A DNA stretch of 64,000 nt from Candidatus Nanohalarchaeota archaeon (GTDB lineage Archaea > Nanohalarchaeota > Nanosalinia > Nanosalinales > JAFCCC01): positions 62,001 through 126,000 of the forward strand of contig JAFCCC010000001.1 of assembly GCA_017610385.1 (NCBI GenBank), given 5' to 3'. Shown in pieces: positions 1-64,000 of this stretch (the stretch's first letter is position 1; every line of letters begins with the position of its first letter). The notes beneath the pieces are model-generated. The model ran no database searches, was not told the DNA's origin, and saw only the letters and a program-made list of their open reading frames with translations. Both the position numbers and the translations under genes were made by a program.

Positions 1-42
1 ATAATAGCTAACTTGAAATAAAGAGATTCATAAATATATGGT

Positions 43-774
43 ATGCAAAAGAAAGGGCAAAGTGTGGGGATTGATTTTAGTGTGGGCCTCTTTGTAATGT
101 TACTAATTATTGGAATTTCAATAAATTATATCTCAAACTCAGTTTCTACAAAAAGTTCTTTTTCCGAACCAATTAAAAATGCAGCGTATTCTACAATAAA
201 TAAATTAACGCGGAACTTACAATGGATTGTTTATCAAATGCCAATTTTAGTAGAAACAAATCACAGTTTAACAAATCAAAAATTAGGATTTTATTTTAAT
301 TTTTCTAAAGTTGATGTTAATTCAGTTATATTGCTTCAAAATGGAGAAATGATTCCTTACTTACGAATAGACAATTCAGTATTATTTGAAGCGAATTTAA
401 GTTCTGGAAAAAATCTAATTCAACTTACCTACACGAAAGACACAAATTTGGATTATATTAGTCCTATTTCATCTTTTAATAGCTCACAGCCAGAAAGCTT
501 CTTTACATATCCTCTTAAAATTCTTTCAGAAACAGAAATAGTTGGACTATCTGAAGAGAAAATACAAGAGTATTTTCTAAAAACAAATGATCAGATCGGC
601 GAGATTTTAAATCTTGGATCTTTTGAATTTAATATAACAATTCCAGGAGAAATAAGTGTGGGGGGAGTTTTGCCTGAATCCCAAGAAACTTATGTGCTTT
701 CTACACCAAGGCACATTCTATATCGATTTGGAAATCAAAGCACAAAAAGAATGGAGGTAGCAATATGGGCTTAG
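43..774 (+). CDS. prepilin-like secreted/anchored protein
   Basis: N-terminus MQKKG|QSVGIDFSVGLFVMLLIIGISINYI: short basic K-K-G followed by a hydrophobic helix (class III signal-like); first of four tightly packed genes. Confidence 0.6.
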   Translation: MQKKGQSVGIDFSVGLFVMLLIIGISINYISNSVSTKSSFSEPIKNAAYSTINKLTRNLQWIVYQMPILVETNHSLTNQKLGFYFNFSKVDVNSVILLQNGEMIPYLRIDNSVLFEANLSSGKNLIQLTYTKDTNLDYISPISSFNSSQPESFFTYPLKILSETEIVGLSEEKIQEYFLKTNDQIGEILNLGSFEFNITIPGEISVGGVLPESQETYVLSTPRHILYRFGNQSTKRMEVAIWA

Positions 775-1406
775 AGTCTAAGGGATTTATTAAGTCTTTA
801 GAAGCAGTTATGTCCGCTTCATTAATTTTAATTTTCGTTATTGGAATTTTTCCAACCATGCAGTCACATTCTGAAATCAAAAACAATGTTTTTAATCTTT
901 TATCTTTCGTAAAAAATGCAGACGATCCAGAATTTAGAATTGCGATAATAAATAAGGATAATAATAGTATTTCAGAAAAATTAAAACAAGAATTCCCAAC
1001 AAAACAGATTAACGTGGGTTTTTTAGATTTGCGTTCTACAAAAGAAACACTTACAAAGGCCAATACCCTTGTGTTTTCACTCGAAAAAGCTAAGTCCACC
1101 AAAGAAATTCTTTATATTTTTCTAGTCAATCTTGAAAATATAACCATTAAATTAAATAATGAGGAAATTTATTCTAAAAATCAATTAGAAGATAAGTTAA
1201 GCTTAGAATTTGATTTAACGAATAAAACAAATGAGGGCAATAACCAATTAGATTTATTAGGTACGTTTGAAAAATTAGATTATATTTTGGATTTTTATTA
1301 TTATGAAATTAATGCCCCAGATAAAGATACAGTTGAAAGCATCAGTTACTTTATATCTGGAAACCAAACAATATTACAACCGAGCACATTGGTGCTAATG
1401 AGGTAA
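765..1406 (+). CDS. prepilin-like protein
   Basis: MGLESKG|FIKSLEAVMSASLILIFVIGIF; overlaps the upstream gene's stop by 10 nt. Confidence 0.55.
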   Translation: MGLESKGFIKSLEAVMSASLILIFVIGIFPTMQSHSEIKNNVFNLLSFVKNADDPEFRIAIINKDNNSISEKLKQEFPTKQINVGFLDLRSTKETLTKANTLVFSLEKAKSTKEILYIFLVNLENITIKLNNEEIYSKNQLEDKLSLEFDLTNKTNEGNNQLDLLGTFEKLDYILDFYYYEINAPDKDTVESISYFISGNQTILQPSTLVLMR

Positions 1407-1407
1407 A

Positions 1408-1905
1408 ATGAAAAAAGGAATTTCTCCATTAATATCCTTTGTACTTTATACGGCAATAGCTATAATGGCTATTTCAATGATAATTAGCGTTGGTTTTCCA
1501 TATTTAGAAAAAATTAGAGATTCTGTTGCAATTAAACAAGCCCAGGATTTTTTAGGTGTATTTGATTCTGTTGTTTCAGAAGTGGCGTTTTCTGGGCAAA
1601 ATTCAAAGGTTCCAATAACCTTAAGATTTGAAAGAGGTAAATATATTTTCTCAGACGATCAAAATGAATTGAGATTTAAAATAGAAACTGACTCAAATAT
1701 AGTTTCGCCAGGTGCCTCTGCGAGACTTGGTCCATTGAGTTTGGAAGCAGACGAAAATGCAACATATGTAATTTTAAAATATAATACAACAGAACTCATT
1801 TTAGCAGGATATAATAAAACACTATTTTCAGGAACACATAAACTTATTGTTCGGAACCTGGGCGTAGAAAATAATCAACTTATTATTGAGGTAAACTCCC
1901 AATGA
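1408..1905 (+). CDS. archaeal type IV pilin-like protein
   Basis: MKKG|ISPLISFVLYTAIAIMAISMIISVG resembles archaeal pilin N-termini (KGISPLI...). Confidence 0.65.
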   Translation: MKKGISPLISFVLYTAIAIMAISMIISVGFPYLEKIRDSVAIKQAQDFLGVFDSVVSEVAFSGQNSKVPITLRFERGKYIFSDDQNELRFKIETDSNIVSPGASARLGPLSLEADENATYVILKYNTTELILAGYNKTLFSGTHKLIVRNLGVENNQLIIEVNSQ

Positions 1906-2468
1906 GAAAGGGACAATATTTTTTAATTAGTACAATAATGTTCATTGGCATTTTAACAGCGTTAACGTTCTCGCGCGGTCACTATGTTGTATCTAATTTG
2001 GAATTAGTTCCAGAAATTTTAAAGAATTCTATTGGAGAATTTTCTACAGCATTAAACTCTATATTATACGATAAATACAGTTCAGAAAATTTAGAACAGT
2101 CTTTGAGATCTTATACAAATTTTCAGAGGTTTTATTTTAAGAAACATGGTTTAAATCACAAAACATATTTTTTGGTAGGCGTACCAGACGGCAATAAAGT
2201 AAATGTTACGTTTGGAAACTTCTATGGCAATTTAGAAAATTTAGAAATTTCTATAAATTCAGAGAAGAAATATTTGTGGGTTAATGATACAGAAATAAGA
2301 ACTGTGGTATTTGATAACGTCCCAGAATTTTTTAGTGTCAATCTAATGCTTTCAGAGGATGGAACTCCCGTAAATTACACCATAAACACAGAAAAGAGAA
2401 CGTTTTATATTGTGAAACTTGTAGCGGACTTTAAAGAAAATCATTTTGAAGAAGTAAGAAATAGTTAA
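1902..2468 (+). CDS. prepilin-like protein
   Basis: MRKG|QYFLISTIMFIGILTALTF; ATGA overlap with the upstream gene. Confidence 0.55.
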   Translation: MRKGQYFLISTIMFIGILTALTFSRGHYVVSNLELVPEILKNSIGEFSTALNSILYDKYSSENLEQSLRSYTNFQRFYFKKHGLNHKTYFLVGVPDGNKVNVTFGNFYGNLENLEISINSEKKYLWVNDTEIRTVVFDNVPEFFSVNLMLSEDGTPVNYTINTEKRTFYIVKLVADFKENHFEEVRNS

Positions 2469-3289
2469 AGTAAACCACGAATTGCCAGTTTCTTCCTTAA
2501 AAAATACCCATAAAGCAACCCAACGAGTAATCCTGCTAAATGTGCTGTATTTGCAATTGGTGCACCAGCAAGTCTTAAAACGAGATCCAAGACAATAAAA
2601 ATAATCAAGGCGCGACTTAATTTTACGGGAATTGGAATAAACATTATAAAAACCCGAATTTCTGGTGCTAAAAATACTAATGCTCCCAATATTCCATAAA
2701 TTGCTCCAGAAGCTCCAACTGCGATTGCTGGAAGAGTGTATAGTGCAAATATGCTATACCCCACACTTGCAATTATTCCTGCAACAAAGTAGAGTATTAA
2801 AAACCTTAATTTGCCAATTTTTTTCTCTAAATAACGACCAAACATAAATAATACAAACATATTCAAGAAAAGGTGCCAAAGACCAGCATGTAAAAACATG
2901 CTAGTAACCAACCGCCAAGGCTGAGCCAATATTTTGGCTGGATCTAATGCAAACAAATTGAAAAAGCTTATATTGGATAACCCGATTAATGAAATAAGAA
3001 TAGTAACACCCACCAAAAAATTAGTAATTTTTTTTGGCAAATAATTTTGAAGGCTGAATTTTTGTTTTTTAGACGCTTCGTGGGCATAATGCCGAAAGGG
3101 TTCGTAGATCACATTTACTTCCTTTTTAGCTCGTTGTTTATGTTCTATTAGACCAGAACATTCGTGATTCTCAGGAAGTCTGTGTTCTGCACAAAAATAT
3201 TTTCCACAAAACTTACATTTAAATGGCATAGAAATTTTTTTCTTGCAATAATAACATTCCGACATAGTAAAATCTTCTCTCTCAAACAT
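2465..3289 (-). CDS. rhomboid family intramembrane serine protease with N-terminal AN1-type zinc finger
   Basis: CYYCKKKISMPFKCKFCGKYFCAEHRLPENHEC AN1 pattern; GASGAIYG catalytic Ser motif and HLAGLLVGL His motif; six or more TM segments. Start may be the internal MSECYYC. Confidence 0.88.
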   Translation of the reverse strand: MFEREDFTMSECYYCKKKISMPFKCKFCGKYFCAEHRLPENHECSGLIEHKQRAKKEVNVIYEPFRHYAHEASKKQKFSLQNYLPKKITNFLVGVTILISLIGLSNISFFNLFALDPAKILAQPWRLVTSMFLHAGLWHLFLNMFVLFMFGRYLEKKIGKLRFLILYFVAGIIASVGYSIFALYTLPAIAVGASGAIYGILGALVFLAPEIRVFIMFIPIPVKLSRALIIFIVLDLVLRLAGAPIANTAHLAGLLVGLLYGYFLRKKLAIRGLL

Positions 3290-3301
3290 ATATTCTTATT
3301 T

Positions 3302-4795
3302 TTAATGTTTATTTATCTGAGAAAATTTAAGTGCTCCAGAAATAAGCTCATTTACTGTTTTCTCTATATCTGAAATTTTAATTCTGATTTGTTTCATAGA
3401 ATCTTTATCTCTTAGAGTTACTGTTTGATCCTCTTTTGTTTGGTAATCAATAGTAATTACAAAGGGGATTCCTTTTTCGTCGACACGCCTATATCGTCTA
3501 CCGATAGACGCAACTTCGTCATAATAAACTTCTAATTTTGCTTTTTTCAGAGTTTGGTAAATTTTATTAGCTAATTCTGCAATTCCATCTTTTTTAACCA
3601 GGGGGAATACCGCCAATTTGATTGGAGTCAATTGTTTCGGTAATTTTAGAACTGCTCGAGATTCTCCATTAACTGTTTCTACCTTGTAAAAAATATCTAA
3701 TAAACAATAAATTGGTCTATCAACGCCAAATGCTATTTCTAAAATTTGCGGATGAACATTATTCCCATTTTCATCTAAAATCACTAAATTTTCATTTGAA
3801 TATTTTGAGTGTCGCTTTAGATCATAATCTCCTCGATCATGTACACCACAGCACTCAATCCAACCTAAAGAGGTTTTTACTTCAAAATCCCACGCATCAA
3901 CTGCATAGTGCGCTCTTTCATCATCTTTATGTTGTCTTATTCTTAATTTATCCTGAGGAAAACCCAAACGCTCAAACAATTTATATGTTAAAAATAAGTA
4001 ATAGACATAAGCCGGCTTTTCAGTATATTTTGAAACTTCTTGGTAGTTCATTAATTTTTCTTTTTGGGCCTTTTCCTGGAATTCTGCTGGCCAAAAAACA
4101 CCTTTAACAGACTTAAACTCCTTCAATTTACTTTTAAACCGTTCCGAATATTCTAATTCTTTTGTTATGAAAATCTGACCTTCCGCCTGTGTAAATTCTC
4201 TCCCTCGAAGTACATTTTGCCGTGGAGAGATTTCATTTCTATAAGCGCGACCAATCTGAAAAACCTTAATTGGGAGTTTTTTTCTGAAGAAATCATAATA
4301 TCTTTTAAAAGGCAAATAGGTCATTGTAGCTGTTTCAGGACGATTAAATGCCTCTCTTCCACCCACCTCTGTTTTAATCATTAAATTAAAGGATTCAACT
4401 TTAGATCCGAGAGCCCCGTTGCAATTAGGACACTTAACTTTATTTTCCTTTATTCTCTTCAGAAGCTCTTTTACTGAGATTCCTTTTTCTTCTGCTAATT
4501 TATCAATTCTAAAAGACCTTTTACATTTTTTACAAATTACTACTTTATCAACAAAACCCAATAAATGACCAGAACCCTCCCAAACTTCTTTTGGTGCAAT
4601 AAAAGGCGATTCTATTTCGAAGAAATCTTGAACTTTGAATTCATTTCGAATTGTGTTTTCTACATTTCGTTTTAATAAGGTGCCCAGTGGTCCATAAGTA
4701 TAAAAACCAGCTAATCCTCCATAAATTTCAGGCTCGGGCCCCCAAATAAATCCGTTTTTAATTAAAAAAGATTCAAAATCATTTGTTCTTGCCAT
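3302..4795 (-). CDS. glyS: glycyl-tRNA synthetase (archaeal/eukaryotic alpha2 type)
   Basis: class II motifs, WGPEPEIYGGLAGFYTYGPLG, GRAYRNEISPRQ, CxxC zinc motifs, C-terminal anticodon-binding domain. Confidence 0.95.
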   Translation of the reverse strand: MARTNDFESFLIKNGFIWGPEPEIYGGLAGFYTYGPLGTLLKRNVENTIRNEFKVQDFFEIESPFIAPKEVWEGSGHLLGFVDKVVICKKCKRSFRIDKLAEEKGISVKELLKRIKENKVKCPNCNGALGSKVESFNLMIKTEVGGREAFNRPETATMTYLPFKRYYDFFRKKLPIKVFQIGRAYRNEISPRQNVLRGREFTQAEGQIFITKELEYSERFKSKLKEFKSVKGVFWPAEFQEKAQKEKLMNYQEVSKYTEKPAYVYYLFLTYKLFERLGFPQDKLRIRQHKDDERAHYAVDAWDFEVKTSLGWIECCGVHDRGDYDLKRHSKYSNENLVILDENGNNVHPQILEIAFGVDRPIYCLLDIFYKVETVNGESRAVLKLPKQLTPIKLAVFPLVKKDGIAELANKIYQTLKKAKLEVYYDEVASIGRRYRRVDEKGIPFVITIDYQTKEDQTVTLRDKDSMKQIRIKISDIEKTVNELISGALKFSQINKH

Positions 4796-4959
4796 TTTCT
4801 TCTCTTAAAAATAAAGTCTTTTATAGTTATAAAATTATACTCAATTTATGAGAGCAATAGATTATCGGTGGCTCTGAAAACCGAAACGATTTCTTTAGTT
4901 GTATCTCTAATTTATTGTGGCGTAGTTATATTTAATTTATAAGCTCGGCATCAGCTTTG

Positions 4960-5111
4960 TAACTCAATCAGCGTAAGCTCTACGGTTCATTTCAAATTTT
5001 GAACCGTAAGATATTTAAATAAGATAGAATAAGAAATATTATGTTTAAAATGAAACTAAGTGAGTATCTTTGGCTTTGAATTCTTAAATGCACTTAGTTT
5101 AAACATTTTTT
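4960..5111 (+). ncRNA. candidate structured RNA/leader upstream of tRNA-Trp
   Basis: hairpin TACGGTTCA...TGAACCGTA (about 4981-5008); hairpin ATGTTTAA(AATGAA)ACTAAGTG...CACTTAGTTTAAACAT (5041-5106) followed by a T-run (5105-5111); no ORF in the region. Confidence 0.3.
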
Positions 5112-5126
5112 CTAAAGAAAATTTAA

Positions 5127-5376
5127 GGGGTTGTAGTTTAATCCGGCAGAATATTCGGCTCCAGATAACAGCTAGCTTAGTTAACATGCTCAACGAGTTG
5201 CGGGCAACTCACTTCACTTCGACGTTTAATTTTGCTTGAATTGGGAATGCATTAATTTCCGATTTAGGAAACTTAACAAGTTTCCGTGAGCTTTTATTTG
5301 AAAAGCTCATCCGAGCGCTCGGACTTTCTGGTTTTGGAGAAACCGAAGGATCTGGGTTCAAATCCCAGCGACCCCA
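5127..5376 (+). tRNA. tRNA-Trp(CCA) with a ~177-nt intron after position 37
   Basis: acceptor GGGGTTG/CGACCCC + discriminator A; D arm GTTT...GAAT; anticodon stem TTCGG (5154-5158)/CCGAA (5343-5347); loop CTCCAGA with CCA at 5161-5163; T arm CTGGG TTCAAAT CCCAG; intron about 5165-5341; intron TGGAG (5335-5339) pairs with exon CTCCA (5159-5163), as expected for a BHB. Confidence 0.9.
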
Positions 5377-5418
5377 TCAAAACAAATTATTAAATGTCAG
5401 AGGAGGTAATTAATTAAA

Positions 5419-6534
5419 ATGACAAAAATGATCGTCACGCCATGGACTGTTGAAGGAGACATAAACTATGAACGGTTGATTAAAGAGTTTGGAATTCAAC
5501 CACTTAGAAAATTACCAGATGTTTTTGAAAAAAATGTTTTGTATAGAAGACGTGTCGTTTTTGCACACAGAGATTTTGACAAAATTATAAGGGCGATTGA
5601 TCAAAAGAAAAAGGTCGTAATGATGACTGGTCTAATGCCTTCTGGAAAATTTCATTTGGGACATATGTTGCTTGCACAGCAATTTGTTTTTTATCAGAAA
5701 CTAGGAGTTAAATTGTATATTGCAGTGGCAGATCTTGAGGCATATAATGCCCGCCAAAAAACAACAGAAGAATTAAGGGAGATTGCAATTGATCAGTATT
5801 TATTAAATTATATTGCATTGGGATTAAAACCAGAAAATGTCGATTTTTATTTTCAAAGTGAAAGAAGTAAGGACGCAAAAAAATCAAATGCATTTTATTC
5901 TTTAGCAGGCAAATTTGCGCGTTATGCTACGTTTAATGAATTTAAAGGAGTTTATGGAGAAATTACGCCAGGAAAGATGTCTTCATCTCTTTTACAAGCA
6001 GCAGATATGTATCATCCACAATTAAAAGAGTTTGAGGGTCCAAATACTTTCACTTTTATTCCTGTTGGAATCGATCAAGACCCACACATAAGATTAGCGA
6101 GAGGAATGGCAAATAGAATGAAAGATTACACTTTTACTTCAATTGCTTCAACATATCATACTTTTCTTCCTGCACTAAATGGGAAAGGAAAAATGTCCAG
6201 TTCAAAGGAATCCTCTTTTATTGCGATGACAGATGATGAAAAAACTGTTGAAAACAAAATCAAAAAATACGCATTTTCTGGAGGCAGAACCACTGTGAAA
6301 GAACACAGAGAAAAAGGCGGTAATCCAGATAAAGATGTTTCCTTTCAATATTTGAAAATGTTCTTTGAACCAAATGATAAAAAATTAGAAAATATTTATA
6401 ACTCGTATAGCTCCGGAGAAATGTTGAGTGGAGAATTAAAACAGATCCTAATTGAAAAAATAAATGCGTTTTTGAAGGCGCACCAAAAAAACAGAGAAAA
6501 AAGCAAAAAGCTACTTGATAAGTTTATTTATTAG
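5419..6534 (+). CDS. trpS: tryptophanyl-tRNA synthetase
   Basis: TGLMPSGKFHLGHM (HIGH-like), KMSSSKESSFI (KMSKS-like), archaeal/eukaryotic-type N-terminus. Confidence 0.95.
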   Translation: MTKMIVTPWTVEGDINYERLIKEFGIQPLRKLPDVFEKNVLYRRRVVFAHRDFDKIIRAIDQKKKVVMMTGLMPSGKFHLGHMLLAQQFVFYQKLGVKLYIAVADLEAYNARQKTTEELREIAIDQYLLNYIALGLKPENVDFYFQSERSKDAKKSNAFYSLAGKFARYATFNEFKGVYGEITPGKMSSSLLQAADMYHPQLKEFEGPNTFTFIPVGIDQDPHIRLARGMANRMKDYTFTSIASTYHTFLPALNGKGKMSSSKESSFIAMTDDEKTVENKIKKYAFSGGRTTVKEHREKGGNPDKDVSFQYLKMFFEPNDKKLENIYNSYSSGEMLSGELKQILIEKINAFLKAHQKNREKSKKLLDKFIY

Positions 6535-7121
6535 TTCTTTTTAATACTTCTTTTTTTCCACTTGATCCAAATTATATAGAATAAAACCAATAGAATAGAC
6601 ACAACAAAGGTAGTTAGACCCCAGTAAATCTTTAAAAATTCTACAATTTGCTGACCAAACAACATAATGATAAATGCTTCTGTGAAAAAACGTGCACCGC
6701 GAGAAATAAAGGAAACTAAAATAAATCTTTTCAAATTATGATTAAAGACACCCGAAGTAATAGTAAAAACTTTGTAAGGAATCGGAGAAAATCCAGAAAT
6801 TCCTAATGCCCAGTCACCATATTTTTTATAATACAAGTCAATCTTGTTTGCTCTATCTTTTGAAATGATTTTTCTTAACAACGGTCTGCCACCTTTTTTA
6901 CCTATAAAATAGCCAAATAAAGCTCCAGAAGTAGATCCTAAAGTGCAAACTAAAGCGTAAAGCCACCATAAATTTGGGGCTAATAAGGTTAAAGGAATTA
7001 AAAAGACATCTGGTGGTATCGGAAAAAAAGATGCCTCAATAAACGCTAAAATGAACAATCCAAAAATCCCCATATTTTCTAGAGCAGTTTGGACAGCAAT
7101 AAAAAAAGAAGTGATGGTCAT
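6531..7121 (-). CDS. DedA/VTT-domain membrane protein
   Basis: FIEASFFPIPPDVFLIPL..., GxxxGxxxGYFIGKKGG, several TM helices. Confidence 0.8.
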   Translation of the reverse strand: MTITSFFIAVQTALENMGIFGLFILAFIEASFFPIPPDVFLIPLTLLAPNLWWLYALVCTLGSTSGALFGYFIGKKGGRPLLRKIISKDRANKIDLYYKKYGDWALGISGFSPIPYKVFTITSGVFNHNLKRFILVSFISRGARFFTEAFIIMLFGQQIVEFLKIYWGLTTFVVSILLVLFYIIWIKWKKRSIKKN

Positions 7122-7277
7122 TTTTCTAAAGTAGTTTTATATATTTTTAATCCTTTGTTCTTTTTAGAAAGTGGGTATCATTTCAATTTATAAAATAATT
7201 TGTATCATGAAATGCTTTCTGCTTAGTTTCAATTATTTATTCTACAAATTCTATTTTATTAACAGAAGAAAATAATT

Positions 7278-8789
7278 TTGGTGATTTATATGAGTGAAGC
7301 CCCACTAAAAGCAATTGAAGTTTTAGAGCATTTAGAGAAATTGGGGGGAATCGCTTTTGTAAAACAAATAGAAGAAAAGGGCCTAGCGCACTCTGCAATT
7401 ATGCGTTCTATTTTATTTTTAGAGGAAAATAACCACATTAAAAAATACGAAAGCAAAAAGGATTTATTTATTTTGACAAAAAGGGGTAAAGAGGCCGTAA
7501 AAGACGGATTACCAGAAAGAAATTTAATTCGGGGCTTTAATGGAAAAAATAAAATGTCTTTCTCAGAACTGAAAATAAAAAATGTTGGTGTGGCCTTGGC
7601 CCAAGCTAAAAAATTAAATTTGATTTCTATTGGTTCTAATAAGACTTTTGAATTAACAAAGAGTGGGAAAAATTTAATCAATAATAAATCTGCAGAGGAG
7701 ATCGCATTAAAAAACATTGAAAATGGGAAAATAAGGAAAGATGTGTTGAAAAACCTTTTAGAAAGGGGGCTTATTGAAAATAAAGTTCAAAAAACAATTA
7801 AAATTTCTATTTTACCTGCTGGAAAAGAATTATTAAAAAAAGGAATAATTAAAACCATAACCTCGTTGGATTCAAAATTAATACGATCCAGAGACTGGAA
7901 AAAAGTGAAATTTAGAGCATATAATGTCAAAGATCCAGTTAAAATACCCATAATCGGAAAGAAACATGTTATTTCAGATGCTATAGAATATGTACGAAAC
8001 ATTTGGTTGGAAATGGGATTTAAAGAAATGACCGGCCCAATGTTAGATACAAACTTCTGGGTTTTCGACGCACTTTATCAACCTCAAGATCACCCTGCAC
8101 GAGATATGCAAGATACACTTTTTATGAAAATTCCAAGCAAAGGGAGACTTCCTTCAAAAGAATTAGTTAATGCTGTAAAAAACGCACATGAAACCGGTGG
8201 CGATACTCAATCTACTGGATGGGGATATAAATGGAATTTAGAATTTGCTAAGAAATGTATTTTAAGAACTCATACCACATCTCTCTCAGCAAGAACTCTT
8301 GCGCAATTAAGAAAAGATGTAAAAGAAAATAATCTTCCTGCAAAATATTTTTCAGTTGGACGAACTTTTAGAAATGAAACTCTAGATTGGAAGCATTTAA
8401 TAGAGTTCCATCAAACAGATGGAATTGTTGTGGGTGAATCTGTAAACTTCAGGCAATTTTTATTCTATCTAAGAAGATACTTCCAAAAATTAGGCTTTCA
8501 GAAAGTAAGATTTAGGCCAGCTTATTTTCCTTATACAGAAATGTCTACAGAGATAGAGGTATTTCATCCCGTCCATAAAAAATGGTTAGAATTGGGTGGC
8601 GCAGGTATGTTTAGACCAGAAGTAGTTAAGCCATTATTAGGAAAAGATATTCCTGTTTTAGCTTGGGGTCCTGGTTTCGAAAGAATTTTGATGGTACAAT
8701 ATGAACTAAATGATATTCGAAAATTGTATAATAATGATTTAAAAGAATCACGAGAAAGGGTTTTGTGGGGTGCAAAATGCCTACGATAA
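7278..8789 (+). CDS. pheS: phenylalanyl-tRNA synthetase alpha subunit
   Basis: N-terminal winged helices, DTFWxFDALYQPQDHPARDMQDTLF-type motif, GRTFRNETLDWKHLIEFHQTDG, class II motif 3; start may be the internal ATG (MSEAPLK). Confidence 0.95.
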   Translation: MVIYMSEAPLKAIEVLEHLEKLGGIAFVKQIEEKGLAHSAIMRSILFLEENNHIKKYESKKDLFILTKRGKEAVKDGLPERNLIRGFNGKNKMSFSELKIKNVGVALAQAKKLNLISIGSNKTFELTKSGKNLINNKSAEEIALKNIENGKIRKDVLKNLLERGLIENKVQKTIKISILPAGKELLKKGIIKTITSLDSKLIRSRDWKKVKFRAYNVKDPVKIPIIGKKHVISDAIEYVRNIWLEMGFKEMTGPMLDTNFWVFDALYQPQDHPARDMQDTLFMKIPSKGRLPSKELVNAVKNAHETGGDTQSTGWGYKWNLEFAKKCILRTHTTSLSARTLAQLRKDVKENNLPAKYFSVGRTFRNETLDWKHLIEFHQTDGIVVGESVNFRQFLFYLRRYFQKLGFQKVRFRPAYFPYTEMSTEIEVFHPVHKKWLELGGAGMFRPEVVKPLLGKDIPVLAWGPGFERILMVQYELNDIRKLYNNDLKESRERVLWGAKCLR

Positions 8790-10450
8790 CAATAACTCTT
8801 GACGATTTAAATCAATTAAGTGGAGCGGACTTTACGTTAAACGAATTAAAAGAGCATCTTCCCATGATAGGTTCTTGTTGGGAAAGTGAAGTCGGAAACG
8901 AGTTTGTTTTGGAATTATTTCCAAATAGACCAGATATGTTATCCTTGGAGGGTTTAGCGCGGGCTTTTTCCTCGTTTATGAATATTAAAACCGGTTTAAG
9001 AAAATATATTGCAAAAGACTCTAAATTCGAGATTAATGTAGATCCAAAAGTAAAAAAAATCAGACCGTATATTGTTTCCTGTGTTGTTAAAAATGTAGAA
9101 TTTAATGACAGATTAATTAGATCTATAATGCAATTACAAGAAAAACTTCATATGACGCATTGCAGAAAAAGAAGAAAATGTGCAATAGGTGTTTATGATT
9201 TGGATCAAATAAAATTTCCTTTAAAATATACAACAAAATCGAAAAATACTAAATTTATTCCTTTAGATGAAAACAAAGAATTTACTTTTGAAAATACGTT
9301 GAAAAAAACCCAGAAGGGGAAAGACTATGCAGGAATTTTAGAAAATTTAAAAGAATATCCTTGTTTAATTGATTCAAAAAATAAAATTCTTTCACTAATT
9401 CCTATTTTAAATTCAAATAACACAAAAATTACTGAAAACACGCAAAATATTCTAATTGAGGCGACAGCGACAGATGAAAAAACCGCACTTCAGGCATTGA
9501 ATATTATTGCAACTTCTTTTGCAGATCATTATTCTGATTTATATAAAGTAAAAATTAATTATGGAAATAAAAAAATCACAACTCCAAATCTAGAAGTTAG
9601 TAAAATTAAAGTCAAATTAGAATATATAAATAAATTATTGGGAATGAATTTTTCTAAAGAAGAAATTAAAATTCTTTTGAATAAAATGGGTTTGGGAATT
9701 TCTAAAAAATCAATAGCAAATGAATTAGAAGTTTTAATTCCGTGTTATAGAACTGATATTATGCATTCGATGGATGTTGTGGAAGATATTGCTATAGCAT
9801 ACAGGTATAATAACTTTGAATCAGAGCCGCCTGAGATTGCCACTATTGGCGAAGAAAACCCCTTAGAAGTATTTACTAGAAATGTTCGTCATTTAATGAT
9901 AGGTCAGGGTTTGCAAGAAGTAGTAACCTTTATTTTGAGCAATAAAGAAAAATTATTTAAGAAATTAAATTCGAATGAAGAAAAACTTGCTGAAATTGAG
10001 AACCCAAAAACCAGAGAATATTGTGTTGTCAGAAATAAATTATTGCCAAGTTTGCTGGAAGTATTGTCAAATAATACTCATAATGAGTATCCACAAAATA
10101 TTTTTGAAATTGGAGATATTATTGAATTAGATTCTAAAGAGGAAACAATGTCTAAGACGGTTAGAAAACTGGCGGTTTGTTTAAGCCACAAAGATACAAA
10201 TTTCTCTGAAATTAAGGGAATTTTAGAATCGCTTTTTTTGAATTTGGGTCTTTCAAAGTATTCTATTAAACAATTAGAAAGAACCCATTATATTCCGGGC
10301 AGGTCCGCTAAACTGGAAATAAATGGAAAAGTAATTGGGGAGTTTGGGGAAATTCATCCACAGGTTCTAAATAATTGGAATATTGAAATGCCAGTTTCTA
10401 GTTTGGAAATTAATTTCTCAGAATTGTTTAAAATTCTAAACAAGGATTAA
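8777..10450 (+). CDS. pheT: phenylalanyl-tRNA synthetase beta subunit
   Basis: MPTITITLDDLNQLSG..., ELFPNRPDMLSLEGLARAF, B5 and core domains; ATG at 8777 preferred over the 8765 ORF start. Confidence 0.93.
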   Translation: MPTITITLDDLNQLSGADFTLNELKEHLPMIGSCWESEVGNEFVLELFPNRPDMLSLEGLARAFSSFMNIKTGLRKYIAKDSKFEINVDPKVKKIRPYIVSCVVKNVEFNDRLIRSIMQLQEKLHMTHCRKRRKCAIGVYDLDQIKFPLKYTTKSKNTKFIPLDENKEFTFENTLKKTQKGKDYAGILENLKEYPCLIDSKNKILSLIPILNSNNTKITENTQNILIEATATDEKTALQALNIIATSFADHYSDLYKVKINYGNKKITTPNLEVSKIKVKLEYINKLLGMNFSKEEIKILLNKMGLGISKKSIANELEVLIPCYRTDIMHSMDVVEDIAIAYRYNNFESEPPEIATIGEENPLEVFTRNVRHLMIGQGLQEVVTFILSNKEKLFKKLNSNEEKLAEIENPKTREYCVVRNKLLPSLLEVLSNNTHNEYPQNIFEIGDIIELDSKEETMSKTVRKLAVCLSHKDTNFSEIKGILESLFLNLGLSKYSIKQLERTHYIPGRSAKLEINGKVIGEFGEIHPQVLNNWNIEMPVSSLEINFSELFKILNKD

Positions 10451-11214
10451 TTCAAGAATCCAAAAATTCGTGTAATCCAATTTCTTTTTTTCGCTTTTGG
10501 AACATAATCCGATCCACTTAAATGTGCTGCTAATTTCTTTAATTCAGTTGCAGCAGAGGAATCTGGTCTATGATGAACAACCGGGCTCTTCATTGCTAGA
10601 CTTTCGGCAACCTTTTTATCTTCTGGAATTGTTGCAATGACTGGGTGTCCAATCATAGCCTCAACTTCTTCTACACTTAATTCGCTTGGAGATTTTCTTA
10701 TTCTATTTAAAACAACACCCAAAACCTTGGTTCCACATTCTTCAGCAATATTTGCTGTTTTTAATGCGTCTGTAACCGCAGGCAAATTTGGATTTGTAAC
10801 AAGAAGTAATTCATCTGAGCTCTCAATTGCTTTAATTGCTTCTCTACCAAGTCCAGCAGCACTATCAATTAAAACAACGTCTGGTTCTCCAACTAAATCT
10901 AATAAAACACCGCCTAGTTTATTCGGAGAGGTACTTTTCAAATCTTCTATAGAAAGTCCTGCAGGAATAACTTTTAAGCCAGAATTATGCAGATATGTGG
11001 CCTCACTAATATGTGCTTCTCCTCTTAAAACATCATGAAGAGTTTTAGGATATAATGGAACACCTAAATGAAATCCTAAATTAGGATTAGTTAAATTCGC
11101 ATCAACCACAACAGTATCTTTACCAAATTGAGTTAGTGCAGCCCCCAAATTTGCGGTGACTGTTGTTTTACCTACTCCTCCTTTCCCAGAACTTACACAT
11201 ATTAATCTTGTCAT
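10447..11214 (-). CDS. minD: MinD/ParA-like ATPase
   Basis: deviant Walker A SGKGGVGKTT, VLIDSAAG, C-terminal amphipathic RNWITRIFGFLN. Confidence 0.88.
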   Translation of the reverse strand: MTRLICVSSGKGGVGKTTVTANLGAALTQFGKDTVVVDANLTNPNLGFHLGVPLYPKTLHDVLRGEAHISEATYLHNSGLKVIPAGLSIEDLKSTSPNKLGGVLLDLVGEPDVVLIDSAAGLGREAIKAIESSDELLLVTNPNLPAVTDALKTANIAEECGTKVLGVVLNRIRKSPSELSVEEVEAMIGHPVIATIPEDKKVAESLAMKSPVVHHRPDSSAATELKKLAAHLSGSDYVPKAKKRNWITRIFGFLN

Positions 11215-11420
11215 TTTTATACGTTACAATTTGGGCAGTGCAAATATTAAAAGGTTAGCTCCAAAATTGTCAGATTAAAGAAAGTAATTTGGTGGGATTA
11301 TTTGCATAGAATATCAGCTAGTTGTGATGAATGGGCTTTTTACTGAATTACTTATCCCAAAATTGAACATACGGCCACCCAAATCACAATTAAAATTGAA
11401 TCTTCTTAAAATAAAACATC

Positions 11421-11444
11421 AAAACTATCAATAAAGATAGTTTT
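11421..11444. promoter_or_regulatory. perfect inverted repeat upstream of the AbiE-like operon (candidate operator)
   Basis: AAAACTATC-AATAAA-GATAGTTTT, 22 nt upstream of the first ORF. Confidence 0.55.
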
Positions 11445-11465
11445 AAATACTAATTATAAGAAAGT

Positions 11466-12158
11466 ATGGTTATGAATGCCATTACACTTCTGAAATTGTT
11501 GGAAGATAAATCAGTTTTCAGAATGGAAGATATACAAAGAATTAAGAAATGTAGCCAAGGGTATGCTTGGCAAGTTCTTGCTAGACTTCGTAAAAAAGGT
11601 ATTATCAAAAAAGTAAGTGAAAATAGTTACACCACAAAAAGCGACATAAACGTAGTAGCCACTAATTTGTTATATCCTTCTTATATCTCATTTTTGTATG
11701 CTTCATATTATTATGGATATACAGAACAAATAGTGAGGATTGTACAACTTGCTACCACTACAAGGAAAAAAGAAATAGACTTTGAAAAATATACAATCAA
11801 ATTTATTCCTATAAAGCATTTTTTTGGCTACAAGAAAATAAGAATATCAGAAGGTGAAATCTTCATAGCAGAAAATGAAAAGTTGTGTATAGATGCCCTA
11901 TTGAGACCAAAAGAGTGTGGAAATTTCAATGAAATCGAAAAAATGTTTGAAAATGCCAAAATTTCAAAAAAGAAGATAATAGAATACTTAAAAAGAACTA
12001 AAATGCAATCATTGATAAAACGAGCAGGTTTTCTTCTAGAAAAACACCAAAACATAGATGTTAGAAGACATTTTGAGCTTGATAAAAATTATACAATCCT
12101 TAATCCCTTTCAAGATAAATGCACAGTGTTAAACAGTAAGTGGCGAGTAAAAACATGA
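11466..12158 (+). CDS. AbiEi-like antitoxin (N-terminal wHTH)
   Basis: wHTH (RIKKCSQGYAWQVLARLRKKGIIKKV) then a conserved-looking C-domain; ATGA coupling to a nucleotidyltransferase toxin-like gene. Confidence 0.72.
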   Translation: MVMNAITLLKLLEDKSVFRMEDIQRIKKCSQGYAWQVLARLRKKGIIKKVSENSYTTKSDINVVATNLLYPSYISFLYASYYYGYTEQIVRIVQLATTTRKKEIDFEKYTIKFIPIKHFFGYKKIRISEGEIFIAENEKLCIDALLRPKECGNFNEIEKMFENAKISKKKIIEYLKRTKMQSLIKRAGFLLEKHQNIDVRRHFELDKNYTILNPFQDKCTVLNSKWRVKT

Positions 12159-12907
12159 TAACAAAAAAAGAGCTAAGGGATTACGCAAAAATAACCGGAC
12201 TTAACTTAGGGGAAGCAGAAAAGGATTACTTTCAGAACATCTTGCTTTTTATTATTTATCAGTTTCATGACGTGGGAATAATTTTCAAGGGAGGTACAGC
12301 ACTAAAAAAGTGTTATGGTCTTAATAGATTCTCAGAAGATTTGGATTTTACATGTATTAAAAAATTCAATATTCAGTCACTCAAAAAGGGTATGAACAGA
12401 TTTAGAATAGACTTTGAAATAAAAATGAAAAGTTATGAGAGAAGTCAAAAAATAATGCTAAAAATTAAAGGTCCGTTATACATGGGAAATCCTCAAAGCG
12501 TTTGTGGCATTGCCCTTGATTTGAGCTTCAGGGAAAAGATTATTCTTCCTCCAAAGCTAAAAACTATTGGAAGGTTCTTAGAAGAATTGCCTGCCTTTGA
12601 TGTTATTGTAATGCAGGAAAAAGAAATATTGGCAGAAAAGATAAGAGCTATGCTCTCGAGAAATGCTGCAAGGGACTTATATGATATTTGGTTTCTTCTT
12701 AATAAGGATGTAGAACTTGAACCGAAACTACTCAATGAAAAATTTAAATATTACAATCGGGTCTGGAACCTGAAGGATTTTGAATCACAAATAAATAATT
12801 TAAAACATATTTGGAAGTCAGAATTATCTCTTCTGATAAAAAACGTTCCAGATTTTAACGTAGTAAAGAATTTGGTTATGTGTCATGCTCAAAAGTGGAA
12901 AAGGTAA
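12155..12907 (+). CDS. AbiEii-like nucleotidyltransferase toxin
   Basis: FKGGTALKKCYGLNRFSEDLDFTC (GGTxL, RxSxDxD) and LAEKIRAMLSRNAARDLYDIWFLL motifs; ATG at 12155 overlaps the AbiEi stop. Confidence 0.88.
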   Translation: MITKKELRDYAKITGLNLGEAEKDYFQNILLFIIYQFHDVGIIFKGGTALKKCYGLNRFSEDLDFTCIKKFNIQSLKKGMNRFRIDFEIKMKSYERSQKIMLKIKGPLYMGNPQSVCGIALDLSFREKIILPPKLKTIGRFLEELPAFDVIVMQEKEILAEKIRAMLSRNAARDLYDIWFLLNKDVELEPKLLNEKFKYYNRVWNLKDFESQINNLKHIWKSELSLLIKNVPDFNVVKNLVMCHAQKWKR

Positions 12908-13001
12908 TGCCTAAACAAATAGTCAAAGGTTGTTCTTGCGTATTATCTCTGTAGTACTTCAACTAATTCAAATAGTGGGTCTTCTTCCTCTTTAGTAATG
13001 T

Positions 13002-13865
13002 TCATAAATCAAATTCTGGTGCCTCGCTCCGCTCAGCAACTCTACTGGCAGGGAAAGAACCGAAATAAGGGCTCCTGTAACTCGGCTCAAAGTAGAGGTC
13101 TATACACAAAGGACCGTCGTCCCCGAAAGACCAGGAAAAGATGGCTCTTGTTCCTGAATCTACTCTGTAATTTCGAGATAATTCATATTTTGCCTGTTCT
13201 TCACTTATTCCTAAGCCCTCTGCGATTAGTTTTCTTGCAGTTTCAGAATCTTCCTCTGATTTTAAAAGTGTTCCTGTAACAGAGTGGAACATTCTTCCAT
13301 TTAGAGGAACAATAACGCTTCCATTTCCTCTTGGCAATGGAACTAAAACGCCTCTTGAATGTTCTTCTTCAATAGATGGCTTTACTTTCCAATCTCCTTC
13401 GGTTTGCTCAAATCCTTGAATGTATTGGAAATATCTTGCTAAAACATAATCTTGTTCTAAAAGTGGCTGGAATCTTTTGAAAATTTGTGGGTGTCTTTTC
13501 GTAAGTTCTTCTGTATCAAAAATAACTGCTCCGTCTCTGTGCCATGTTCCTTGGTATGATTGCCAGGGTTTGTACTATTCATTTCTTCTTGCTCTGCTCT
13601 GGCAGTCTGCATAAACTAACTTCATGGCTTCTTGAACTTCTTCTGGAAGTTTTCCTGCATTTCCTACTCCGTATGCTAAATCAAAACCGCCTCTATAAAG
13701 AACTTCTTTAAATAATAGAATATCTGATCTTGGTGCTAAAACTTGTGCTTGTTCTCCTGAACCAATATCTGCATACAAACCTCTGCCTAATTCTCTTGCT
13801 TCTATTTGAGAACCCAAATATTCAAAATCTGGTGCTTTTATGGTTTCGGTTGTCATTTTTATCAT
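13002..13865 (-). pseudogene. paralogue of the 13872-14777 gene, interrupted by one in-frame TAG
   Basis: ORFs 13575-13865 (N-part) and 13002-13337 (C-part) lie in one frame; the 79 codons between them read ...YKPWQSYQGTWHRDGAVIF...ARYFQYIQGFEQTEGDWKVKPS... and align with WHKDAVEFL...ARYYQDILGFEEVKEGVWRPTT of the neighbour; TAG complement at 13575-13577. Confidence 0.75.
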
Positions 13866-13871
13866 AAACCT

Positions 13872-14777
13872 CTATTTTGCTCTACGCTCAAGGAACTCTT
13901 GAAATCTGTCCAACATCTCGCGATCTGCTTCCAGAGCTTCCAGTTCTTCTCTTCTTCTTAAAACGTAGTCTGGATTTGCTGGTGCCTCACTCCGATCAGC
14001 AACTCTACTAGCAGGGAAAGAACCGATATCGAAGTTCCTGTCCCTAGGCTCATTGCTGAGGCTTATACTCAAAGGGCCGTCGTGCACATAAGACCAGGAA
14101 CCGACGGCTTTAACTCTTTCTGTTCCTCTGAAAAATTTTGAAAGTTCTTTTTCTGCTTCTTCATCTGTTAAATTTCCGGCTTGTTTCCATATTCCAATTG
14201 CATTGTCTTTATCTGTTGTATATGTTGGCGTTCCAAATCTTGGGTCAAAAACAAATCCGTTTTGAGGGTTTGGCGCAATAAATTTGCCTCCTCCTTGTGG
14301 AAGCAAAACTAAACCTGTAACAGTATTCTCATCTGTCGTTGGTCTCCATACACCCTCCTTTACTTCTTCAAAACCTAAAATGTCTTGGTAATATCTTGCC
14401 CACTGGTAGGTTTCTGGAGCAGGCATAACGCCCAAAGGCAGTTGGTCATTTGGCAAAAATTCGACAGCATCTTTATGCCACCCTCCTCGTACTTTTCTCT
14501 CTTGAGCATCATTGTAAACTAAAAGACCTAATTCTTTTACCTCTGTTGGAAGTACTTTTAATTCAAAAGAAGGTTCTCTTTCTCTTGTTTGATATAATGT
14601 TAAATCTCTTCCGATTTGATATAAACAAACTCTCCAAGATAGAGGACTTGACAAAGGAGTTAATTCATACACGGATTTGCTTGTTCCTAAATTTTCAATT
14701 AATTTCGTTGGGGTTTCAATTGCTGGAACATGAATTCCACGGTAAATAAATCCTGGAGTTTGAATGGTGTTGGGCAT
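13872..14777 (-). CDS. hypothetical protein (intact member of the tandem pair)
   Basis: 301-aa ORF with an aligned paralogue next door; ends in a charged helix. Confidence 0.7.
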   Translation of the reverse strand: MPNTIQTPGFIYRGIHVPAIETPTKLIENLGTSKSVYELTPLSSPLSWRVCLYQIGRDLTLYQTREREPSFELKVLPTEVKELGLLVYNDAQERKVRGGWHKDAVEFLPNDQLPLGVMPAPETYQWARYYQDILGFEEVKEGVWRPTTDENTVTGLVLLPQGGGKFIAPNPQNGFVFDPRFGTPTYTTDKDNAIGIWKQAGNLTDEEAEKELSKFFRGTERVKAVGSWSYVHDGPLSISLSNEPRDRNFDIGSFPASRVADRSEAPANPDYVLRRREELEALEADREMLDRFQEFLERRAK

Positions 14778-14972
14778 ATAAAAATACTTTGATCAAAGAG
14801 TTATAAAGTTATTGCATTTTACTACTTGGCGTGAGTTATAATAATTATAATTTATTATATAAAATAGATTATAAATGCAATATCCACTATATATATTACA
14901 GCATACGAGTTAGCGGGTTATTTCAGTAGATATAGAATATATTAAAAGCTTTTGAATCCCTAACTTGTTATT

Positions 14973-17597
14973 ATGGATGATTCTATAAACTTTCAGAAAA
15001 TTGAACGTAAATGGCAGAAAAGATGGAAAGAAAGTAAGATTTTTCAGGTAAAAGAAAACTCAAAGAAAAAAAAGTTCTACAATTTAGAAATGTTGCCGTA
15101 CACTAGCGGATTAGGCTTGCATATGGGCCATGTAAGAAATTATTCGATTGGGGATTCTTTCGCACGTTTTAAAAGAATGAATGGTTTTAATGTTCTTTAT
15201 CCTATGGGTTTTGACGCTTTTGGACTTCCTGCAGAGAATGCAGCTATAAAGAACAATATTCATCCAAAAAAGTATACAGACAAAGCAATTACACTATACA
15301 AAAATGCAATGGAAAGAATAGGTTTGAGTTATGATTGGAGTCGAGAACTTGCAACTTGTAATCCAGATTATTATAAATGGAATCAATATTTCTTTTTGAA
15401 ATTTTTGGAAAATGGATTAATTTACAGAAAAAAAGCGCCGGTGAACTGGTGTCCGAAGTGCAATACGGTTTTGGCAAACGAACAAGTCATAAACGGTAAA
15501 TGCTGGAGACATGAAGACACAGAGGTCAAAACGAAATATCTAGAACAATGGTTTATTAGAACCACAAAATATACAGAAGAATTATTAGAATATATTGATA
15601 AACTAGATTGGCCTGAAAAAATAAAGTCCATGCAGAAAAATTGGATTGGAAAAAGCGAGGGAACAGAAATATTATTTGAAATTAATCAGAAAAAGTGGCC
15701 TGTTTTTACAACGCGGCCAGATACGATTTATGGAGTAACCTTTATGGTTATTTCTGCTCAGCATCAAAAATTAGATGAATTAGTTACAAAAAAGCAGAAA
15801 AAGAATGTTGAAAAATTCCTGAAAAAAATAAGGGCGACAACTGAAAAAGATGCAGATATTCTAGAAAAAGAAGGTGTTTTTACAGGAAGTTATGCTATTA
15901 ATCCAATCAATAAAGAAAAAATTCCAGTTTATGCTGGTAATTTTGTTTTGGCAGAATATGGCTCTGGAATGGTCATGGCAGTTCCAGCGCACGATCAAAG
16001 AGATTTTGAATTCGCAAAAAAGTATAAAATACCGATTAGAACTGTAATTAAACCAAAAAAAAGTGATGCGAATGCTCAAAAATTGAAGAAAGCATACACC
16101 CAAAATGGGCGTTTAGTTAATTCTGAAAAATTTGACGGTTTAGAAAATTCAAAGGCCATTAAAGAGATTTCAAAATATTTAGAGAGAAAAAAGCTCGGAA
16201 AAAGAATTGTGCAATATAAATTAAGAGATTGGTTGATATCTAGACAAAGATATTGGGGAACACCAATACCGATAATCTGGTGCGGACACTGTGGTTTTGT
16301 GCCAAGTCCCGAGGAAGATCTACCAATTCTACTTCCAAAAAATGTAAAATTCGGTGAAAAAAATCCGTTAGAAACCAATGCTAATTTTATCAAAACAACC
16401 TGTCCAAAATGTGGTCGGCCTGCTAGAAGAGAAACAGATACAATGGATACCTTTTTTGACAGCTCTTGGTATTATTTGAGGTATTGCGATCCTAAAAACA
16501 ACAAAGAACCATTTAGTACAGAAAAAATAAATCATTGGATGCCCGTAGATCGTTATATTGGAGGAGCGGAACATGCTGTACTTCATTTACTATATGCAAG
16601 ATTTTTTACAAAAGCATTACGAGATTTAGGATATTTGAAATTTGATGAACCTTTTACTAGTTTGTTTAATCAAGGAATTGTACACAAAAACGGTTTGAGA
16701 ATGAGTAAAAGTAAGGGGAATGTGGTCACGCAGGAAGAAATAGAAAAAAAATATGGTATAGACACAGGAAGAATTTATGTTTTATCTGTGGCGGCACCAG
16801 GAAAAGATATTGAATGGGATGATAAAGATATTGGTGGTTCTTTTAGATTTATTAATAAATCTATGGCACTCTTAGAACGGAGTAAAAACATAAAAATGGA
16901 AGAAAAAGTCGAATCAAAAACGAATTTAGTTATAAAACGCGTTACAGAAGAAATGGAATATTTTGGGATGAATAAAGCTATTCGAATACTTATGGAATAT
17001 GTAGATTATTTATATTCTATAGAAATAATACCAAAAAAGGCTCTAGAGAGTTTTTCACTATTACTAAATCCTTTCGCACCACACATTTCAGAAGAAATGT
17101 GGGAAAGATTAGGAAATAATACGTTTGCTTCAATTCAAAAATGGCCCAGGTTTGACGAAAAGAAAATTAATATGGATTATGAAATTGAAGAACAATATCT
17201 TCAGGATATTTTTTCTGATTTGAGAGATGTTTCTAAATTTGTGAAATCATTTAAAGAAATCAAAATAATTGTGGCTTCAGAATGGAAAAACACACTTTTT
17301 AAAAAAATAAGTGTGATTGGCAGAAAAAAAGAATTAATTTCAGAGTTAATGAAAACTGCTGGATTTAAAAAACAAAGTCGATTTACAATAGATTCTGCTC
17401 AAAAATACATGAAAAATCCTGGAAATATTCCAGAACGCTTGTTGGGTATGCAAAAAGAGTTTGAAATTCTGGTTCAGAATCAGAAAGATTTTGAAAAGGA
17501 ATTCAAAGCGAAAGTAAATGTGGTTCTTGAAGAAAATTCAAAAGACCAAAAAGCAAATAAAGCTGCACCAGGCAAACCTGCAATTATCTTGAAATGA
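14973..17597 (+). CDS. leuS: leucyl-tRNA synthetase, bacterial-type architecture
   Basis: MLPYTSGLGLHMGHVRNYSIGD, NWCPKCNTVLANEQV zinc knuckle, MSKSKGN, CP1 editing domain (TTRPDTIYGVTF). Confidence 0.93.
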   Translation: MDDSINFQKIERKWQKRWKESKIFQVKENSKKKKFYNLEMLPYTSGLGLHMGHVRNYSIGDSFARFKRMNGFNVLYPMGFDAFGLPAENAAIKNNIHPKKYTDKAITLYKNAMERIGLSYDWSRELATCNPDYYKWNQYFFLKFLENGLIYRKKAPVNWCPKCNTVLANEQVINGKCWRHEDTEVKTKYLEQWFIRTTKYTEELLEYIDKLDWPEKIKSMQKNWIGKSEGTEILFEINQKKWPVFTTRPDTIYGVTFMVISAQHQKLDELVTKKQKKNVEKFLKKIRATTEKDADILEKEGVFTGSYAINPINKEKIPVYAGNFVLAEYGSGMVMAVPAHDQRDFEFAKKYKIPIRTVIKPKKSDANAQKLKKAYTQNGRLVNSEKFDGLENSKAIKEISKYLERKKLGKRIVQYKLRDWLISRQRYWGTPIPIIWCGHCGFVPSPEEDLPILLPKNVKFGEKNPLETNANFIKTTCPKCGRPARRETDTMDTFFDSSWYYLRYCDPKNNKEPFSTEKINHWMPVDRYIGGAEHAVLHLLYARFFTKALRDLGYLKFDEPFTSLFNQGIVHKNGLRMSKSKGNVVTQEEIEKKYGIDTGRIYVLSVAAPGKDIEWDDKDIGGSFRFINKSMALLERSKNIKMEEKVESKTNLVIKRVTEEMEYFGMNKAIRILMEYVDYLYSIEIIPKKALESFSLLLNPFAPHISEEMWERLGNNTFASIQKWPRFDEKKINMDYEIEEQYLQDIFSDLRDVSKFVKSFKEIKIIVASEWKNTLFKKISVIGRKKELISELMKTAGFKKQSRFTIDSAQKYMKNPGNIPERLLGMQKEFEILVQNQKDFEKEFKAKVNVVLEENSKDQKANKAAPGKPAIILK

Positions 17598-17867
17598 TCA
17601 ATATTCCTCTAAACTTTTTCTTAGAACTGGATTTAAAGTGACGCGGGGTTTAATATGCGTTCTTTCTATTATTTGTTCTATATCTCCCAGTCTCTGATCT
17701 AATTGATCTAATTTATTTTGTAGTTCCGCTATACCCACCCAAATCTGTGCTATAGTTGGATTTTTACAATAGTAATATGCATTTTGATGCATTTTAACGC
17801 GTTTTAAAATTTTATTCAGTTTAAATTCTATATCAGAACTTAATTTATTTCGCCAATCAGTCAACAT
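17598..17867 (-). CDS. hypothetical small protein
   Basis: 89-aa ORF in an otherwise empty convergent gap. Confidence 0.45.
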   Translation of the reverse strand: MLTDWRNKLSSDIEFKLNKILKRVKMHQNAYYYCKNPTIAQIWVGIAELQNKLDQLDQRLGDIEQIIERTHIKPRVTLNPVLRKSLEEY

Positions 17868-17921
17868 ATTTTAAAAATAGACTCAAATTTTTAAATAGTA
17901 TGCTTCTATAAAAAGAATAAG

Positions 17922-18563
17922 ATGAAAAAAGGAGATGTAATTGAAATAGAGTATGTTGGAAAAATCAAAGAAACTGGAAAGGTTTTTGATTTAACTTCAG
18001 AAGATGTGGCAAAAGAAAATGGGGTTTATATTTCACAAGGAGAATATGGTCCAAGAAAGATTGTTCTTGGTGCAGATTACATTCTAAAAGGATTAGATGA
18101 AAAGTTAAAAAAAATGAATGTCGGAGAAAAAAAAGAAATTGAACTTTCACCAGATTTAGCTTTTGGGAAGCGAAATCCAAACTTAGTAAAATTAGTTTCT
18201 GAAAAAAGATTTAAATCAGACGGCGTAAAAGCGGAAATTGGTACCCTCGTTTCCTTAGGTACCTCTATTGGAAAAGTCATTAGTAAGGGTGCGGGAAGAG
18301 TTAAAGTGGATTTAAATCACCCGTTAGCAGGAAAAAAACTTGTTTACACAATTAAAATTAACAAGCAAATTACAGAAAATGAAGAAAAACTTTCTACAAT
18401 CTTAAAGCATCGATTAGGAGTAAATACGAAAAATTTCGCGTTAGATTTAGAAAAAAAGACATTAGAGATAAAGGTGAAGGACATTACAGATGTAATGCAA
18501 AAGAAAATCGTTTCTGACATTAAGTTGTGCTTCTCTGACATTGAGAAGGTTAATTTTAAATAA
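17922..18563 (+). CDS. FKBP-type (SlyD-like) peptidyl-prolyl isomerase
   Basis: MKKGDVIEIEYVGKIKETGKVFDLTSEDVAKENGVY..., LNHPLAGKKLVYTIKI. Confidence 0.9.
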   Translation: MKKGDVIEIEYVGKIKETGKVFDLTSEDVAKENGVYISQGEYGPRKIVLGADYILKGLDEKLKKMNVGEKKEIELSPDLAFGKRNPNLVKLVSEKRFKSDGVKAEIGTLVSLGTSIGKVISKGAGRVKVDLNHPLAGKKLVYTIKINKQITENEEKLSTILKHRLGVNTKNFALDLEKKTLEIKVKDITDVMQKKIVSDIKLCFSDIEKVNFK

Positions 18564-18642
18564 CTACTACTTAGAAACGCAAAATAACATATTTATTTAA
18601 AAATTCCTGATAATGTATGTTTCACAGGGTTGGGAGATATAT

Positions 18643-19740
18643 ATGAATAACATAAATGATTCGGATATTATGAATATTTCTAGATCACAAACTGATCATA
18701 GTATTGATGAAGATTTAAAAAAGATTCTTGAAGAACGACAGGCTCAAATTGTTGTTGTTGGTACTGGTGGAGCAGGAAATAACACTGTTACAAGATTAAC
18801 TACTGTTGGGATCATAGGAGCAGAAACAGTTGCAATTAATACTGACGCTCAAGATTTACTTTATGCTGACGCAGATAAAAAAATTTTAATAGGCAAAGAT
18901 TTGACTAATGGATTAGGTGCTGGTGCAGATCCAAATGTAGGACAAGAATCTGCAAGAGAAAGCAAAGATCAAATTAAAAAAGCGCTTCATGGCGCAGATA
19001 TGGTATTTATTACGTGTGGTCTTGGTGGAGGAACTGGAACAGGAAGTGCGCCAATTATTGCAGAAGTTGCTAAAAAAATGGGTGCATTAACAGTTGGAAT
19101 TGTGACTCTTCCTTTTAGAATGGAAGGAATGCAAAGATCTGAAAACGCGAGAAGAGGATTAGAACAAATGGAAGCGGGGGTTGACACACTAATTGTTATT
19201 CCTAATGATAAATTATTAGAAATCGTACCTGATGTTTCTTTAAATACTGCATTTAAAATTGCAGATGAAATTTTGGTTAATGCAGTAAAAGGCGTAACAG
19301 AACTAGTTACAAAACCAGGATTGATTAATTTGGATTTTGCAGATATAAGAGCAGTCATGGGCCAAGGAGGAATAGCGATGATTGGAATGGGACAATCAGA
19401 TACAGAGAATAGAGCAAGAGAGGCTGTTGGTAAAGCATTAACAAATCCTTTATTAGATGTCGAAATAAACGGCGGAAATGGTGCTTTAATTAATGTTTCT
19501 GGTGGAACGGATATGACTTTAAAAGAAGCGCAAGAAGTCGTAACAGCTGTTTCTGAAAAATTAGATCCTTCTGCGAAAGTAATCTGGGGAGCACAAGTTC
19601 AAAAGGATTTGGAAAACACTTTAAGAGCCATGATTATTGTAACTGGAGTTCAATCACCACAAATATTTGGACCAGATCAATCCTTTAAAGTGGAATATAC
19701 AAAAGAAATTGAAAAAGAACTTGGAATTGAATTTGTATAG
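18643..19740 (+). CDS. ftsZ: cell division protein FtsZ
   Basis: GTGGAGNNTVTRL, GLGGGTGTGSAP tubulin signature, NADIRAVM-like DFADIRAVM; ATG at 18643 preferred. Confidence 0.96.
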   Translation: MNNINDSDIMNISRSQTDHSIDEDLKKILEERQAQIVVVGTGGAGNNTVTRLTTVGIIGAETVAINTDAQDLLYADADKKILIGKDLTNGLGAGADPNVGQESARESKDQIKKALHGADMVFITCGLGGGTGTGSAPIIAEVAKKMGALTVGIVTLPFRMEGMQRSENARRGLEQMEAGVDTLIVIPNDKLLEIVPDVSLNTAFKIADEILVNAVKGVTELVTKPGLINLDFADIRAVMGQGGIAMIGMGQSDTENRAREAVGKALTNPLLDVEINGGNGALINVSGGTDMTLKEAQEVVTAVSEKLDPSAKVIWGAQVQKDLENTLRAMIIVTGVQSPQIFGPDQSFKVEYTKEIEKELGIEFV

Positions 19741-19805
19741 GCATCATTTGTAACAAACAAGTTCTCTAAGACACAGAAATTCATCACAGCAAAGGTACAT
19801 TGGTT

Positions 19806-21149
19806 CTAATTAAAATCAAAAGAATTTAAAACATTTTTTAACTCTAAAAATCGCTTTTCAATAAGCTTTTCCTTTTCAGAATTTCTCTTTTTTAGTTGTT
19901 CTACTTCCTGAAATTCTGTTTCAATATTGCTTTTGATTTGTTCAATCTCTTTTTCTAGGGCGGTTTGTTTTTCTCTGTGCGAAGTAATCTTTGATTTCTC
20001 TAATTCAACAAATTCAGATTGAATATTCTTGTATTTTAAAATTAATTTTTCAAAAAGATTTTGATTTAATATTTCGTTTAATTTTCTGGTAATTTTTCCT
20101 TTGTTTTTTAATTCAATTTTATTTTCTAAAATACTATCCCTAAACCTATTCAAAATTAGATTTAAAGAAATAATATTGTCCTTTTCTGTTAAAACACCCA
20201 GGGGATCCTCAAGAAATTTGTTTGTCAATAATATTTTGTCTTTTGTTATTTTTCCGGATTTTTGAGAAAAATAAATAAATTTCTTTAATGGGTGTTCTAT
20301 AGATGACACTTGTGCATGAATTTTGCTTTTAGTAAGTAAAAGATCTTGATATAGTTTTTTATGCAATTCTCTGTTTTTAAGATACTCTGAATTTTCTCTT
20401 AGAAGGTTAATTTGTTTTTCCAGATCCTTTTCCTTAGTTCTTTGATTTTTCAGTTTAGTACTGAATCTAATGATCTCTTTTTTATTATTGCTTATATTTT
20501 CTTTTTCTAATTTTATTTTAGATGAGAAATCCTGTGCAGAGTTTATTTGTGCGGTCTGCGTATTTTGTTCCCAAACAGACACACTAAACTCACGTATTTT
20601 AGAACTTAGTTCTTTGAATGAATCTAAAGTGTTTTTGCTCTCTGGGATTAAAAGATTCCTGAAAAACAGGAAATCGCGCATGGATTTTTTGTTAAAGTCG
20701 ATTAATAGGTGATTTACTCGTTCATTATACTCTACAATGGAATTAGTATCAGAAAGTGATTTTCTTAGCTGTTTCAATAAATTCTGGCCTTTCTCTGTGA
20801 AATTTTTTCTATGAATCTTTAGTAAATTCAAATGAGCTTTATCGCTTTTTGTTAGTGTGCTTCCAAAATTCCTTTTAAAGTTTGCTTTGTTTAATTTTTT
20901 TAGATAATCTTCAAATAACTGCGCGTTTTTTTGTATTTCATTGTATTTGATATGTGAGGTGATTTTAAATTCTCTTACTTGTTTTTGACGTGTCTCTTTT
21001 AAAAAAGAATCAATATGCTCTAAATCAAAATCTTTTAGAGACGCTTTATTTCTTGCGGTTATCTTAGGAGTTTTTTCAGTTTCTTTTCTTATTATTTTGC
21101 TACTTTTTGTGTTTCCAAATATTTTTCCAAGTTTTGAGAACAAATTCAT
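19806..21149 (-). CDS. coiled-coil protein of unknown function
   Basis: 447 aa, long Lys/Glu-rich heptad-like stretches, no TM segment. Confidence 0.6.
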   Translation of the reverse strand: MNLFSKLGKIFGNTKSSKIIRKETEKTPKITARNKASLKDFDLEHIDSFLKETRQKQVREFKITSHIKYNEIQKNAQLFEDYLKKLNKANFKRNFGSTLTKSDKAHLNLLKIHRKNFTEKGQNLLKQLRKSLSDTNSIVEYNERVNHLLIDFNKKSMRDFLFFRNLLIPESKNTLDSFKELSSKIREFSVSVWEQNTQTAQINSAQDFSSKIKLEKENISNNKKEIIRFSTKLKNQRTKEKDLEKQINLLRENSEYLKNRELHKKLYQDLLLTKSKIHAQVSSIEHPLKKFIYFSQKSGKITKDKILLTNKFLEDPLGVLTEKDNIISLNLILNRFRDSILENKIELKNKGKITRKLNEILNQNLFEKLILKYKNIQSEFVELEKSKITSHREKQTALEKEIEQIKSNIETEFQEVEQLKKRNSEKEKLIEKRFLELKNVLNSFDFN

Positions 21150-21277
21150 TTTAGATTAATTATTGATTTTTATTCTATAAATGCATGGTGGCAGCGAGTT
21201 TTCGAGAATAAATTTATAAAGGTTGTTGTAAAAACCTAATTAAACTCGCTTAACTGCTTTGGCAGGAGAGATAAAAA

Positions 21278-21301
21278 ATGAAGTTCGGAATGCGAACTTA
21301 A
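21278..21301 (+). promoter_or_regulatory. possible leader mini-ORF MKFGMRT* coincident with a 7-bp hairpin
   Basis: GGAGAG then ATGAAGTTCGGAATGCGAACTTAA; AAGTTCG-GAATG-CGAACTT stem-loop at 21281-21299. Confidence 0.3.
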
Positions 21302-21336
21302 ACTTGAATTAATTCTTTCTTGTCTTTGGTGAAAAA

Positions 21337-21507
21337 ATGAGTTTTAAGAAAAAAATTAAAAATTATATTCGGGTATTAAAAATAACAAAAAAGCCCAATA
21401 AAAAGGAGTTTTGGGGAAGTGCTAAAATTACGGCCCTTGGAATCGCAATAATTGGCTTCATAGGTTTTTTAATTTACATAATAGCAACTATGATACAAAA
21501 CATTTAG
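21337..21507 (+). CDS. secE: preprotein translocase SecE / Sec61-gamma
   Basis: MSFKKKIKNYIRVLKITKKPNKKEFWGSAKITALGIAIIGFIGFLIYIIATMIQNI*, canonical position before spt5; too short for the ORF track. Confidence 0.88.
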   Translation: MSFKKKIKNYIRVLKITKKPNKKEFWGSAKITALGIAIIGFIGFLIYIIATMIQNI

Positions 21508-21517
21508 AAGGGAAAAA

Positions 21518-21949
21518 ATGATCTTAACTGTAAGGACAACAAGAGGTAGAGAGAAAACTGTCGTAGATTCTCTTGAAGCACGAATGAGTCAAGAGAATAT
21601 TGAAGTTCAGTCAATATTTTACCCACAAGAGTTAAAGGGTTATATTTTTGTTGAAGGGGACGAGAGTGCGGTCGAACAATTGGTTCGTAATTTAAGGCAC
21701 GTTCGAGGTGTAATAAAAAAGCCTGTTCCAATGGAAGAACTTGAGAAGTTCTTGTCAGAAAAACCCAAGGAAATCGAATTAGAAAAAGGGGATGTTGTTG
21801 AAGTCATTGGAGGACCATTTAAAGATGAATTAGCTAAAGTAGACCGTATTGATAAGGTTAATAGAGAAGCAACAATTGAACTGTTAGATTCGCCAGTACC
21901 AATCCCATTAACAATTGATGTAGAACAATTAAGAAAAAAGAGAGATTAA
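21518..21949 (+). CDS. spt5: transcription elongation factor Spt5 (NusG-like)
   Basis: NGN + KOW domains (GDVVEVIGGPFKDELAKVDRID), operon context. Confidence 0.93.
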   Translation: MILTVRTTRGREKTVVDSLEARMSQENIEVQSIFYPQELKGYIFVEGDESAVEQLVRNLRHVRGVIKKPVPMEELEKFLSEKPKEIELEKGDVVEVIGGPFKDELAKVDRIDKVNREATIELLDSPVPIPLTIDVEQLRKKRD

Positions 21950-21950
21950 A

Positions 21951-22433
21951 ATGGCAAAAAATATGATTTCAGCATTAGTAGAAGGCGGAAAAGCCTCTGC
22001 AGGGGCTCCTTTAGGTCCTGCTTTAGGCCCCTTAGGAGTAAATATTGGTAAGGTTGTATCTAAGATTAATGAAAAAACTGCGGCGTTCGCTGGAATGAAA
22101 GTACCTGTAACTGTGGTTGTAGAACTGCGCGATAAATCTTTTGAGATTGAGGTGGGTTCACCGCCAATTTCCGCATTATTAAAAAAACAAATTTCATTAG
22201 AAAAAGGATCTGGGCAAGCAGGAAAAGAAATTGTAAAAGATGCGGCTTTAGATGATATTATTGCAGTAGCAAAAATGAAAATGGATGGCTTATTTTCAAA
22301 GACATTAAAATCAGCAACAAAAGAGGTTTTAGGAAGCTGTCTAACAATGGGTATCTCAATTGAAGGAAAAGATCCGCGAGAGATTCAAAAAGCAATAACA
22401 GAAGGAGAATTTGATTCAAAATTAGAGGAATAA
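21951..22433 (+). CDS. rpl11: ribosomal protein L11 (uL11)
   Basis: ALVEGGKASAGAPLGPALGPLGVNIGKVV. Confidence 0.96.
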   Translation: MAKNMISALVEGGKASAGAPLGPALGPLGVNIGKVVSKINEKTAAFAGMKVPVTVVVELRDKSFEIEVGSPPISALLKKQISLEKGSGQAGKEIVKDAALDDIIAVAKMKMDGLFSKTLKSATKEVLGSCLTMGISIEGKDPREIQKAITEGEFDSKLEE

Positions 22434-22434
22434 A

Positions 22435-23055
22435 ATGAGTGTACTTGATACAATTAAAAAAGTGAAAGAACAATCAAAAAAAAGAAAATTCAATCAGTCA
22501 ATGGATATTGTAATTAATTTGAAAAATGTGGATTTGAAAAAACAAGAAAATAAATTTACAGCAGATTTTCAATTTCCTTATGCAGTTTCTAATAAAAGAA
22601 TAGGAGTTATAGGAGAAGTAATTACTAAAAAAGCAAAAGATGCTGATGAACTTATTAATAAAAGCAAATTACAGGAATTAATTAAAGATAAGAAAAAAGC
22701 AAAGGAGTTTTTCAATACATTGGATTTCTTAATTGCTGAGGCACCGCTAATGCCTACCATCGCTAAAGAATTCGGTATTATCTTGGGTCCAAGAAATATG
22801 ATGCCGAAACCACTGCCTATTCAAGAAGATCCATCAAATATGATTAATGCCTTAAAAAAGACAATTACTATTAAATTAAAAGATGCTGCGATCATTCAAT
22901 GCAAAATTGGACATGAAAAAATGGAGAATAATCAAATTAAAGAGAATGCTGAAACACTTCTTTCATTTATTCGAGGGAAATTACCAAAAGGAAATAACAA
23001 TATCAAAGATATTCGATTAAAATTAACAATGGGTGCGCCTATAAAGGTGAAATAA
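22435..23055 (+). CDS. rpl1: ribosomal protein L1 (uL1)
   Basis: NQSMDIVINLKNVDLKK, LGPRNMMPKPLP. Confidence 0.95.
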   Translation: MSVLDTIKKVKEQSKKRKFNQSMDIVINLKNVDLKKQENKFTADFQFPYAVSNKRIGVIGEVITKKAKDADELINKSKLQELIKDKKKAKEFFNTLDFLIAEAPLMPTIAKEFGIILGPRNMMPKPLPIQEDPSNMINALKKTITIKLKDAAIIQCKIGHEKMENNQIKENAETLLSFIRGKLPKGNNNIKDIRLKLTMGAPIKVK

Positions 23056-23056
23056 A

Positions 23057-23914
23057 ATGGTTCTATCAAGACAAGGCAAAAAAGAAACAGTAAAGCAATT
23101 TCAAGAGCTAATAACGAATTCTAAAGTTGTTGGATTATTAAATATGGAAATGTTGCCTTGTAAACAATTACAAACAATTAAAAAAGAACTTAGGGGAACC
23201 GCGATCATTAAAATGAGTCGAAAAAGAATTATGAATTTGGCAATTGATGCGTCTAAACGAGGAGACTTGAAGGATCTTAATCTTAATAGCTTAAATCAAC
23301 CAGCATTATTGTTCTCAGATAAAGATTCTTTTAAGTTATTTGCAGAAATTAAGAAGAGAAAGATTCCTACTGGAGCAAAAGAAGGCGCGATCGTTCATAA
23401 AGACGTTTTTATAGAAGAAGGACCTACAGATTTACCACCTGGCCCAGCAATGTCTGAAATTCATAAAATAGGTTTAAAAACAAAAGTAGAGGGTGGCAAA
23501 ATTTCAATAATGGGCAGTAAAAAAGTTCTAAGTTCTGGTGATGAAATAACAAAAGATATTGCAAATGTTTTAAATAAATTAGGAATTGAGCCATTGGAAA
23601 TTGGTTTAGATTTAGTAAGCACTTGTGAAAATGGAAAATTATTCACAAGAGAAGTTTTAGATATTGATCAAGAACAATATATAACAGACCTTATCTCTTG
23701 CTCCCAGAAAGCATTTAATTTAAGTATAAACGCGGGAATACCTACAAAACAGACGATAGTTCCTATGATTCAAAATGCGTTCCAAAAAGCAAAGAATTTG
23801 GGTGTAAATGCAGAAATTATGGACTCTGGAATTGTGGGTGAATTAATAGCGAAAGCAGTAAGTGAAGCAAAATCTTTGGAATCACAAATAGACATAAAGA
23901 CCTTTGAAAAATAA
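23057..23914 (+). CDS. rpl10: ribosomal protein L10 / P0 (uL10)
   Basis: GLLNMEMLPCKQLQTIKKELRG, GPAMSEIHKIGLKTKVEGGKI, operon context. Confidence 0.94.
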   Translation: MVLSRQGKKETVKQFQELITNSKVVGLLNMEMLPCKQLQTIKKELRGTAIIKMSRKRIMNLAIDASKRGDLKDLNLNSLNQPALLFSDKDSFKLFAEIKKRKIPTGAKEGAIVHKDVFIEEGPTDLPPGPAMSEIHKIGLKTKVEGGKISIMGSKKVLSSGDEITKDIANVLNKLGIEPLEIGLDLVSTCENGKLFTREVLDIDQEQYITDLISCSQKAFNLSINAGIPTKQTIVPMIQNAFQKAKNLGVNAEIMDSGIVGELIAKAVSEAKSLESQIDIKTFEK

Positions 23915-23917
23915 AGA

Positions 23918-25051
23918 TTACGTTTTTAGTCCGTGCCCTGTTATTATACAGACAATTGTTTTTTCACGTAATTGTTCGCGCGTTTGCTTTTTTTTTGACA
24001 ATTTGATTAATCCTGCCAAAGAGACTGCACCAGATTCTTCTGCATAAATACCTTCTTGCTGAGCTAAAAGTCGTTTGGCTTCTAAAATTTCGCGGTCAGA
24101 AACAGTTATTCCTAACCCATTTGATTCTTGAAGTGATTCTAATGCCTCTTGACCATCTAATGGACTTCCACAGGCAATAGCAGCAGCAACTGTAACTGGA
24201 TCATTAACATACGAAGGAGCACTATTATTTAAAAAAGAGCCAATAACTGTATCACAGTTTTCAGATTGTACGCCAATCATCTTCGGTGTTTTTTCAATTA
24301 AACCAGTTAGCTTTAATTCTTTAACACCTTTCCATATTCCTTTTAGCAAAGTTCCATTACCGATAGGAACTACAATGTAATCTGCATTAAGTTCATCCAT
24401 AATTTCATGACCAACACTCTTTTCACCTTCTCCTCTGTATGGGTAATCTCCTAGAAGATAAATACCTTTTTTATTAAACATTTCCATAGCTTTCTGTGCA
24501 GCTAAAACATAATCTCCGTGAACTTGGATTATTTTCGCTCCATGACTCTTCATTTGTTTTCTTTTTATTCCTGGCGTTTTCTCGGGAATGAAAATATTGG
24601 CTTTAATCTGAGCCTTTGCACAATATGCTGCAATTGATGCGCCCATATTCCCTGTTGATGCCACTACAATTTCTTTAGAATTAAAATCAAGTGCTTTAGA
24701 AAGTTCAATAGATGTTCCACGATCTTTGAAAGATCCAGTAGGATTAGAGCTTTCTAATTTAAAATAAAGCTTAATTTTGGAGTCTTTTAAAAGATTCTCA
24801 CTAAAAATTAATGGAGTTCCGCCAGCACCGAGTTTAATTAGATTCTTATCATTTAAAGTTGGGAAAAATTCTCTGTATCGGTAATGATTAAAGGGACGTT
24901 TTCTGAGTTCCTTCCAGCTTACTTTATCTTTAATCTCGTCATAATCATAAATAACATCTAAGCCACCGCCACATTTTTCACATCTAAACTGAATTTTATC
25001 TTTCGAAACTTTGTTTCCGCATCGGACACATTGCAAATATTTAACATGCAT
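23918..25051 (-). CDS. thrC: threonine synthase
   Basis: N-terminal zinc ribbon, SSNPTGSFKDRGTSI PLP-lysine motif, GNGTLLKG. Confidence 0.92.
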   Translation of the reverse strand: MHVKYLQCVRCGNKVSKDKIQFRCEKCGGGLDVIYDYDEIKDKVSWKELRKRPFNHYRYREFFPTLNDKNLIKLGAGGTPLIFSENLLKDSKIKLYFKLESSNPTGSFKDRGTSIELSKALDFNSKEIVVASTGNMGASIAAYCAKAQIKANIFIPEKTPGIKRKQMKSHGAKIIQVHGDYVLAAQKAMEMFNKKGIYLLGDYPYRGEGEKSVGHEIMDELNADYIVVPIGNGTLLKGIWKGVKELKLTGLIEKTPKMIGVQSENCDTVIGSFLNNSAPSYVNDPVTVAAAIACGSPLDGQEALESLQESNGLGITVSDREILEAKRLLAQQEGIYAEESGAVSLAGLIKLSKKKQTREQLREKTIVCIITGHGLKT

Positions 25052-25057
25052 TTTAAC

Positions 25058-25522
25058 CTATAACTCCCAAAAAAGCAACCCAAACAAAAACAATGCCATA
25101 ATACTATCCCACAAGGCATTATTTAGAACCAAACTTATTAGTAAACAGGTGATGAAGAGTATTGAAAAAATATAAAAAAAGATTTTGGAAGATAACTTCA
25201 GTTTTTTAGGTTTTTTGATTGCTTTAAAATATAATTTATAAGAAAATCCTAATGAAATAACAAGTAGAATTAAAGAAATCCAAATATTCTGAATAAAATA
25301 ATTTAAAATTCCTGAAAGAATCACACCAAGTACCAAAAGCGGACCAATTATCAACAACACTTTCTTAATAGAGTATTGTAAAAATAATTCCAAATCGAAT
25401 TTTTTCTTCTTTGTTTTAAAATAATAAATTGATCCCAAAATAAATAAAATAAGTAAAATATATTTACTAGTAACAGAAGCAACGTCCCAAATAGCACCCA
25501 ACAAATTAAAAATCCAGCTCAC
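25058..25522 (-). CDS. hypothetical membrane protein
   Basis: several hydrophobic segments. Confidence 0.5.
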   Translation of the reverse strand: MSWIFNLLGAIWDVASVTSKYILLILFILGSIYYFKTKKKKFDLELFLQYSIKKVLLIIGPLLVLGVILSGILNYFIQNIWISLILLVISLGFSYKLYFKAIKKPKKLKLSSKIFFYIFSILFITCLLISLVLNNALWDSIMALFLFGLLFWEL

Positions 25523-25526
25523 ATTA

Positions 25527-26825
25527 TCACCTAATTATTGCATTTAAAGAATTTACAATTCTCTCTGATATTTCTCTTTTTATGTTAAGTGGCAGTAAAA
25601 ACCTAATACTCGGATTAAATAAATCATTCCCACACCCATAAGTTAAAATTCCTTGTTTAATCAAAAGATCATTTAAAATCTTGTCTCTCATTTTTGGATC
25701 AGGTTTGCCTTTTTTATTTTGAATTTCAATTCCAAACATTAATCCCATTCCACGAACTTCTTTAACAATCTTTTTGTTTTCTAAATTCTTAATTCCTTTT
25801 AAAATAAAATCTCCTTCTTTTTTTGCATTTTTTAGATAATTATTCTTTTCAATAAGCTCAATCGTATTAAGTACTAAAAAACAGTCCTTGGGAGAACCAC
25901 CAAAAGTATTGCTCATGTGTCCTTCTTCATTCGGAGAGTATTTAGAATCAATTAAAGCAGCACCAAATGCCGAAAATCCTCCGGAAAAGGCTTTTGCTAC
26001 AGAAATCATATCTGGTTTAACTTTAAAATTCTCAATAGCAAACCAATGACCGGTTCTTAAGGAACTTTGGATTTCATCAGCGATTAAAGGAATATCATAT
26101 TTATCACAAACTTCTCGCAACATTGGGAAAAAATCTTTATGAGGAACAATATATCCCCCCTCCCCTTGAATTGGTTCAATAATCACGGAATTAATATTAG
26201 AAGGACTTTCCCGTAGAATTACTTGATTTAAATACGAAATTACCTCTTTTGCTAAATCTTCTTCTGCGATATTAAATGGAAAAGAAGACTTTGCAGGGTA
26301 TGGGATTGGTAACGTTCTAGCTAAGAAATTATAACCTTGCTTATGTACTCCCTTTGAAAAGTTCATTGAAAGTGCTAAAGAAGTTCTTCCGTGAAATGCA
26401 TTTAAAAATGAAATATAACTCCCACCGCCACGATACAATTGAGCAGCTTTTAGGCATCCTCTTTCAACAGCCTCACTACCAGAATTGCAATAAAACACTT
26501 TCAAATCTCCCATTTTCATGTTTCCTGGAAATATTTCTGTGAATTTTTTAGCAAGTTCTAATTGATACGGATGATAATGTTCTTGACCAGCAGTCATAAT
26601 TGGACGAGAATCATTATCTGAATAATATTGTCTCATTAATTCTAATAATTCGGGAGGTCTATGACCTAACGGAGCAGTCCCAACTTGAGAGCTAGCATCA
26701 ATAACTTCTTTTAATGTTTTTTTTGCAGTTCTAACTGTAAGGTATGCTCCTTTAGCTTCTAAAATTTCAAATTCTTGTCGGGTGGTTGGCCACAAAACTT
26801 TTTTGTATTCTTTAAAATTACTCAT
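25527..26825 (-). CDS. class III PLP-dependent aminotransferase
   Basis: NSGSEAVERGCLKAA, FHGRTSLALS, EPIQGEGGY, LIADEIQS, AKAFSGGFSAFGA; start likely MSNFKEY at 26825. Confidence 0.9.
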   Translation of the reverse strand: MSNFKEYKKVLWPTTRQEFEILEAKGAYLTVRTAKKTLKEVIDASSQVGTAPLGHRPPELLELMRQYYSDNDSRPIMTAGQEHYHPYQLELAKKFTEIFPGNMKMGDLKVFYCNSGSEAVERGCLKAAQLYRGGGSYISFLNAFHGRTSLALSMNFSKGVHKQGYNFLARTLPIPYPAKSSFPFNIAEEDLAKEVISYLNQVILRESPSNINSVIIEPIQGEGGYIVPHKDFFPMLREVCDKYDIPLIADEIQSSLRTGHWFAIENFKVKPDMISVAKAFSGGFSAFGAALIDSKYSPNEEGHMSNTFGGSPKDCFLVLNTIELIEKNNYLKNAKKEGDFILKGIKNLENKKIVKEVRGMGLMFGIEIQNKKGKPDPKMRDKILNDLLIKQGILTYGCGNDLFNPSIRFLLPLNIKREISERIVNSLNAIIR

Positions 26826-26826
26826 T

Positions 26827-28305
26827 TTAGTCGATCCCCTGTGCTTTTTGTAATTTGCCTGAATAATCAATATAAATTGTTTTTTCCTCAGAAAATTCAT
26901 TCAAACACGACCAACCAGCTTCTCGGGTTCCATTACCAGTGTGTTTTGTTCCTCCAAACGGTAAATGAACCTCGGATCCAATAGTACTAGAATTCACATA
27001 CGTTAATCCGGTATTAATCTTTTCGATTGCTTTGAAAGCAGACGTAATATTGGTTGTATAAATTGCAGAAGATAAACCATATTCTATAGAATTACAAATT
27101 TCAATAGCGTCATCTAAATCTTTTGCTTTCATTAAACATAAGACGGGACCAAAGATTTCTTCTTTTGCAATGGTCATTTCCTTTGTAACATTAGAAAAAA
27201 TGGTAGGTTTATAAAAAAATCCATCATAAGCTCGGGGAGTATATTTACAACCACCGATTAATAATTTGGCTTTATCTTTCATTTTACCTAAAATTACATA
27301 TCCATTAATTCGCTCTAACTGCTTTTCATTAACTATAGGACCAACATCGATGCTTTTATCCAATGGGTCTCCCAATCTTAAAGCTTTTGTGCGCTTAAGC
27401 AACATTTTCTCAAATTTCGAATATATTTTTTCATGAACAATTACCCTAGATGTTGCAGTGCAACGTTGACCTGCGGTTCCAAATGCACCCCAAATCACTC
27501 CCTCTAGTGCAGAATCTAAATTAGCATCATCCATAACAATTATAGCATTTTTTCCGCCAAGTTCTAACCCAGTTCTTTTCATTAACGCTGCGCACGTACT
27601 CGCAATAAACTTTCCGGTTTTTAAAGATCCAGTAAATGATATCATCTTAACATCAGGATGCTCAACAAGAGGTACACCTACTTCTGTACCAGAACCAGTT
27701 ACTAAATTTAAAACACCTTTGGGGAGACCGGCTTTCTCTAAAACCTCAACAAATCTTACCGCACAAAGAGGAGTATCTGATGCAGGCTTAAAAACAACAG
27801 TATTTCCACATACTAATGCGGGAGCGATTTTCCAAGCAGGAATTGCAATCGGAAAATTCCATGGAGGAATGATTCCACAAACACCGATTGGAATATGAAA
27901 AGTCATTGCAAATTTATCTGGAAGTTCAGAAGGGGTGGTACGACCAAATAGTCGTCTGCCCTCTCCTGCAATATATTCAAAAAAATCAATGGCCTCCTGA
28001 ACATCTCCTAGTCCCTCTTTTAAAACTTTACCCATTTCTCTAGAAACCAACGTTCCTATTTCCTTTTTTCGTTCTTTTAAGATTTGTGCTGCTTTTAGTA
28101 AAATATCTGCTCTTCTTGGTGCCGGAGTATTTTTCCAAGAGTCAAATGCGTCTTTAGCTGCTCTAACTGCTTTTTCTACATCTTGCTTATTGGATCGCTG
28201 GAACTTTCCAATTATTTTTTTATTAGTGGGATTAAGACTTACAAAAGTTTTTTTAGATAGTGATTTGACCCATTTTCCATTTATATAATTAAAATATTCT
28301 GTCAT
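26827..28305 (-). CDS. NAD(P)-dependent aldehyde dehydrogenase
   Basis: PWNFPIAIPAWKIAPAL, FTGS, LELGGKN, GQRCTATSR, FGGTKHTGNGTREAG...DYSGKLQKAQ. Confidence 0.93.
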   Translation of the reverse strand: MTEYFNYINGKWVKSLSKKTFVSLNPTNKKIIGKFQRSNKQDVEKAVRAAKDAFDSWKNTPAPRRADILLKAAQILKERKKEIGTLVSREMGKVLKEGLGDVQEAIDFFEYIAGEGRRLFGRTTPSELPDKFAMTFHIPIGVCGIIPPWNFPIAIPAWKIAPALVCGNTVVFKPASDTPLCAVRFVEVLEKAGLPKGVLNLVTGSGTEVGVPLVEHPDVKMISFTGSLKTGKFIASTCAALMKRTGLELGGKNAIIVMDDANLDSALEGVIWGAFGTAGQRCTATSRVIVHEKIYSKFEKMLLKRTKALRLGDPLDKSIDVGPIVNEKQLERINGYVILGKMKDKAKLLIGGCKYTPRAYDGFFYKPTIFSNVTKEMTIAKEEIFGPVLCLMKAKDLDDAIEICNSIEYGLSSAIYTTNITSAFKAIEKINTGLTYVNSSTIGSEVHLPFGGTKHTGNGTREAGWSCLNEFSEEKTIYIDYSGKLQKAQGID

Positions 28306-28367
28306 ACAATAATTATATCTTAGGTACTTAAAATAATTATTTTAACTCTCTAAGGTAATCTTATACT

Positions 28368-29273
28368 ATGAAAACAGCAGTTCTTGCGTTGGGTGGAAAT
28401 GCGCTGATTCAGCCTGGAGAAAATGCGGAGTTAAAAGTAGAGTTAAAACATTTGAATAGAACTTTAAAGAGCGTCCTATCATTATTCAAAAAATATAAAG
28501 TAATTATAACACATGGAAATGGTCCGCAAGTGGGAAATCTAATTTTACAGCAAAAAAATTCTGAAAAGATTGGGGTATCTAAAGTGCCACTATATGTTAA
28601 TGTTGCGCGGACTCAGGGAGAAATTGGAATCCTTATACAGGAAATGTTGCAAGAACTCTTAGCAAAAGAAAAAATAAAGCTTCCAATTGTTAATATATTA
28701 ACAAGGATAATTGTGGATTCAAAAGACCCAAATTTTAAAAACCCCAGCAAACCTGTTGGACCATTTTATACTAAAAAAGTTAAAGAGTTAGGAAAAACAT
28801 TTATTAAAACAGAAAAAGGTTATCGAAAAATTGTGCCGTCTCCAAATCCTTTAGAAATCGTTGAATTAAATCAAATTAAAACCTTATCAAAAAAAAACAT
28901 AATAATCTGTTGTGGTGGTGGAGGAATACCTGTAAATTCAGAATTAAAAGGAGTAAATGCGGTAATTGACAAAGATTTGACCTCACAAAAACTAGCCACG
29001 AGCGTAAAAGCGGATTTGTTTGTAATTTTAACTAATGTAGAAAACGTTTATCTTAATTTTAATGCGAAAAATCAAGAAAAACTCTCAAAAATTTCCATTA
29101 ATAAACTAAAAAAATATTATGAAGAAGGCCAATTTATGAAAGGAAGTATGAGACCAAAAATTTTATCAGCAATAAACTTCATTAAAGAGGGTGGCAATAA
29201 AGTTATAATTGCGTCACCAAAAAATGTACAGAAGGCTCTGGAAGGAACATCTGGAACAATAATAACAAAGTGA
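28368..29273 (+). CDS. arcC: carbamate kinase
   Basis: LALGGNALIQPG, THGNGPQVGNL, CCGGGGIPV, IDKDLTSQKLA, GSMRPKILSA. Confidence 0.95.
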   Translation: MKTAVLALGGNALIQPGENAELKVELKHLNRTLKSVLSLFKKYKVIITHGNGPQVGNLILQQKNSEKIGVSKVPLYVNVARTQGEIGILIQEMLQELLAKEKIKLPIVNILTRIIVDSKDPNFKNPSKPVGPFYTKKVKELGKTFIKTEKGYRKIVPSPNPLEIVELNQIKTLSKKNIIICCGGGGIPVNSELKGVNAVIDKDLTSQKLATSVKADLFVILTNVENVYLNFNAKNQEKLSKISINKLKKYYEEGQFMKGSMRPKILSAINFIKEGGNKVIIASPKNVQKALEGTSGTIITK

Positions 29274-29277
29274 TATC

Positions 29278-30168
29278 ATGAAAGACTTTTTAGACTTAAG
29301 GGATTTTTCAAAAGCAGAATTAATTAATTTATTATCTCTAACAAAAAAATTAGCCACATCTGATAAAAAGTACTTAGAAGGCAAGATCCTAGGTTTGATT
29401 TTTGAAAAGCCATCTACTCGAACTTCTTTATCTTTTATGGTTGCTATGAAAAAACTCGGTGGGGATTCAATTTATTTTAAACAAAATGACTTGCAATTAA
29501 GCCGTGGAGAACCAATAAAAGATATTGCGCGTGTCTTCACAAGGCAGGTAGATGGAATTGCTGCAAGAGTTTATAAACACAAAAGTTTGGAAGAATTATC
29601 AGAAAATGCAGACATACCAATAATAAATGCATTATCTGATCTAATTCATCCCTGTCAAATTTTAGCAGATTTTTATGTGCTAAAAGAACGTTTTGAGAAA
29701 CTTAGAAACCTGACGTTAACATATGTGGGGGATGGAAATAATGTTTGCAATTCCTTAATCACAATGTGTTCTAAATTTGGCATAAATATGAATGTTTCTT
29801 GCCCAGAAGGATATGATCCAAATAAAAAAATCTTGCGGGATGCTAAAAAACAACCAGGCAAAATCACCATTGAACGAGATCCTAAAAAAGCAGTGGAAAA
29901 TGCAGATATAGTTTATACTGATGTGTGGATTTCTATGGGAGAAGAATCAGAAAAAGAAAAACGGTTGAAAGTGTTCAAAAAATATAAAGTGAATTCAAAG
30001 CTTTTATCAAATGTAAAATCAGATTATATTGTAATGCACTGTTTGCCAGCACACAGGGGCCTCGAAATTACAGAAAAAGTAATAGAAAGTTCTAATTCTG
30101 TTGTTTGGGATCAGGCGTACAGTAGAATGCTAACCTCCAAAGCGCTTTTATATCATTTTTTAAAGTAA
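29278..30168 (+). CDS. argF: ornithine carbamoyltransferase
   Basis: EKPSTRTSLSF, DLIHPCQILADF, VMHCLPAHRGLEIT. Confidence 0.95.
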   Translation: MKDFLDLRDFSKAELINLLSLTKKLATSDKKYLEGKILGLIFEKPSTRTSLSFMVAMKKLGGDSIYFKQNDLQLSRGEPIKDIARVFTRQVDGIAARVYKHKSLEELSENADIPIINALSDLIHPCQILADFYVLKERFEKLRNLTLTYVGDGNNVCNSLITMCSKFGINMNVSCPEGYDPNKKILRDAKKQPGKITIERDPKKAVENADIVYTDVWISMGEESEKEKRLKVFKKYKVNSKLLSNVKSDYIVMHCLPAHRGLEITEKVIESSNSVVWDQAYSRMLTSKALLYHFLK

Positions 30169-30237
30169 CATCTTATTTTCTAAAATAATCAAGAAATTTG
30201 TTCTAAAAGAAGTAACTACCGCTTTGTTCTAAAAGAA

Positions 30238-32028
30238 TTAACTACAGCTACCAGAAACATTAGAGGTAGTATTTAGAACATTATCACAACCAACCAAACC
30301 CGAATTATGCCTACACATCTGAGATCTGACGGTTTCTGAATCAATTCCTGAAAAAGTATATTTATTGTTTGCTAACCAGGTTGGACTTGCGCCAATTCCT
30401 AGTTCTTGAGCAAGCTTAATATCTGTTCTCAATAGTTCTTTACCTTCTTCTCCCTGAGAACAAGTCTCAACAGCAGAGATATTAACATTTGCAGAGGTAG
30501 CACAGGTTTTCCAGTCAATATTCTTCACACCATTTACACTTCTACAATAAATATAATCAAGCCATTCATCTGGAGAGTAGTTCTTTACACACAGTTGAAC
30601 AATATCTTCATTAACTTCGTATGCCCCATGCAAACTTGAGAATTCGCCTCCCTGTTCGCTTGCAATATAGTGAACTTCATAAGTAATTGCATTCCCAAAA
30701 TTGTCTACAACACCCTTCAATGCTTTGATTGCTTCTTTACCATAAGGACAATCACTCATCACAAAGACTTGAACATCATTTTTAATTTCTGGTTTACATT
30801 CCATGGTTCCCACACAATCTGAATCATTACAATCAATTAGACCATTTCCTGTATCATCAATTCCATTATCACAAATTTCACTAGCTGGATTAAAATCAGC
30901 ACCAATTCTTAAAGATAAATAAGAGCCAACAGGCACTAAATAAGATTTAATTTGATCATACGACGAAGAATTAACTACATTTGCTTCAAAAAGCAGTGCA
31001 GGAAGATATTCAATTCCAATAGAATCATAAAGGGATTTCCCGTCTGTAGTAGAATAATCTAATTCCTCGATTTTAAGTCCGGGAAATAAAGATCTTAATT
31101 GTCCGTATAATCCAGTAATAGAAGCGCATGCGTCGCATCTTTTATCATTTAAAACAATCATTTTAATGGTTTTTGGTTTTGGGATTGATTCACATGGTTT
31201 AATATTATAATCGTATGCGGCACAGATTGCTGATGTAAACGCCTGAGCGGTTCTACCACCAGAATATTGTTTATTATTTAAATAAATCGTGGGGCTTCCT
31301 GTTGCATTCCTTTCGTTAGCTTTTAGGGAGCTTTCTTGCAATAATTGGACTCCCTCATCTGAATTATAACAGCTTTTAATTTTATCAACGTTTAAATTAT
31401 TCTGTTGTGCGCAAATCTCCCAGTTATTCGGAATACTACTTGCGTTTTGATTCATGCAATAAATCATATTTAAATAAGAATCGGGATTGTATTTTGCGGC
31501 ACAAAGTTCAACAATGTTTCCTTTAACTTCATTTACTCCATGCATTCCACAAAAGTCCCCAAGACACATCTGAGCTTCACGACCTGCATAGTATTGTGGA
31601 GAATATGAAATATATTCGATATCCAAATCCAAATACTTTCCAAATTGCTCTTTAACTGGTTTTATAGCATCCATAACCTGTGTTCCATACGGACATTGAC
31701 TCATTACATACATTTCTAATTTGGCGGCATTTTTTACACCCGTTTGATCTGTTGAAGTGGGATTAATCAAAAAAGTAACAAGAATAACTGCTACAAATAA
31801 TAATACAATCCCGCCTAGAAAATAATGTTCTTTCTTTAATGATAATTTTTTTACTTTCTTTTTTACGTTCTTTTCTGATACGTCATTTTCTTTCTTCGGT
31901 AACTCTTTTTTTACGTTCTTTAAGGACGAGTCAGTTTCTTTCTTTGATGATACTTTTTTTATTTTCTTCGCTGCTAAGTCTTTTATTTTGTTTAATGATA
32001 ATTTTTTTATGGCAGCCAAAGGTATCAC
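30238..32028 (-). CDS. membrane-anchored thiol oxidoreductase with two GILT/DsbA-like repeats and a central CxxC thioredoxin-like domain
   Basis: repeat 1 MSQCPYG...CGMHGVNEVKGNIVELC, repeat 2 MSDCPYG...SLHGAYEVNEDIVQLC; central KRCDAC; DNGIDDTGNGLIDCNDSDC linker; Lys-rich N-terminus + TM. Confidence 0.8.
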   Translation of the reverse strand: MIPLAAIKKLSLNKIKDLAAKKIKKVSSKKETDSSLKNVKKELPKKENDVSEKNVKKKVKKLSLKKEHYFLGGIVLLFVAVILVTFLINPTSTDQTGVKNAAKLEMYVMSQCPYGTQVMDAIKPVKEQFGKYLDLDIEYISYSPQYYAGREAQMCLGDFCGMHGVNEVKGNIVELCAAKYNPDSYLNMIYCMNQNASSIPNNWEICAQQNNLNVDKIKSCYNSDEGVQLLQESSLKANERNATGSPTIYLNNKQYSGGRTAQAFTSAICAAYDYNIKPCESIPKPKTIKMIVLNDKRCDACASITGLYGQLRSLFPGLKIEELDYSTTDGKSLYDSIGIEYLPALLFEANVVNSSSYDQIKSYLVPVGSYLSLRIGADFNPASEICDNGIDDTGNGLIDCNDSDCVGTMECKPEIKNDVQVFVMSDCPYGKEAIKALKGVVDNFGNAITYEVHYIASEQGGEFSSLHGAYEVNEDIVQLCVKNYSPDEWLDYIYCRSVNGVKNIDWKTCATSANVNISAVETCSQGEEGKELLRTDIKLAQELGIGASPTWLANNKYTFSGIDSETVRSQMCRHNSGLVGCDNVLNTTSNVSGSCS

Positions 32029-32083
32029 TTAGTTTTTATAATATATTCATTAATTTAAATGTTTTGGTTTTGTTCTTCTGGTA

Positions 32084-32599
32084 TTAACTTACTATTATGT
32101 CTTTTAAATTGTTTAAGTCCACATTAACATAGTATTTGCCACCAACCTTGAATACTTCATGAGTTGTGTATTTATAACCTTCAATAGTAGCATTTAAAGG
32201 AATTCCAAATATGCTCGTACTCCCTGCGGCAGTTAAAGGAATTTTTACATTTAATTTATACGCTGCTGTTAAATTTCCTTTGTAAACAGAATTATATTTA
32301 GATATATCTAGTTCTTCTTTAGATTCTGTTGTTACGCTACCAATACTTAGCCGCTCTCCGTTTTTACCAAATAAGGTTTCTGCGACCAATACAAAAGCAG
32401 AAGTCTTGGCATCATCACCAAAAATAAAATCCTTATCAATGGGTATTGTTGTTTTTACTGCAGCGTCTTTGTAATTTCCTGCATTTAAACTAGAATAAAA
32501 AGAATTCACAGCACCTTCTGGTCCAAATCCAAAATTTTCAATACATCCCGAAGCCAAAAATATACTTATGAGTAAGACAACAAGAATAACTTTTTTCAT
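32084..32599 (-). CDS. predicted lipoprotein
   Basis: signal peptide with lipobox LASGC. Confidence 0.6.
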   Translation of the reverse strand: MKKVILVVLLISIFLASGCIENFGFGPEGAVNSFYSSLNAGNYKDAAVKTTIPIDKDFIFGDDAKTSAFVLVAETLFGKNGERLSIGSVTTESKEELDISKYNSVYKGNLTAAYKLNVKIPLTAAGSTSIFGIPLNATIEGYKYTTHEVFKVGGKYYVNVDLNNLKDIIVS

Positions 32600-32668
32600 A
32601 TTATGTTATTTGTAACGTAGTTTTTATTATTTCTGATTAGCCTAAATGTTTTTAGAATGTCTTTTTTA

Positions 32669-33502
32669 TTATTTTTGAGAATTATAGAAAGTCTTTAGAA
32701 GTATTGCATCTTGTTCATTGTTTGGGCTCTCACAAACCACAATCCCCTTAATTTTAAAATCTTTCCAAACGCGCAGAAGCTCCTTAAAATTAAGATCTGA
32801 ATCTAATAAATTAAGGTGATTTAGCTCTCCTTTATCAGAATAATTTATTCCAGACAGATGTATATGCATATTATCCAATGCAAACCTTCCTAAATCTTGT
32901 TCGATTTTATCTAAAACACCAGTCCACTCTTCAGACGTATTAAATTTACCGTTACTTCGTGCATGCAAGTGAGCGAAATCAATACACGGAAGAACTTGCT
33001 CTACATCCTGACTAAGCTTAATAACTTCATTTATATCCCCAAATTGAGTTCTTTTGCCTGTTGATTCTGGTCTTACCCAAATAGAAATACTTTGATCTTT
33101 TAGCCTAGAAACAATATCTTTAAGCTCTCGTTTAACTTTCTGGTAAACAAGTTCCTTCTCCTGCTTTAAATAGTATGCGGGGTGAAAACAAATGCTCCAT
33201 GCACCACACAACGCACTTATTTTAGCAGTTTTAATGATTCTTTGTTTACTTGCGATCACTTTCTCATTCTCTTGAGCATTTAAATTAATATAATATGGTG
33301 CATGAGCAGTCAATTCAACACCGTGTTTTTCCTTTGCCTGTTTAACCTGCGCTGCAAGATTTTCAGAAATATTAACTGAATGTACAAATTCAAGTTCCAT
33401 TGAATCTAAACCCAAGGATTTAACGTGAGGAATAGCGTTTAAAGTACTTCTGTCTAAAGTACTTCGTGGAATTCCCGCTGTTCCAAAAAAAAGTTTATTC
33501 AT
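32669..33502 (-). CDS. endonuclease IV / xylose-isomerase-like TIM barrel protein
   Basis: FGTAGIPRS..., ELTAHAPYYINL, ICFHPAYYL, IDFAHLHAR, HIHLSGINYSDKGELNHL. Confidence 0.8.
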   Translation of the reverse strand: MNKLFFGTAGIPRSTLDRSTLNAIPHVKSLGLDSMELEFVHSVNISENLAAQVKQAKEKHGVELTAHAPYYINLNAQENEKVIASKQRIIKTAKISALCGAWSICFHPAYYLKQEKELVYQKVKRELKDIVSRLKDQSISIWVRPESTGKRTQFGDINEVIKLSQDVEQVLPCIDFAHLHARSNGKFNTSEEWTGVLDKIEQDLGRFALDNMHIHLSGINYSDKGELNHLNLLDSDLNFKELLRVWKDFKIKGIVVCESPNNEQDAILLKTFYNSQK

Positions 33503-33968
33503 TTTGATTTTGAAATTTTTCTTTCATTAGTTCATTCATTTTTGTGATTCGTTCGTGTTTTAGAGTTATTATTTTAGGAATCTCTGTCTTATTTTTAGTA
33601 AAATAATCATAAATAGCTTCATTTAACGCATCTGCCGCTAAAATAGAACAATGGATTTTTATTTGCGGTAGTCCACCCAGAGCATCAATAATCTCCTTAT
33701 TTGAAAATTCCATTGCAGCATTCAAGGTTTTCCCTTTTACTAAATCCGTAATTATGCTGGACGTAGCTAGGGCTGCTGCACAGCCATATGTTTGAAATTT
33801 AATATCCTTGATAATTTTTTCACCTTTTTCATTTTCAGAAATTTTAATATATAGTTTCATTAAATCTCCACAAACTATATTTCCAACTTCTCCAACACCA
33901 TCTGGATCTTCTATTTCTCCAAAATTATGTGGATGTCTAAAGTGTTCAATTACTTTTTCATTGTACAT
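33495..33968 (-). CDS. iscU: Fe-S cluster scaffold protein IscU/NifU-like
   Basis: MYNEKVIEHFRHPHNFGEIEDPDGVGEVGNIVCGDLMKLYI, TYGCAAALATSSIITDL, KIHCSILAADAL. Confidence 0.93.
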   Translation of the reverse strand: MYNEKVIEHFRHPHNFGEIEDPDGVGEVGNIVCGDLMKLYIKISENEKGEKIIKDIKFQTYGCAAALATSSIITDLVKGKTLNAAMEFSNKEIIDALGGLPQIKIHCSILAADALNEAIYDYFTKNKTEIPKIITLKHERITKMNELMKEKFQNQNE

Positions 33969-33987
33969 TTTTTCACCTTTAATTCAT

Positions 33988-35142
33988 TTACCTCAATGGA
34001 CTTAGTTTTCGTAGGCGTTCAACTACGTCGGGAAGAACGTTTAAAAAATAGTCTATTTCCGCTTTTGTTGTATCTTTTCCTATTGAAACTCTCAAAGAAC
34101 CGTGCGCTTGATCGTGTTTTAGTCCTAAACTCAATAAAACGTGACTTGGCTCTAAATTCGGTGAAGAACACGCAGAACCAGTACTACAAGAAATTCCTCT
34201 GTCATCTAATAACAAAACAAGACTTTCTCCTTCAATAAAAGAAAAGGAAAAGTTTGCATTATTTGGCAACCTTCGGGTTGGGTGACCATTTAATCTGGAA
34301 TTTGAGATTTTAAGCACTTCTTCAATCAAATAATTTCGTAGTTTTGTTTGTTTTATTTCATCTTCTTTCATTTCGTTTTTGGCAATATTAACTGCTTCTG
34401 AAAAACCAACAATACCTGAAACATTAACGGTTGTGGATCTTAGACCAGATTCGTGACCGCCTCCATGCAAAACTGGCTCAATTGAGACTCCCTTTCGAAT
34501 ATAAAGTGCTCCAACCCCTTTTGGACCGTAGAATTTATGTGCATTAATAGTCATTAAGTCAATATTTAATTTATTAACATCAATTGGCAATTTTCCAAAA
34601 ATCTGAGTTGCGTCTGTATGTAAATAAACTTCTTTGTTTTTACAAATCTCTCCGATTTCTTTCATGTTTTGGATTGTACCAATTTCATTATTTGCATAAA
34701 TTATAGAAACTAAAATCGTGTCTTTTCTAATTGTATTTTTTAATTCTTCTAAATCGATTAAACCAAACTGGTCTACAGACAAATAACTCACTTCGAAACC
34801 GTGCTTTTCCAACCACTCACAGGTTTTTAAAATGGCAGCATGTTCTATTTTTGTTGTTATTATGTGTTTTCCGTTATTTTGATTTGCAAATGCGACCCCT
34901 TTTAATGCCAAGTTATCTGACTCTGTTGCACCAGAAGTAAAGACTAATTCCTCGCTCTTCGCGCCCAGAAATTCAGCTATGTTTGACCTACAAGAGTCTA
35001 AAGTGGCCTTAGCTTTTCGTCCTTCTTCATGCAAAGACATTGTATTTCCAAAGTTCTCATAAAAATAGGGCTGCATTGCGTCCAAAACACGCTTGTCAAC
35101 TGGAGTTGTAGCTGCATAATCTAAGTAAATTCGTTTGTTCAT
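33988..35142 (-). CDS. iscS: cysteine desulfurase
   Basis: YLDYAATTPVD, SGATESDN, HKFYGPKGVGALY, CSTGSACSS. Confidence 0.95.
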   Translation of the reverse strand: MNKRIYLDYAATTPVDKRVLDAMQPYFYENFGNTMSLHEEGRKAKATLDSCRSNIAEFLGAKSEELVFTSGATESDNLALKGVAFANQNNGKHIITTKIEHAAILKTCEWLEKHGFEVSYLSVDQFGLIDLEELKNTIRKDTILVSIIYANNEIGTIQNMKEIGEICKNKEVYLHTDATQIFGKLPIDVNKLNIDLMTINAHKFYGPKGVGALYIRKGVSIEPVLHGGGHESGLRSTTVNVSGIVGFSEAVNIAKNEMKEDEIKQTKLRNYLIEEVLKISNSRLNGHPTRRLPNNANFSFSFIEGESLVLLLDDRGISCSTGSACSSPNLEPSHVLLSLGLKHDQAHGSLRVSIGKDTTKAEIDYFLNVLPDVVERLRKLSPLR

Positions 35143-35147
35143 AAAAG

Positions 35148-35227
35148 GGTATTTTATAGAATATTTTTTATATGTGTGTAACTATTCTACCTAATCTTTC
35201 TTGGGTACTTATTCTATAGAACATTTT
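35148..35227. promoter_or_regulatory. repeated candidate operator between iscS and a divergent HTH gene
   Basis: GGGTATTTTATAGAATATTTT (35148-35168) and GGGTACTTATTCTATAGAACATTTT (35203-35227, containing palindrome TTCTATAGAA). Confidence 0.4.
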
Positions 35228-35278
35228 GTGTGCGGCTATCACGGTTTTTATTTAAATCAAAACAGTCAAAATAATAAT

Positions 35279-35596
35279 ATGACATTACCGAGTTTGGAGA
35301 ACGAAGTAACACTTGTATCTGAAATTATGAATTTAACAGAATTAGAACAAGAGATTTATTTTCATATGCTAAAGGAAGATTGCACTGTTAAAGAACTAGT
35401 AGGAGTAAGTAAAAGGACAAGAAGCGTGGTTCAGCGGGCCCTTCAAGATTTAATGGATAAAAACATGATTGTCAGAGAAGGCAGGATAAATAAAACAGTG
35501 TATTATATTTATAAGTCACTTCCATTACCAGATGTCAAGAAAAAAGTAAAAATTGTTCTTTCTGACTGGTATAATTCTGCAGTAAAATCCTTATAG
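35279..35596 (+). CDS. winged-HTH transcriptional regulator (TrmB/MarR-like)
   Basis: MTLPSLENEVTLVSEIMNLTELEQEIYFHMLKEDCTVKELVGVSKRTRSVVQRALQDLMDKNMIVREG; ATG at 35279 preferred over the 35201 ORF start. Confidence 0.75.
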   Translation: MTLPSLENEVTLVSEIMNLTELEQEIYFHMLKEDCTVKELVGVSKRTRSVVQRALQDLMDKNMIVREGRINKTVYYIYKSLPLPDVKKKVKIVLSDWYNSAVKSL

Positions 35597-35601
35597 TAAA
35601 A

Positions 35602-36549
35602 CTAAAGAGTTAAGCTGCTCCACCATGGCTTTCTTATAGAAATTAATTTGCCAAACTGCGCATCTATTTTAGTTCTAATCTTTAGCGAAATTGGAAAAAT
35701 TGCAAATAATTTTGCTTTTTTTGTACTGGTTACCAGATATACAGGTCTCTTCGCCTCTTCTTTAAGTTCTATTTCTTCTACAGAATTCTTTGAAAACGAT
35801 TCAGAGATTTTAATTGCATTTTCTGGAAGAATATTAACTTGCTTTTTTCCGACACTTGTTCTCATAAATAACTTGGATTCTTCTACAAGCATTTCTTTAG
35901 AATATGAAACAGGAATAGAATTTACTTCTATGATTCCTTTGTCTCTTGAAGAAGATCCTGTTTGCCACATTGTCACATTGTAAGAATCTGGCTTTTCGGT
36001 CTCACCAGAGATAATGATGCTGGTCTGTGTAATTATATTATAAGATACTGTATTTGTATTGGCATTTGAATTTGGACATTGCGGACCAGTACACTGACAA
36101 TGAATCTGACCAGGATAGCTTTCTAATATGATACATTCGCTATTTGTTGGGCACTTGTAGTAATTGCATGGATTTAGTTCTGCACACCTTAAACCTAATC
36201 CGGGGAACTGGTAGCATTCTAGTCCTTCTGGACAGGAATTCAGAGCATCGCACCACTGATCTGTAATTTGCGAATAATTTTCTTTGCAATCTTGTGGACA
36301 ATTGTTCTGATCTTCAGGATAGTTGCAAGTGTTATCCCCACAAGCAACACAAATAGAATATGACTTCGAAACTCTTATTTCTGTTAAACCAAGACAACAA
36401 GTTCTATTTGTAGCTCCAGAAAATGGATTTCTATTTACTCTTTTTCCTTCAGCAGCACAAGCAGTGTTTGTAATTGGTCCTGCAAAAACCGTGCTTGCAA
36501 AAAGTAAGAATACACCTAATACCAACATAAAACTAAACTGTTTTTTCAT
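35602..36549 (-). CDS. secreted Cys-rich protein of unknown function
   Basis: signal peptide, CGDNTCNYPEDQNNCPQDC and other Cys motifs. Confidence 0.6.
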   Translation of the reverse strand: MKKQFSFMLVLGVFLLFASTVFAGPITNTACAAEGKRVNRNPFSGATNRTCCLGLTEIRVSKSYSICVACGDNTCNYPEDQNNCPQDCKENYSQITDQWCDALNSCPEGLECYQFPGLGLRCAELNPCNYYKCPTNSECIILESYPGQIHCQCTGPQCPNSNANTNTVSYNIITQTSIIISGETEKPDSYNVTMWQTGSSSRDKGIIEVNSIPVSYSKEMLVEESKLFMRTSVGKKQVNILPENAIKISESFSKNSVEEIELKEEAKRPVYLVTSTKKAKLFAIFPISLKIRTKIDAQFGKLISIRKPWWSSLTL

Positions 36550-36654
36550 AATAGTACTATCTTAAATTTTGTTTTTAAAGATTCTGAAAACAGTGGGAAC
36601 TAACCAAACATTCTGTCAAGTTAATTTTTATACTCTAAAAGTTAAAGTTAGTTC

Positions 36655-37293
36655 ATGAAAGCACTTTCCGAATTTGAAGCTAAAAAATTTCTAATTAAAA
36701 ATAAAGTGCCGTGCATAAAAGATGTTCTTGTTTCTAAAAAAAGTGAATTTAAAAAAACTAAAATCAAGTTCCCAGCCTTTATGAAAATCAGTTCGCCTGA
36801 TATTTTGCATAAGACTGATGCAAATTGCGTTCTAGAAGTTAAAAGAGAAGATGAATTGGATGCGGCATTTGATCAATTATTGAAAAATGCCAAGAAATAT
36901 AATCCAAAAGCGAAAATAGAGGGGGTCGTGCTTGAAGAAAAACTTTCAGGAGTGGAACTAATTGTAGGTGTAAGTGTTGATCCTCAATTTGGTCATGTAA
37001 TTATGTTTGGTCTTGGTGGCATTTTTGTTGAAATTCTAAAGGATGTGAATTTTAGAGCAATACCTTTGAATAAAAAAGATGCTTTTGAACTTATTGAAGA
37101 AATGCGCGCCAAAGGGCTTTTAGAGGGTTTTAGGAATCAAAAGAAAGTTAATAAGAGAAAAATTGCTGAATTCTTGTTAAAAATTTCTAAAATCGTTGAA
37201 AACAACCCCAATATAATTGAATTGGATATTAATCCATTATTTGCAAATGAAAAGGGTGTTATTGCAGCAGATGCATTACTACGTTTTAATTAA
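36655..37293 (+). CDS. ATP-grasp domain; acyl-CoA synthetase (ADP-forming) beta-type
   Basis: SEFEAKKFLIKNKVP, MKISSPDILHKTDANCV, FGLGGIFVEILKDVNFRAIPL, ELDINPLFANEKG. Confidence 0.85.
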   Translation: MKALSEFEAKKFLIKNKVPCIKDVLVSKKSEFKKTKIKFPAFMKISSPDILHKTDANCVLEVKREDELDAAFDQLLKNAKKYNPKAKIEGVVLEEKLSGVELIVGVSVDPQFGHVIMFGLGGIFVEILKDVNFRAIPLNKKDAFELIEEMRAKGLLEGFRNQKKVNKRKIAEFLLKISKIVENNPNIIELDINPLFANEKGVIAADALLRFN

Positions 37294-37339
37294 AAGTGTT
37301 TAATCTAAATCCTTTCTTTATGTTATTTCTAAAATCCAT

Positions 37340-37545
37340 TTAAACTTCCTTTAAGATCTCTCTCAGCTCTACTAGATCTGTGAAAATTACCTTACAGTTT
37401 CCAATAGCTACCTCTTTCAAATCTGTTGTGCTGTAAAGAGCCCTAAGAAGCGTTTTTTAAGGTCTAGTTTTTCATTAAGTACAATTTGAGGATGTCCTCC
37501 ACAGGTTGTGTGCTCTCAAATACTCCTTTGCAGGATTTTCTCATT
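37340..37545 (-). pseudogene. possible decayed short CDS
   Basis: minus strand reads ...EHTTCGGHPQIVLNEKLDLKKR / frameshift / TLLRALYSTTDLKEVAIGNCKVIFTDLVELREILKEV*. Confidence 0.35.
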
Positions 37546-37699
37546 CAAGACATATTATTAAATTATGTTGATCAATAGATAATTCGTACTATTCTTTAAC
37601 TGGTGTTAACTTTTAACCCTGCTAAACTTTAACTGCGGGTTAACTTTAGTTAGGAAATAAAGTAGATGAATGAAAAATGATTGTTTGTTTTTGTAGTTT

Positions 37700-37867
37700 T
37701 TAAGCAGAGGGTTTAAATCTGAAAAATCCTTCGTCTTTGCGTTGTTTTCGAACTTTTTTCGCTTTTGAAACTTCATAAGTTTTAGAACATTTGTGGCACT
37801 TAATGATTTTTTTTGCGAGGGATCTTTGCAAGTGTCCGCAATGTGGGCATTGATAATAAAGGCTCAT
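37700..37867 (-). CDS. small zinc-ribbon protein
   Basis: MSLYYQCPHCGHLQRSLAKKIIKCHKCSKTYEVSKAKKVRKQRKDEGFFRFKPSA*; absent from the ORF track because it is 55 aa. Confidence 0.65.
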   Translation of the reverse strand: MSLYYQCPHCGHLQRSLAKKIIKCHKCSKTYEVSKAKKVRKQRKDEGFFRFKPSA

Positions 37868-37874
37868 AATAAAT

Positions 37875-39017
37875 TCATCTCATATGAAAAATTGTTTTAA
37901 AGAAATTTACAAGTTTCGATAAACCTTGTTTTATGAAATTTCCAGAAAGTGAAGCTTCATGATCTTGTTCTAAAAAAGCTGTTCGTTCTTCTAACTCTAA
38001 TAGATTCTCTCGCTCAGGAGAAATAGAATTTGAAATATCATCTAAATGTGATACAGTATTTCTAATAACTAATGTTTCGCTTGCAAAATTGTTTTCTAAG
38101 TTTTCTTCAGAACAATTTGAAGAAATTACTGTGGTTCTAATACGATAAGCAGACAAGTTATCTTCTATGTCTAACTTTTCAGAGTAGGTAACTGTCTCAC
38201 TGCAAACAATGCTCTTATAAATCCGTTTATTTGATAGCACATTCCCAAAAAAGTCTTCTATAGTGATATAGGCTTCAAAACTCTGTTTTTTTGTTTTACA
38301 ATTCAAATTGGAAAATTCAATAAAATACTGAAATTCTGAACCACTTTCTACAACTTCAGGACTTTTAATTTGAACCTGAAAATCACAAAGGTTGCTTTCT
38401 AAAACGTTTGTGTCTTTTCCTTGAACAATCTCTTCTTTTTTTACTGGAGCTATTACTTCCATTGAAACTTCAGAGGAAGTATTGCTTAATTCTGAATCAG
38501 GAGTAATAACGCTTTCTATATAATTTTCTATTCCAGGAGAAGGAATACAACTAATTAGTTCTTCATTGTTATTACAAAGAGATTGACCTTGTTTTGCAAT
38601 ATTCGTATACTCTAAAGAAGTTATAATGTTTTTTGAATTGTCTGCAATTCCTAAAACCTCTCCAGAATTTCTTAAAGAACTCCAAGAACTATCAAATAAA
38701 TTTCCATTGAAATTAGGATAATTAACTAAAAAAGTTGACCAATCCTGGCAAATTACTGCGTATTGATCTTTATGAAGTGTTTGTTTTCCTTTTTTAAACT
38801 TGATTCTATGATTTGTATCTGCCTCATAAAAATAAAATGTACTAAAATTAATTGCGTCGCCCAAATTTTTAACTTCAATCCATTCTTGATTTTCATCACT
38901 TCCTTCTGGATTATACATTATCTCTGTGATAACCACATTCGCGCCTGCTCGAATGCCCACTTGAGAAACAAAAAGTAAAATAAAAACAAGGTAAAGCAAC
39001 ATGAAATTTGCTTTCAT
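37875..39017 (-). CDS. secreted lamin-tail-domain (LTD) protein
   Basis: ANVVITEIMYNPEGSDENQEWIEVKNLGDAINFSTFYFYEAD..., LRNSGEVLGIAD. Confidence 0.75.
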   Translation of the reverse strand: MKANFMLLYLVFILLFVSQVGIRAGANVVITEIMYNPEGSDENQEWIEVKNLGDAINFSTFYFYEADTNHRIKFKKGKQTLHKDQYAVICQDWSTFLVNYPNFNGNLFDSSWSSLRNSGEVLGIADNSKNIITSLEYTNIAKQGQSLCNNNEELISCIPSPGIENYIESVITPDSELSNTSSEVSMEVIAPVKKEEIVQGKDTNVLESNLCDFQVQIKSPEVVESGSEFQYFIEFSNLNCKTKKQSFEAYITIEDFFGNVLSNKRIYKSIVCSETVTYSEKLDIEDNLSAYRIRTTVISSNCSEENLENNFASETLVIRNTVSHLDDISNSISPERENLLELEERTAFLEQDHEASLSGNFIKQGLSKLVNFFKTIFHMR

Positions 39018-39244
39018 ACCAATAAAAATAGGATTTGGTAGAATAAAAGAGTTTAGTATATTCGGTGTTTTTCAATCAGGATTTTCCAGAGCAATAGTTA
39101 ACTATATAAATTATTACTACTACTCCATATTAACTACTACTACCTTTCATTATGAAAGATTTTGTTTGAACACATGCTTTTCGTAATGTGTTGTTAGTAC
39201 TTTGAAAAAGATTTGCACGAATTAAAAAATATTGATTAAATGCT

Positions 39245-40348
39245 TTGATAAAAATGATAACAATTGTTTTAGGAACTAGAGCCGAACTAATTAAGACTTT
39301 TCCAGTTATGAAAGAATTAGATAAAAGAAAAATTAAATGGGAATGGATTCATACTGGTCAGCACAATTTAGATTCATTAATTAAAGATTTTAATATAAAA
39401 AAGCCGAAAATTGTTTTAGATATTCCAATAAGTTCTAGTGGGAGATTTAAAGGCGGAAAATTTTTAGCGGTATTTAACGCTATTTTATGGAATCTTAAAA
39501 CCACAAACAAAATAAGAAAAAGTGTTAAAAAATTAAAATCAAACGTTGTATTGTGCCAAGGAGATACCATGGCTACGGCAGCAACAGTGTTGGCAGGGCG
39601 ATCAATTATATTTAATCGACCAAAAATAGGGCACATTGAAGCAGGAATTAGATCTCATTCATTTACAGAACCTTTTCCAGAAGAAATTTCAAGAAGGATT
39701 TCTGACTTTTTTTCAGATTATTTGTTTGCGCCAACTCAAAAAGCTGTTGAAAATCTAAATAGAGAAAAAATAAAAGGAAAAACCTATTTAACAGGGAATA
39801 CCGTCGTAGATGCGGTTAAAGACATATTATATACTATAGATTTAGAATTTCCTGAAAATTTACGAGCTAAAAAATATATTATTGCCCAAACACACAGATA
39901 TGAAAACATTACATCTCCAGAAAGATTAGGAAGATTTGTAGAGATTATAACAGATTTGCCACACAATATTGTTTTAATAATGCCTGAAAACACTGAAGCA
40001 AAATTAAGGGAATTTGAACTCTGGAATGATTTGCAGAAAGAAAATATTCAAATAAGTGCATTAAAAAACTATAAAGACTTTTTGAAAATGTTATATCATT
40101 CTTCTGGAATAATAACTGATTCCGGAGGAGTGATGGAAGAATGTGCCATTTTAGGAAAACCTTGTCTTGTTTTCAGAAAAAGAACAGAGCGGCCTGAAGC
40201 AATTAATGCTGGCGTGGCCGAGTTAATCATGGAAAAGGGGAGTGATTTTATCTTAGACTTCTTAAACCGAAAACTAAAAAACACAAAGAATCTCTTTGGA
40301 GATGGTAACGCAAGCAAAAAGATTGTTGACGTTATTCAAAAAGAGTAA
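39245..40348 (+). CDS. wecB: UDP-N-acetylglucosamine 2-epimerase family
   Basis: VLGTRAELIKTFPVM, HIEAGIRSHSFTEPFPEEISRRISD, TGNTVVDAV, TDSGGVMEECAILGKPCLVFRKRTERPE. Confidence 0.88.
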   Translation: MIKMITIVLGTRAELIKTFPVMKELDKRKIKWEWIHTGQHNLDSLIKDFNIKKPKIVLDIPISSSGRFKGGKFLAVFNAILWNLKTTNKIRKSVKKLKSNVVLCQGDTMATAATVLAGRSIIFNRPKIGHIEAGIRSHSFTEPFPEEISRRISDFFSDYLFAPTQKAVENLNREKIKGKTYLTGNTVVDAVKDILYTIDLEFPENLRAKKYIIAQTHRYENITSPERLGRFVEIITDLPHNIVLIMPENTEAKLREFELWNDLQKENIQISALKNYKDFLKMLYHSSGIITDSGGVMEECAILGKPCLVFRKRTERPEAINAGVAELIMEKGSDFILDFLNRKLKNTKNLFGDGNASKKIVDVIQKE

Positions 40349-40421
40349 ACTCAAAAACGAATTAAACCATTCTGATGCACTGCATTTTTTATAAAATTGT
40401 GTACAATATATTGAGATAAAA

Positions 40422-41072
40422 ATGGAAGTAATAATTCTTTGCGGAGGTACTGGAACAAGATTAATGCCGCTAACTAAGAATAAGCACAAAGCTTTGGTCG
40501 AAGTTGATGGCAAACCAATAATTGAATGGCAACTTCGGTGGTTACAAAAATATGATATTGAAAAAAAGAATGTTATTTTGGCGTGCGGTCATATGTTAGA
40601 GAGCTTAAAAAACTATTTAGGAAATTCTGTAAAGTATTCTATAGAAAAAGAGCCCTTGGGCACTGGCGGAGCATTAAAACAAGCAATGAGATTGATAAAA
40701 GATGATGAATTCTTGGTTTTTAATGTTGATGATTTAAACAATATTGATTTAGGTGAATTAAAAAGAATTGGTTCTAATTCTATCTGTGTTGCAAACCCAC
40801 GTTCACCTTTTGGCGTCGTTGAGCTTCAAGGAAATAAGGTTACAGGATTTATTGAAAAGCCGTTGTTAGAGGTTTGGGTTTCTATGGGAATTTATTTGCT
40901 TAACAAAGATATTATCAAAATGCTTCCAGATAAAGGCAGTCTAGAAAAAGAGGTTTTCCCAAAGATTGATTTAAAGGCCTACAAACACGAAGGTTATTGG
41001 CACACAATAAACAATATTAAACAAGCACAAGCGTTTGACGCAGAAGCATTTAAAAAAGCATTAGATTTTTAA
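40422..41072 (+). CDS. sugar nucleotidyltransferase
   Basis: ILCGGTGTRLMPLTKNKHKALVEVDGKPIIEW. Confidence 0.9.
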   Translation: MEVIILCGGTGTRLMPLTKNKHKALVEVDGKPIIEWQLRWLQKYDIEKKNVILACGHMLESLKNYLGNSVKYSIEKEPLGTGGALKQAMRLIKDDEFLVFNVDDLNNIDLGELKRIGSNSICVANPRSPFGVVELQGNKVTGFIEKPLLEVWVSMGIYLLNKDIIKMLPDKGSLEKEVFPKIDLKAYKHEGYWHTINNIKQAQAFDAEAFKKALDF

Positions 41073-41123
41073 TTTATTTTAAAGAGAGATCATATTATTA
41101 ACTGTTTCTGTCATAATGAAATT

Positions 41124-42203
41124 ATGAAAGTTTATTTGGCGTATCCCTGGATATTTCCAGATTCTCCGTATTATAAATATTTGATTGGAAACCCACCAGA
41201 AGGCGTGGAATATTTGAACGGGGCAAAACAAAATGGAGTTATTACCAATAGAAGAAAGTTTGTGTTTTCTAATAAACTAAAAAATATAATAAGAAAGTCT
41301 TTATCTTTAGCTAATCTTTCAATTCCAAATGCTCATAAAATTAAAACAAAAGAGAATTATGATTTAATTCACTGTGCACATTGTTTGTGCAAAAATAATT
41401 CTCCTTGGGTGGCAGATTTTGAATCTGTCTGGCAGTTTTATGTCGGAAAGAAAACAAAATGGGCAAAAAATAAAGTCAAAAAGATCTTACAAAACGAAAA
41501 CTGCAAAAAAATTATGGCATGGACAGAAAAGACAAAACAAGATATAATTACAGAGTTTCCTGAAATAAAAGACAAAGTTGAAGTTGTTTATCCTGCTGTG
41601 CCTTTACAAAAACTAAAAAAGAAAGAAAATAAGAAACCCACTATTTTGTATGCAACACGCTATTTTTGGATTAAGGGTGGTTTAATTGCGCTGGAAACTT
41701 TGCGCAGATTAAAAGAAAAATATGATATTAATATTATTTTTATTTCTGATATTCCTAAGGAAATAAAAGAAAAATATAAAGACATTAAAATCCTGGATTT
41801 GGTTCCACAAAACAAATTATTTGAATATTATTCAAAATCAGATATTTTCTTTTATCCATCTCTTATGGATACTTTTGGCTTTTCTTTGTTAGAGGCCATG
41901 TCTTTTGGATTGCCAATAGTTACAGTAAACACAGAAGCAACAAAAACAAGAAGAGAAATAATAGAAAATGAAAAAACTGGTTTTATCTTTGACGCCAATA
42001 AAGTAAATTACAAAAATCTAGGTAAACTTGAAAATAAGATTATAAGTCAGTTGGTTAAAGATCTATCCAAATTAGTTGAGAATCGGAAATTAAGACAAAG
42101 GATGGCACATAATTGTTTAAAACTATTTAAAAATGGAAAGTTCTCAATAAATAAACGGAATGAAAAACTAAAAAGAATTTATGATGGGGCTGTTTTTAAA
42201 TGA
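41124..42203 (+). CDS. glycosyltransferase family 4
   Basis: C-terminal FFYPSLMDTFGFSLLEAMSFGLPIVT (EX7E-like). Confidence 0.85.
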   Translation: MKVYLAYPWIFPDSPYYKYLIGNPPEGVEYLNGAKQNGVITNRRKFVFSNKLKNIIRKSLSLANLSIPNAHKIKTKENYDLIHCAHCLCKNNSPWVADFESVWQFYVGKKTKWAKNKVKKILQNENCKKIMAWTEKTKQDIITEFPEIKDKVEVVYPAVPLQKLKKKENKKPTILYATRYFWIKGGLIALETLRRLKEKYDINIIFISDIPKEIKEKYKDIKILDLVPQNKLFEYYSKSDIFFYPSLMDTFGFSLLEAMSFGLPIVTVNTEATKTRREIIENEKTGFIFDANKVNYKNLGKLENKIISQLVKDLSKLVENRKLRQRMAHNCLKLFKNGKFSINKRNEKLKRIYDGAVFK

Positions 42204-43090
42204 AAATTTCAGTGATTTCTACAGTTTTAAATGAAGAAAAAAACATATCTCAGTTTATGAAATCAATATTAAATCAATCCAAAAAGCCAGATGAAATTAT
42301 AATCGTTGATGGTGGCTCAAAGGACAAAACCTTTGAAATTCTCAGAGAATTTTCACAAAAGAATAAACTATTTGCAGTTTTTCAGGAAAAAGGTGCTAAT
42401 ATTTCTAGAGGAAGAAATATTGCAATTAAAAAAGCGAAGGGGGATATACTTATTGTTGCTGATGCGGGATGTGTTGTCGATAAAGATTGGATTAAAAACA
42501 CTATTGCATATTTTCCAGAAGCAGATGTTGTAGCAGGAAATTACAAGGCAATAACAAAAAACAATTTTGAATATTTTCAAAGCCTTTTGGTCGTTAAGTC
42601 AGTAGACCGGCCATCAAGAATGTCCTCTAGAAATATTTCTTTTAAAAAAGAATGTTGGAAAAGTGTGGGAGGATACCCTGAAGATTTTCTGACCGGAGAA
42701 GACACAAAATTTAATTTAATGTTTCAGAGAGCAGGATATAAAATAAAAATAAACCCAAAACAAGATGTTTCTTGGGAAATGAGGCCGACTCTGAAAAAAT
42801 TTGCAAGACAGTTTTATCTTTATGGAAAAGGAGATAGAAAACATGGAAATTTAATTGAAATGAAAAAGAATCTTGCAATGGTTTCAGGATTTTGGATCTA
42901 TTTTGTTTTGTTAATTTTGGCGGCTATCTTTAATTTAAAGGCATTTCTAGTATTGCTGGATTTGCCTGTGTTTGTGTTATTTGTATTTGGAATAAAATAC
43001 AGTATAAAAACAAAGAAAATCTCGGCATTATTCTGGATGCCCTTGTTATTGTTTGTTAAACGAGTAAGTTATATTTTGGGGGCAAGTTGA
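42200..43090 (+). CDS. glycosyltransferase family 2, C-terminal TM segments
   Basis: VISTVLNEEKNISQFMKSILNQSKKPDEIIIVDGGSKDKT. Confidence 0.9.
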   Translation: MKISVISTVLNEEKNISQFMKSILNQSKKPDEIIIVDGGSKDKTFEILREFSQKNKLFAVFQEKGANISRGRNIAIKKAKGDILIVADAGCVVDKDWIKNTIAYFPEADVVAGNYKAITKNNFEYFQSLLVVKSVDRPSRMSSRNISFKKECWKSVGGYPEDFLTGEDTKFNLMFQRAGYKIKINPKQDVSWEMRPTLKKFARQFYLYGKGDRKHGNLIEMKKNLAMVSGFWIYFVLLILAAIFNLKAFLVLLDLPVFVLFVFGIKYSIKTKKISALFWMPLLLFVKRVSYILGAS

Positions 43091-43091
43091 A

Positions 43092-44045
43092 ATGATTGTT
43101 AATCTCATCGGAAACAGTTTTGACGAGAATTCTGGACAAGGAATTTATCGTTATTCTGCACAATTGTATAAAAATCTAAAGTTTATCGGATTAAATGTCC
43201 ATAAAAATGCCTTGGGAGATATAAACCATGTTCAACAACCAGAACTCATCTGGAAGGTCCTATTTAAAAAAAAGGTTGTTACAACCTTTCACGATCTTAT
43301 GCCTATATTTATTAAAGAAAGAAAATTGTTCTTTAGATTTTTTTTCTTTTTTTCCAGTTTGGTTGCAGCCATCAAATCAAAGAAAATCATAGCAGTATCT
43401 GAATCTACAAAAAAAGATATTCTAAAATATTTTCCGTTTACAAAAAATAAGATTTGTGTTATTTATGAGGGTGTGGATCATAAACGATTTTATCCTTTAA
43501 AAAGAAAGAATAACACAAATTTTACAGTAGGATATGTAGGGGGATTAGGCAAAAGAAAGAATGTTGAAAAGATATTAGAAGCTGCTCAGTTATTTAAAGA
43601 AGATAATAAAATAAAGTTTGTTATTGCGGGAAAGGGACCAGAATTAAATTCTTTAATTGAATTAAAAAAGAGATTAGGACTAAAAAATGTGCAATTTGCT
43701 GGTTTTATTCCTGAAAACAAGTTAAATGAATTTTATAATTCTTTAGACGTGTTTGTTTTTCCTTCTTTCTATGAAGGATTCGGACTTCCCGTTTTAGAGG
43801 CAATGGCTTGTGGGGTTCCAATCATAACTTCGAATGTAAGTTCCATGCCGGAATTGGTAGGCGCTTCAGGAAGGTTTATTAATACCAAAAATTCTAATGA
43901 GGTGGTAAATGAAATAATACAAATTTTTAAAGATGAGTCCTTAAAAGAGGATCTACATAAAAAGGGATTAAACCGAGCCAAAGAATTCACTTGGGAAAAA
44001 TGTGCTAAAGAACATTTAAAAATATATGCAGAATTAATAAAATGA
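43092..44045 (+). CDS. glycosyltransferase family 4
   Basis: VGYVGGLGKRKNVEKILEA, VFVFPSFYEGFGLPVLEAMACGVPIITSN. Confidence 0.93.
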   Translation: MIVNLIGNSFDENSGQGIYRYSAQLYKNLKFIGLNVHKNALGDINHVQQPELIWKVLFKKKVVTTFHDLMPIFIKERKLFFRFFFFFSSLVAAIKSKKIIAVSESTKKDILKYFPFTKNKICVIYEGVDHKRFYPLKRKNNTNFTVGYVGGLGKRKNVEKILEAAQLFKEDNKIKFVIAGKGPELNSLIELKKRLGLKNVQFAGFIPENKLNEFYNSLDVFVFPSFYEGFGLPVLEAMACGVPIITSNVSSMPELVGASGRFINTKNSNEVVNEIIQIFKDESLKEDLHKKGLNRAKEFTWEKCAKEHLKIYAELIK

Positions 44046-44046
44046 T

Positions 44047-44436
44047 TATAAAAATAGATTTTATCGAATTATATTAAAACACTTACAACGATTAAAAGAA
44101 AGTAAATCCATCCAAAATAAACTAATCATTCTTAGATGCATGATTCGTTTAGAAAAATACTTGCGCTGGTGAGAAAATATGCAAAAAATAGTTTCTATAT
44201 ACATCTCCACATGGAATCGTGCAGAACATCTTAAAAATATTCTAAACAATGTAGCACAAGAAGCTAAGAACTTAGAAAAATATTTGCAGATTTATATTTC
44301 AGACAATGGTTCAACAGACAATACAGAAAAAGTAGTAAAATTATTTAAAAAAAGTAGTGTAAAAAGAGTAAGAGAATTCTTATGGGAAAAATGTGCTAAA
44401 GAAACTTTGGTAGTGTATAAGGGGATTTCGAAATGA
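44047..44436 (+). pseudogene. glycosyltransferase gene remnants (C-terminal-like fragment, then a chimeric GT2 N-terminus / GT4 C-terminus)
   Basis: DYKNRFYRIILKHLQRLKESKSIQNKLIILRCMIRLEKYLRW* then IYISTWNRAEHLKNILNN...ISDNGSTDNTEKVVKLFKKS joined to VREFLWEKCAKETLVVYKGISK*, the latter resembling the 43092-44045 C-terminus. Confidence 0.65.
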
Positions 44437-45227
44437 ACTTTAATAAAATTATAAAAGACTATTTTAGATTAATAAAAGAGGGGGAAACTTTTAAAGATAA
44501 AGGCATTATCCTTGTTTATTTCGTACAAATGCCCATAAGACAAATTATTAAGCGTTTTAGAAAGAATTATGCGATGCGATTAATTTCTAATGTAAGCTTA
44601 AAAAATAAAGATGGGAGATATTTTTGTGGGGACAATATTTTTGCGGCATGGTGTTGTAGCACCTTGGGGGAAGAAAATGTAAGTTCGAATATCGTCTTAA
44701 ATTCTGGGGTATTTGTAGATGTTGGGGCAAATGTTGGAAAATATACTGTTAAACTTGGAAATCAATTAAAGAATAAGGGAACTGTAATAGCAGTAGAGCC
44801 AGAACCAGTAAATTTCAAAGCATTACAAAAAAATGTAAAATTAAATAACCTCGAAAATGTTTTTTTGGAGAATGTTGCTTGCTCCGATTCAAACGGATTT
44901 GCAGAATTTTATATTGATGTTATGGGAAATTATGGGGGCGCTCACTCCTTAATCAAAAAAACAAAGAATAAAATAAAAGTTAAAACTCGAAGATTAGATC
45001 ATATCATAGATAAACTAAAAATGGAGAATATAGACTTAATTAAAATAGATGTTGAAGGCGCAGAGGCAAACGTACTGAAAGGTGCTTCGAACGTTTTGAA
45101 GAAATATCATCCAAAAATTATCTTTGAATCCTGGAATAAAAAACAACTAGAAACCGTGAAAAACGTATTAAAACCATTTAATTATAAAATTGAAAAAATT
45201 GATAAGGAGAATTATTTAGCGTGTTAA
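44433..45227 (+). CDS. FkbM family methyltransferase
   Basis: VFVDVGANVGKYTVKLG, AVEPEPVNFKALQKNVKLN, IDLIKIDVEGAEANVLKGA. Confidence 0.9.
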   Translation: MNFNKIIKDYFRLIKEGETFKDKGIILVYFVQMPIRQIIKRFRKNYAMRLISNVSLKNKDGRYFCGDNIFAAWCCSTLGEENVSSNIVLNSGVFVDVGANVGKYTVKLGNQLKNKGTVIAVEPEPVNFKALQKNVKLNNLENVFLENVACSDSNGFAEFYIDVMGNYGGAHSLIKKTKNKIKVKTRRLDHIIDKLKMENIDLIKIDVEGAEANVLKGASNVLKKYHPKIIFESWNKKQLETVKNVLKPFNYKIEKIDKENYLAC

Positions 45228-45314
45228 GATAAAAACATTAATTGTGGGATCTACTATTGTTGAATTTACGTAATAATTCTTTTGGAAAATATACGTTAAT
45301 TTAAAAAAGCTTCT

Positions 45315-46393
45315 GTGAGTGCAGTTATAAAAATATTCAACCAAATAAAAACAATGAAAAATGAGGAAATAAAAACTGTCGCGATAATCAATGAAGACTG
45401 TGTGGGCACGAGCAAGGGACGATATGCTATACAGATGGCGAAATTGCTTAATAAAAAAATCAAAGTTAAACTTTTTCTAAGAGATACTGCACCATATAAC
45501 TCCGAATTTGTTGTGAAAGTAAAAACATTTAAAACAAAGATAAGAATACTTGCCGGCCTAGGTTATTATATTCCTTTATTTTTTAAATTAAGAAAAGACA
45601 AATCTATTGACATTATTCACGCTCAAGATGATAAAACTGGTGCTTTTGCAATCGTTTTAAAAAAACCGCTAATAAGTACCTTTTGCGATGCTATTCCGTT
45701 CAACTTTAACTTCCCATTTAATTTTCAGGGGGTTGCACATCTTTTTACATAAAGCTAAATCAATTGTAGTCATTTCGAACAGCACAGGAAATTTGTTGAT
45801 AAAAAAATATTCATCACTCTCAAAAAAGGTTGTACCGATTCATCTTGGAGTAGATATAAATAAATTTCAGCCGAGTGTCAAGAAAAATCCGGACCACCCA
45901 AACCTAGGAATATTGGGCAATTTGGATCAACAATTAGCAGCCGTTTTTGAAAGGATTTTGAAGGAATACAGAAAAAATGCGGGACTCGATCTTGCAGGAA
46001 AAGGTCTTTCTAAAAAATTCAGTCAATTCAACTGCATCCAGGAAATTATTTTTAAGGGTTTTGTAAAAAGAGTCAGAGCTTCCGAAACATTATCAAAACA
46101 TTGATATTTTTGTATACAAAACAAATGTAGAATGATTTGGACTAATTCCATTAGAAGCTATGGCGTGTGGGTGTGCGGTGGTTGCAATTAATGTGGACTC
46201 CTTACCAGAAGTAATTAAAGATGGTGGGTTGCTTGTAGAAAACACAGAAGATGCGTTTTACAGTGCCATCAAAAGATTAATAGAAAATAAAAACCTCAGA
46301 GAAGAATATCAAAAGAAAGGACGAGAACGTGCTAAAAAATTAACTTGGGAAAATGTGCGAAGAAACATTTGGAACCTTATAAGAAAGTTTTAA
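45315..46393 (+). pseudogene. degenerate glycosyltransferase family 4
   Basis: three ORF pieces in order with two frame changes (about 45.73 kb and 46.08 kb) and an in-frame TGA in VYKTNVE*FGLIPLEAMACG. Confidence 0.85.
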
Positions 46394-46435
46394 ATGAGAG
46401 GGATACGACGTATCTTGCGTGATGGGCATAACTTT

Positions 46436-47911
46436 TTATTTTCTGACCGGGGTAAATTTCCTGATCATTTCTTTGTCTTTTTTATCAAATCCTTTTAGTA
46501 AATACATTACCGAAAAATAAAGTACTATAGCTAAAAAAATAATTACAACCATCTTCATGATTTTGGGTAAAGAAGTTTGTAAAATTAAAATGGTTGAAAA
46601 AGCCATAATCGCAGAAGAAATAATTGGCTTAAAAATGTAACTTAAGTTTAGTTTTATTTTTTTTCTTATAAACTTAATAGAAAGTAGGAATAATAATATA
46701 AGAGAAGTAACTGTGGCTATTGCGGCTCCATTAATACCCCATAACGGAATTAAGAAATAATTCAGAATTACATTTAAAATTGCTGCAATGAATGTATACT
46801 TCATTATCTTTCTAGGCTCATTTATTCCTGCAATAAAGCTCCTAGAAATCACAATCAAAGAAGTGAAAATTGTTCCTATACTTAAAATTCTAAATGCGGG
46901 AACTGCTGCCAAGTATTCTGAAGTAAATAAAATCTGAATAATTGGTTTAGCTAATAAAAAAGATCCTGTGGCCGCTGGAAGAATGAAATAAATAGAATAT
47001 TTTAATGATCGATTAAAAATCTCACCCAAACTTTTTTTATCTTTTTTTGCATTTAATTGAGAAATCATGGGAAATAATGCTACTGCTAATGCAGCCATTA
47101 CCATACTTAGCAGACCTACGACAGGTAGAGCAACATTATAATAACCAACATCTTTCGCTGTTAAAAAATAACCTATAAAAAACGAATCAGTCCATCCTAA
47201 AAACGTTGCTGCAATCCCTGCCATAAAAAGTGGAACTCCAAAACTAAGTAGTTTTTTTGCTAAGTTAAACTCTGCTTTTTTGAAAATTATGGGTGTTGTG
47301 TGTTTGTAAGCTACAACAAGAAAAACGAACATCACAAAAAAACTCAAAGAATAAGCCCAAGTTGCTCCGAGAATCTTGAAACCTAAACTGAAAAATAAAA
47401 TTGTAAGTAAAAACTTTGAACCTTTTTCAATTACACCAGAGAAAGAAAGAATTCCCATCTTTTGAAATCCTGTGAGTACTCCACTAAAAAGACCGCTAAA
47501 TAAACTAAAAAATACTGCTAATGATCCGATTTTGAAAGGAATTACTGCTAAGGGATTATGAAAAACATTTATTGCAAAAAAGCCTGAAAGAAAAAATAAT
47601 AAAACTGAACCTAAAGTCGCTGTGAAAACGGTAATTGGTGCGGCAGTGGAAAAAATCGTATGAATCTCTTTCTTTTGAGAAATGTATTCAGAAGTATATT
47701 TGGTTATTGCACTTGGAAGTCCTAAAGAAAAAAAGGTTGTAAAAAATCCGACCATCATTAAAACCAAAGAGAATACTCCATATTCTTCTGGTCCAAGACC
47801 TCTGGCTAAAATTATCTTATAAAAAAAAGAAATAAAATATCCTGCAAGTGAACCCATAAAAAGTAAGCTGGTCCCTTTGGCTATTTTTACAGTTAGGTTC
47901 TCTGGGTTCAT
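46436..47911 (-). CDS. polysaccharide flippase (Wzx/AglR-like, MATE/MOP fold)
   Basis: KGTSLLFMGSLAGYFISFFYKIILARGLGPEEYGVFSLV; about 12-14 TM. Confidence 0.9.
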   Translation of the reverse strand: MNPENLTVKIAKGTSLLFMGSLAGYFISFFYKIILARGLGPEEYGVFSLVLMMVGFFTTFFSLGLPSAITKYTSEYISQKKEIHTIFSTAAPITVFTATLGSVLLFFLSGFFAINVFHNPLAVIPFKIGSLAVFFSLFSGLFSGVLTGFQKMGILSFSGVIEKGSKFLLTILFFSLGFKILGATWAYSLSFFVMFVFLVVAYKHTTPIIFKKAEFNLAKKLLSFGVPLFMAGIAATFLGWTDSFFIGYFLTAKDVGYYNVALPVVGLLSMVMAALAVALFPMISQLNAKKDKKSLGEIFNRSLKYSIYFILPAATGSFLLAKPIIQILFTSEYLAAVPAFRILSIGTIFTSLIVISRSFIAGINEPRKIMKYTFIAAILNVILNYFLIPLWGINGAAIATVTSLILLFLLSIKFIRKKIKLNLSYIFKPIISSAIMAFSTILILQTSLPKIMKMVVIIFLAIVLYFSVMYLLKGFDKKDKEMIRKFTPVRK

Positions 47912-48136
47912 ATAGTATTTTTATTCAAATAGATATATTATATTTTTCGCTTTGCCTAACTATGTAAAAATAACGTCGAAATTAAGAGGCAAGACTAACG
48001 TGTAATTATAAAAGTGGTGTTTAAAATGGGGGTTTGGTCTATATTTCTATAAATTGATTGCAATAAGTAACTTTATAAAAAGAAAATAAAAAATAAATTC
48101 AGAGAATTTGTTAGGAATATCTTTGCAAGGATAAAA

Positions 48137-48889
48137 ATGAGTATCAAACTGACCAATCAAAAAACGATTTTACCAAATGTTTTTGTAGTTGGCGCTACAC
48201 GTTGTGGAACCACTTCTTTATATCAGTACCTGGGAGAACATCCAGAAATTTATAAGCCACCTTATAAATGTGCGGAATTATTCCTTACAGAAAAAATAGA
48301 TTACAAAAAAGCTCGATTACTCTATAATAAAAGTACAGACGCCCTACGCCTAGATTGTAGCCATTATTTTCATCTTGAATCTGCTGCTGAAAGAATAAAA
48401 TCCGCGGTTCCTGATGCGAAAATAATCATTGGACTTAGGCCCGCTAAAGAATTGTTTCTTTCAAGTTATATTTATCGCCAAAATAAGGGAGAAATTCCTA
48501 AAAAGCTTACCTTTGAGGAGTACACACATACGTATATGGATAAAGGAAAGTGGTATGTAGTAGAACATTTAAAATATGACCGCAACATAAATTTTTGGAT
48601 TTCTCGATTCGGGAAAAAAAATGTGTTAATATTTCAATTTGAAGAACTTGCTACTGACGCACCTCAACTATGTAAAAGAATCTTTAAATTTTTGGGGGTT
48701 GATAATACTTTTAGGCCACACATCTACCAATATAACAAACGTGATAGCAACATTCCCCGTACACGTTGGTTAAATAATTTCGTTAAAAGACTACCTCTAA
48801 GCTGGCGGCTAAGAGTTAAAGAGATGTTTCCAATCTTAGAAAAAATATATTCGGAAGTAATTTATTCTAAAATGGAAAAAGCGGAATAG
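48137..48889 (+). CDS. PAPS-dependent sulfotransferase
   Basis: VFVVGATRCGTTSLYQYLGEHPEI 5'-PSB loop; IIIGLRPAKELFLSSYIYRQN 3'-PB-like region. Confidence 0.87.
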   Translation: MSIKLTNQKTILPNVFVVGATRCGTTSLYQYLGEHPEIYKPPYKCAELFLTEKIDYKKARLLYNKSTDALRLDCSHYFHLESAAERIKSAVPDAKIIIGLRPAKELFLSSYIYRQNKGEIPKKLTFEEYTHTYMDKGKWYVVEHLKYDRNINFWISRFGKKNVLIFQFEELATDAPQLCKRIFKFLGVDNTFRPHIYQYNKRDSNIPRTRWLNNFVKRLPLSWRLRVKEMFPILEKIYSEVIYSKMEKAE

Positions 48890-48894
48890 ATTTT

Positions 48895-49419
48895 CTAGTA
48901 ATTGCATTCCTTTAAAAATGAAATAATTTCAGTTACAGATTTGTTTGGTGCTTCTTCATAAGTATTTACAATTATTTCTGGATTTGTGGGCGGTTCGTAA
49001 GGAACATTTTCTGAAACACCTATAAAGTTTTCAATTTCGCCCCCAAGGGCCCTTTTGTAAAGCCCCTTAATGTCTCTTTTAATGCAATATTTCAAAGAGC
49101 AGTTTACATAAACTTCTATAAATTCATCGCCCAACCTTTGCCTTGCAAATCTTCTAGACACTGCAAATGGAGAAATTATTGGAACTAATATGAAATCATA
49201 ATTTTCTTTTTCTTTGGCACAAATTTCGGCAATGAGTCTGTTATTTTCTTTAATATCTTCTGGAGTAAATCCTAAATGTGTATGAAATTTCGATCTAACT
49301 ACATCTCCGTCTAGTACAAGTGTTTTTTTGTGTTTTAGAAATGGGTGTTTTATCAAGGCATTAGAAATTGTTGTTTTCCCTGATCCAGAAAGTCCGGTGA
49401 ACCAAATTATTTTTCCCAT
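48895..49419 (-). CDS. cysC: adenylylsulfate kinase
   Basis: WFTGLSGSGKTTISNAL, LDGDVVRSKFHTHLGFTPEDIKENNR. Confidence 0.93.
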   Translation of the reverse strand: MGKIIWFTGLSGSGKTTISNALIKHPFLKHKKTLVLDGDVVRSKFHTHLGFTPEDIKENNRLIAEICAKEKENYDFILVPIISPFAVSRRFARQRLGDEFIEVYVNCSLKYCIKRDIKGLYKRALGGEIENFIGVSENVPYEPPTNPEIIVNTYEEAPNKSVTEIISFLKECNY

Positions 49420-51632
49420 TACAAATCACTTACAAAAACTTTTTCCCCTGTGTTAATCTTGTTTATAATCAATTGAGAGATTTCTGGTCTCATAAACCAT
49501 TCAGGGGGTTTTTTTCCTTGCATCAATAGTTTTCTAGCATGAGTTCCTGAAATGTGTTTTTTTTGAGTCTCAGGGTGATCTAAATAATCATCTTCATGTA
49601 TGTGTTTGTTTTCCAATGTTGAATAAAATACCTTGTTATATTTTATAGGAATAATTCCTATTTCCTCTTTTCCAAATTGGTCAAATATTTTGTGAGATGC
49701 CTGCGGATCATAGTAATTTTTAACTCCTGTGTGATCTCTGCCTACAATAAAGTGACTGCATCCAAAATTTTTTCGAACTAATGCAGTAAAGACCGCTTCT
49801 CTCGGTCCTGCGTATCGAGAATATGAAGAAAATGTTGAAAAAATTACCTTACCTTTCGGATAAATTTCGTTTATCATTTTTTCATAAGTTGTAATTATGG
49901 CACTTGCCTCAAAATCACCCTTTTTCTTTTTTCCTATAATGGGGTGAACAAATAGACCATCACACAAAAATTTCTTCATGGCATCCATTTGAATAAACTC
50001 ATGAGATCTATGAATAACATTTCTAGTATGAAACGCAACAATTTTACTCCATCCTCTCTCAGAAAAAATTCTTCTAATTTGTCTGGGTGTTAAATTATAT
50101 AACTGAAAACCATTGTTTCTTCTTTTAATTAGATCTATTTTTCCTGCTAAAAAATACTGCCCCGAATCAAAAAAAGTTTTAACTCCAGGGTGATTCAAAT
50201 CAGTTGTTCCAAACCATTTTTTTGCTGTGTCTTGCATATTTACTTGATAAATTTGTTCTAAATGTAATAGTGCGTGCGGTTGAGAATCCTTGTTATAAAC
50301 AAGTAAAACATCTTGACCGTCCTGTAAGCCCTCGATGGTTTTAGTCTGTAATATTATTGGCATAGGCCACACAACACCGTTTTTAAGTCTCATTGTGTGC
50401 AAAACAGACATTAGATTTTCTTTATTCATAAAACCTTCTAAAGGGCTAAATGCTCCACAGGCAATTTGTTCAACATCCATAAGATTTGTTTCATCAATGC
50501 TAATTTTTGGCATTGTGAGCATTTGTTGTGAATCAAATCCTTTTTTTATATATCTCTCAATTAGTTTGCCTCCGTGGGGTGGCACCAACAAATTGTCTGT
50601 AGTATCTGTTATATTGAATTCCGATAAATCTTTGTTTTTATCAAATTCACGTATTAGTGCAGAAAGCATATTCAAAGTTTCTATGGGATAGTTCCCGATT
50701 GCAGTCTCTTTTGTTAGAACAAATCCTGTTGCACCGTCAAATAAAGTATTTATGACATCGTTAACTTCTGATTTTGAGGGTTTACGACATACAGACATAT
50801 TTTCAAGGGTATTCGTAGCAACATAAACTTCTTTATTCAATTCATTTGCTTTTTTTAAAATGCTTTTTTGAACAAAGGGTAGTTTCTGCAAAGGTACTTC
50901 TCTGCTTAAATCTCCTCGATCTATTAAAATTCCTTCAGAAAACTCTAAAAGCTCTTCTAAATTCTCGAGAGCTTCTCTGGTTTCAATTTTGGTTAAAAAT
51001 GTTGCATCACAATATAATTTCTGAAATTCCAGAAGATCTTTTTTATTATGAATGAAAGAAAGACTAAATTGTTTTACTCCGAGTTTTTTTGCGAGTTCTA
51101 TTGCAAATCTGTCTTTTTCACTAAAGGTTGGAGCATCTAACTTTGGTTCTAAATGAGCTCCTTTTTGTCCACCAATCTTACCGCCCAATAAAACAGTACC
51201 TTCTACAAAACCTTCATGAATTGTTGAGGTGTTACTTATTTTAATTAATGCGGAATTAAAATCAAGGGAAATCAGTGTCCCTTCTTCAAGTTGTTCAACA
51301 ACAGTTAAAGGTCTCAGAAAAAATGTTTTGTTGTCTGTCTCTACTTCTCGATTGTATATTCGAATTTTATCTCCTTCTTCGAAAGTGATTTCATGGACAT
51401 TTCCTGTCCGTATTTGGCGCCCTTCTGTATCTAACATAATTGGTACACCATATGTTTTTAATTCTATAATTTTCTTTTCAATGTCTTCTTTAGAGGTATG
51501 AGACAAATTTATGCGAAAATAATCTACAGATCTATCTTTTAATTTCTTGAGAACTTCGGGGTTAAATGATGCTTCTCCAATTGTAGCAATTATTTTTATG
51601 TTCTTAATCATAATTATCTCATGTGCATTCAT
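49419..51632 (-). CDS. sat: pyruvate kinase-like domain fused to sulfate adenylyltransferase (ATP sulfurylase)
   Basis: N-part: FRINLSHTSKE, LDTEGRQIRTG, TKIETREALENLEELLEFSEGILIDRGDLSREVP, VATNTLENM, KETAIGNYP; C-part: GAFSPLEGFM, VAFHTRNVIHRSHEF, VGRDHTGVKNYYDP. Confidence 0.92.
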   Translation of the reverse strand: MNAHEIIMIKNIKIIATIGEASFNPEVLKKLKDRSVDYFRINLSHTSKEDIEKKIIELKTYGVPIMLDTEGRQIRTGNVHEITFEEGDKIRIYNREVETDNKTFFLRPLTVVEQLEEGTLISLDFNSALIKISNTSTIHEGFVEGTVLLGGKIGGQKGAHLEPKLDAPTFSEKDRFAIELAKKLGVKQFSLSFIHNKKDLLEFQKLYCDATFLTKIETREALENLEELLEFSEGILIDRGDLSREVPLQKLPFVQKSILKKANELNKEVYVATNTLENMSVCRKPSKSEVNDVINTLFDGATGFVLTKETAIGNYPIETLNMLSALIREFDKNKDLSEFNITDTTDNLLVPPHGGKLIERYIKKGFDSQQMLTMPKISIDETNLMDVEQIACGAFSPLEGFMNKENLMSVLHTMRLKNGVVWPMPIILQTKTIEGLQDGQDVLLVYNKDSQPHALLHLEQIYQVNMQDTAKKWFGTTDLNHPGVKTFFDSGQYFLAGKIDLIKRRNNGFQLYNLTPRQIRRIFSERGWSKIVAFHTRNVIHRSHEFIQMDAMKKFLCDGLFVHPIIGKKKKGDFEASAIITTYEKMINEIYPKGKVIFSTFSSYSRYAGPREAVFTALVRKNFGCSHFIVGRDHTGVKNYYDPQASHKIFDQFGKEEIGIIPIKYNKVFYSTLENKHIHEDDYLDHPETQKKHISGTHARKLLMQGKKPPEWFMRPEISQLIINKINTGEKVFVSDL

Positions 51633-51774
51633 TTTTAAATAATTATAAAATGGTGGTGTCTTTTTTGGTTCTTAAACTGTCTATTGCAGTAGAGGCTGGC
51701 TTATAAAAATGAAAACGCCAGTAGATTCTTCGCACATTAATAAATTATTTAAACATTCATTCTAATTTCAAACT

Positions 51775-52137
51775 ATGACAAAAACAGAGAAACCTTGGGG
51801 GTATGAAGAAATAATATTTAACACAGAAATTGATTCTGGGAAAGGTTATATTCCTATTGCATTAAAAAAGTTTGCTGTAGACAGCGAACAAATGACTTCT
51901 TACCACATACATAAAAAAATCAATGAAATTTTGTATGTAAACAAAGGGATGATTGAAGTTAGGTTGGAAAATGATGTCATTTCTTTAAATGAAGGCCAGT
52001 CTTATTTTATTGAGACAAAAATACCTCATCAAATTCAAAATATTACATCAAAAGTTGTTGAAGTTATTGAGGTTTCTTTTCCATTTGATTTAAAGGATGA
52101 GGAAAGAATTGAGGATCCTTATTCTGAACAGAGATGA
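51775..52137 (+). CDS. cupin-domain protein
   Basis: KPWGYEEI..., SYHIHKKINEILYVNKGMIEVRLE...IPHQIQNI. Confidence 0.85.
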   Translation: MTKTEKPWGYEEIIFNTEIDSGKGYIPIALKKFAVDSEQMTSYHIHKKINEILYVNKGMIEVRLENDVISLNEGQSYFIETKIPHQIQNITSKVVEVIEVSFPFDLKDEERIEDPYSEQR

Positions 52138-52229
52138 TGCGTTAAATTAAACCGCAAAAGCTTATTAGGGGTTAAGTTAGCTTGTCAGAAACAAACCATT
52201 ATATGTCTAGCCTAATTATAGTATGAGTT

Positions 52230-53258
52230 ATGATTATCCAAAAATATCATTATTTTGGAGAATTTGGGGGATTAATTTTTGTGGTTTTGGGCGGATTAGA
52301 AAATTTTTTTAATCTTTATCCCTCTGTAAAATTAGAAATTTGCACGTATAGAAACTATGGAATATTATTAGAACATCTGTTTCCAAAAAATGTAAGAGCC
52401 ACCACAATAAAGTGGAATTTTAAAGATAATTTGAGAATAGGTTATGAATATGCAGATAGAGATTTTATAAATAATTTACATAAGAAAGGATATTTAAAAA
52501 ATGTTATTGTTCTTTTTAAACAATTTTCTAATGATAAAATGGCTGTAAAATGTTTTAATAATCTATGTTTTAACGTATTTGATAAAGATGATGCGATATA
52601 TTTCAGATTAAAAAAACCTATTACCTATGGGAAAAAGTCTTCTCGTCCAAAATACATAAGCATTTTCCCAAGATTTCGGAAATTGGATAGTAAAAGAAAT
52701 ATTAGTAAAAAAGATTGGGAATACATACTTAAAATTCTAAAATCTTATTATAAAAATTATAAAATTGTCGTTCATGGCTCAAATAACGAATTTTTAAAAT
52801 TGAATATTGATGATGCAATTTATCCTAAAAATATTTTAGAACAAATTTATTATTTGAATAATTCCCGCGTATGTGTTAGCCCTAATTCTGGGTTTGCACA
52901 TTTTGCAGTATATTGCAAATGTCCTCTACTTGTTATCGGTATGGGCTATTGGGAATACGAAGACATAAATCCTTTTAAAGTTCCTATAAAAATAACAGAC
53001 GTAAAACACGTACGAAACTCTAATGTTTTGAGAAATTTCCTTGATAAAGTTGAAAATACAAAAGATAATTCAGAAATCAGAAAATCTTTTTATGATTTTT
53101 TATGGATTCATTATAGACAATCAAAGCGTATTGTAGGTACTTTTCTAAAGTATTATATCCCAAAAGCTTATTATTTGCTTCGGGGTCCAGATAGTTTTGA
53201 TTCATATTCTGCAAAGTTAAAGAAGCAGATTTTTGACGGAATTCAAGGACGAGAGTAA
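52230..53258 (+). CDS. putative GT-B (GT9-like) glycosyltransferase, paralogue A
   Basis: YISIFPRFRKLDSKRNISKKDW, IVVHGSNNEF, SRVCVSPNSGFAHFAVYCKCPLLVI. Confidence 0.6.
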   Translation: MIIQKYHYFGEFGGLIFVVLGGLENFFNLYPSVKLEICTYRNYGILLEHLFPKNVRATTIKWNFKDNLRIGYEYADRDFINNLHKKGYLKNVIVLFKQFSNDKMAVKCFNNLCFNVFDKDDAIYFRLKKPITYGKKSSRPKYISIFPRFRKLDSKRNISKKDWEYILKILKSYYKNYKIVVHGSNNEFLKLNIDDAIYPKNILEQIYYLNNSRVCVSPNSGFAHFAVYCKCPLLVIGMGYWEYEDINPFKVPIKITDVKHVRNSNVLRNFLDKVENTKDNSEIRKSFYDFLWIHYRQSKRIVGTFLKYYIPKAYYLLRGPDSFDSYSAKLKKQIFDGIQGRE

Positions 53259-53313
53259 TTGAAACCAGCAATACATAAAACTAAAAAATAAAAGTTTAAA
53301 AAAAGTTAATAAT

Positions 53314-54888
53314 ATGATGAGAACATTAATAATTCCGGCAGCAGGCCATAATCTTCGTATGAAAGAATATTACTTTCCAAAATGCTTATTGCCAGTACAT
53401 CAAAGACCGATTTTATTTCGAATTATCCATTCTTGGAAAAAGTTTATTGATCAAGTAATTATTGTGGTTAATAAACAAAATCACGAAATGATCAAAGAAT
53501 ATATGGATAAGTATTTTACCCTAACAAATATTTCGGTTGAGTATTGCGTTCAAACTAGAAATGGGGGGACGTACTTTGCAGTTAAGCTCGCGTTAGAAAA
53601 AGCGAAAAATGATCAAGTAATCTTGAATTGGTCTGATGTATGCCTAACGAAACCTTCTAAATTAAATGCGTTTATGGATATTGAAGAGAAAAACTTGATT
53701 TTTACTACAGATAAAGTAAGATGCCGTTGGAAGTTTGATGACCAAAAATTTATTCAGGATGAAAGTTATATTAGTTTAGATGATGGCATATTCGGCGTTT
53801 TTGTAATGAATAAAGTAAATGGAACTTTCTTAAAAAACATATCTGAAAAAGACAAAGAAGTTGAAATTTTGGAGGCTATGGACTCCAGTTCCTGCCTCAA
53901 AATAGACTTTGAAGATTTTGAGGACATAGGCGATCCAAAGAAGTACGGGTTGAATGTGCGTGGAGCCCAACAGAACGTTAGGGCTTTTGGATCACATAGC
54001 AAAATATACCAAAATAAGTCCTTTGTTATCAAAAAAAATAGTGATCCAAAACTTCAAGTTAATGAAATTAACTGGTATAAAAATAGTAATTTTTCATTTA
54101 CGCCGAAAGTATACAGCTATGAGCCATTAATTTTACAAAAACTCCCTGCGGCCCCCATCGCAGAAAAACTCACCGAAGCAAATGAAGTTTTTGAAACAGA
54201 GGTAATATCCAATTTATTTGATATAGTTCAAGAAATTCATAACTTCAAAGAGCCTGTAGACGCCAAAAATGATGATTCGTATGAACAATACATTGGAAAA
54301 ACGATTAAAAGATTGGAAAAAATTAATTTTCTGTTTAAAGAATTTAATCAAAGTTCCTTCAAGATTAACGGTATTTTATGCAAGAATCCTCTGACACTAC
54401 TAAAGGAAAAGGAGGAAGATATTAAATCTCAATTTACTAGAGAATTTAGATTCATTCATGGAGATCTCCAAACATCAAATGTATTAATAGACAATAATAA
54501 GTCACTTTATGTGATAGATCCGAGAGGTTATTTCGGAAATAACCGACTTTACGGTGATCCTGCATACGACTTTGCTAAAATGTATTATGGGTTCTGTGGG
54601 GGGTATCATACATTTAGTAAAGGAAATAATCAATTCATTATACAGAATGGTGGGTTCGAAATTTTGCCGTTAATTCCAAAAACCATTGTAGAAAGAAGAC
54701 GAAAAACATATATGAAGCTGCTTAAGAACATAAATTATAATAATATAACAGAAAGGAAGATTGATTTATTACACGCCATAATTTGGATTTCTGTAGCAGA
54801 ATATACTTCAAATGACGTTCTTAGTGCCATGTATGCTTATTTAAAAGGAACTTTACTATTAAATCAATATTTCGGAGGTTTGAAATGA
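53314..54888 (+). CDS. nucleotidyltransferase fused to an APH/choline-kinase-like phosphotransferase
   Basis: N-part LIIPAAGHNLRMKEYYFPKCLLPVHQRPIL; C-part FRFIHGDLQTSNVLIDNNKSLYVIDPRGYFGNNRLYGDPAYDFAKM. Confidence 0.85.
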   Translation: MMRTLIIPAAGHNLRMKEYYFPKCLLPVHQRPILFRIIHSWKKFIDQVIIVVNKQNHEMIKEYMDKYFTLTNISVEYCVQTRNGGTYFAVKLALEKAKNDQVILNWSDVCLTKPSKLNAFMDIEEKNLIFTTDKVRCRWKFDDQKFIQDESYISLDDGIFGVFVMNKVNGTFLKNISEKDKEVEILEAMDSSSCLKIDFEDFEDIGDPKKYGLNVRGAQQNVRAFGSHSKIYQNKSFVIKKNSDPKLQVNEINWYKNSNFSFTPKVYSYEPLILQKLPAAPIAEKLTEANEVFETEVISNLFDIVQEIHNFKEPVDAKNDDSYEQYIGKTIKRLEKINFLFKEFNQSSFKINGILCKNPLTLLKEKEEDIKSQFTREFRFIHGDLQTSNVLIDNNKSLYVIDPRGYFGNNRLYGDPAYDFAKMYYGFCGGYHTFSKGNNQFIIQNGGFEILPLIPKTIVERRRKTYMKLLKNINYNNITERKIDLLHAIIWISVAEYTSNDVLSAMYAYLKGTLLLNQYFGGLK

Positions 54889-55973
54889 ATCAAGAATTTG
54901 ACTGGTTAATATCTGACGTAGATGGTATTCTAACAGATGGCGGTCATTATTATACTGCAGAGGGAAAGCTTATGAAAAAATTTGGAAGTAATGATAAAGA
55001 TGCCCTAAAGAAACTAAATGAATTATATGTTAAAGAAATTGTTTTTATTACTGCAGACAAATTAGGTTACTCCATTTCCTGCAAGAGAATTAAGCGAGAT
55101 TGGGGTCTTAATTTGAAGTTGATACCGATAGATAAAAGAAATGATTTTTTTAAGCAATTAAAAGGCAAAAAAATCTATATCGGGGATGGAATTCATGATG
55201 CGGAAGATTTCGAAGGAATAGATTTGTCTTTTGCTTTAAATAATTCTACACCGCAAGCAAAGAAAAACGCTTCAGTGGTTTTAGACACATCTAGCGGAAA
55301 TAACGTATTTCCATACCTTTTAGAATTCTTGGGTCGCCGAAAGTTAAAAATTGAAAAACCTACTGAGTCTGAAGAAACCTTAGACGCTTCTGAATTATAT
55401 AGGATGTTAAAACAAATCAATTTGATTCCAGAAAAACGACAAGAAATTAATAGATTTTGTAATTCTATTAAAAATAGTTATACCGAAAAAAACAAAATTG
55501 TTTTGTGTGGTGTCGGGAAAAACGCGCTTCTAGCGAATTTAATTTGTGAATTTTTATATCCATATAACATTACGTCAGTAGTTTTAGATCCGCATAGGGC
55601 GTTGCATGGAAATTTAGGTCTTCTAGAAAAAGACGACATATTAATTATGACTTCTAAAAGTGGTAATACTGCAGAATTAGTTCACTTGATGAAATGTCTT
55701 CAAAATAAGGGAGATATCGAAAATAAATTTTTACTTACATGTAATAAAGACTGTGAACTGGCGAAATACGATATAAAATGTATCCTTTCTGTCCCTGTAT
55801 CTGATGAAGTTTCGCGATTTAATCATTCTCCTCAGACAACTTTCGTGGTTTTTGCAATTATTTTATTTTTGGTGGTAAATGCTTTAGCAAATACAAAAGA
55901 AATGACTCAGATAGATTATTTGTTGAATCACCAAGCAGGAGAAATCGGAAAGGTTTTACGCAATGAAAGATAA
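54885..55973 (+). CDS. HAD phosphatase (KdsC-like) fused to SIS domain (KdsD-like)
   Basis: N-part WLISDVDGILTDGGHYYTAEG...ITADKLG...IGDGIHDAEDF; C-part VLCGVGKNALLANL...HRALHGNLGLLEKDDILIMTSKSGNTAELVHL. Confidence 0.87.
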   Translation: MNQEFDWLISDVDGILTDGGHYYTAEGKLMKKFGSNDKDALKKLNELYVKEIVFITADKLGYSISCKRIKRDWGLNLKLIPIDKRNDFFKQLKGKKIYIGDGIHDAEDFEGIDLSFALNNSTPQAKKNASVVLDTSSGNNVFPYLLEFLGRRKLKIEKPTESEETLDASELYRMLKQINLIPEKRQEINRFCNSIKNSYTEKNKIVLCGVGKNALLANLICEFLYPYNITSVVLDPHRALHGNLGLLEKDDILIMTSKSGNTAELVHLMKCLQNKGDIENKFLLTCNKDCELAKYDIKCILSVPVSDEVSRFNHSPQTTFVVFAIILFLVVNALANTKEMTQIDYLLNHQAGEIGKVLRNER

Positions 55974-56886
55974 ATACTGCTATTTTGGAGAATTTGGATA
56001 TTTGCATATGGAGCTTTTAGGCAGTTTAGAGAAATACTTTACACAAAACCCTAAAAAGAAACTTGAATTATGCACTTATTTACAGTATGGCCAATTATTA
56101 TCGTATTTATTTCCCGAGAATTTGATTATTTCAACCATTTCTTGGGACTTTAACGAGCGATTTAGATGTGGACACCAATATACTGAACAACACTTCCAAG
56201 AGCAATTACAAAGGGGGGGTTATACTAAAAACCTCATTAATTTTTTACGAGAAAATGTGAATTGTGATGAGCGTGCTAAAGGCTGTTTTGCAAATAGGTT
56301 TTTGAGTTCTGTATTAAATGTTAGAATCCATTTTATTTCTAAAGCATTAACGTATGGAAAAGCAAAGAAAAAACAATATCTCAGCATTTTTCCGAGACTC
56401 CGAAATTTAGATGCTTATCGAAATCTGGATCAAAAAACTTGGAAAACAATAATTGATTATCTTTTAGAAACATATCCTTACAAAATCGTAGTTCATGGAG
56501 CTGAATCAGAATTTATGAAATTTGACAATCCTCGCTTAGTATACCCAAAATCGCCGTTAGAACAAATTAAATATTTTAATGAATCTTTTGTTTGTATTAC
56601 AACAACATCGGGTATAGCACAGTTTGCGGCGAATTGTGCGTGCGATGTACTAATTCTAGATAAATTCTATGGATTAGTTCAAGATTTTAATCCTTTTAAT
56701 AGAATAATCACGATGTGTAATCCAAAACAGTTGTTAGAAACAACACTATTAGAAAAAGTAATTCATCTGAGTACTGTGGAAGAAAGTGGAACGCAATTCC
56801 GAGAATCTCTCAAAAATAGGTTCTGGTACAATCAAATGAGATACAAAGTTCTTGTAGGTAATAAACTACAGAAACTTATGAAGTAA
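55963..56886 (+). CDS. putative GT-B (GT9-like) glycosyltransferase, paralogue B
   Basis: YCYFGEFGYLHMELLGSLEKYF... aligns with paralogue A; YLSIFPRLRNLDAYRNLDQKTW. Confidence 0.6.
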   Translation: MKDKYCYFGEFGYLHMELLGSLEKYFTQNPKKKLELCTYLQYGQLLSYLFPENLIISTISWDFNERFRCGHQYTEQHFQEQLQRGGYTKNLINFLRENVNCDERAKGCFANRFLSSVLNVRIHFISKALTYGKAKKKQYLSIFPRLRNLDAYRNLDQKTWKTIIDYLLETYPYKIVVHGAESEFMKFDNPRLVYPKSPLEQIKYFNESFVCITTTSGIAQFAANCACDVLILDKFYGLVQDFNPFNRIITMCNPKQLLETTLLEKVIHLSTVEESGTQFRESLKNRFWYNQMRYKVLVGNKLQKLMK

Positions 56887-56925
56887 GACGGAAAAGGTTT
56901 ATTTTTTGGGAAAATGTGCACAGAA

Positions 56926-57897
56926 TTAAAGCAACAAAAGAGGACCAATAATACATAATACCACTTCTAGCGTGATAATACAAAACACAACTTTCTTTTC
57001 AGTTGCTTTTTTGCCCATAAACACGTGAGTTAAAGAGTAAATTTTTGGGTATGGTCTGTGCAAAGTTCCGTCTTTTTGTGGAATTCCAAAGGATTCTGCC
57101 TTTAATTTGCTTCTAAGTTTTAGTGCTCCCTCTATGAAGTACGGAATAAACAACAATAAAGCCAATTTCTCCATGTTTCCTAAAATAGCCACAATGGCGA
57201 TAAGAGCACCTATTGGATATGTTAAAGAGTCTCCTGGGAAAACTTTGCTCGGGTATTTATTAAATGTTAAAAATCCCAATAAACAGGCGACCATTGAGAA
57301 AGCGATTGCAGATAAACCAATTTGCCCTTGGGAATATGCAATGGAACCCATGGTAGATAAAATAACCGTTCCCATCAATGCTTCTAAGCCATTTAACCCT
57401 GCAAGTATATTAAAGGCATTGGACGCACCAATAATCGCAATTGGGATAATAACCAGAGCATATAACCAACTTAAATCTACAGAACCAATAAATGGAAGAT
57501 TCATAATTGAATTACCCGCATTAATTACAATCAACGGAATAGCAATTGGGATAGTTAATAAAGGCTTTTGCCACTGTTTCAATCCTTTTTTCCAACCCAA
57601 AATATCATCTACAAATCCAATAAATCCAGCAAGCAATACAGAAACCAATACTGCGAAAACTACAACCAAATTAGCGTCTGTATGAAAAATAAATGTCTTA
57701 ATAAACACGTAACCAAGCAACGCAATAGCAAAAGACACTAAAACAGCTATGCCACCTGATTCTGCAACCAACGGTTTATCTAACTTATTCATATCTTTTC
57801 CAGTTAGGTTAGAACGTCTAGCGACCTTAATCCAAGATTTAGTAAAAAATAAACTTACAAAGAATAAAACAACATAAAGTATAATTTGCCCCCACAT
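56926..57897 (-). CDS. GlcNAc-1-phosphate transferase family (Alg7/AglH/MraY-like)
   Basis: DKPLVAESGGIAVLVSF, GFVDDILGWKKGLKQWQKPLL, NAFNILAGLNGLEA, FPGDSLTYPIGA. Confidence 0.92.
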   Translation of the reverse strand: MWGQIILYVVLFFVSLFFTKSWIKVARRSNLTGKDMNKLDKPLVAESGGIAVLVSFAIALLGYVFIKTFIFHTDANLVVVFAVLVSVLLAGFIGFVDDILGWKKGLKQWQKPLLTIPIAIPLIVINAGNSIMNLPFIGSVDLSWLYALVIIPIAIIGASNAFNILAGLNGLEALMGTVILSTMGSIAYSQGQIGLSAIAFSMVACLLGFLTFNKYPSKVFPGDSLTYPIGALIAIVAILGNMEKLALLLFIPYFIEGALKLRSKLKAESFGIPQKDGTLHRPYPKIYSLTHVFMGKKATEKKVVFCIITLEVVLCIIGPLLLL

Positions 57898-57948
57898 TTT
57901 AACACCCTCTGGTACAATACTTCATAACAGCACAACACTCAAGATCCT

Positions 57949-58620
57949 TCATTTCTCTAAAATGTAAATTCCTCCAAAATTTTTGATTATCTTAAAATTT
58001 GTACGTGAAAGTAGATCTTGAAGTTCTATATGAGAATATCTTGAAACAGTAACCAAAAAACCACATCCGCCAAAAGTACGATAAATTTTAGAAGTCAACA
58101 ACCACAATGCGGAATGTAATCTATGCTTCATGGAAGGCGCTTTTAGTGCAAACTGCACCGCACAACGTCCGTTTTGAGCAAGATTCTGATAAAATTTTTC
58201 CAAAGTTCGTAAAGACAAATAGGCTGGCAAATGATAAAAAGTCTCAAGACAAATAATTGCATCTACTGGTTGTTCTAACTTCAATTCGGACAAATCTTGC
58301 AAAATAAGACGATAATTTTTAAAATTATGATTTTTTAATACCGTGTCTGCTTTTTTTAAGGCGGTAGGAGACACATCAACACCCAAAACTCTGTAATTTA
58401 AACCAAGAAGCTGAGTTGCAATTCGCGCCAAGGGACCGATTCCAGCATCAAGAATTGCGCCATCTTGTTTGATTTTGGGTAAAATTTCCTTTTTTATGAT
58501 TTCTATATCTGAATCCGTATGCATCTGAATAACCTTGGCGCTCGCAGTCTTTCCTAAAACTACGTGTTCTGATCGTTGTTTTTTTGACTTTTCTTCCCAC
58601 ACTGTAGAATACCATTTCAC
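57949..58620 (-). CDS. class I SAM-dependent methyltransferase
   Basis: GAILDAGIGPLARIATQLLG...VLGVDVSPTALKKA, DAIICLETFYHL. Confidence 0.88.
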   Translation of the reverse strand: MKWYSTVWEEKSKKQRSEHVVLGKTASAKVIQMHTDSDIEIIKKEILPKIKQDGAILDAGIGPLARIATQLLGLNYRVLGVDVSPTALKKADTVLKNHNFKNYRLILQDLSELKLEQPVDAIICLETFYHLPAYLSLRTLEKFYQNLAQNGRCAVQFALKAPSMKHRLHSALWLLTSKIYRTFGGCGFLVTVSRYSHIELQDLLSRTNFKIIKNFGGIYILEK

Positions 58621-61202
58621 CCCGAATCCACCTCGTAAGTTAGAATCTTCCAGATTTTTACAAATCCGTTATCAAAAACTTTTTCAAATTCTGGCATTTC
58701 GTTTCCGTCTCTTAAATACAATTTGACTAAATTTGCATTAACAGATTCTTTAGGAACATAAACCAAACCAGACATTCCATAGTATGGATCAAAATGAGGA
58801 CAGCCGGGAATTGTTGGCGAGTCCTCAGGAACTGCGAACTTTTTTATCCCATTTTTCGAACAAAAAGTACTAAAATGTGCTGTGTTTCCTGCATAATCTC
58901 TGAAAATTGGTGCAGCAGTAACAGTTAAAGATGTATTTGAAATCAAAACAGGGATAAAAATCTTTGGAGAATTTGTTACACAGTTTGCACCCGATTTAAC
59001 ACAATAAGTTAGGTACGTTTTTCCTTCTGATTGTGCTTGTTTTTCAAACTGAAAATTTTGTAAAACAGTATACTTAGAATTATTTCTATTGTGAATTTGA
59101 GTAACCGCAGAATATTTTCCAATCATAGTATAATCTAATACAATATAATTAACTCCAAAATCCTTAAGCCACCCCAACCACGAATCATATTCCTGGTCAC
59201 TAAAAAAATCAGCTAGTCTTTCATGAATTAAGTCTCCATTATCAAAAGTGTATGTGTTTCCACCCCCATCTGCGAATGCAGGTCTAGAGCCTATAACTTC
59301 AAACCAGTATCCATAATCCCACCAAGATAAAACAGTAGAATTTGCGGGCGTTTCAAGTCTTAAGTAATCTAAACTTTCCATCCATGCTTTGTTAGGAGAA
59401 CCACCAATTCCCTTCGCCATAGAGTCTGCATTAACTATATTGATTCTAATGGTTGGGATTAATATTAATGTCAAAATAATTAAAAAAACCCCAATTTTTG
59501 CATAATTTGCTTTAATTGATTTAATTTGTTTAGAGATAAACTCTCCGAGTTGAGTTATCAGTAGTGAATTTTTAATCTCAGTAATTAACATAACAAAGCC
59601 GTATCCTGCAAAGAATGCAACCGGCTGAGCAGTCAAGAAAATAATTCTTGCTTTTTGGGCTGACCCGTATAAAGCAGACAATAACCACAACAAAAGCAAG
59701 ATATAATACCACTTAAACTCAATTTTACGAGTAATTTTTTCTGAATTAAACAAGGAAAGCAAAATAATGCTCGTAATCATTATTATAAGATATGGAGTAA
59801 AAATTAAGCTGAAGTTCTGAACTGTGATATTTTTCATGAGCATAAATAACATTAAAATCAATGCAAACATGGAAGCGAAGCTTATTCCATAAACCGTCCT
59901 CGCAGAAACTTCATCTTTCTTTTTAAATTTGCGATAAAACATTAATAAAATCAATGTTCCCATCACTGTTAAGCCAACTAAAGCAAAAGTCCAAGGACTA
60001 AAATATTCTGAAAATTTAGATAAAAATGAAGATAAATGTGCTTTTGCTCCAAAAGCGCCTAACTGACTTACAGTTTGCATCGCAGATGCAGGATTATTCT
60101 CCGCAACCGTGTTTCCAACAACTCCTGACGTTGAACGACTTTGTGACGCCAGACGAATTAATCCAGTAGTATATTTAGACATGTTTTGAGAAAATAATGG
60201 CATTAAAAGAAGTATGAAAAGACCAATTACACATAAAACAGGAATGAGATAGGGTAATTTTTTCTTGGAAACCCCTTTGTATTTGCCCGCGAGGTATCTT
60301 ATCCAAATTAAACCTAAAATGCCCATAGAAGCTAAAAATAAGGAACTAGGAATTCTAAATGACCCACTACTCAAAGCAAATGCCAAGAAATTCCCTATTA
60401 ATAATGTTGGAGTAAAGGCGCAAACCAGTGCTTCTGTGTCTTCATTAAACAATAAAACAATGAATGCTGTAAGCGGATACAATAAAAATAAGTGTTGTGT
60501 TCCCCCCCAGGAAGTCATTGAAATCGCTAAAAAGATTCCAGAAAGAATTCCTGCGCCCCAGGATTTTCTCTTCCATGCACGAACAATAAAATAAATTGAT
60601 AAAAGCATTAAAACGCCTGCAATAGCTTCTTTTTCAAACCAGCCAGCAGAAGATCTGTGTAAAACCGCCGCAGAGGTGGCTAAGAAAAAAGAAGAAGAAA
60701 GACCGACCCATTTATTAGAAACTTCTTTGCCAATAAAATACATTACAACAACCATTAAAGCCCCCATTAATGCTGGATAAATTTGGGTCCAGCTTAAAAA
60801 ATCAATATTTGTCAACCAATTGAAAAATTTAAACAAATACGCAGGAATTGCACTTTCTCCTGCGAAAAAACCAAAGGAAGTTGGAGCAGAATATGGAAAA
60901 GACCTTAAAAAATCTACAACTGGAACTGCGCCATATTTAACAATACTATAACTCATTTTAGAAATCTGATAAGGGTCCAAAGCCTGAAGATATTGTATAG
61001 ATTTTAAAGGAATCAGTCGAATCTTCATTGCAAGGTAAAAGATTAATAATAATAATGCTGGCGGGAGCGCTTTCCAAAACGTGTTCTTTACCCAACGCCA
61101 TTTCACCTTTTGAATAAAGTTCATAAGCATAATTTCAAATTGGAAGTTAAGTTTAAATGCTTTCATTAAGTTGTTAATAAAAAGATGACAAAAACGAATC
61201 AA
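58617..61202 (-). CDS. aglB: oligosaccharyltransferase STT3/AglB
   Basis: VLSWWDYGYWFEVIGSRPAFADGG (WWDYG motif), about 12 TM; true start likely an internal ATG (e.g. MLMNFIQK). Confidence 0.93.
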   Translation of the reverse strand: MIRFCHLFINNLMKAFKLNFQFEIMLMNFIQKVKWRWVKNTFWKALPPALLLLIFYLAMKIRLIPLKSIQYLQALDPYQISKMSYSIVKYGAVPVVDFLRSFPYSAPTSFGFFAGESAIPAYLFKFFNWLTNIDFLSWTQIYPALMGALMVVVMYFIGKEVSNKWVGLSSSFFLATSAAVLHRSSAGWFEKEAIAGVLMLLSIYFIVRAWKRKSWGAGILSGIFLAISMTSWGGTQHLFLLYPLTAFIVLLFNEDTEALVCAFTPTLLIGNFLAFALSSGSFRIPSSLFLASMGILGLIWIRYLAGKYKGVSKKKLPYLIPVLCVIGLFILLLMPLFSQNMSKYTTGLIRLASQSRSTSGVVGNTVAENNPASAMQTVSQLGAFGAKAHLSSFLSKFSEYFSPWTFALVGLTVMGTLILLMFYRKFKKKDEVSARTVYGISFASMFALILMLFMLMKNITVQNFSLIFTPYLIIMITSIILLSLFNSEKITRKIEFKWYYILLLLWLLSALYGSAQKARIIFLTAQPVAFFAGYGFVMLITEIKNSLLITQLGEFISKQIKSIKANYAKIGVFLIILTLILIPTIRINIVNADSMAKGIGGSPNKAWMESLDYLRLETPANSTVLSWWDYGYWFEVIGSRPAFADGGGNTYTFDNGDLIHERLADFFSDQEYDSWLGWLKDFGVNYIVLDYTMIGKYSAVTQIHNRNNSKYTVLQNFQFEKQAQSEGKTYLTYCVKSGANCVTNSPKIFIPVLISNTSLTVTAAPIFRDYAGNTAHFSTFCSKNGIKKFAVPEDSPTIPGCPHFDPYYGMSGLVYVPKESVNANLVKLYLRDGNEMPEFEKVFDNGFVKIWKILTYEVDSG

Positions 61203-61655
61203 ATTACTAAAAAGAAAAATGAACTTTTAACTTTCTTAAACAAGTTCGATAAAAATTATTTATATTTAGGATTAACAATTGCCATTATTCTTTTAATTAT
61301 GATAATTCATACTGCAAAAATTGAAAACAATTCGTTCTCTTTTGGTTTTTGTAATTATAGCATAAGTTGTTCTGGAATTTCATTAGGTAATGTATGTTTA
61401 GGAGGCAAAGTGAAAAGTGTTTCTTGTATAAATCCTGAAAATTATACAGAAGAATATAGAATGGTAGAAATGAATTGCGCGTTAGAAGCAAATGCTATCT
61501 GTAAATCTCCAGAGGTTGAAGATTTTGAATGGATTAATTCTTCAGAATATAACGGGAAAAATTGTCAAGAGTGGAAAGCAATTTATCCAAAGATAACTTT
61601 AATAAGTTGTAATCAAACCTTTGCAGATATAACTCAGTATTCCTTATTGCGGTGA
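61185..61655 (+). CDS. hypothetical single-TM protein
   Basis: TM segment then a Cys-containing extracytoplasmic region; upstream of secF. Confidence 0.5.
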   Translation: MTKTNQITKKKNELLTFLNKFDKNYLYLGLTIAIILLIMIIHTAKIENNSFSFGFCNYSISCSGISLGNVCLGGKVKSVSCINPENYTEEYRMVEMNCALEANAICKSPEVEDFEWINSSEYNGKNCQEWKAIYPKITLISCNQTFADITQYSLLR

Positions 61656-61665
61656 GATGTAAATT

Positions 61666-62556
61666 ATGATCAAAATTAATATTGAATCAAAGTTTAGAAA
61701 AACATTTAGTTCGATCTGGAAGAATTACGAAAAGTTTTTAGTAATTCCAATCTTGTTGGTTGTATTATCTGTAGCAATCATTGGAATTAATTATCAAAAA
61801 AATGGTTGGTTTTTAAAGAAAGGTATTGATTTTTCTGGTGGAACCGAAGTTATATTGTCTGTTCAAGGAGATCTAAATTTTGTTGGAGGTGTTTTTGAAA
61901 AAATAACTGGTTCAGAAGTAGTTATAAGAACTCTTGGTTCTGGAGAAGAACGGTGGGTTTCATTTACTACCGCAAAACATCTAGAAAAAGAGTCTTTGGA
62001 AGCGAAATTAACAGAAGAGGGTGTTACTTATTCCGGATTAAGTCTCAGAAATTTGGGTTCATCGGTTTCCTCAGCTTTCTTTAAACAGGCATTAATTGCA
62101 CTAATTGTTGCTTTTATTTTAATGAGTCTGGTTGTTTTTATTGCATTCCGAACAGCAATTCCTTCTGCAGCTGCTATTTTATCTGTTGTAGTAGATATAA
62201 CAATTGCTATTGGCTTAATGTCTTTGTTTAATATAGAATTAACACTGGGTTCTTTAGCCGCGTTATTAATGTTAATTGGTTATTCTGTTGATACTGACAT
62301 TTTACTCTCAACGAGAATAATTAAAGATCGTACTGGAAATTTAGAAGAAATAACATTTGGTGCAATGAAAACTGGACTAACTATGTCTGTAACATCAATC
62401 TCTGCCTTCTTGGTCTTATTATTTGTTTCTTCGTCCGCGACATTAGATTCAATTGCCATTGTAATTATATTTGGGTTGCTAGCAGATATTCCCTCAACTT
62501 GGTTCCAGAACGCAGTGATTTTAAAAAGATACGCAGAAAAGAGGTTTAAAAAATGA
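61666..62556 (+). CDS. secF: preprotein export protein SecF
   Basis: KKGIDFSGGTEV, GYSVDTDILLSTRI, multiple TM. Confidence 0.93.
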   Translation: MIKINIESKFRKTFSSIWKNYEKFLVIPILLVVLSVAIIGINYQKNGWFLKKGIDFSGGTEVILSVQGDLNFVGGVFEKITGSEVVIRTLGSGEERWVSFTTAKHLEKESLEAKLTEEGVTYSGLSLRNLGSSVSSAFFKQALIALIVAFILMSLVVFIAFRTAIPSAAAILSVVVDITIAIGLMSLFNIELTLGSLAALLMLIGYSVDTDILLSTRIIKDRTGNLEEITFGAMKTGLTMSVTSISAFLVLLFVSSSATLDSIAIVIIFGLLADIPSTWFQNAVILKRYAEKRFKK

Positions 62557-64000
62557 ATTGGAAGGCTCTTTTTAAAGATTTTAGGATTTGGATACTTATC
62601 ATAGCCCTATTAATTTCAATAGTTGCAATAGGACCTCATTATGTTCAAAACGGAGATAAACTTAGTTTAGGAACTAATTTGAAATATGGATTAGACTTAC
62701 AGGGGGGTTCTCGTATCTTGGTTAAACCAACAGGTAATGCAACTACAGAAGATATGGAAGCGGTGATACAAACTTTACAAACAAGGATTAGTGCGTTTGG
62801 TTTGAAAGAAGCGGTTATTAGACCAGTAACTTCTTTGAATGAGTGGTATGTTCAATTAGATGTTGCGGATACGAACGTTTCAGAATTAAAGAAATTAATT
62901 GAAGAAGAGGGGAACTTTGAGGCCAGAATATCTATTTTAGCTAAGAATGCACAAAATCTTCTCCTTGGTCAAGAAAAATATCTGGTTTTTGCAGGAGAAG
63001 ATTATCTTGATATTAACAACAACACATATGTTTTGAATGATACTTTTTCTTTAAGTTCTGGGAATCATAACATTTCCCTAAAAGTCGTTAATTTTACACA
63101 AGAGGGAGCTGTTTTATCTACTTTAGCCTTTTCTGGCGCAGATATAGAAATGGTCTTGACTGATGTTCAGCATTCTAGAGTCTATCCGCAAGGAAGCGGC
63201 TGGAGATTTGAATTTCAAACAATCATTAAAAAAGGTGCGGCAGAGAGATTCAAAGACATTACACAGGCTTTAGAAGTGGTTCTTTCTGGAGAAGCAAGTG
63301 GTAATGCGTATTTGAACGCCAATTTAGAATTATACTTAGATGGTAAGTTAATGGATTCTTTGAGAATCGGGTCTGAATTTAAAAAGGATATTGTAACTAG
63401 TCCCTCTATTTCAGGAGGAGCAGAAACAAAAGATGCGGCAGTAACCCAAATGAAGTACTTACGTTCTATTTTACAAAATAGATTGCCAGTTCCAATTTCA
63501 ATTGTAAGTGTAAGCACGATTTCACCAGCATTAGGAAAATATTTTATTAGAATTGCTTTACTTTCTATTTTAGCATCGATTTTGACAGTAGGAACTATTA
63601 TTTTTATAAGATATAGAAAACCCAGCATTGCTATTCCAGTTATTATTACAGGTTTGTCAGAAGTTATTATCATATTTGGAATCGCAGCATTAATTAAGTG
63701 GACATTGGATCTTCCGTCTATTGCAGGTATTATTGCTGCAATAGGTACTGGAGTAGATGATCAGATCGTTATTACAGATGAAAGAAATAAACAAGAAAAA
63801 GAAGTAAGAAGTATCAGATCAAGATTAAAAAGAGCGTTCTTTATCATCTTTACTGCATTCTTCACAACAGTTGCAGCTATGTTGCCTTTGAGTTTTGTTG
63901 GGGCAGGATCGATTAAAGGATTCGCGATTACCACAATTATTGGTGTAACAATTGGTGTTCTAATCACCAGACCAGCATATGCACGAGTTTTAGAACATTT
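62553..64000 (+). CDS. secD: preprotein export protein SecD (3' end truncated by the window)
   Basis: starts ATGAATTGGAAGGC overlapping the secF stop; reads NLKYGLDLQGGSRILV..., AAIGTGVDDQIVITDE. Confidence 0.92.
   Translation, partial: MNWKALFKDFRIWILIIALLISIVAIGPHYVQNGDKLSLGTNLKYGLDLQGGSRILVKPTGNATTEDMEAVIQTLQTRISAFGLKEAVIRPVTSLNEWYVQLDVADTNVSELKKLIEEEGNFEARISILAKNAQNLLLGQEKYLVFAGEDYLDINNNTYVLNDTFSLSSGNHNISLKVVNFTQEGAVLSTLAFSGADIEMVLTDVQHSRVYPQGSGWRFEFQTIIKKGAAERFKDITQALEVVLSGEASGNAYLNANLELYLDGKLMDSLRIGSEFKKDIVTSPSISGGAETKDAAVTQMKYLRSILQNRLPVPISIVSVSTISPALGKYFIRIALLSILASILTVGTIIFIRYRKPSIAIPVIITGLSEVIIIFGIAALIKWTLDLPSIAGIIAAIGTGVDDQIVITDERNKQEKEVRSIRSRLKRAFFIIFTAFFTTVAAMLPLSFVGAGSIKGFAITTIIGVTIGVLITRPAYARVLEH

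Follow-up and report, generated by a model that had tools for sequence, protein, structure and literature searches.

A pyruvate kinase subfamily recurrently fused to ATP sulfurylase: a plausible PEP-driven sulfate-activation enzyme in archaea and bacteria

Introduction

Why should a pyruvate kinase (PK) be joined to an ATP sulfurylase (Sat)? The question is raised by a gene of a Candidatus Nanohalarchaeota archaeon that lies in a 64,000-nucleotide stretch of contig JAFCCC010000001.1 (GenBank assembly GCA_017610385.1), hereafter called the window. An earlier note, made from the letters of this stretch, had described one uninterrupted 737 amino acid frame carrying a PK barrel and a complete Sat domain, and had suggested that PEP-driven local ATP supply could pull APS synthesis. 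We have examined the fusion, its relatives and its neighbors with this suggestion in mind.

Results

A real fusion of two enzymes

Profile searches of both halves bear out the single frame, which is read from the minus strand (Table 1); the plus strand across the same interval is full of stops. The PK half matches PF00224 with an E-value of 1.5e-55 (189 bits against a curated cut-off of 30; Pfam). The Sat half follows directly after the barrel and is complete, with PUA_2 (5.8e-45) and ATP-sulfurylase (1.3e-75) domains both above their cut-offs. The Pfam search found no PK_C domain in the 737 amino acids, in line with the absence of the PK C-terminal domain noticed earlier at the junction, and every motif quoted in the earlier note (RINLSH, DTEGRQIRTG, TKIET, RGDLSREVP, TRNVIHRSHE, GRDHTG) is present. 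Against the NCBIfam equivalogs, the protein falls below the cut-off for pyruvate kinase (TIGR01064; 226 versus 306.4 bits) and above that for sulfate adenylyltransferase (TIGR00339; 359.4 versus 322.95).

An AlphaFold2 model computed with 40 relatives as input is confident for both halves and for the whole (mean pLDDT 91.6, pTM 0.86). The first eight residues are modeled with very low confidence, so the true start of the protein may be Met8. A Foldseek search with this model returned ATP sulfurylases (closest solved structure 8a8d, TM 0.93 on target) and pyruvate kinases. Could the fusion be an artefact of assembly? This is ruled out, since full-length homologues occur in dozens of independent genomes and also on two complete plasmids of rhizobia (39-40% identity over 96-97%). 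PK-Sat is genuine and recurrent, and joins a distinct subfamily of PK to enzymes of sulfate activation.

Table 1. Features of the fusion and its neighbors in the window
Feature	Position	Strand	Residues of fusion	Basis and remarks
PK-Sat fusion gene, 737 aa	49419..51632	minus (start 51632, end 49419)		one open frame; Pfam, NCBIfam, AlphaFold2
PK barrel and B domain	50676..51605	minus	10-319	PF00224, without PK C-terminal domain
Linker			~330-350	
ATP sulfurylase half	49464..50582	minus	351-723	PUA_2 (351-504) and ATP-sulfurylase catalytic domain (512-723)
APS-kinase-like CysC, 174 aa	48895..49419	minus		PF01583, TIGR00455; variant APS-binding motif DIKENNRLI
Sulfotransferase, 250 aa	48137..48889	plus		PF00685 / PF13469; convergent neighbor of cysC
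Polysaccharide flippase (Polysacc_synt / MATE)	46436..47911	minus		part of surface-polysaccharide cluster

Gene neighborhood in the window

The start codon of cysC overlaps the stop codon of the fusion by one base (TAATG), and since cysC thus begins inside that stop codon, translational coupling of the two genes is suggested. The CysC protein scores 156 bits against PF01583 and 169.9 bits against TIGR00455 (cut-off 138.7), and the sulfotransferase 57.4 bits against PF00685 (cut-off 22; Pfam). Around these genes lie glycosyltransferase, flippase, methyltransferase and sugar-nucleotide genes; the flippase belongs to a neighbor family common to the window locus and nine other loci.

A few further features of this region deserve mention. 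At 45315-46104 on the plus strand, a glycosyltransferase-like region is split between two overlapping frames (145 and 138 amino acids) in a manner resembling a frameshift. The proteins encoded by two plus-strand genes, at 52230-53258 and 55963-56886, resemble each other on visual inspection, and the former has no Pfam match. Between the two genes lie a nucleotidyltransferase/kinase gene and a SIS-domain gene, and the two proteins are possibly unusual glycosyltransferases.

Distribution and architectures of the family

Scanning GTDB genomes with the PK portion of the protein yielded 70 loci, and two more from plasmids brought the set to 72; the scan used two short patterns, and all family counts are lower bounds. 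The hosts include archaea (Pacearchaeota, Woesearchaeota, Thermoplasmata) and bacteria (Omnitrophota, Planctomycetota, Gemmatimonadota, KSB1, Acidobacteria, Parcubacteria, and alpha-, gamma- and deltaproteobacteria), among them the cultured Mesorhizobium, Sinorhizobium and Methyloversatilis. PK and Sat share one chain in 52 of the 72 relatives (49 PK-Sat, three PK-Sat-CysC), and CysC lies directly downstream in 26 of the 49 PK-Sat loci. One member of the PK-Sat set, from candidate division KSB1 (L073:4106-7315), is a single sulfotransferase-PK-Sat protein of 1069 amino acids. Two PK-CysC fusions and four loci with PK followed by a CysC gene have no Sat, and in 14 loci the PK stands alone or is cut by a contig end. 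Eleven loci of the Thermoplasmata type have PK alone, mostly away from recognizable sulfation genes. Examples include L030, L034 and L055, where the solo PKs (approximately 350 amino acids) carry the same signature residues and have neighbors with no clear link to sulfation.

The spread is patchy: in an even sample of the phylum that contains the Pacearchaeota, the full fusion is present in six of 279 genomes. No viral relative was found; matches in phage records mostly cover just the PK half, with identities of about 25-38%. Nor did the open-licence papers searched contain a description of the PK-Sat fusion, so that nothing there points to the widely described housekeeping enzyme that the earlier note had allowed for.

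Sulfotransferases, collected with an iterative HMM (eleven confirmed by Pfam), occur within the flanks of 27 of the 72 loci. Twenty of the 31 flanking sulfotransferase genes are within 1.5 kb of the PK locus, where 10.5 would be expected under even placement. The candidates of L078 and L083 (430 and 355 amino acids) had no Pfam match. PF01747 Sat was not found in two Omnitrophota (L052, L088) and a SAR11 host (L083), which may use CysDN, the GTP-driven bacterial ATP sulfurylase.

The PK domain is a distinct subfamily with conserved catalytic residues

The window protein keeps active-site R40, N42, S44, D68, T69, R75, K157, K215, E217, D241 and T273. In the alignment of 73 family sequences, 71-73 members retain each catalytic and K+-site residue except Thr69, which is more variable (Ser in nine). 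The residues of phosphoryl transfer (Lys215, Glu217, Asp241, Thr273, Arg75) are kept in 72 or 73 of 73, in archaea and bacteria; the retention first noticed in one protein thus extends to essentially the whole family. At the nucleotide site, 72 of 73 sequences have Thr17, His45 and Lys157, and 69 have Pro20, where the window protein has Glu. Lys157 aligns with Lys206 of rabbit PK, a residue in contact with the ribose of the nucleotide (PMC4284704).

Mapping rabbit PK numbering onto the family by motif, and comparing with ordinary-PK control columns that rest on approximately eight valid sequences, we find about eight replacements at the PK site that the 73 family sequences have in common: K70E, P72A/S, E73Q, A238D, G243S, Q274N, S291N, and the SG before ET, which is mostly AA in the family and TK in the window protein. 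Published work indicates that K114Q (position 70 here) barely changes rabbit PK, and that Gln at position 117 (73 here) occurs in a K+-independent archaeal PK branch. By this analogy, some of the replacements appear compatible with activity.

In a tree of 81 PK domains, 57 family members are separated from 24 ordinary PKs by a branch with an SH-aLRT of 100 (quick method). On this sequence tree the family stands as a sister subfamily to ordinary PKs and is not grouped among them. Both the solo PKs of Thermoplasmata and the PK-CysC fusions branch from within the PK-Sat fusions; their lineages have thus probably lost Sat or become split from it. Automatic annotation would probably label such proteins simply as pyruvate kinase or sulfate adenylyltransferase.

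A proposed role in sulfate activation

What might such a protein do? The order of the domains, the gene overlap and the conserved catalytic residues, together with the repeated fusion or linkage of one PK clade with Sat, CysC and sulfotransferases among polysaccharide genes, make a PEP-driven mechanism plausible as far as sequence can tell. We propose that PK-Sat is a sulfate-activation enzyme with its own PEP-driven ATP-regenerating domain, serving PAPS formation and the sulfation of surface polysaccharide, and we give this proposal an even chance of being right. Sat would convert ATP and sulfate to APS, and CysC, from the overlapping gene, would convert APS to PAPS and release ADP. The PK domain would then use PEP to turn ADP back into ATP. 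Removal of ADP would relieve product inhibition of APS kinase, ATP would stay high beside Sat, and PAPS would feed a sulfotransferase that decorates surface polysaccharide. PEP and ADP are here the presumed substrates of PK, sulfate that of Sat, and polysaccharide the presumed acceptor; ATP may be channeled or supplied locally.

The earlier suggestion survives in part. Local ATP supply is its best-supported element, but a direct pull on APS synthesis is not to be expected, because PK consumes ADP and not PPi and thus cannot shift the Sat equilibrium directly. The natural coupling point would be the ADP from APS kinase, and the main effect would be to clear it. Such a role fits the PK-CysC fusions and the PK/CysC gene pairs that have no Sat. 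In vitro, PK and PEP added to a PAPS synthase remove an ADP-APS dead-end block, and PAPS is otherwise nearly absent (PMC9885120).

Changes at the Sat and CysC sites

The earlier note had not flagged that all three active sites carry family-specific changes. The window Sat keeps HxxH (H541/H544) and GRDH; among the fused Sat domains, H541/H544 are kept in 52 of 53, and R632 and H634 in 50 of 53. In ATP sulfurylases the Gln of QxRN contacts sulfate (PMC3779200). The window protein reads AFHTRN where standalone Sats have FQTRN, so that His535 replaces this Gln. His is found at the position in 49 of 53 fused Sat domains and in none of 11 readable standalone Sats. All 11 keep Gln, those of solo-PK genomes included, and the idea that the Sats of solo-PK genomes share the change was accordingly rejected. 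A woesearchaeal PK-Sat-CysC protein (L027:7998-10793) reads FLSHN, having lost both Gln and Arg, and from this motif its Sat may be inactive.

The window CysC has DIKENNRLI in place of the substrate motif DRxENIRR, with the loss of an Arg. Non-rhizobial CysC partners share DI[K/R]xNN, and the rhizobial partners diverge further. The rhizobial cluster is conserved at L019, L020 and Mesorhizobium/Sinorhizobium loci such as L068, and comprises genes for a Wzy-type ligase, a small kinase, PK-Sat, CysC, a Na+/H+ antiporter, a PqqD/HPr-kinase-like protein and a nucleotidyltransferase; its CysC is very divergent and does not have the usual APS-binding motif. Judged from the motifs, the divergence of Sat and CysC could be an adaptation to a complex or could reflect a changed substrate.

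The second possibility leads to the main rival of a PAPS-making unit, namely that co-diverged PK-, Sat- and CysC-like enzymes use a different anion or nucleotide, e.g., to make a donor other than PAPS or to phosphorylate an acceptor other than ADP from PEP. This rival draws on changes at or near substrate-contact residues throughout the family in all three enzymes: the Gln to His change in Sat, the altered CysC motif and the shared replacements at the PK site, which also count against the PEP-driven reading. CysC-like proteins of capsule clusters can take other substrates, as does the cytidine diphosphoramidate kinase of Campylobacter. Yet sulfotransferases are a frequent identifiable partner, the window Sat and CysC still reach scores above the cut-offs for sulfate adenylyltransferase and apsK, Sat retains HxxH and GRDH, and the PK domain retains most of its ADP-site residues. 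Literature searches turned up nothing relevant on sulfuryl transfer by PK or on CysC-like kinases with other substrates. We regard an altered pathway as possible but rather unlikely. The more specific version, in which a distinct PK subfamily co-evolved with variant Sat and CysC in a PEP-fuelled pathway to a non-PAPS donor, with PK phosphorylating a non-ADP acceptor or with a different activated anion for surface sugars, we consider unlikely.

PEP supply and the place of the fusion in its hosts

Is PEP at hand for such an enzyme? Enolase is present in 23 of 25 fusion-family host genomes searched, so PEP should be available in hosts of the family. In the window genome (788 kb, 93.5% complete), neither enolase nor a GTP-type PEP carboxykinase was detected, which speaks against the PEP-driven reading; 22 of the 28 genomes of its group have enolase. 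Its only PEP-synthase-like protein (L091:1459-3441, on contig C12 of the window genome, G000) has PPDK_N and the mobile domain, no match to the C-terminal PEP/pyruvate domain being found, and carries Lys at the usual catalytic His (GSMSCKLA; residue read by eye). The enolase gene may lie in the missing 6.5%, PEP may come by another route, or the PK may have another substrate here. Two further observations weigh against the PEP-driven reading: the eleven solo-PK loci of the Thermoplasmata type, and three fusion-bearing Pacearchaeota genomes in which no APS kinase was found, perhaps through genome incompleteness.

The phylum group of the window genome is represented by 28 genomes, all from a single order. 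The fusion is missing from the other 27, of which about 15 carry an ordinary PK and one a standalone Sat. Since the nearest relatives of the window fusion are Pacearchaeota proteins (54-58% identity) and the rest of the group has none, the gene was likely acquired by lateral transfer from DPANN archaea.

The fusion is the sole PF00224 match in the window genome, in eight other DPANN genomes searched and in three Omnitrophota genomes, as would be expected if it were simply the PK of glycolysis with Sat as a passenger. But an ordinary PK is found as well in most proteobacterial, planctomycete, gemmatimonad and Thermoplasmata genomes that were searched, the lack of a detected enolase in the window genome is at odds with a glycolytic role, and the domain sits with sulfation genes in polysaccharide clusters and not with glycolytic genes. 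A housekeeping role as the only PK of DPANN archaea thus seems to us quite unlikely.

The earlier note had also raised the idea of a regulator: a PK fold that senses PEP or nucleotides and tunes Sat without turnover. The missing PK C-domain and the family-specific changes in the Sat half would suit such a role, and fungal ATP sulfurylase is regulated by an APS-kinase-like domain fused to it (PMC2275785). However, a pure sensor is not expected to keep its phosphoryl-transfer residues almost without exception, and the same PK domain also occurs as a free protein beside CysC; we judge a non-catalytic regulator very unlikely. A plain housekeeping enzyme and a chance fusion are set aside on the repeated linkage of the PK clade with sulfation genes.

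Discussion

The PEP-driven enzyme proposed here has several known counterparts. Like ordinary pyruvate kinase (PF00224 / TIGR01064), the PK-Sat family has the barrel and B domain, the PEP, Mg2+ and K+ sites and most nucleotide-site residues; it differs in having no C-terminal domain, in scoring below the equivalog cut-off, and in forming a separate clade with signature replacements. CysDN also couples a second energy source to APS synthesis; it is driven by a GTPase and is unrelated in sequence, whereas the extra fuel here would be PEP. PAPS synthases (Sat-APS kinase; animals, fungi, Aquifex) combine the two PAPS steps in one chain, as PK-Sat-CysC does, but they have no PK domain, while in the PK-Sat family CysC is mostly encoded by its own gene and the motifs at the active sites are different. 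In stramenopiles and haptophytes, ATP sulfurylase is fused to an inorganic pyrophosphatase (PMC2275785), again a helper domain for the energetics of APS. The pyrophosphatase pulls directly on the Sat equilibrium by removing PPi, whereas PK would remove ADP and rebuild ATP, and the folds are unrelated. The bench PAPS cascade combines these activities too, with PK, Sat, APS kinase and sulfotransferase (PMC9885120). It uses separate commercial or recombinant enzymes with added pyrophosphatase, where the natural family would join them.

Active sulfate is energetically hard to make, and known lineages use pyrophosphatase fusions, Sat-kinase fusions or a GTPase to do so. If our reading is true, a PEP-powered route, patchily distributed among archaea and bacteria, would add to these solutions and would be nature's version of the bench PAPS recipe. 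The family also suggests that DPANN archaea, Omnitrophota and rhizobia have surface polysaccharides that are sulfated.
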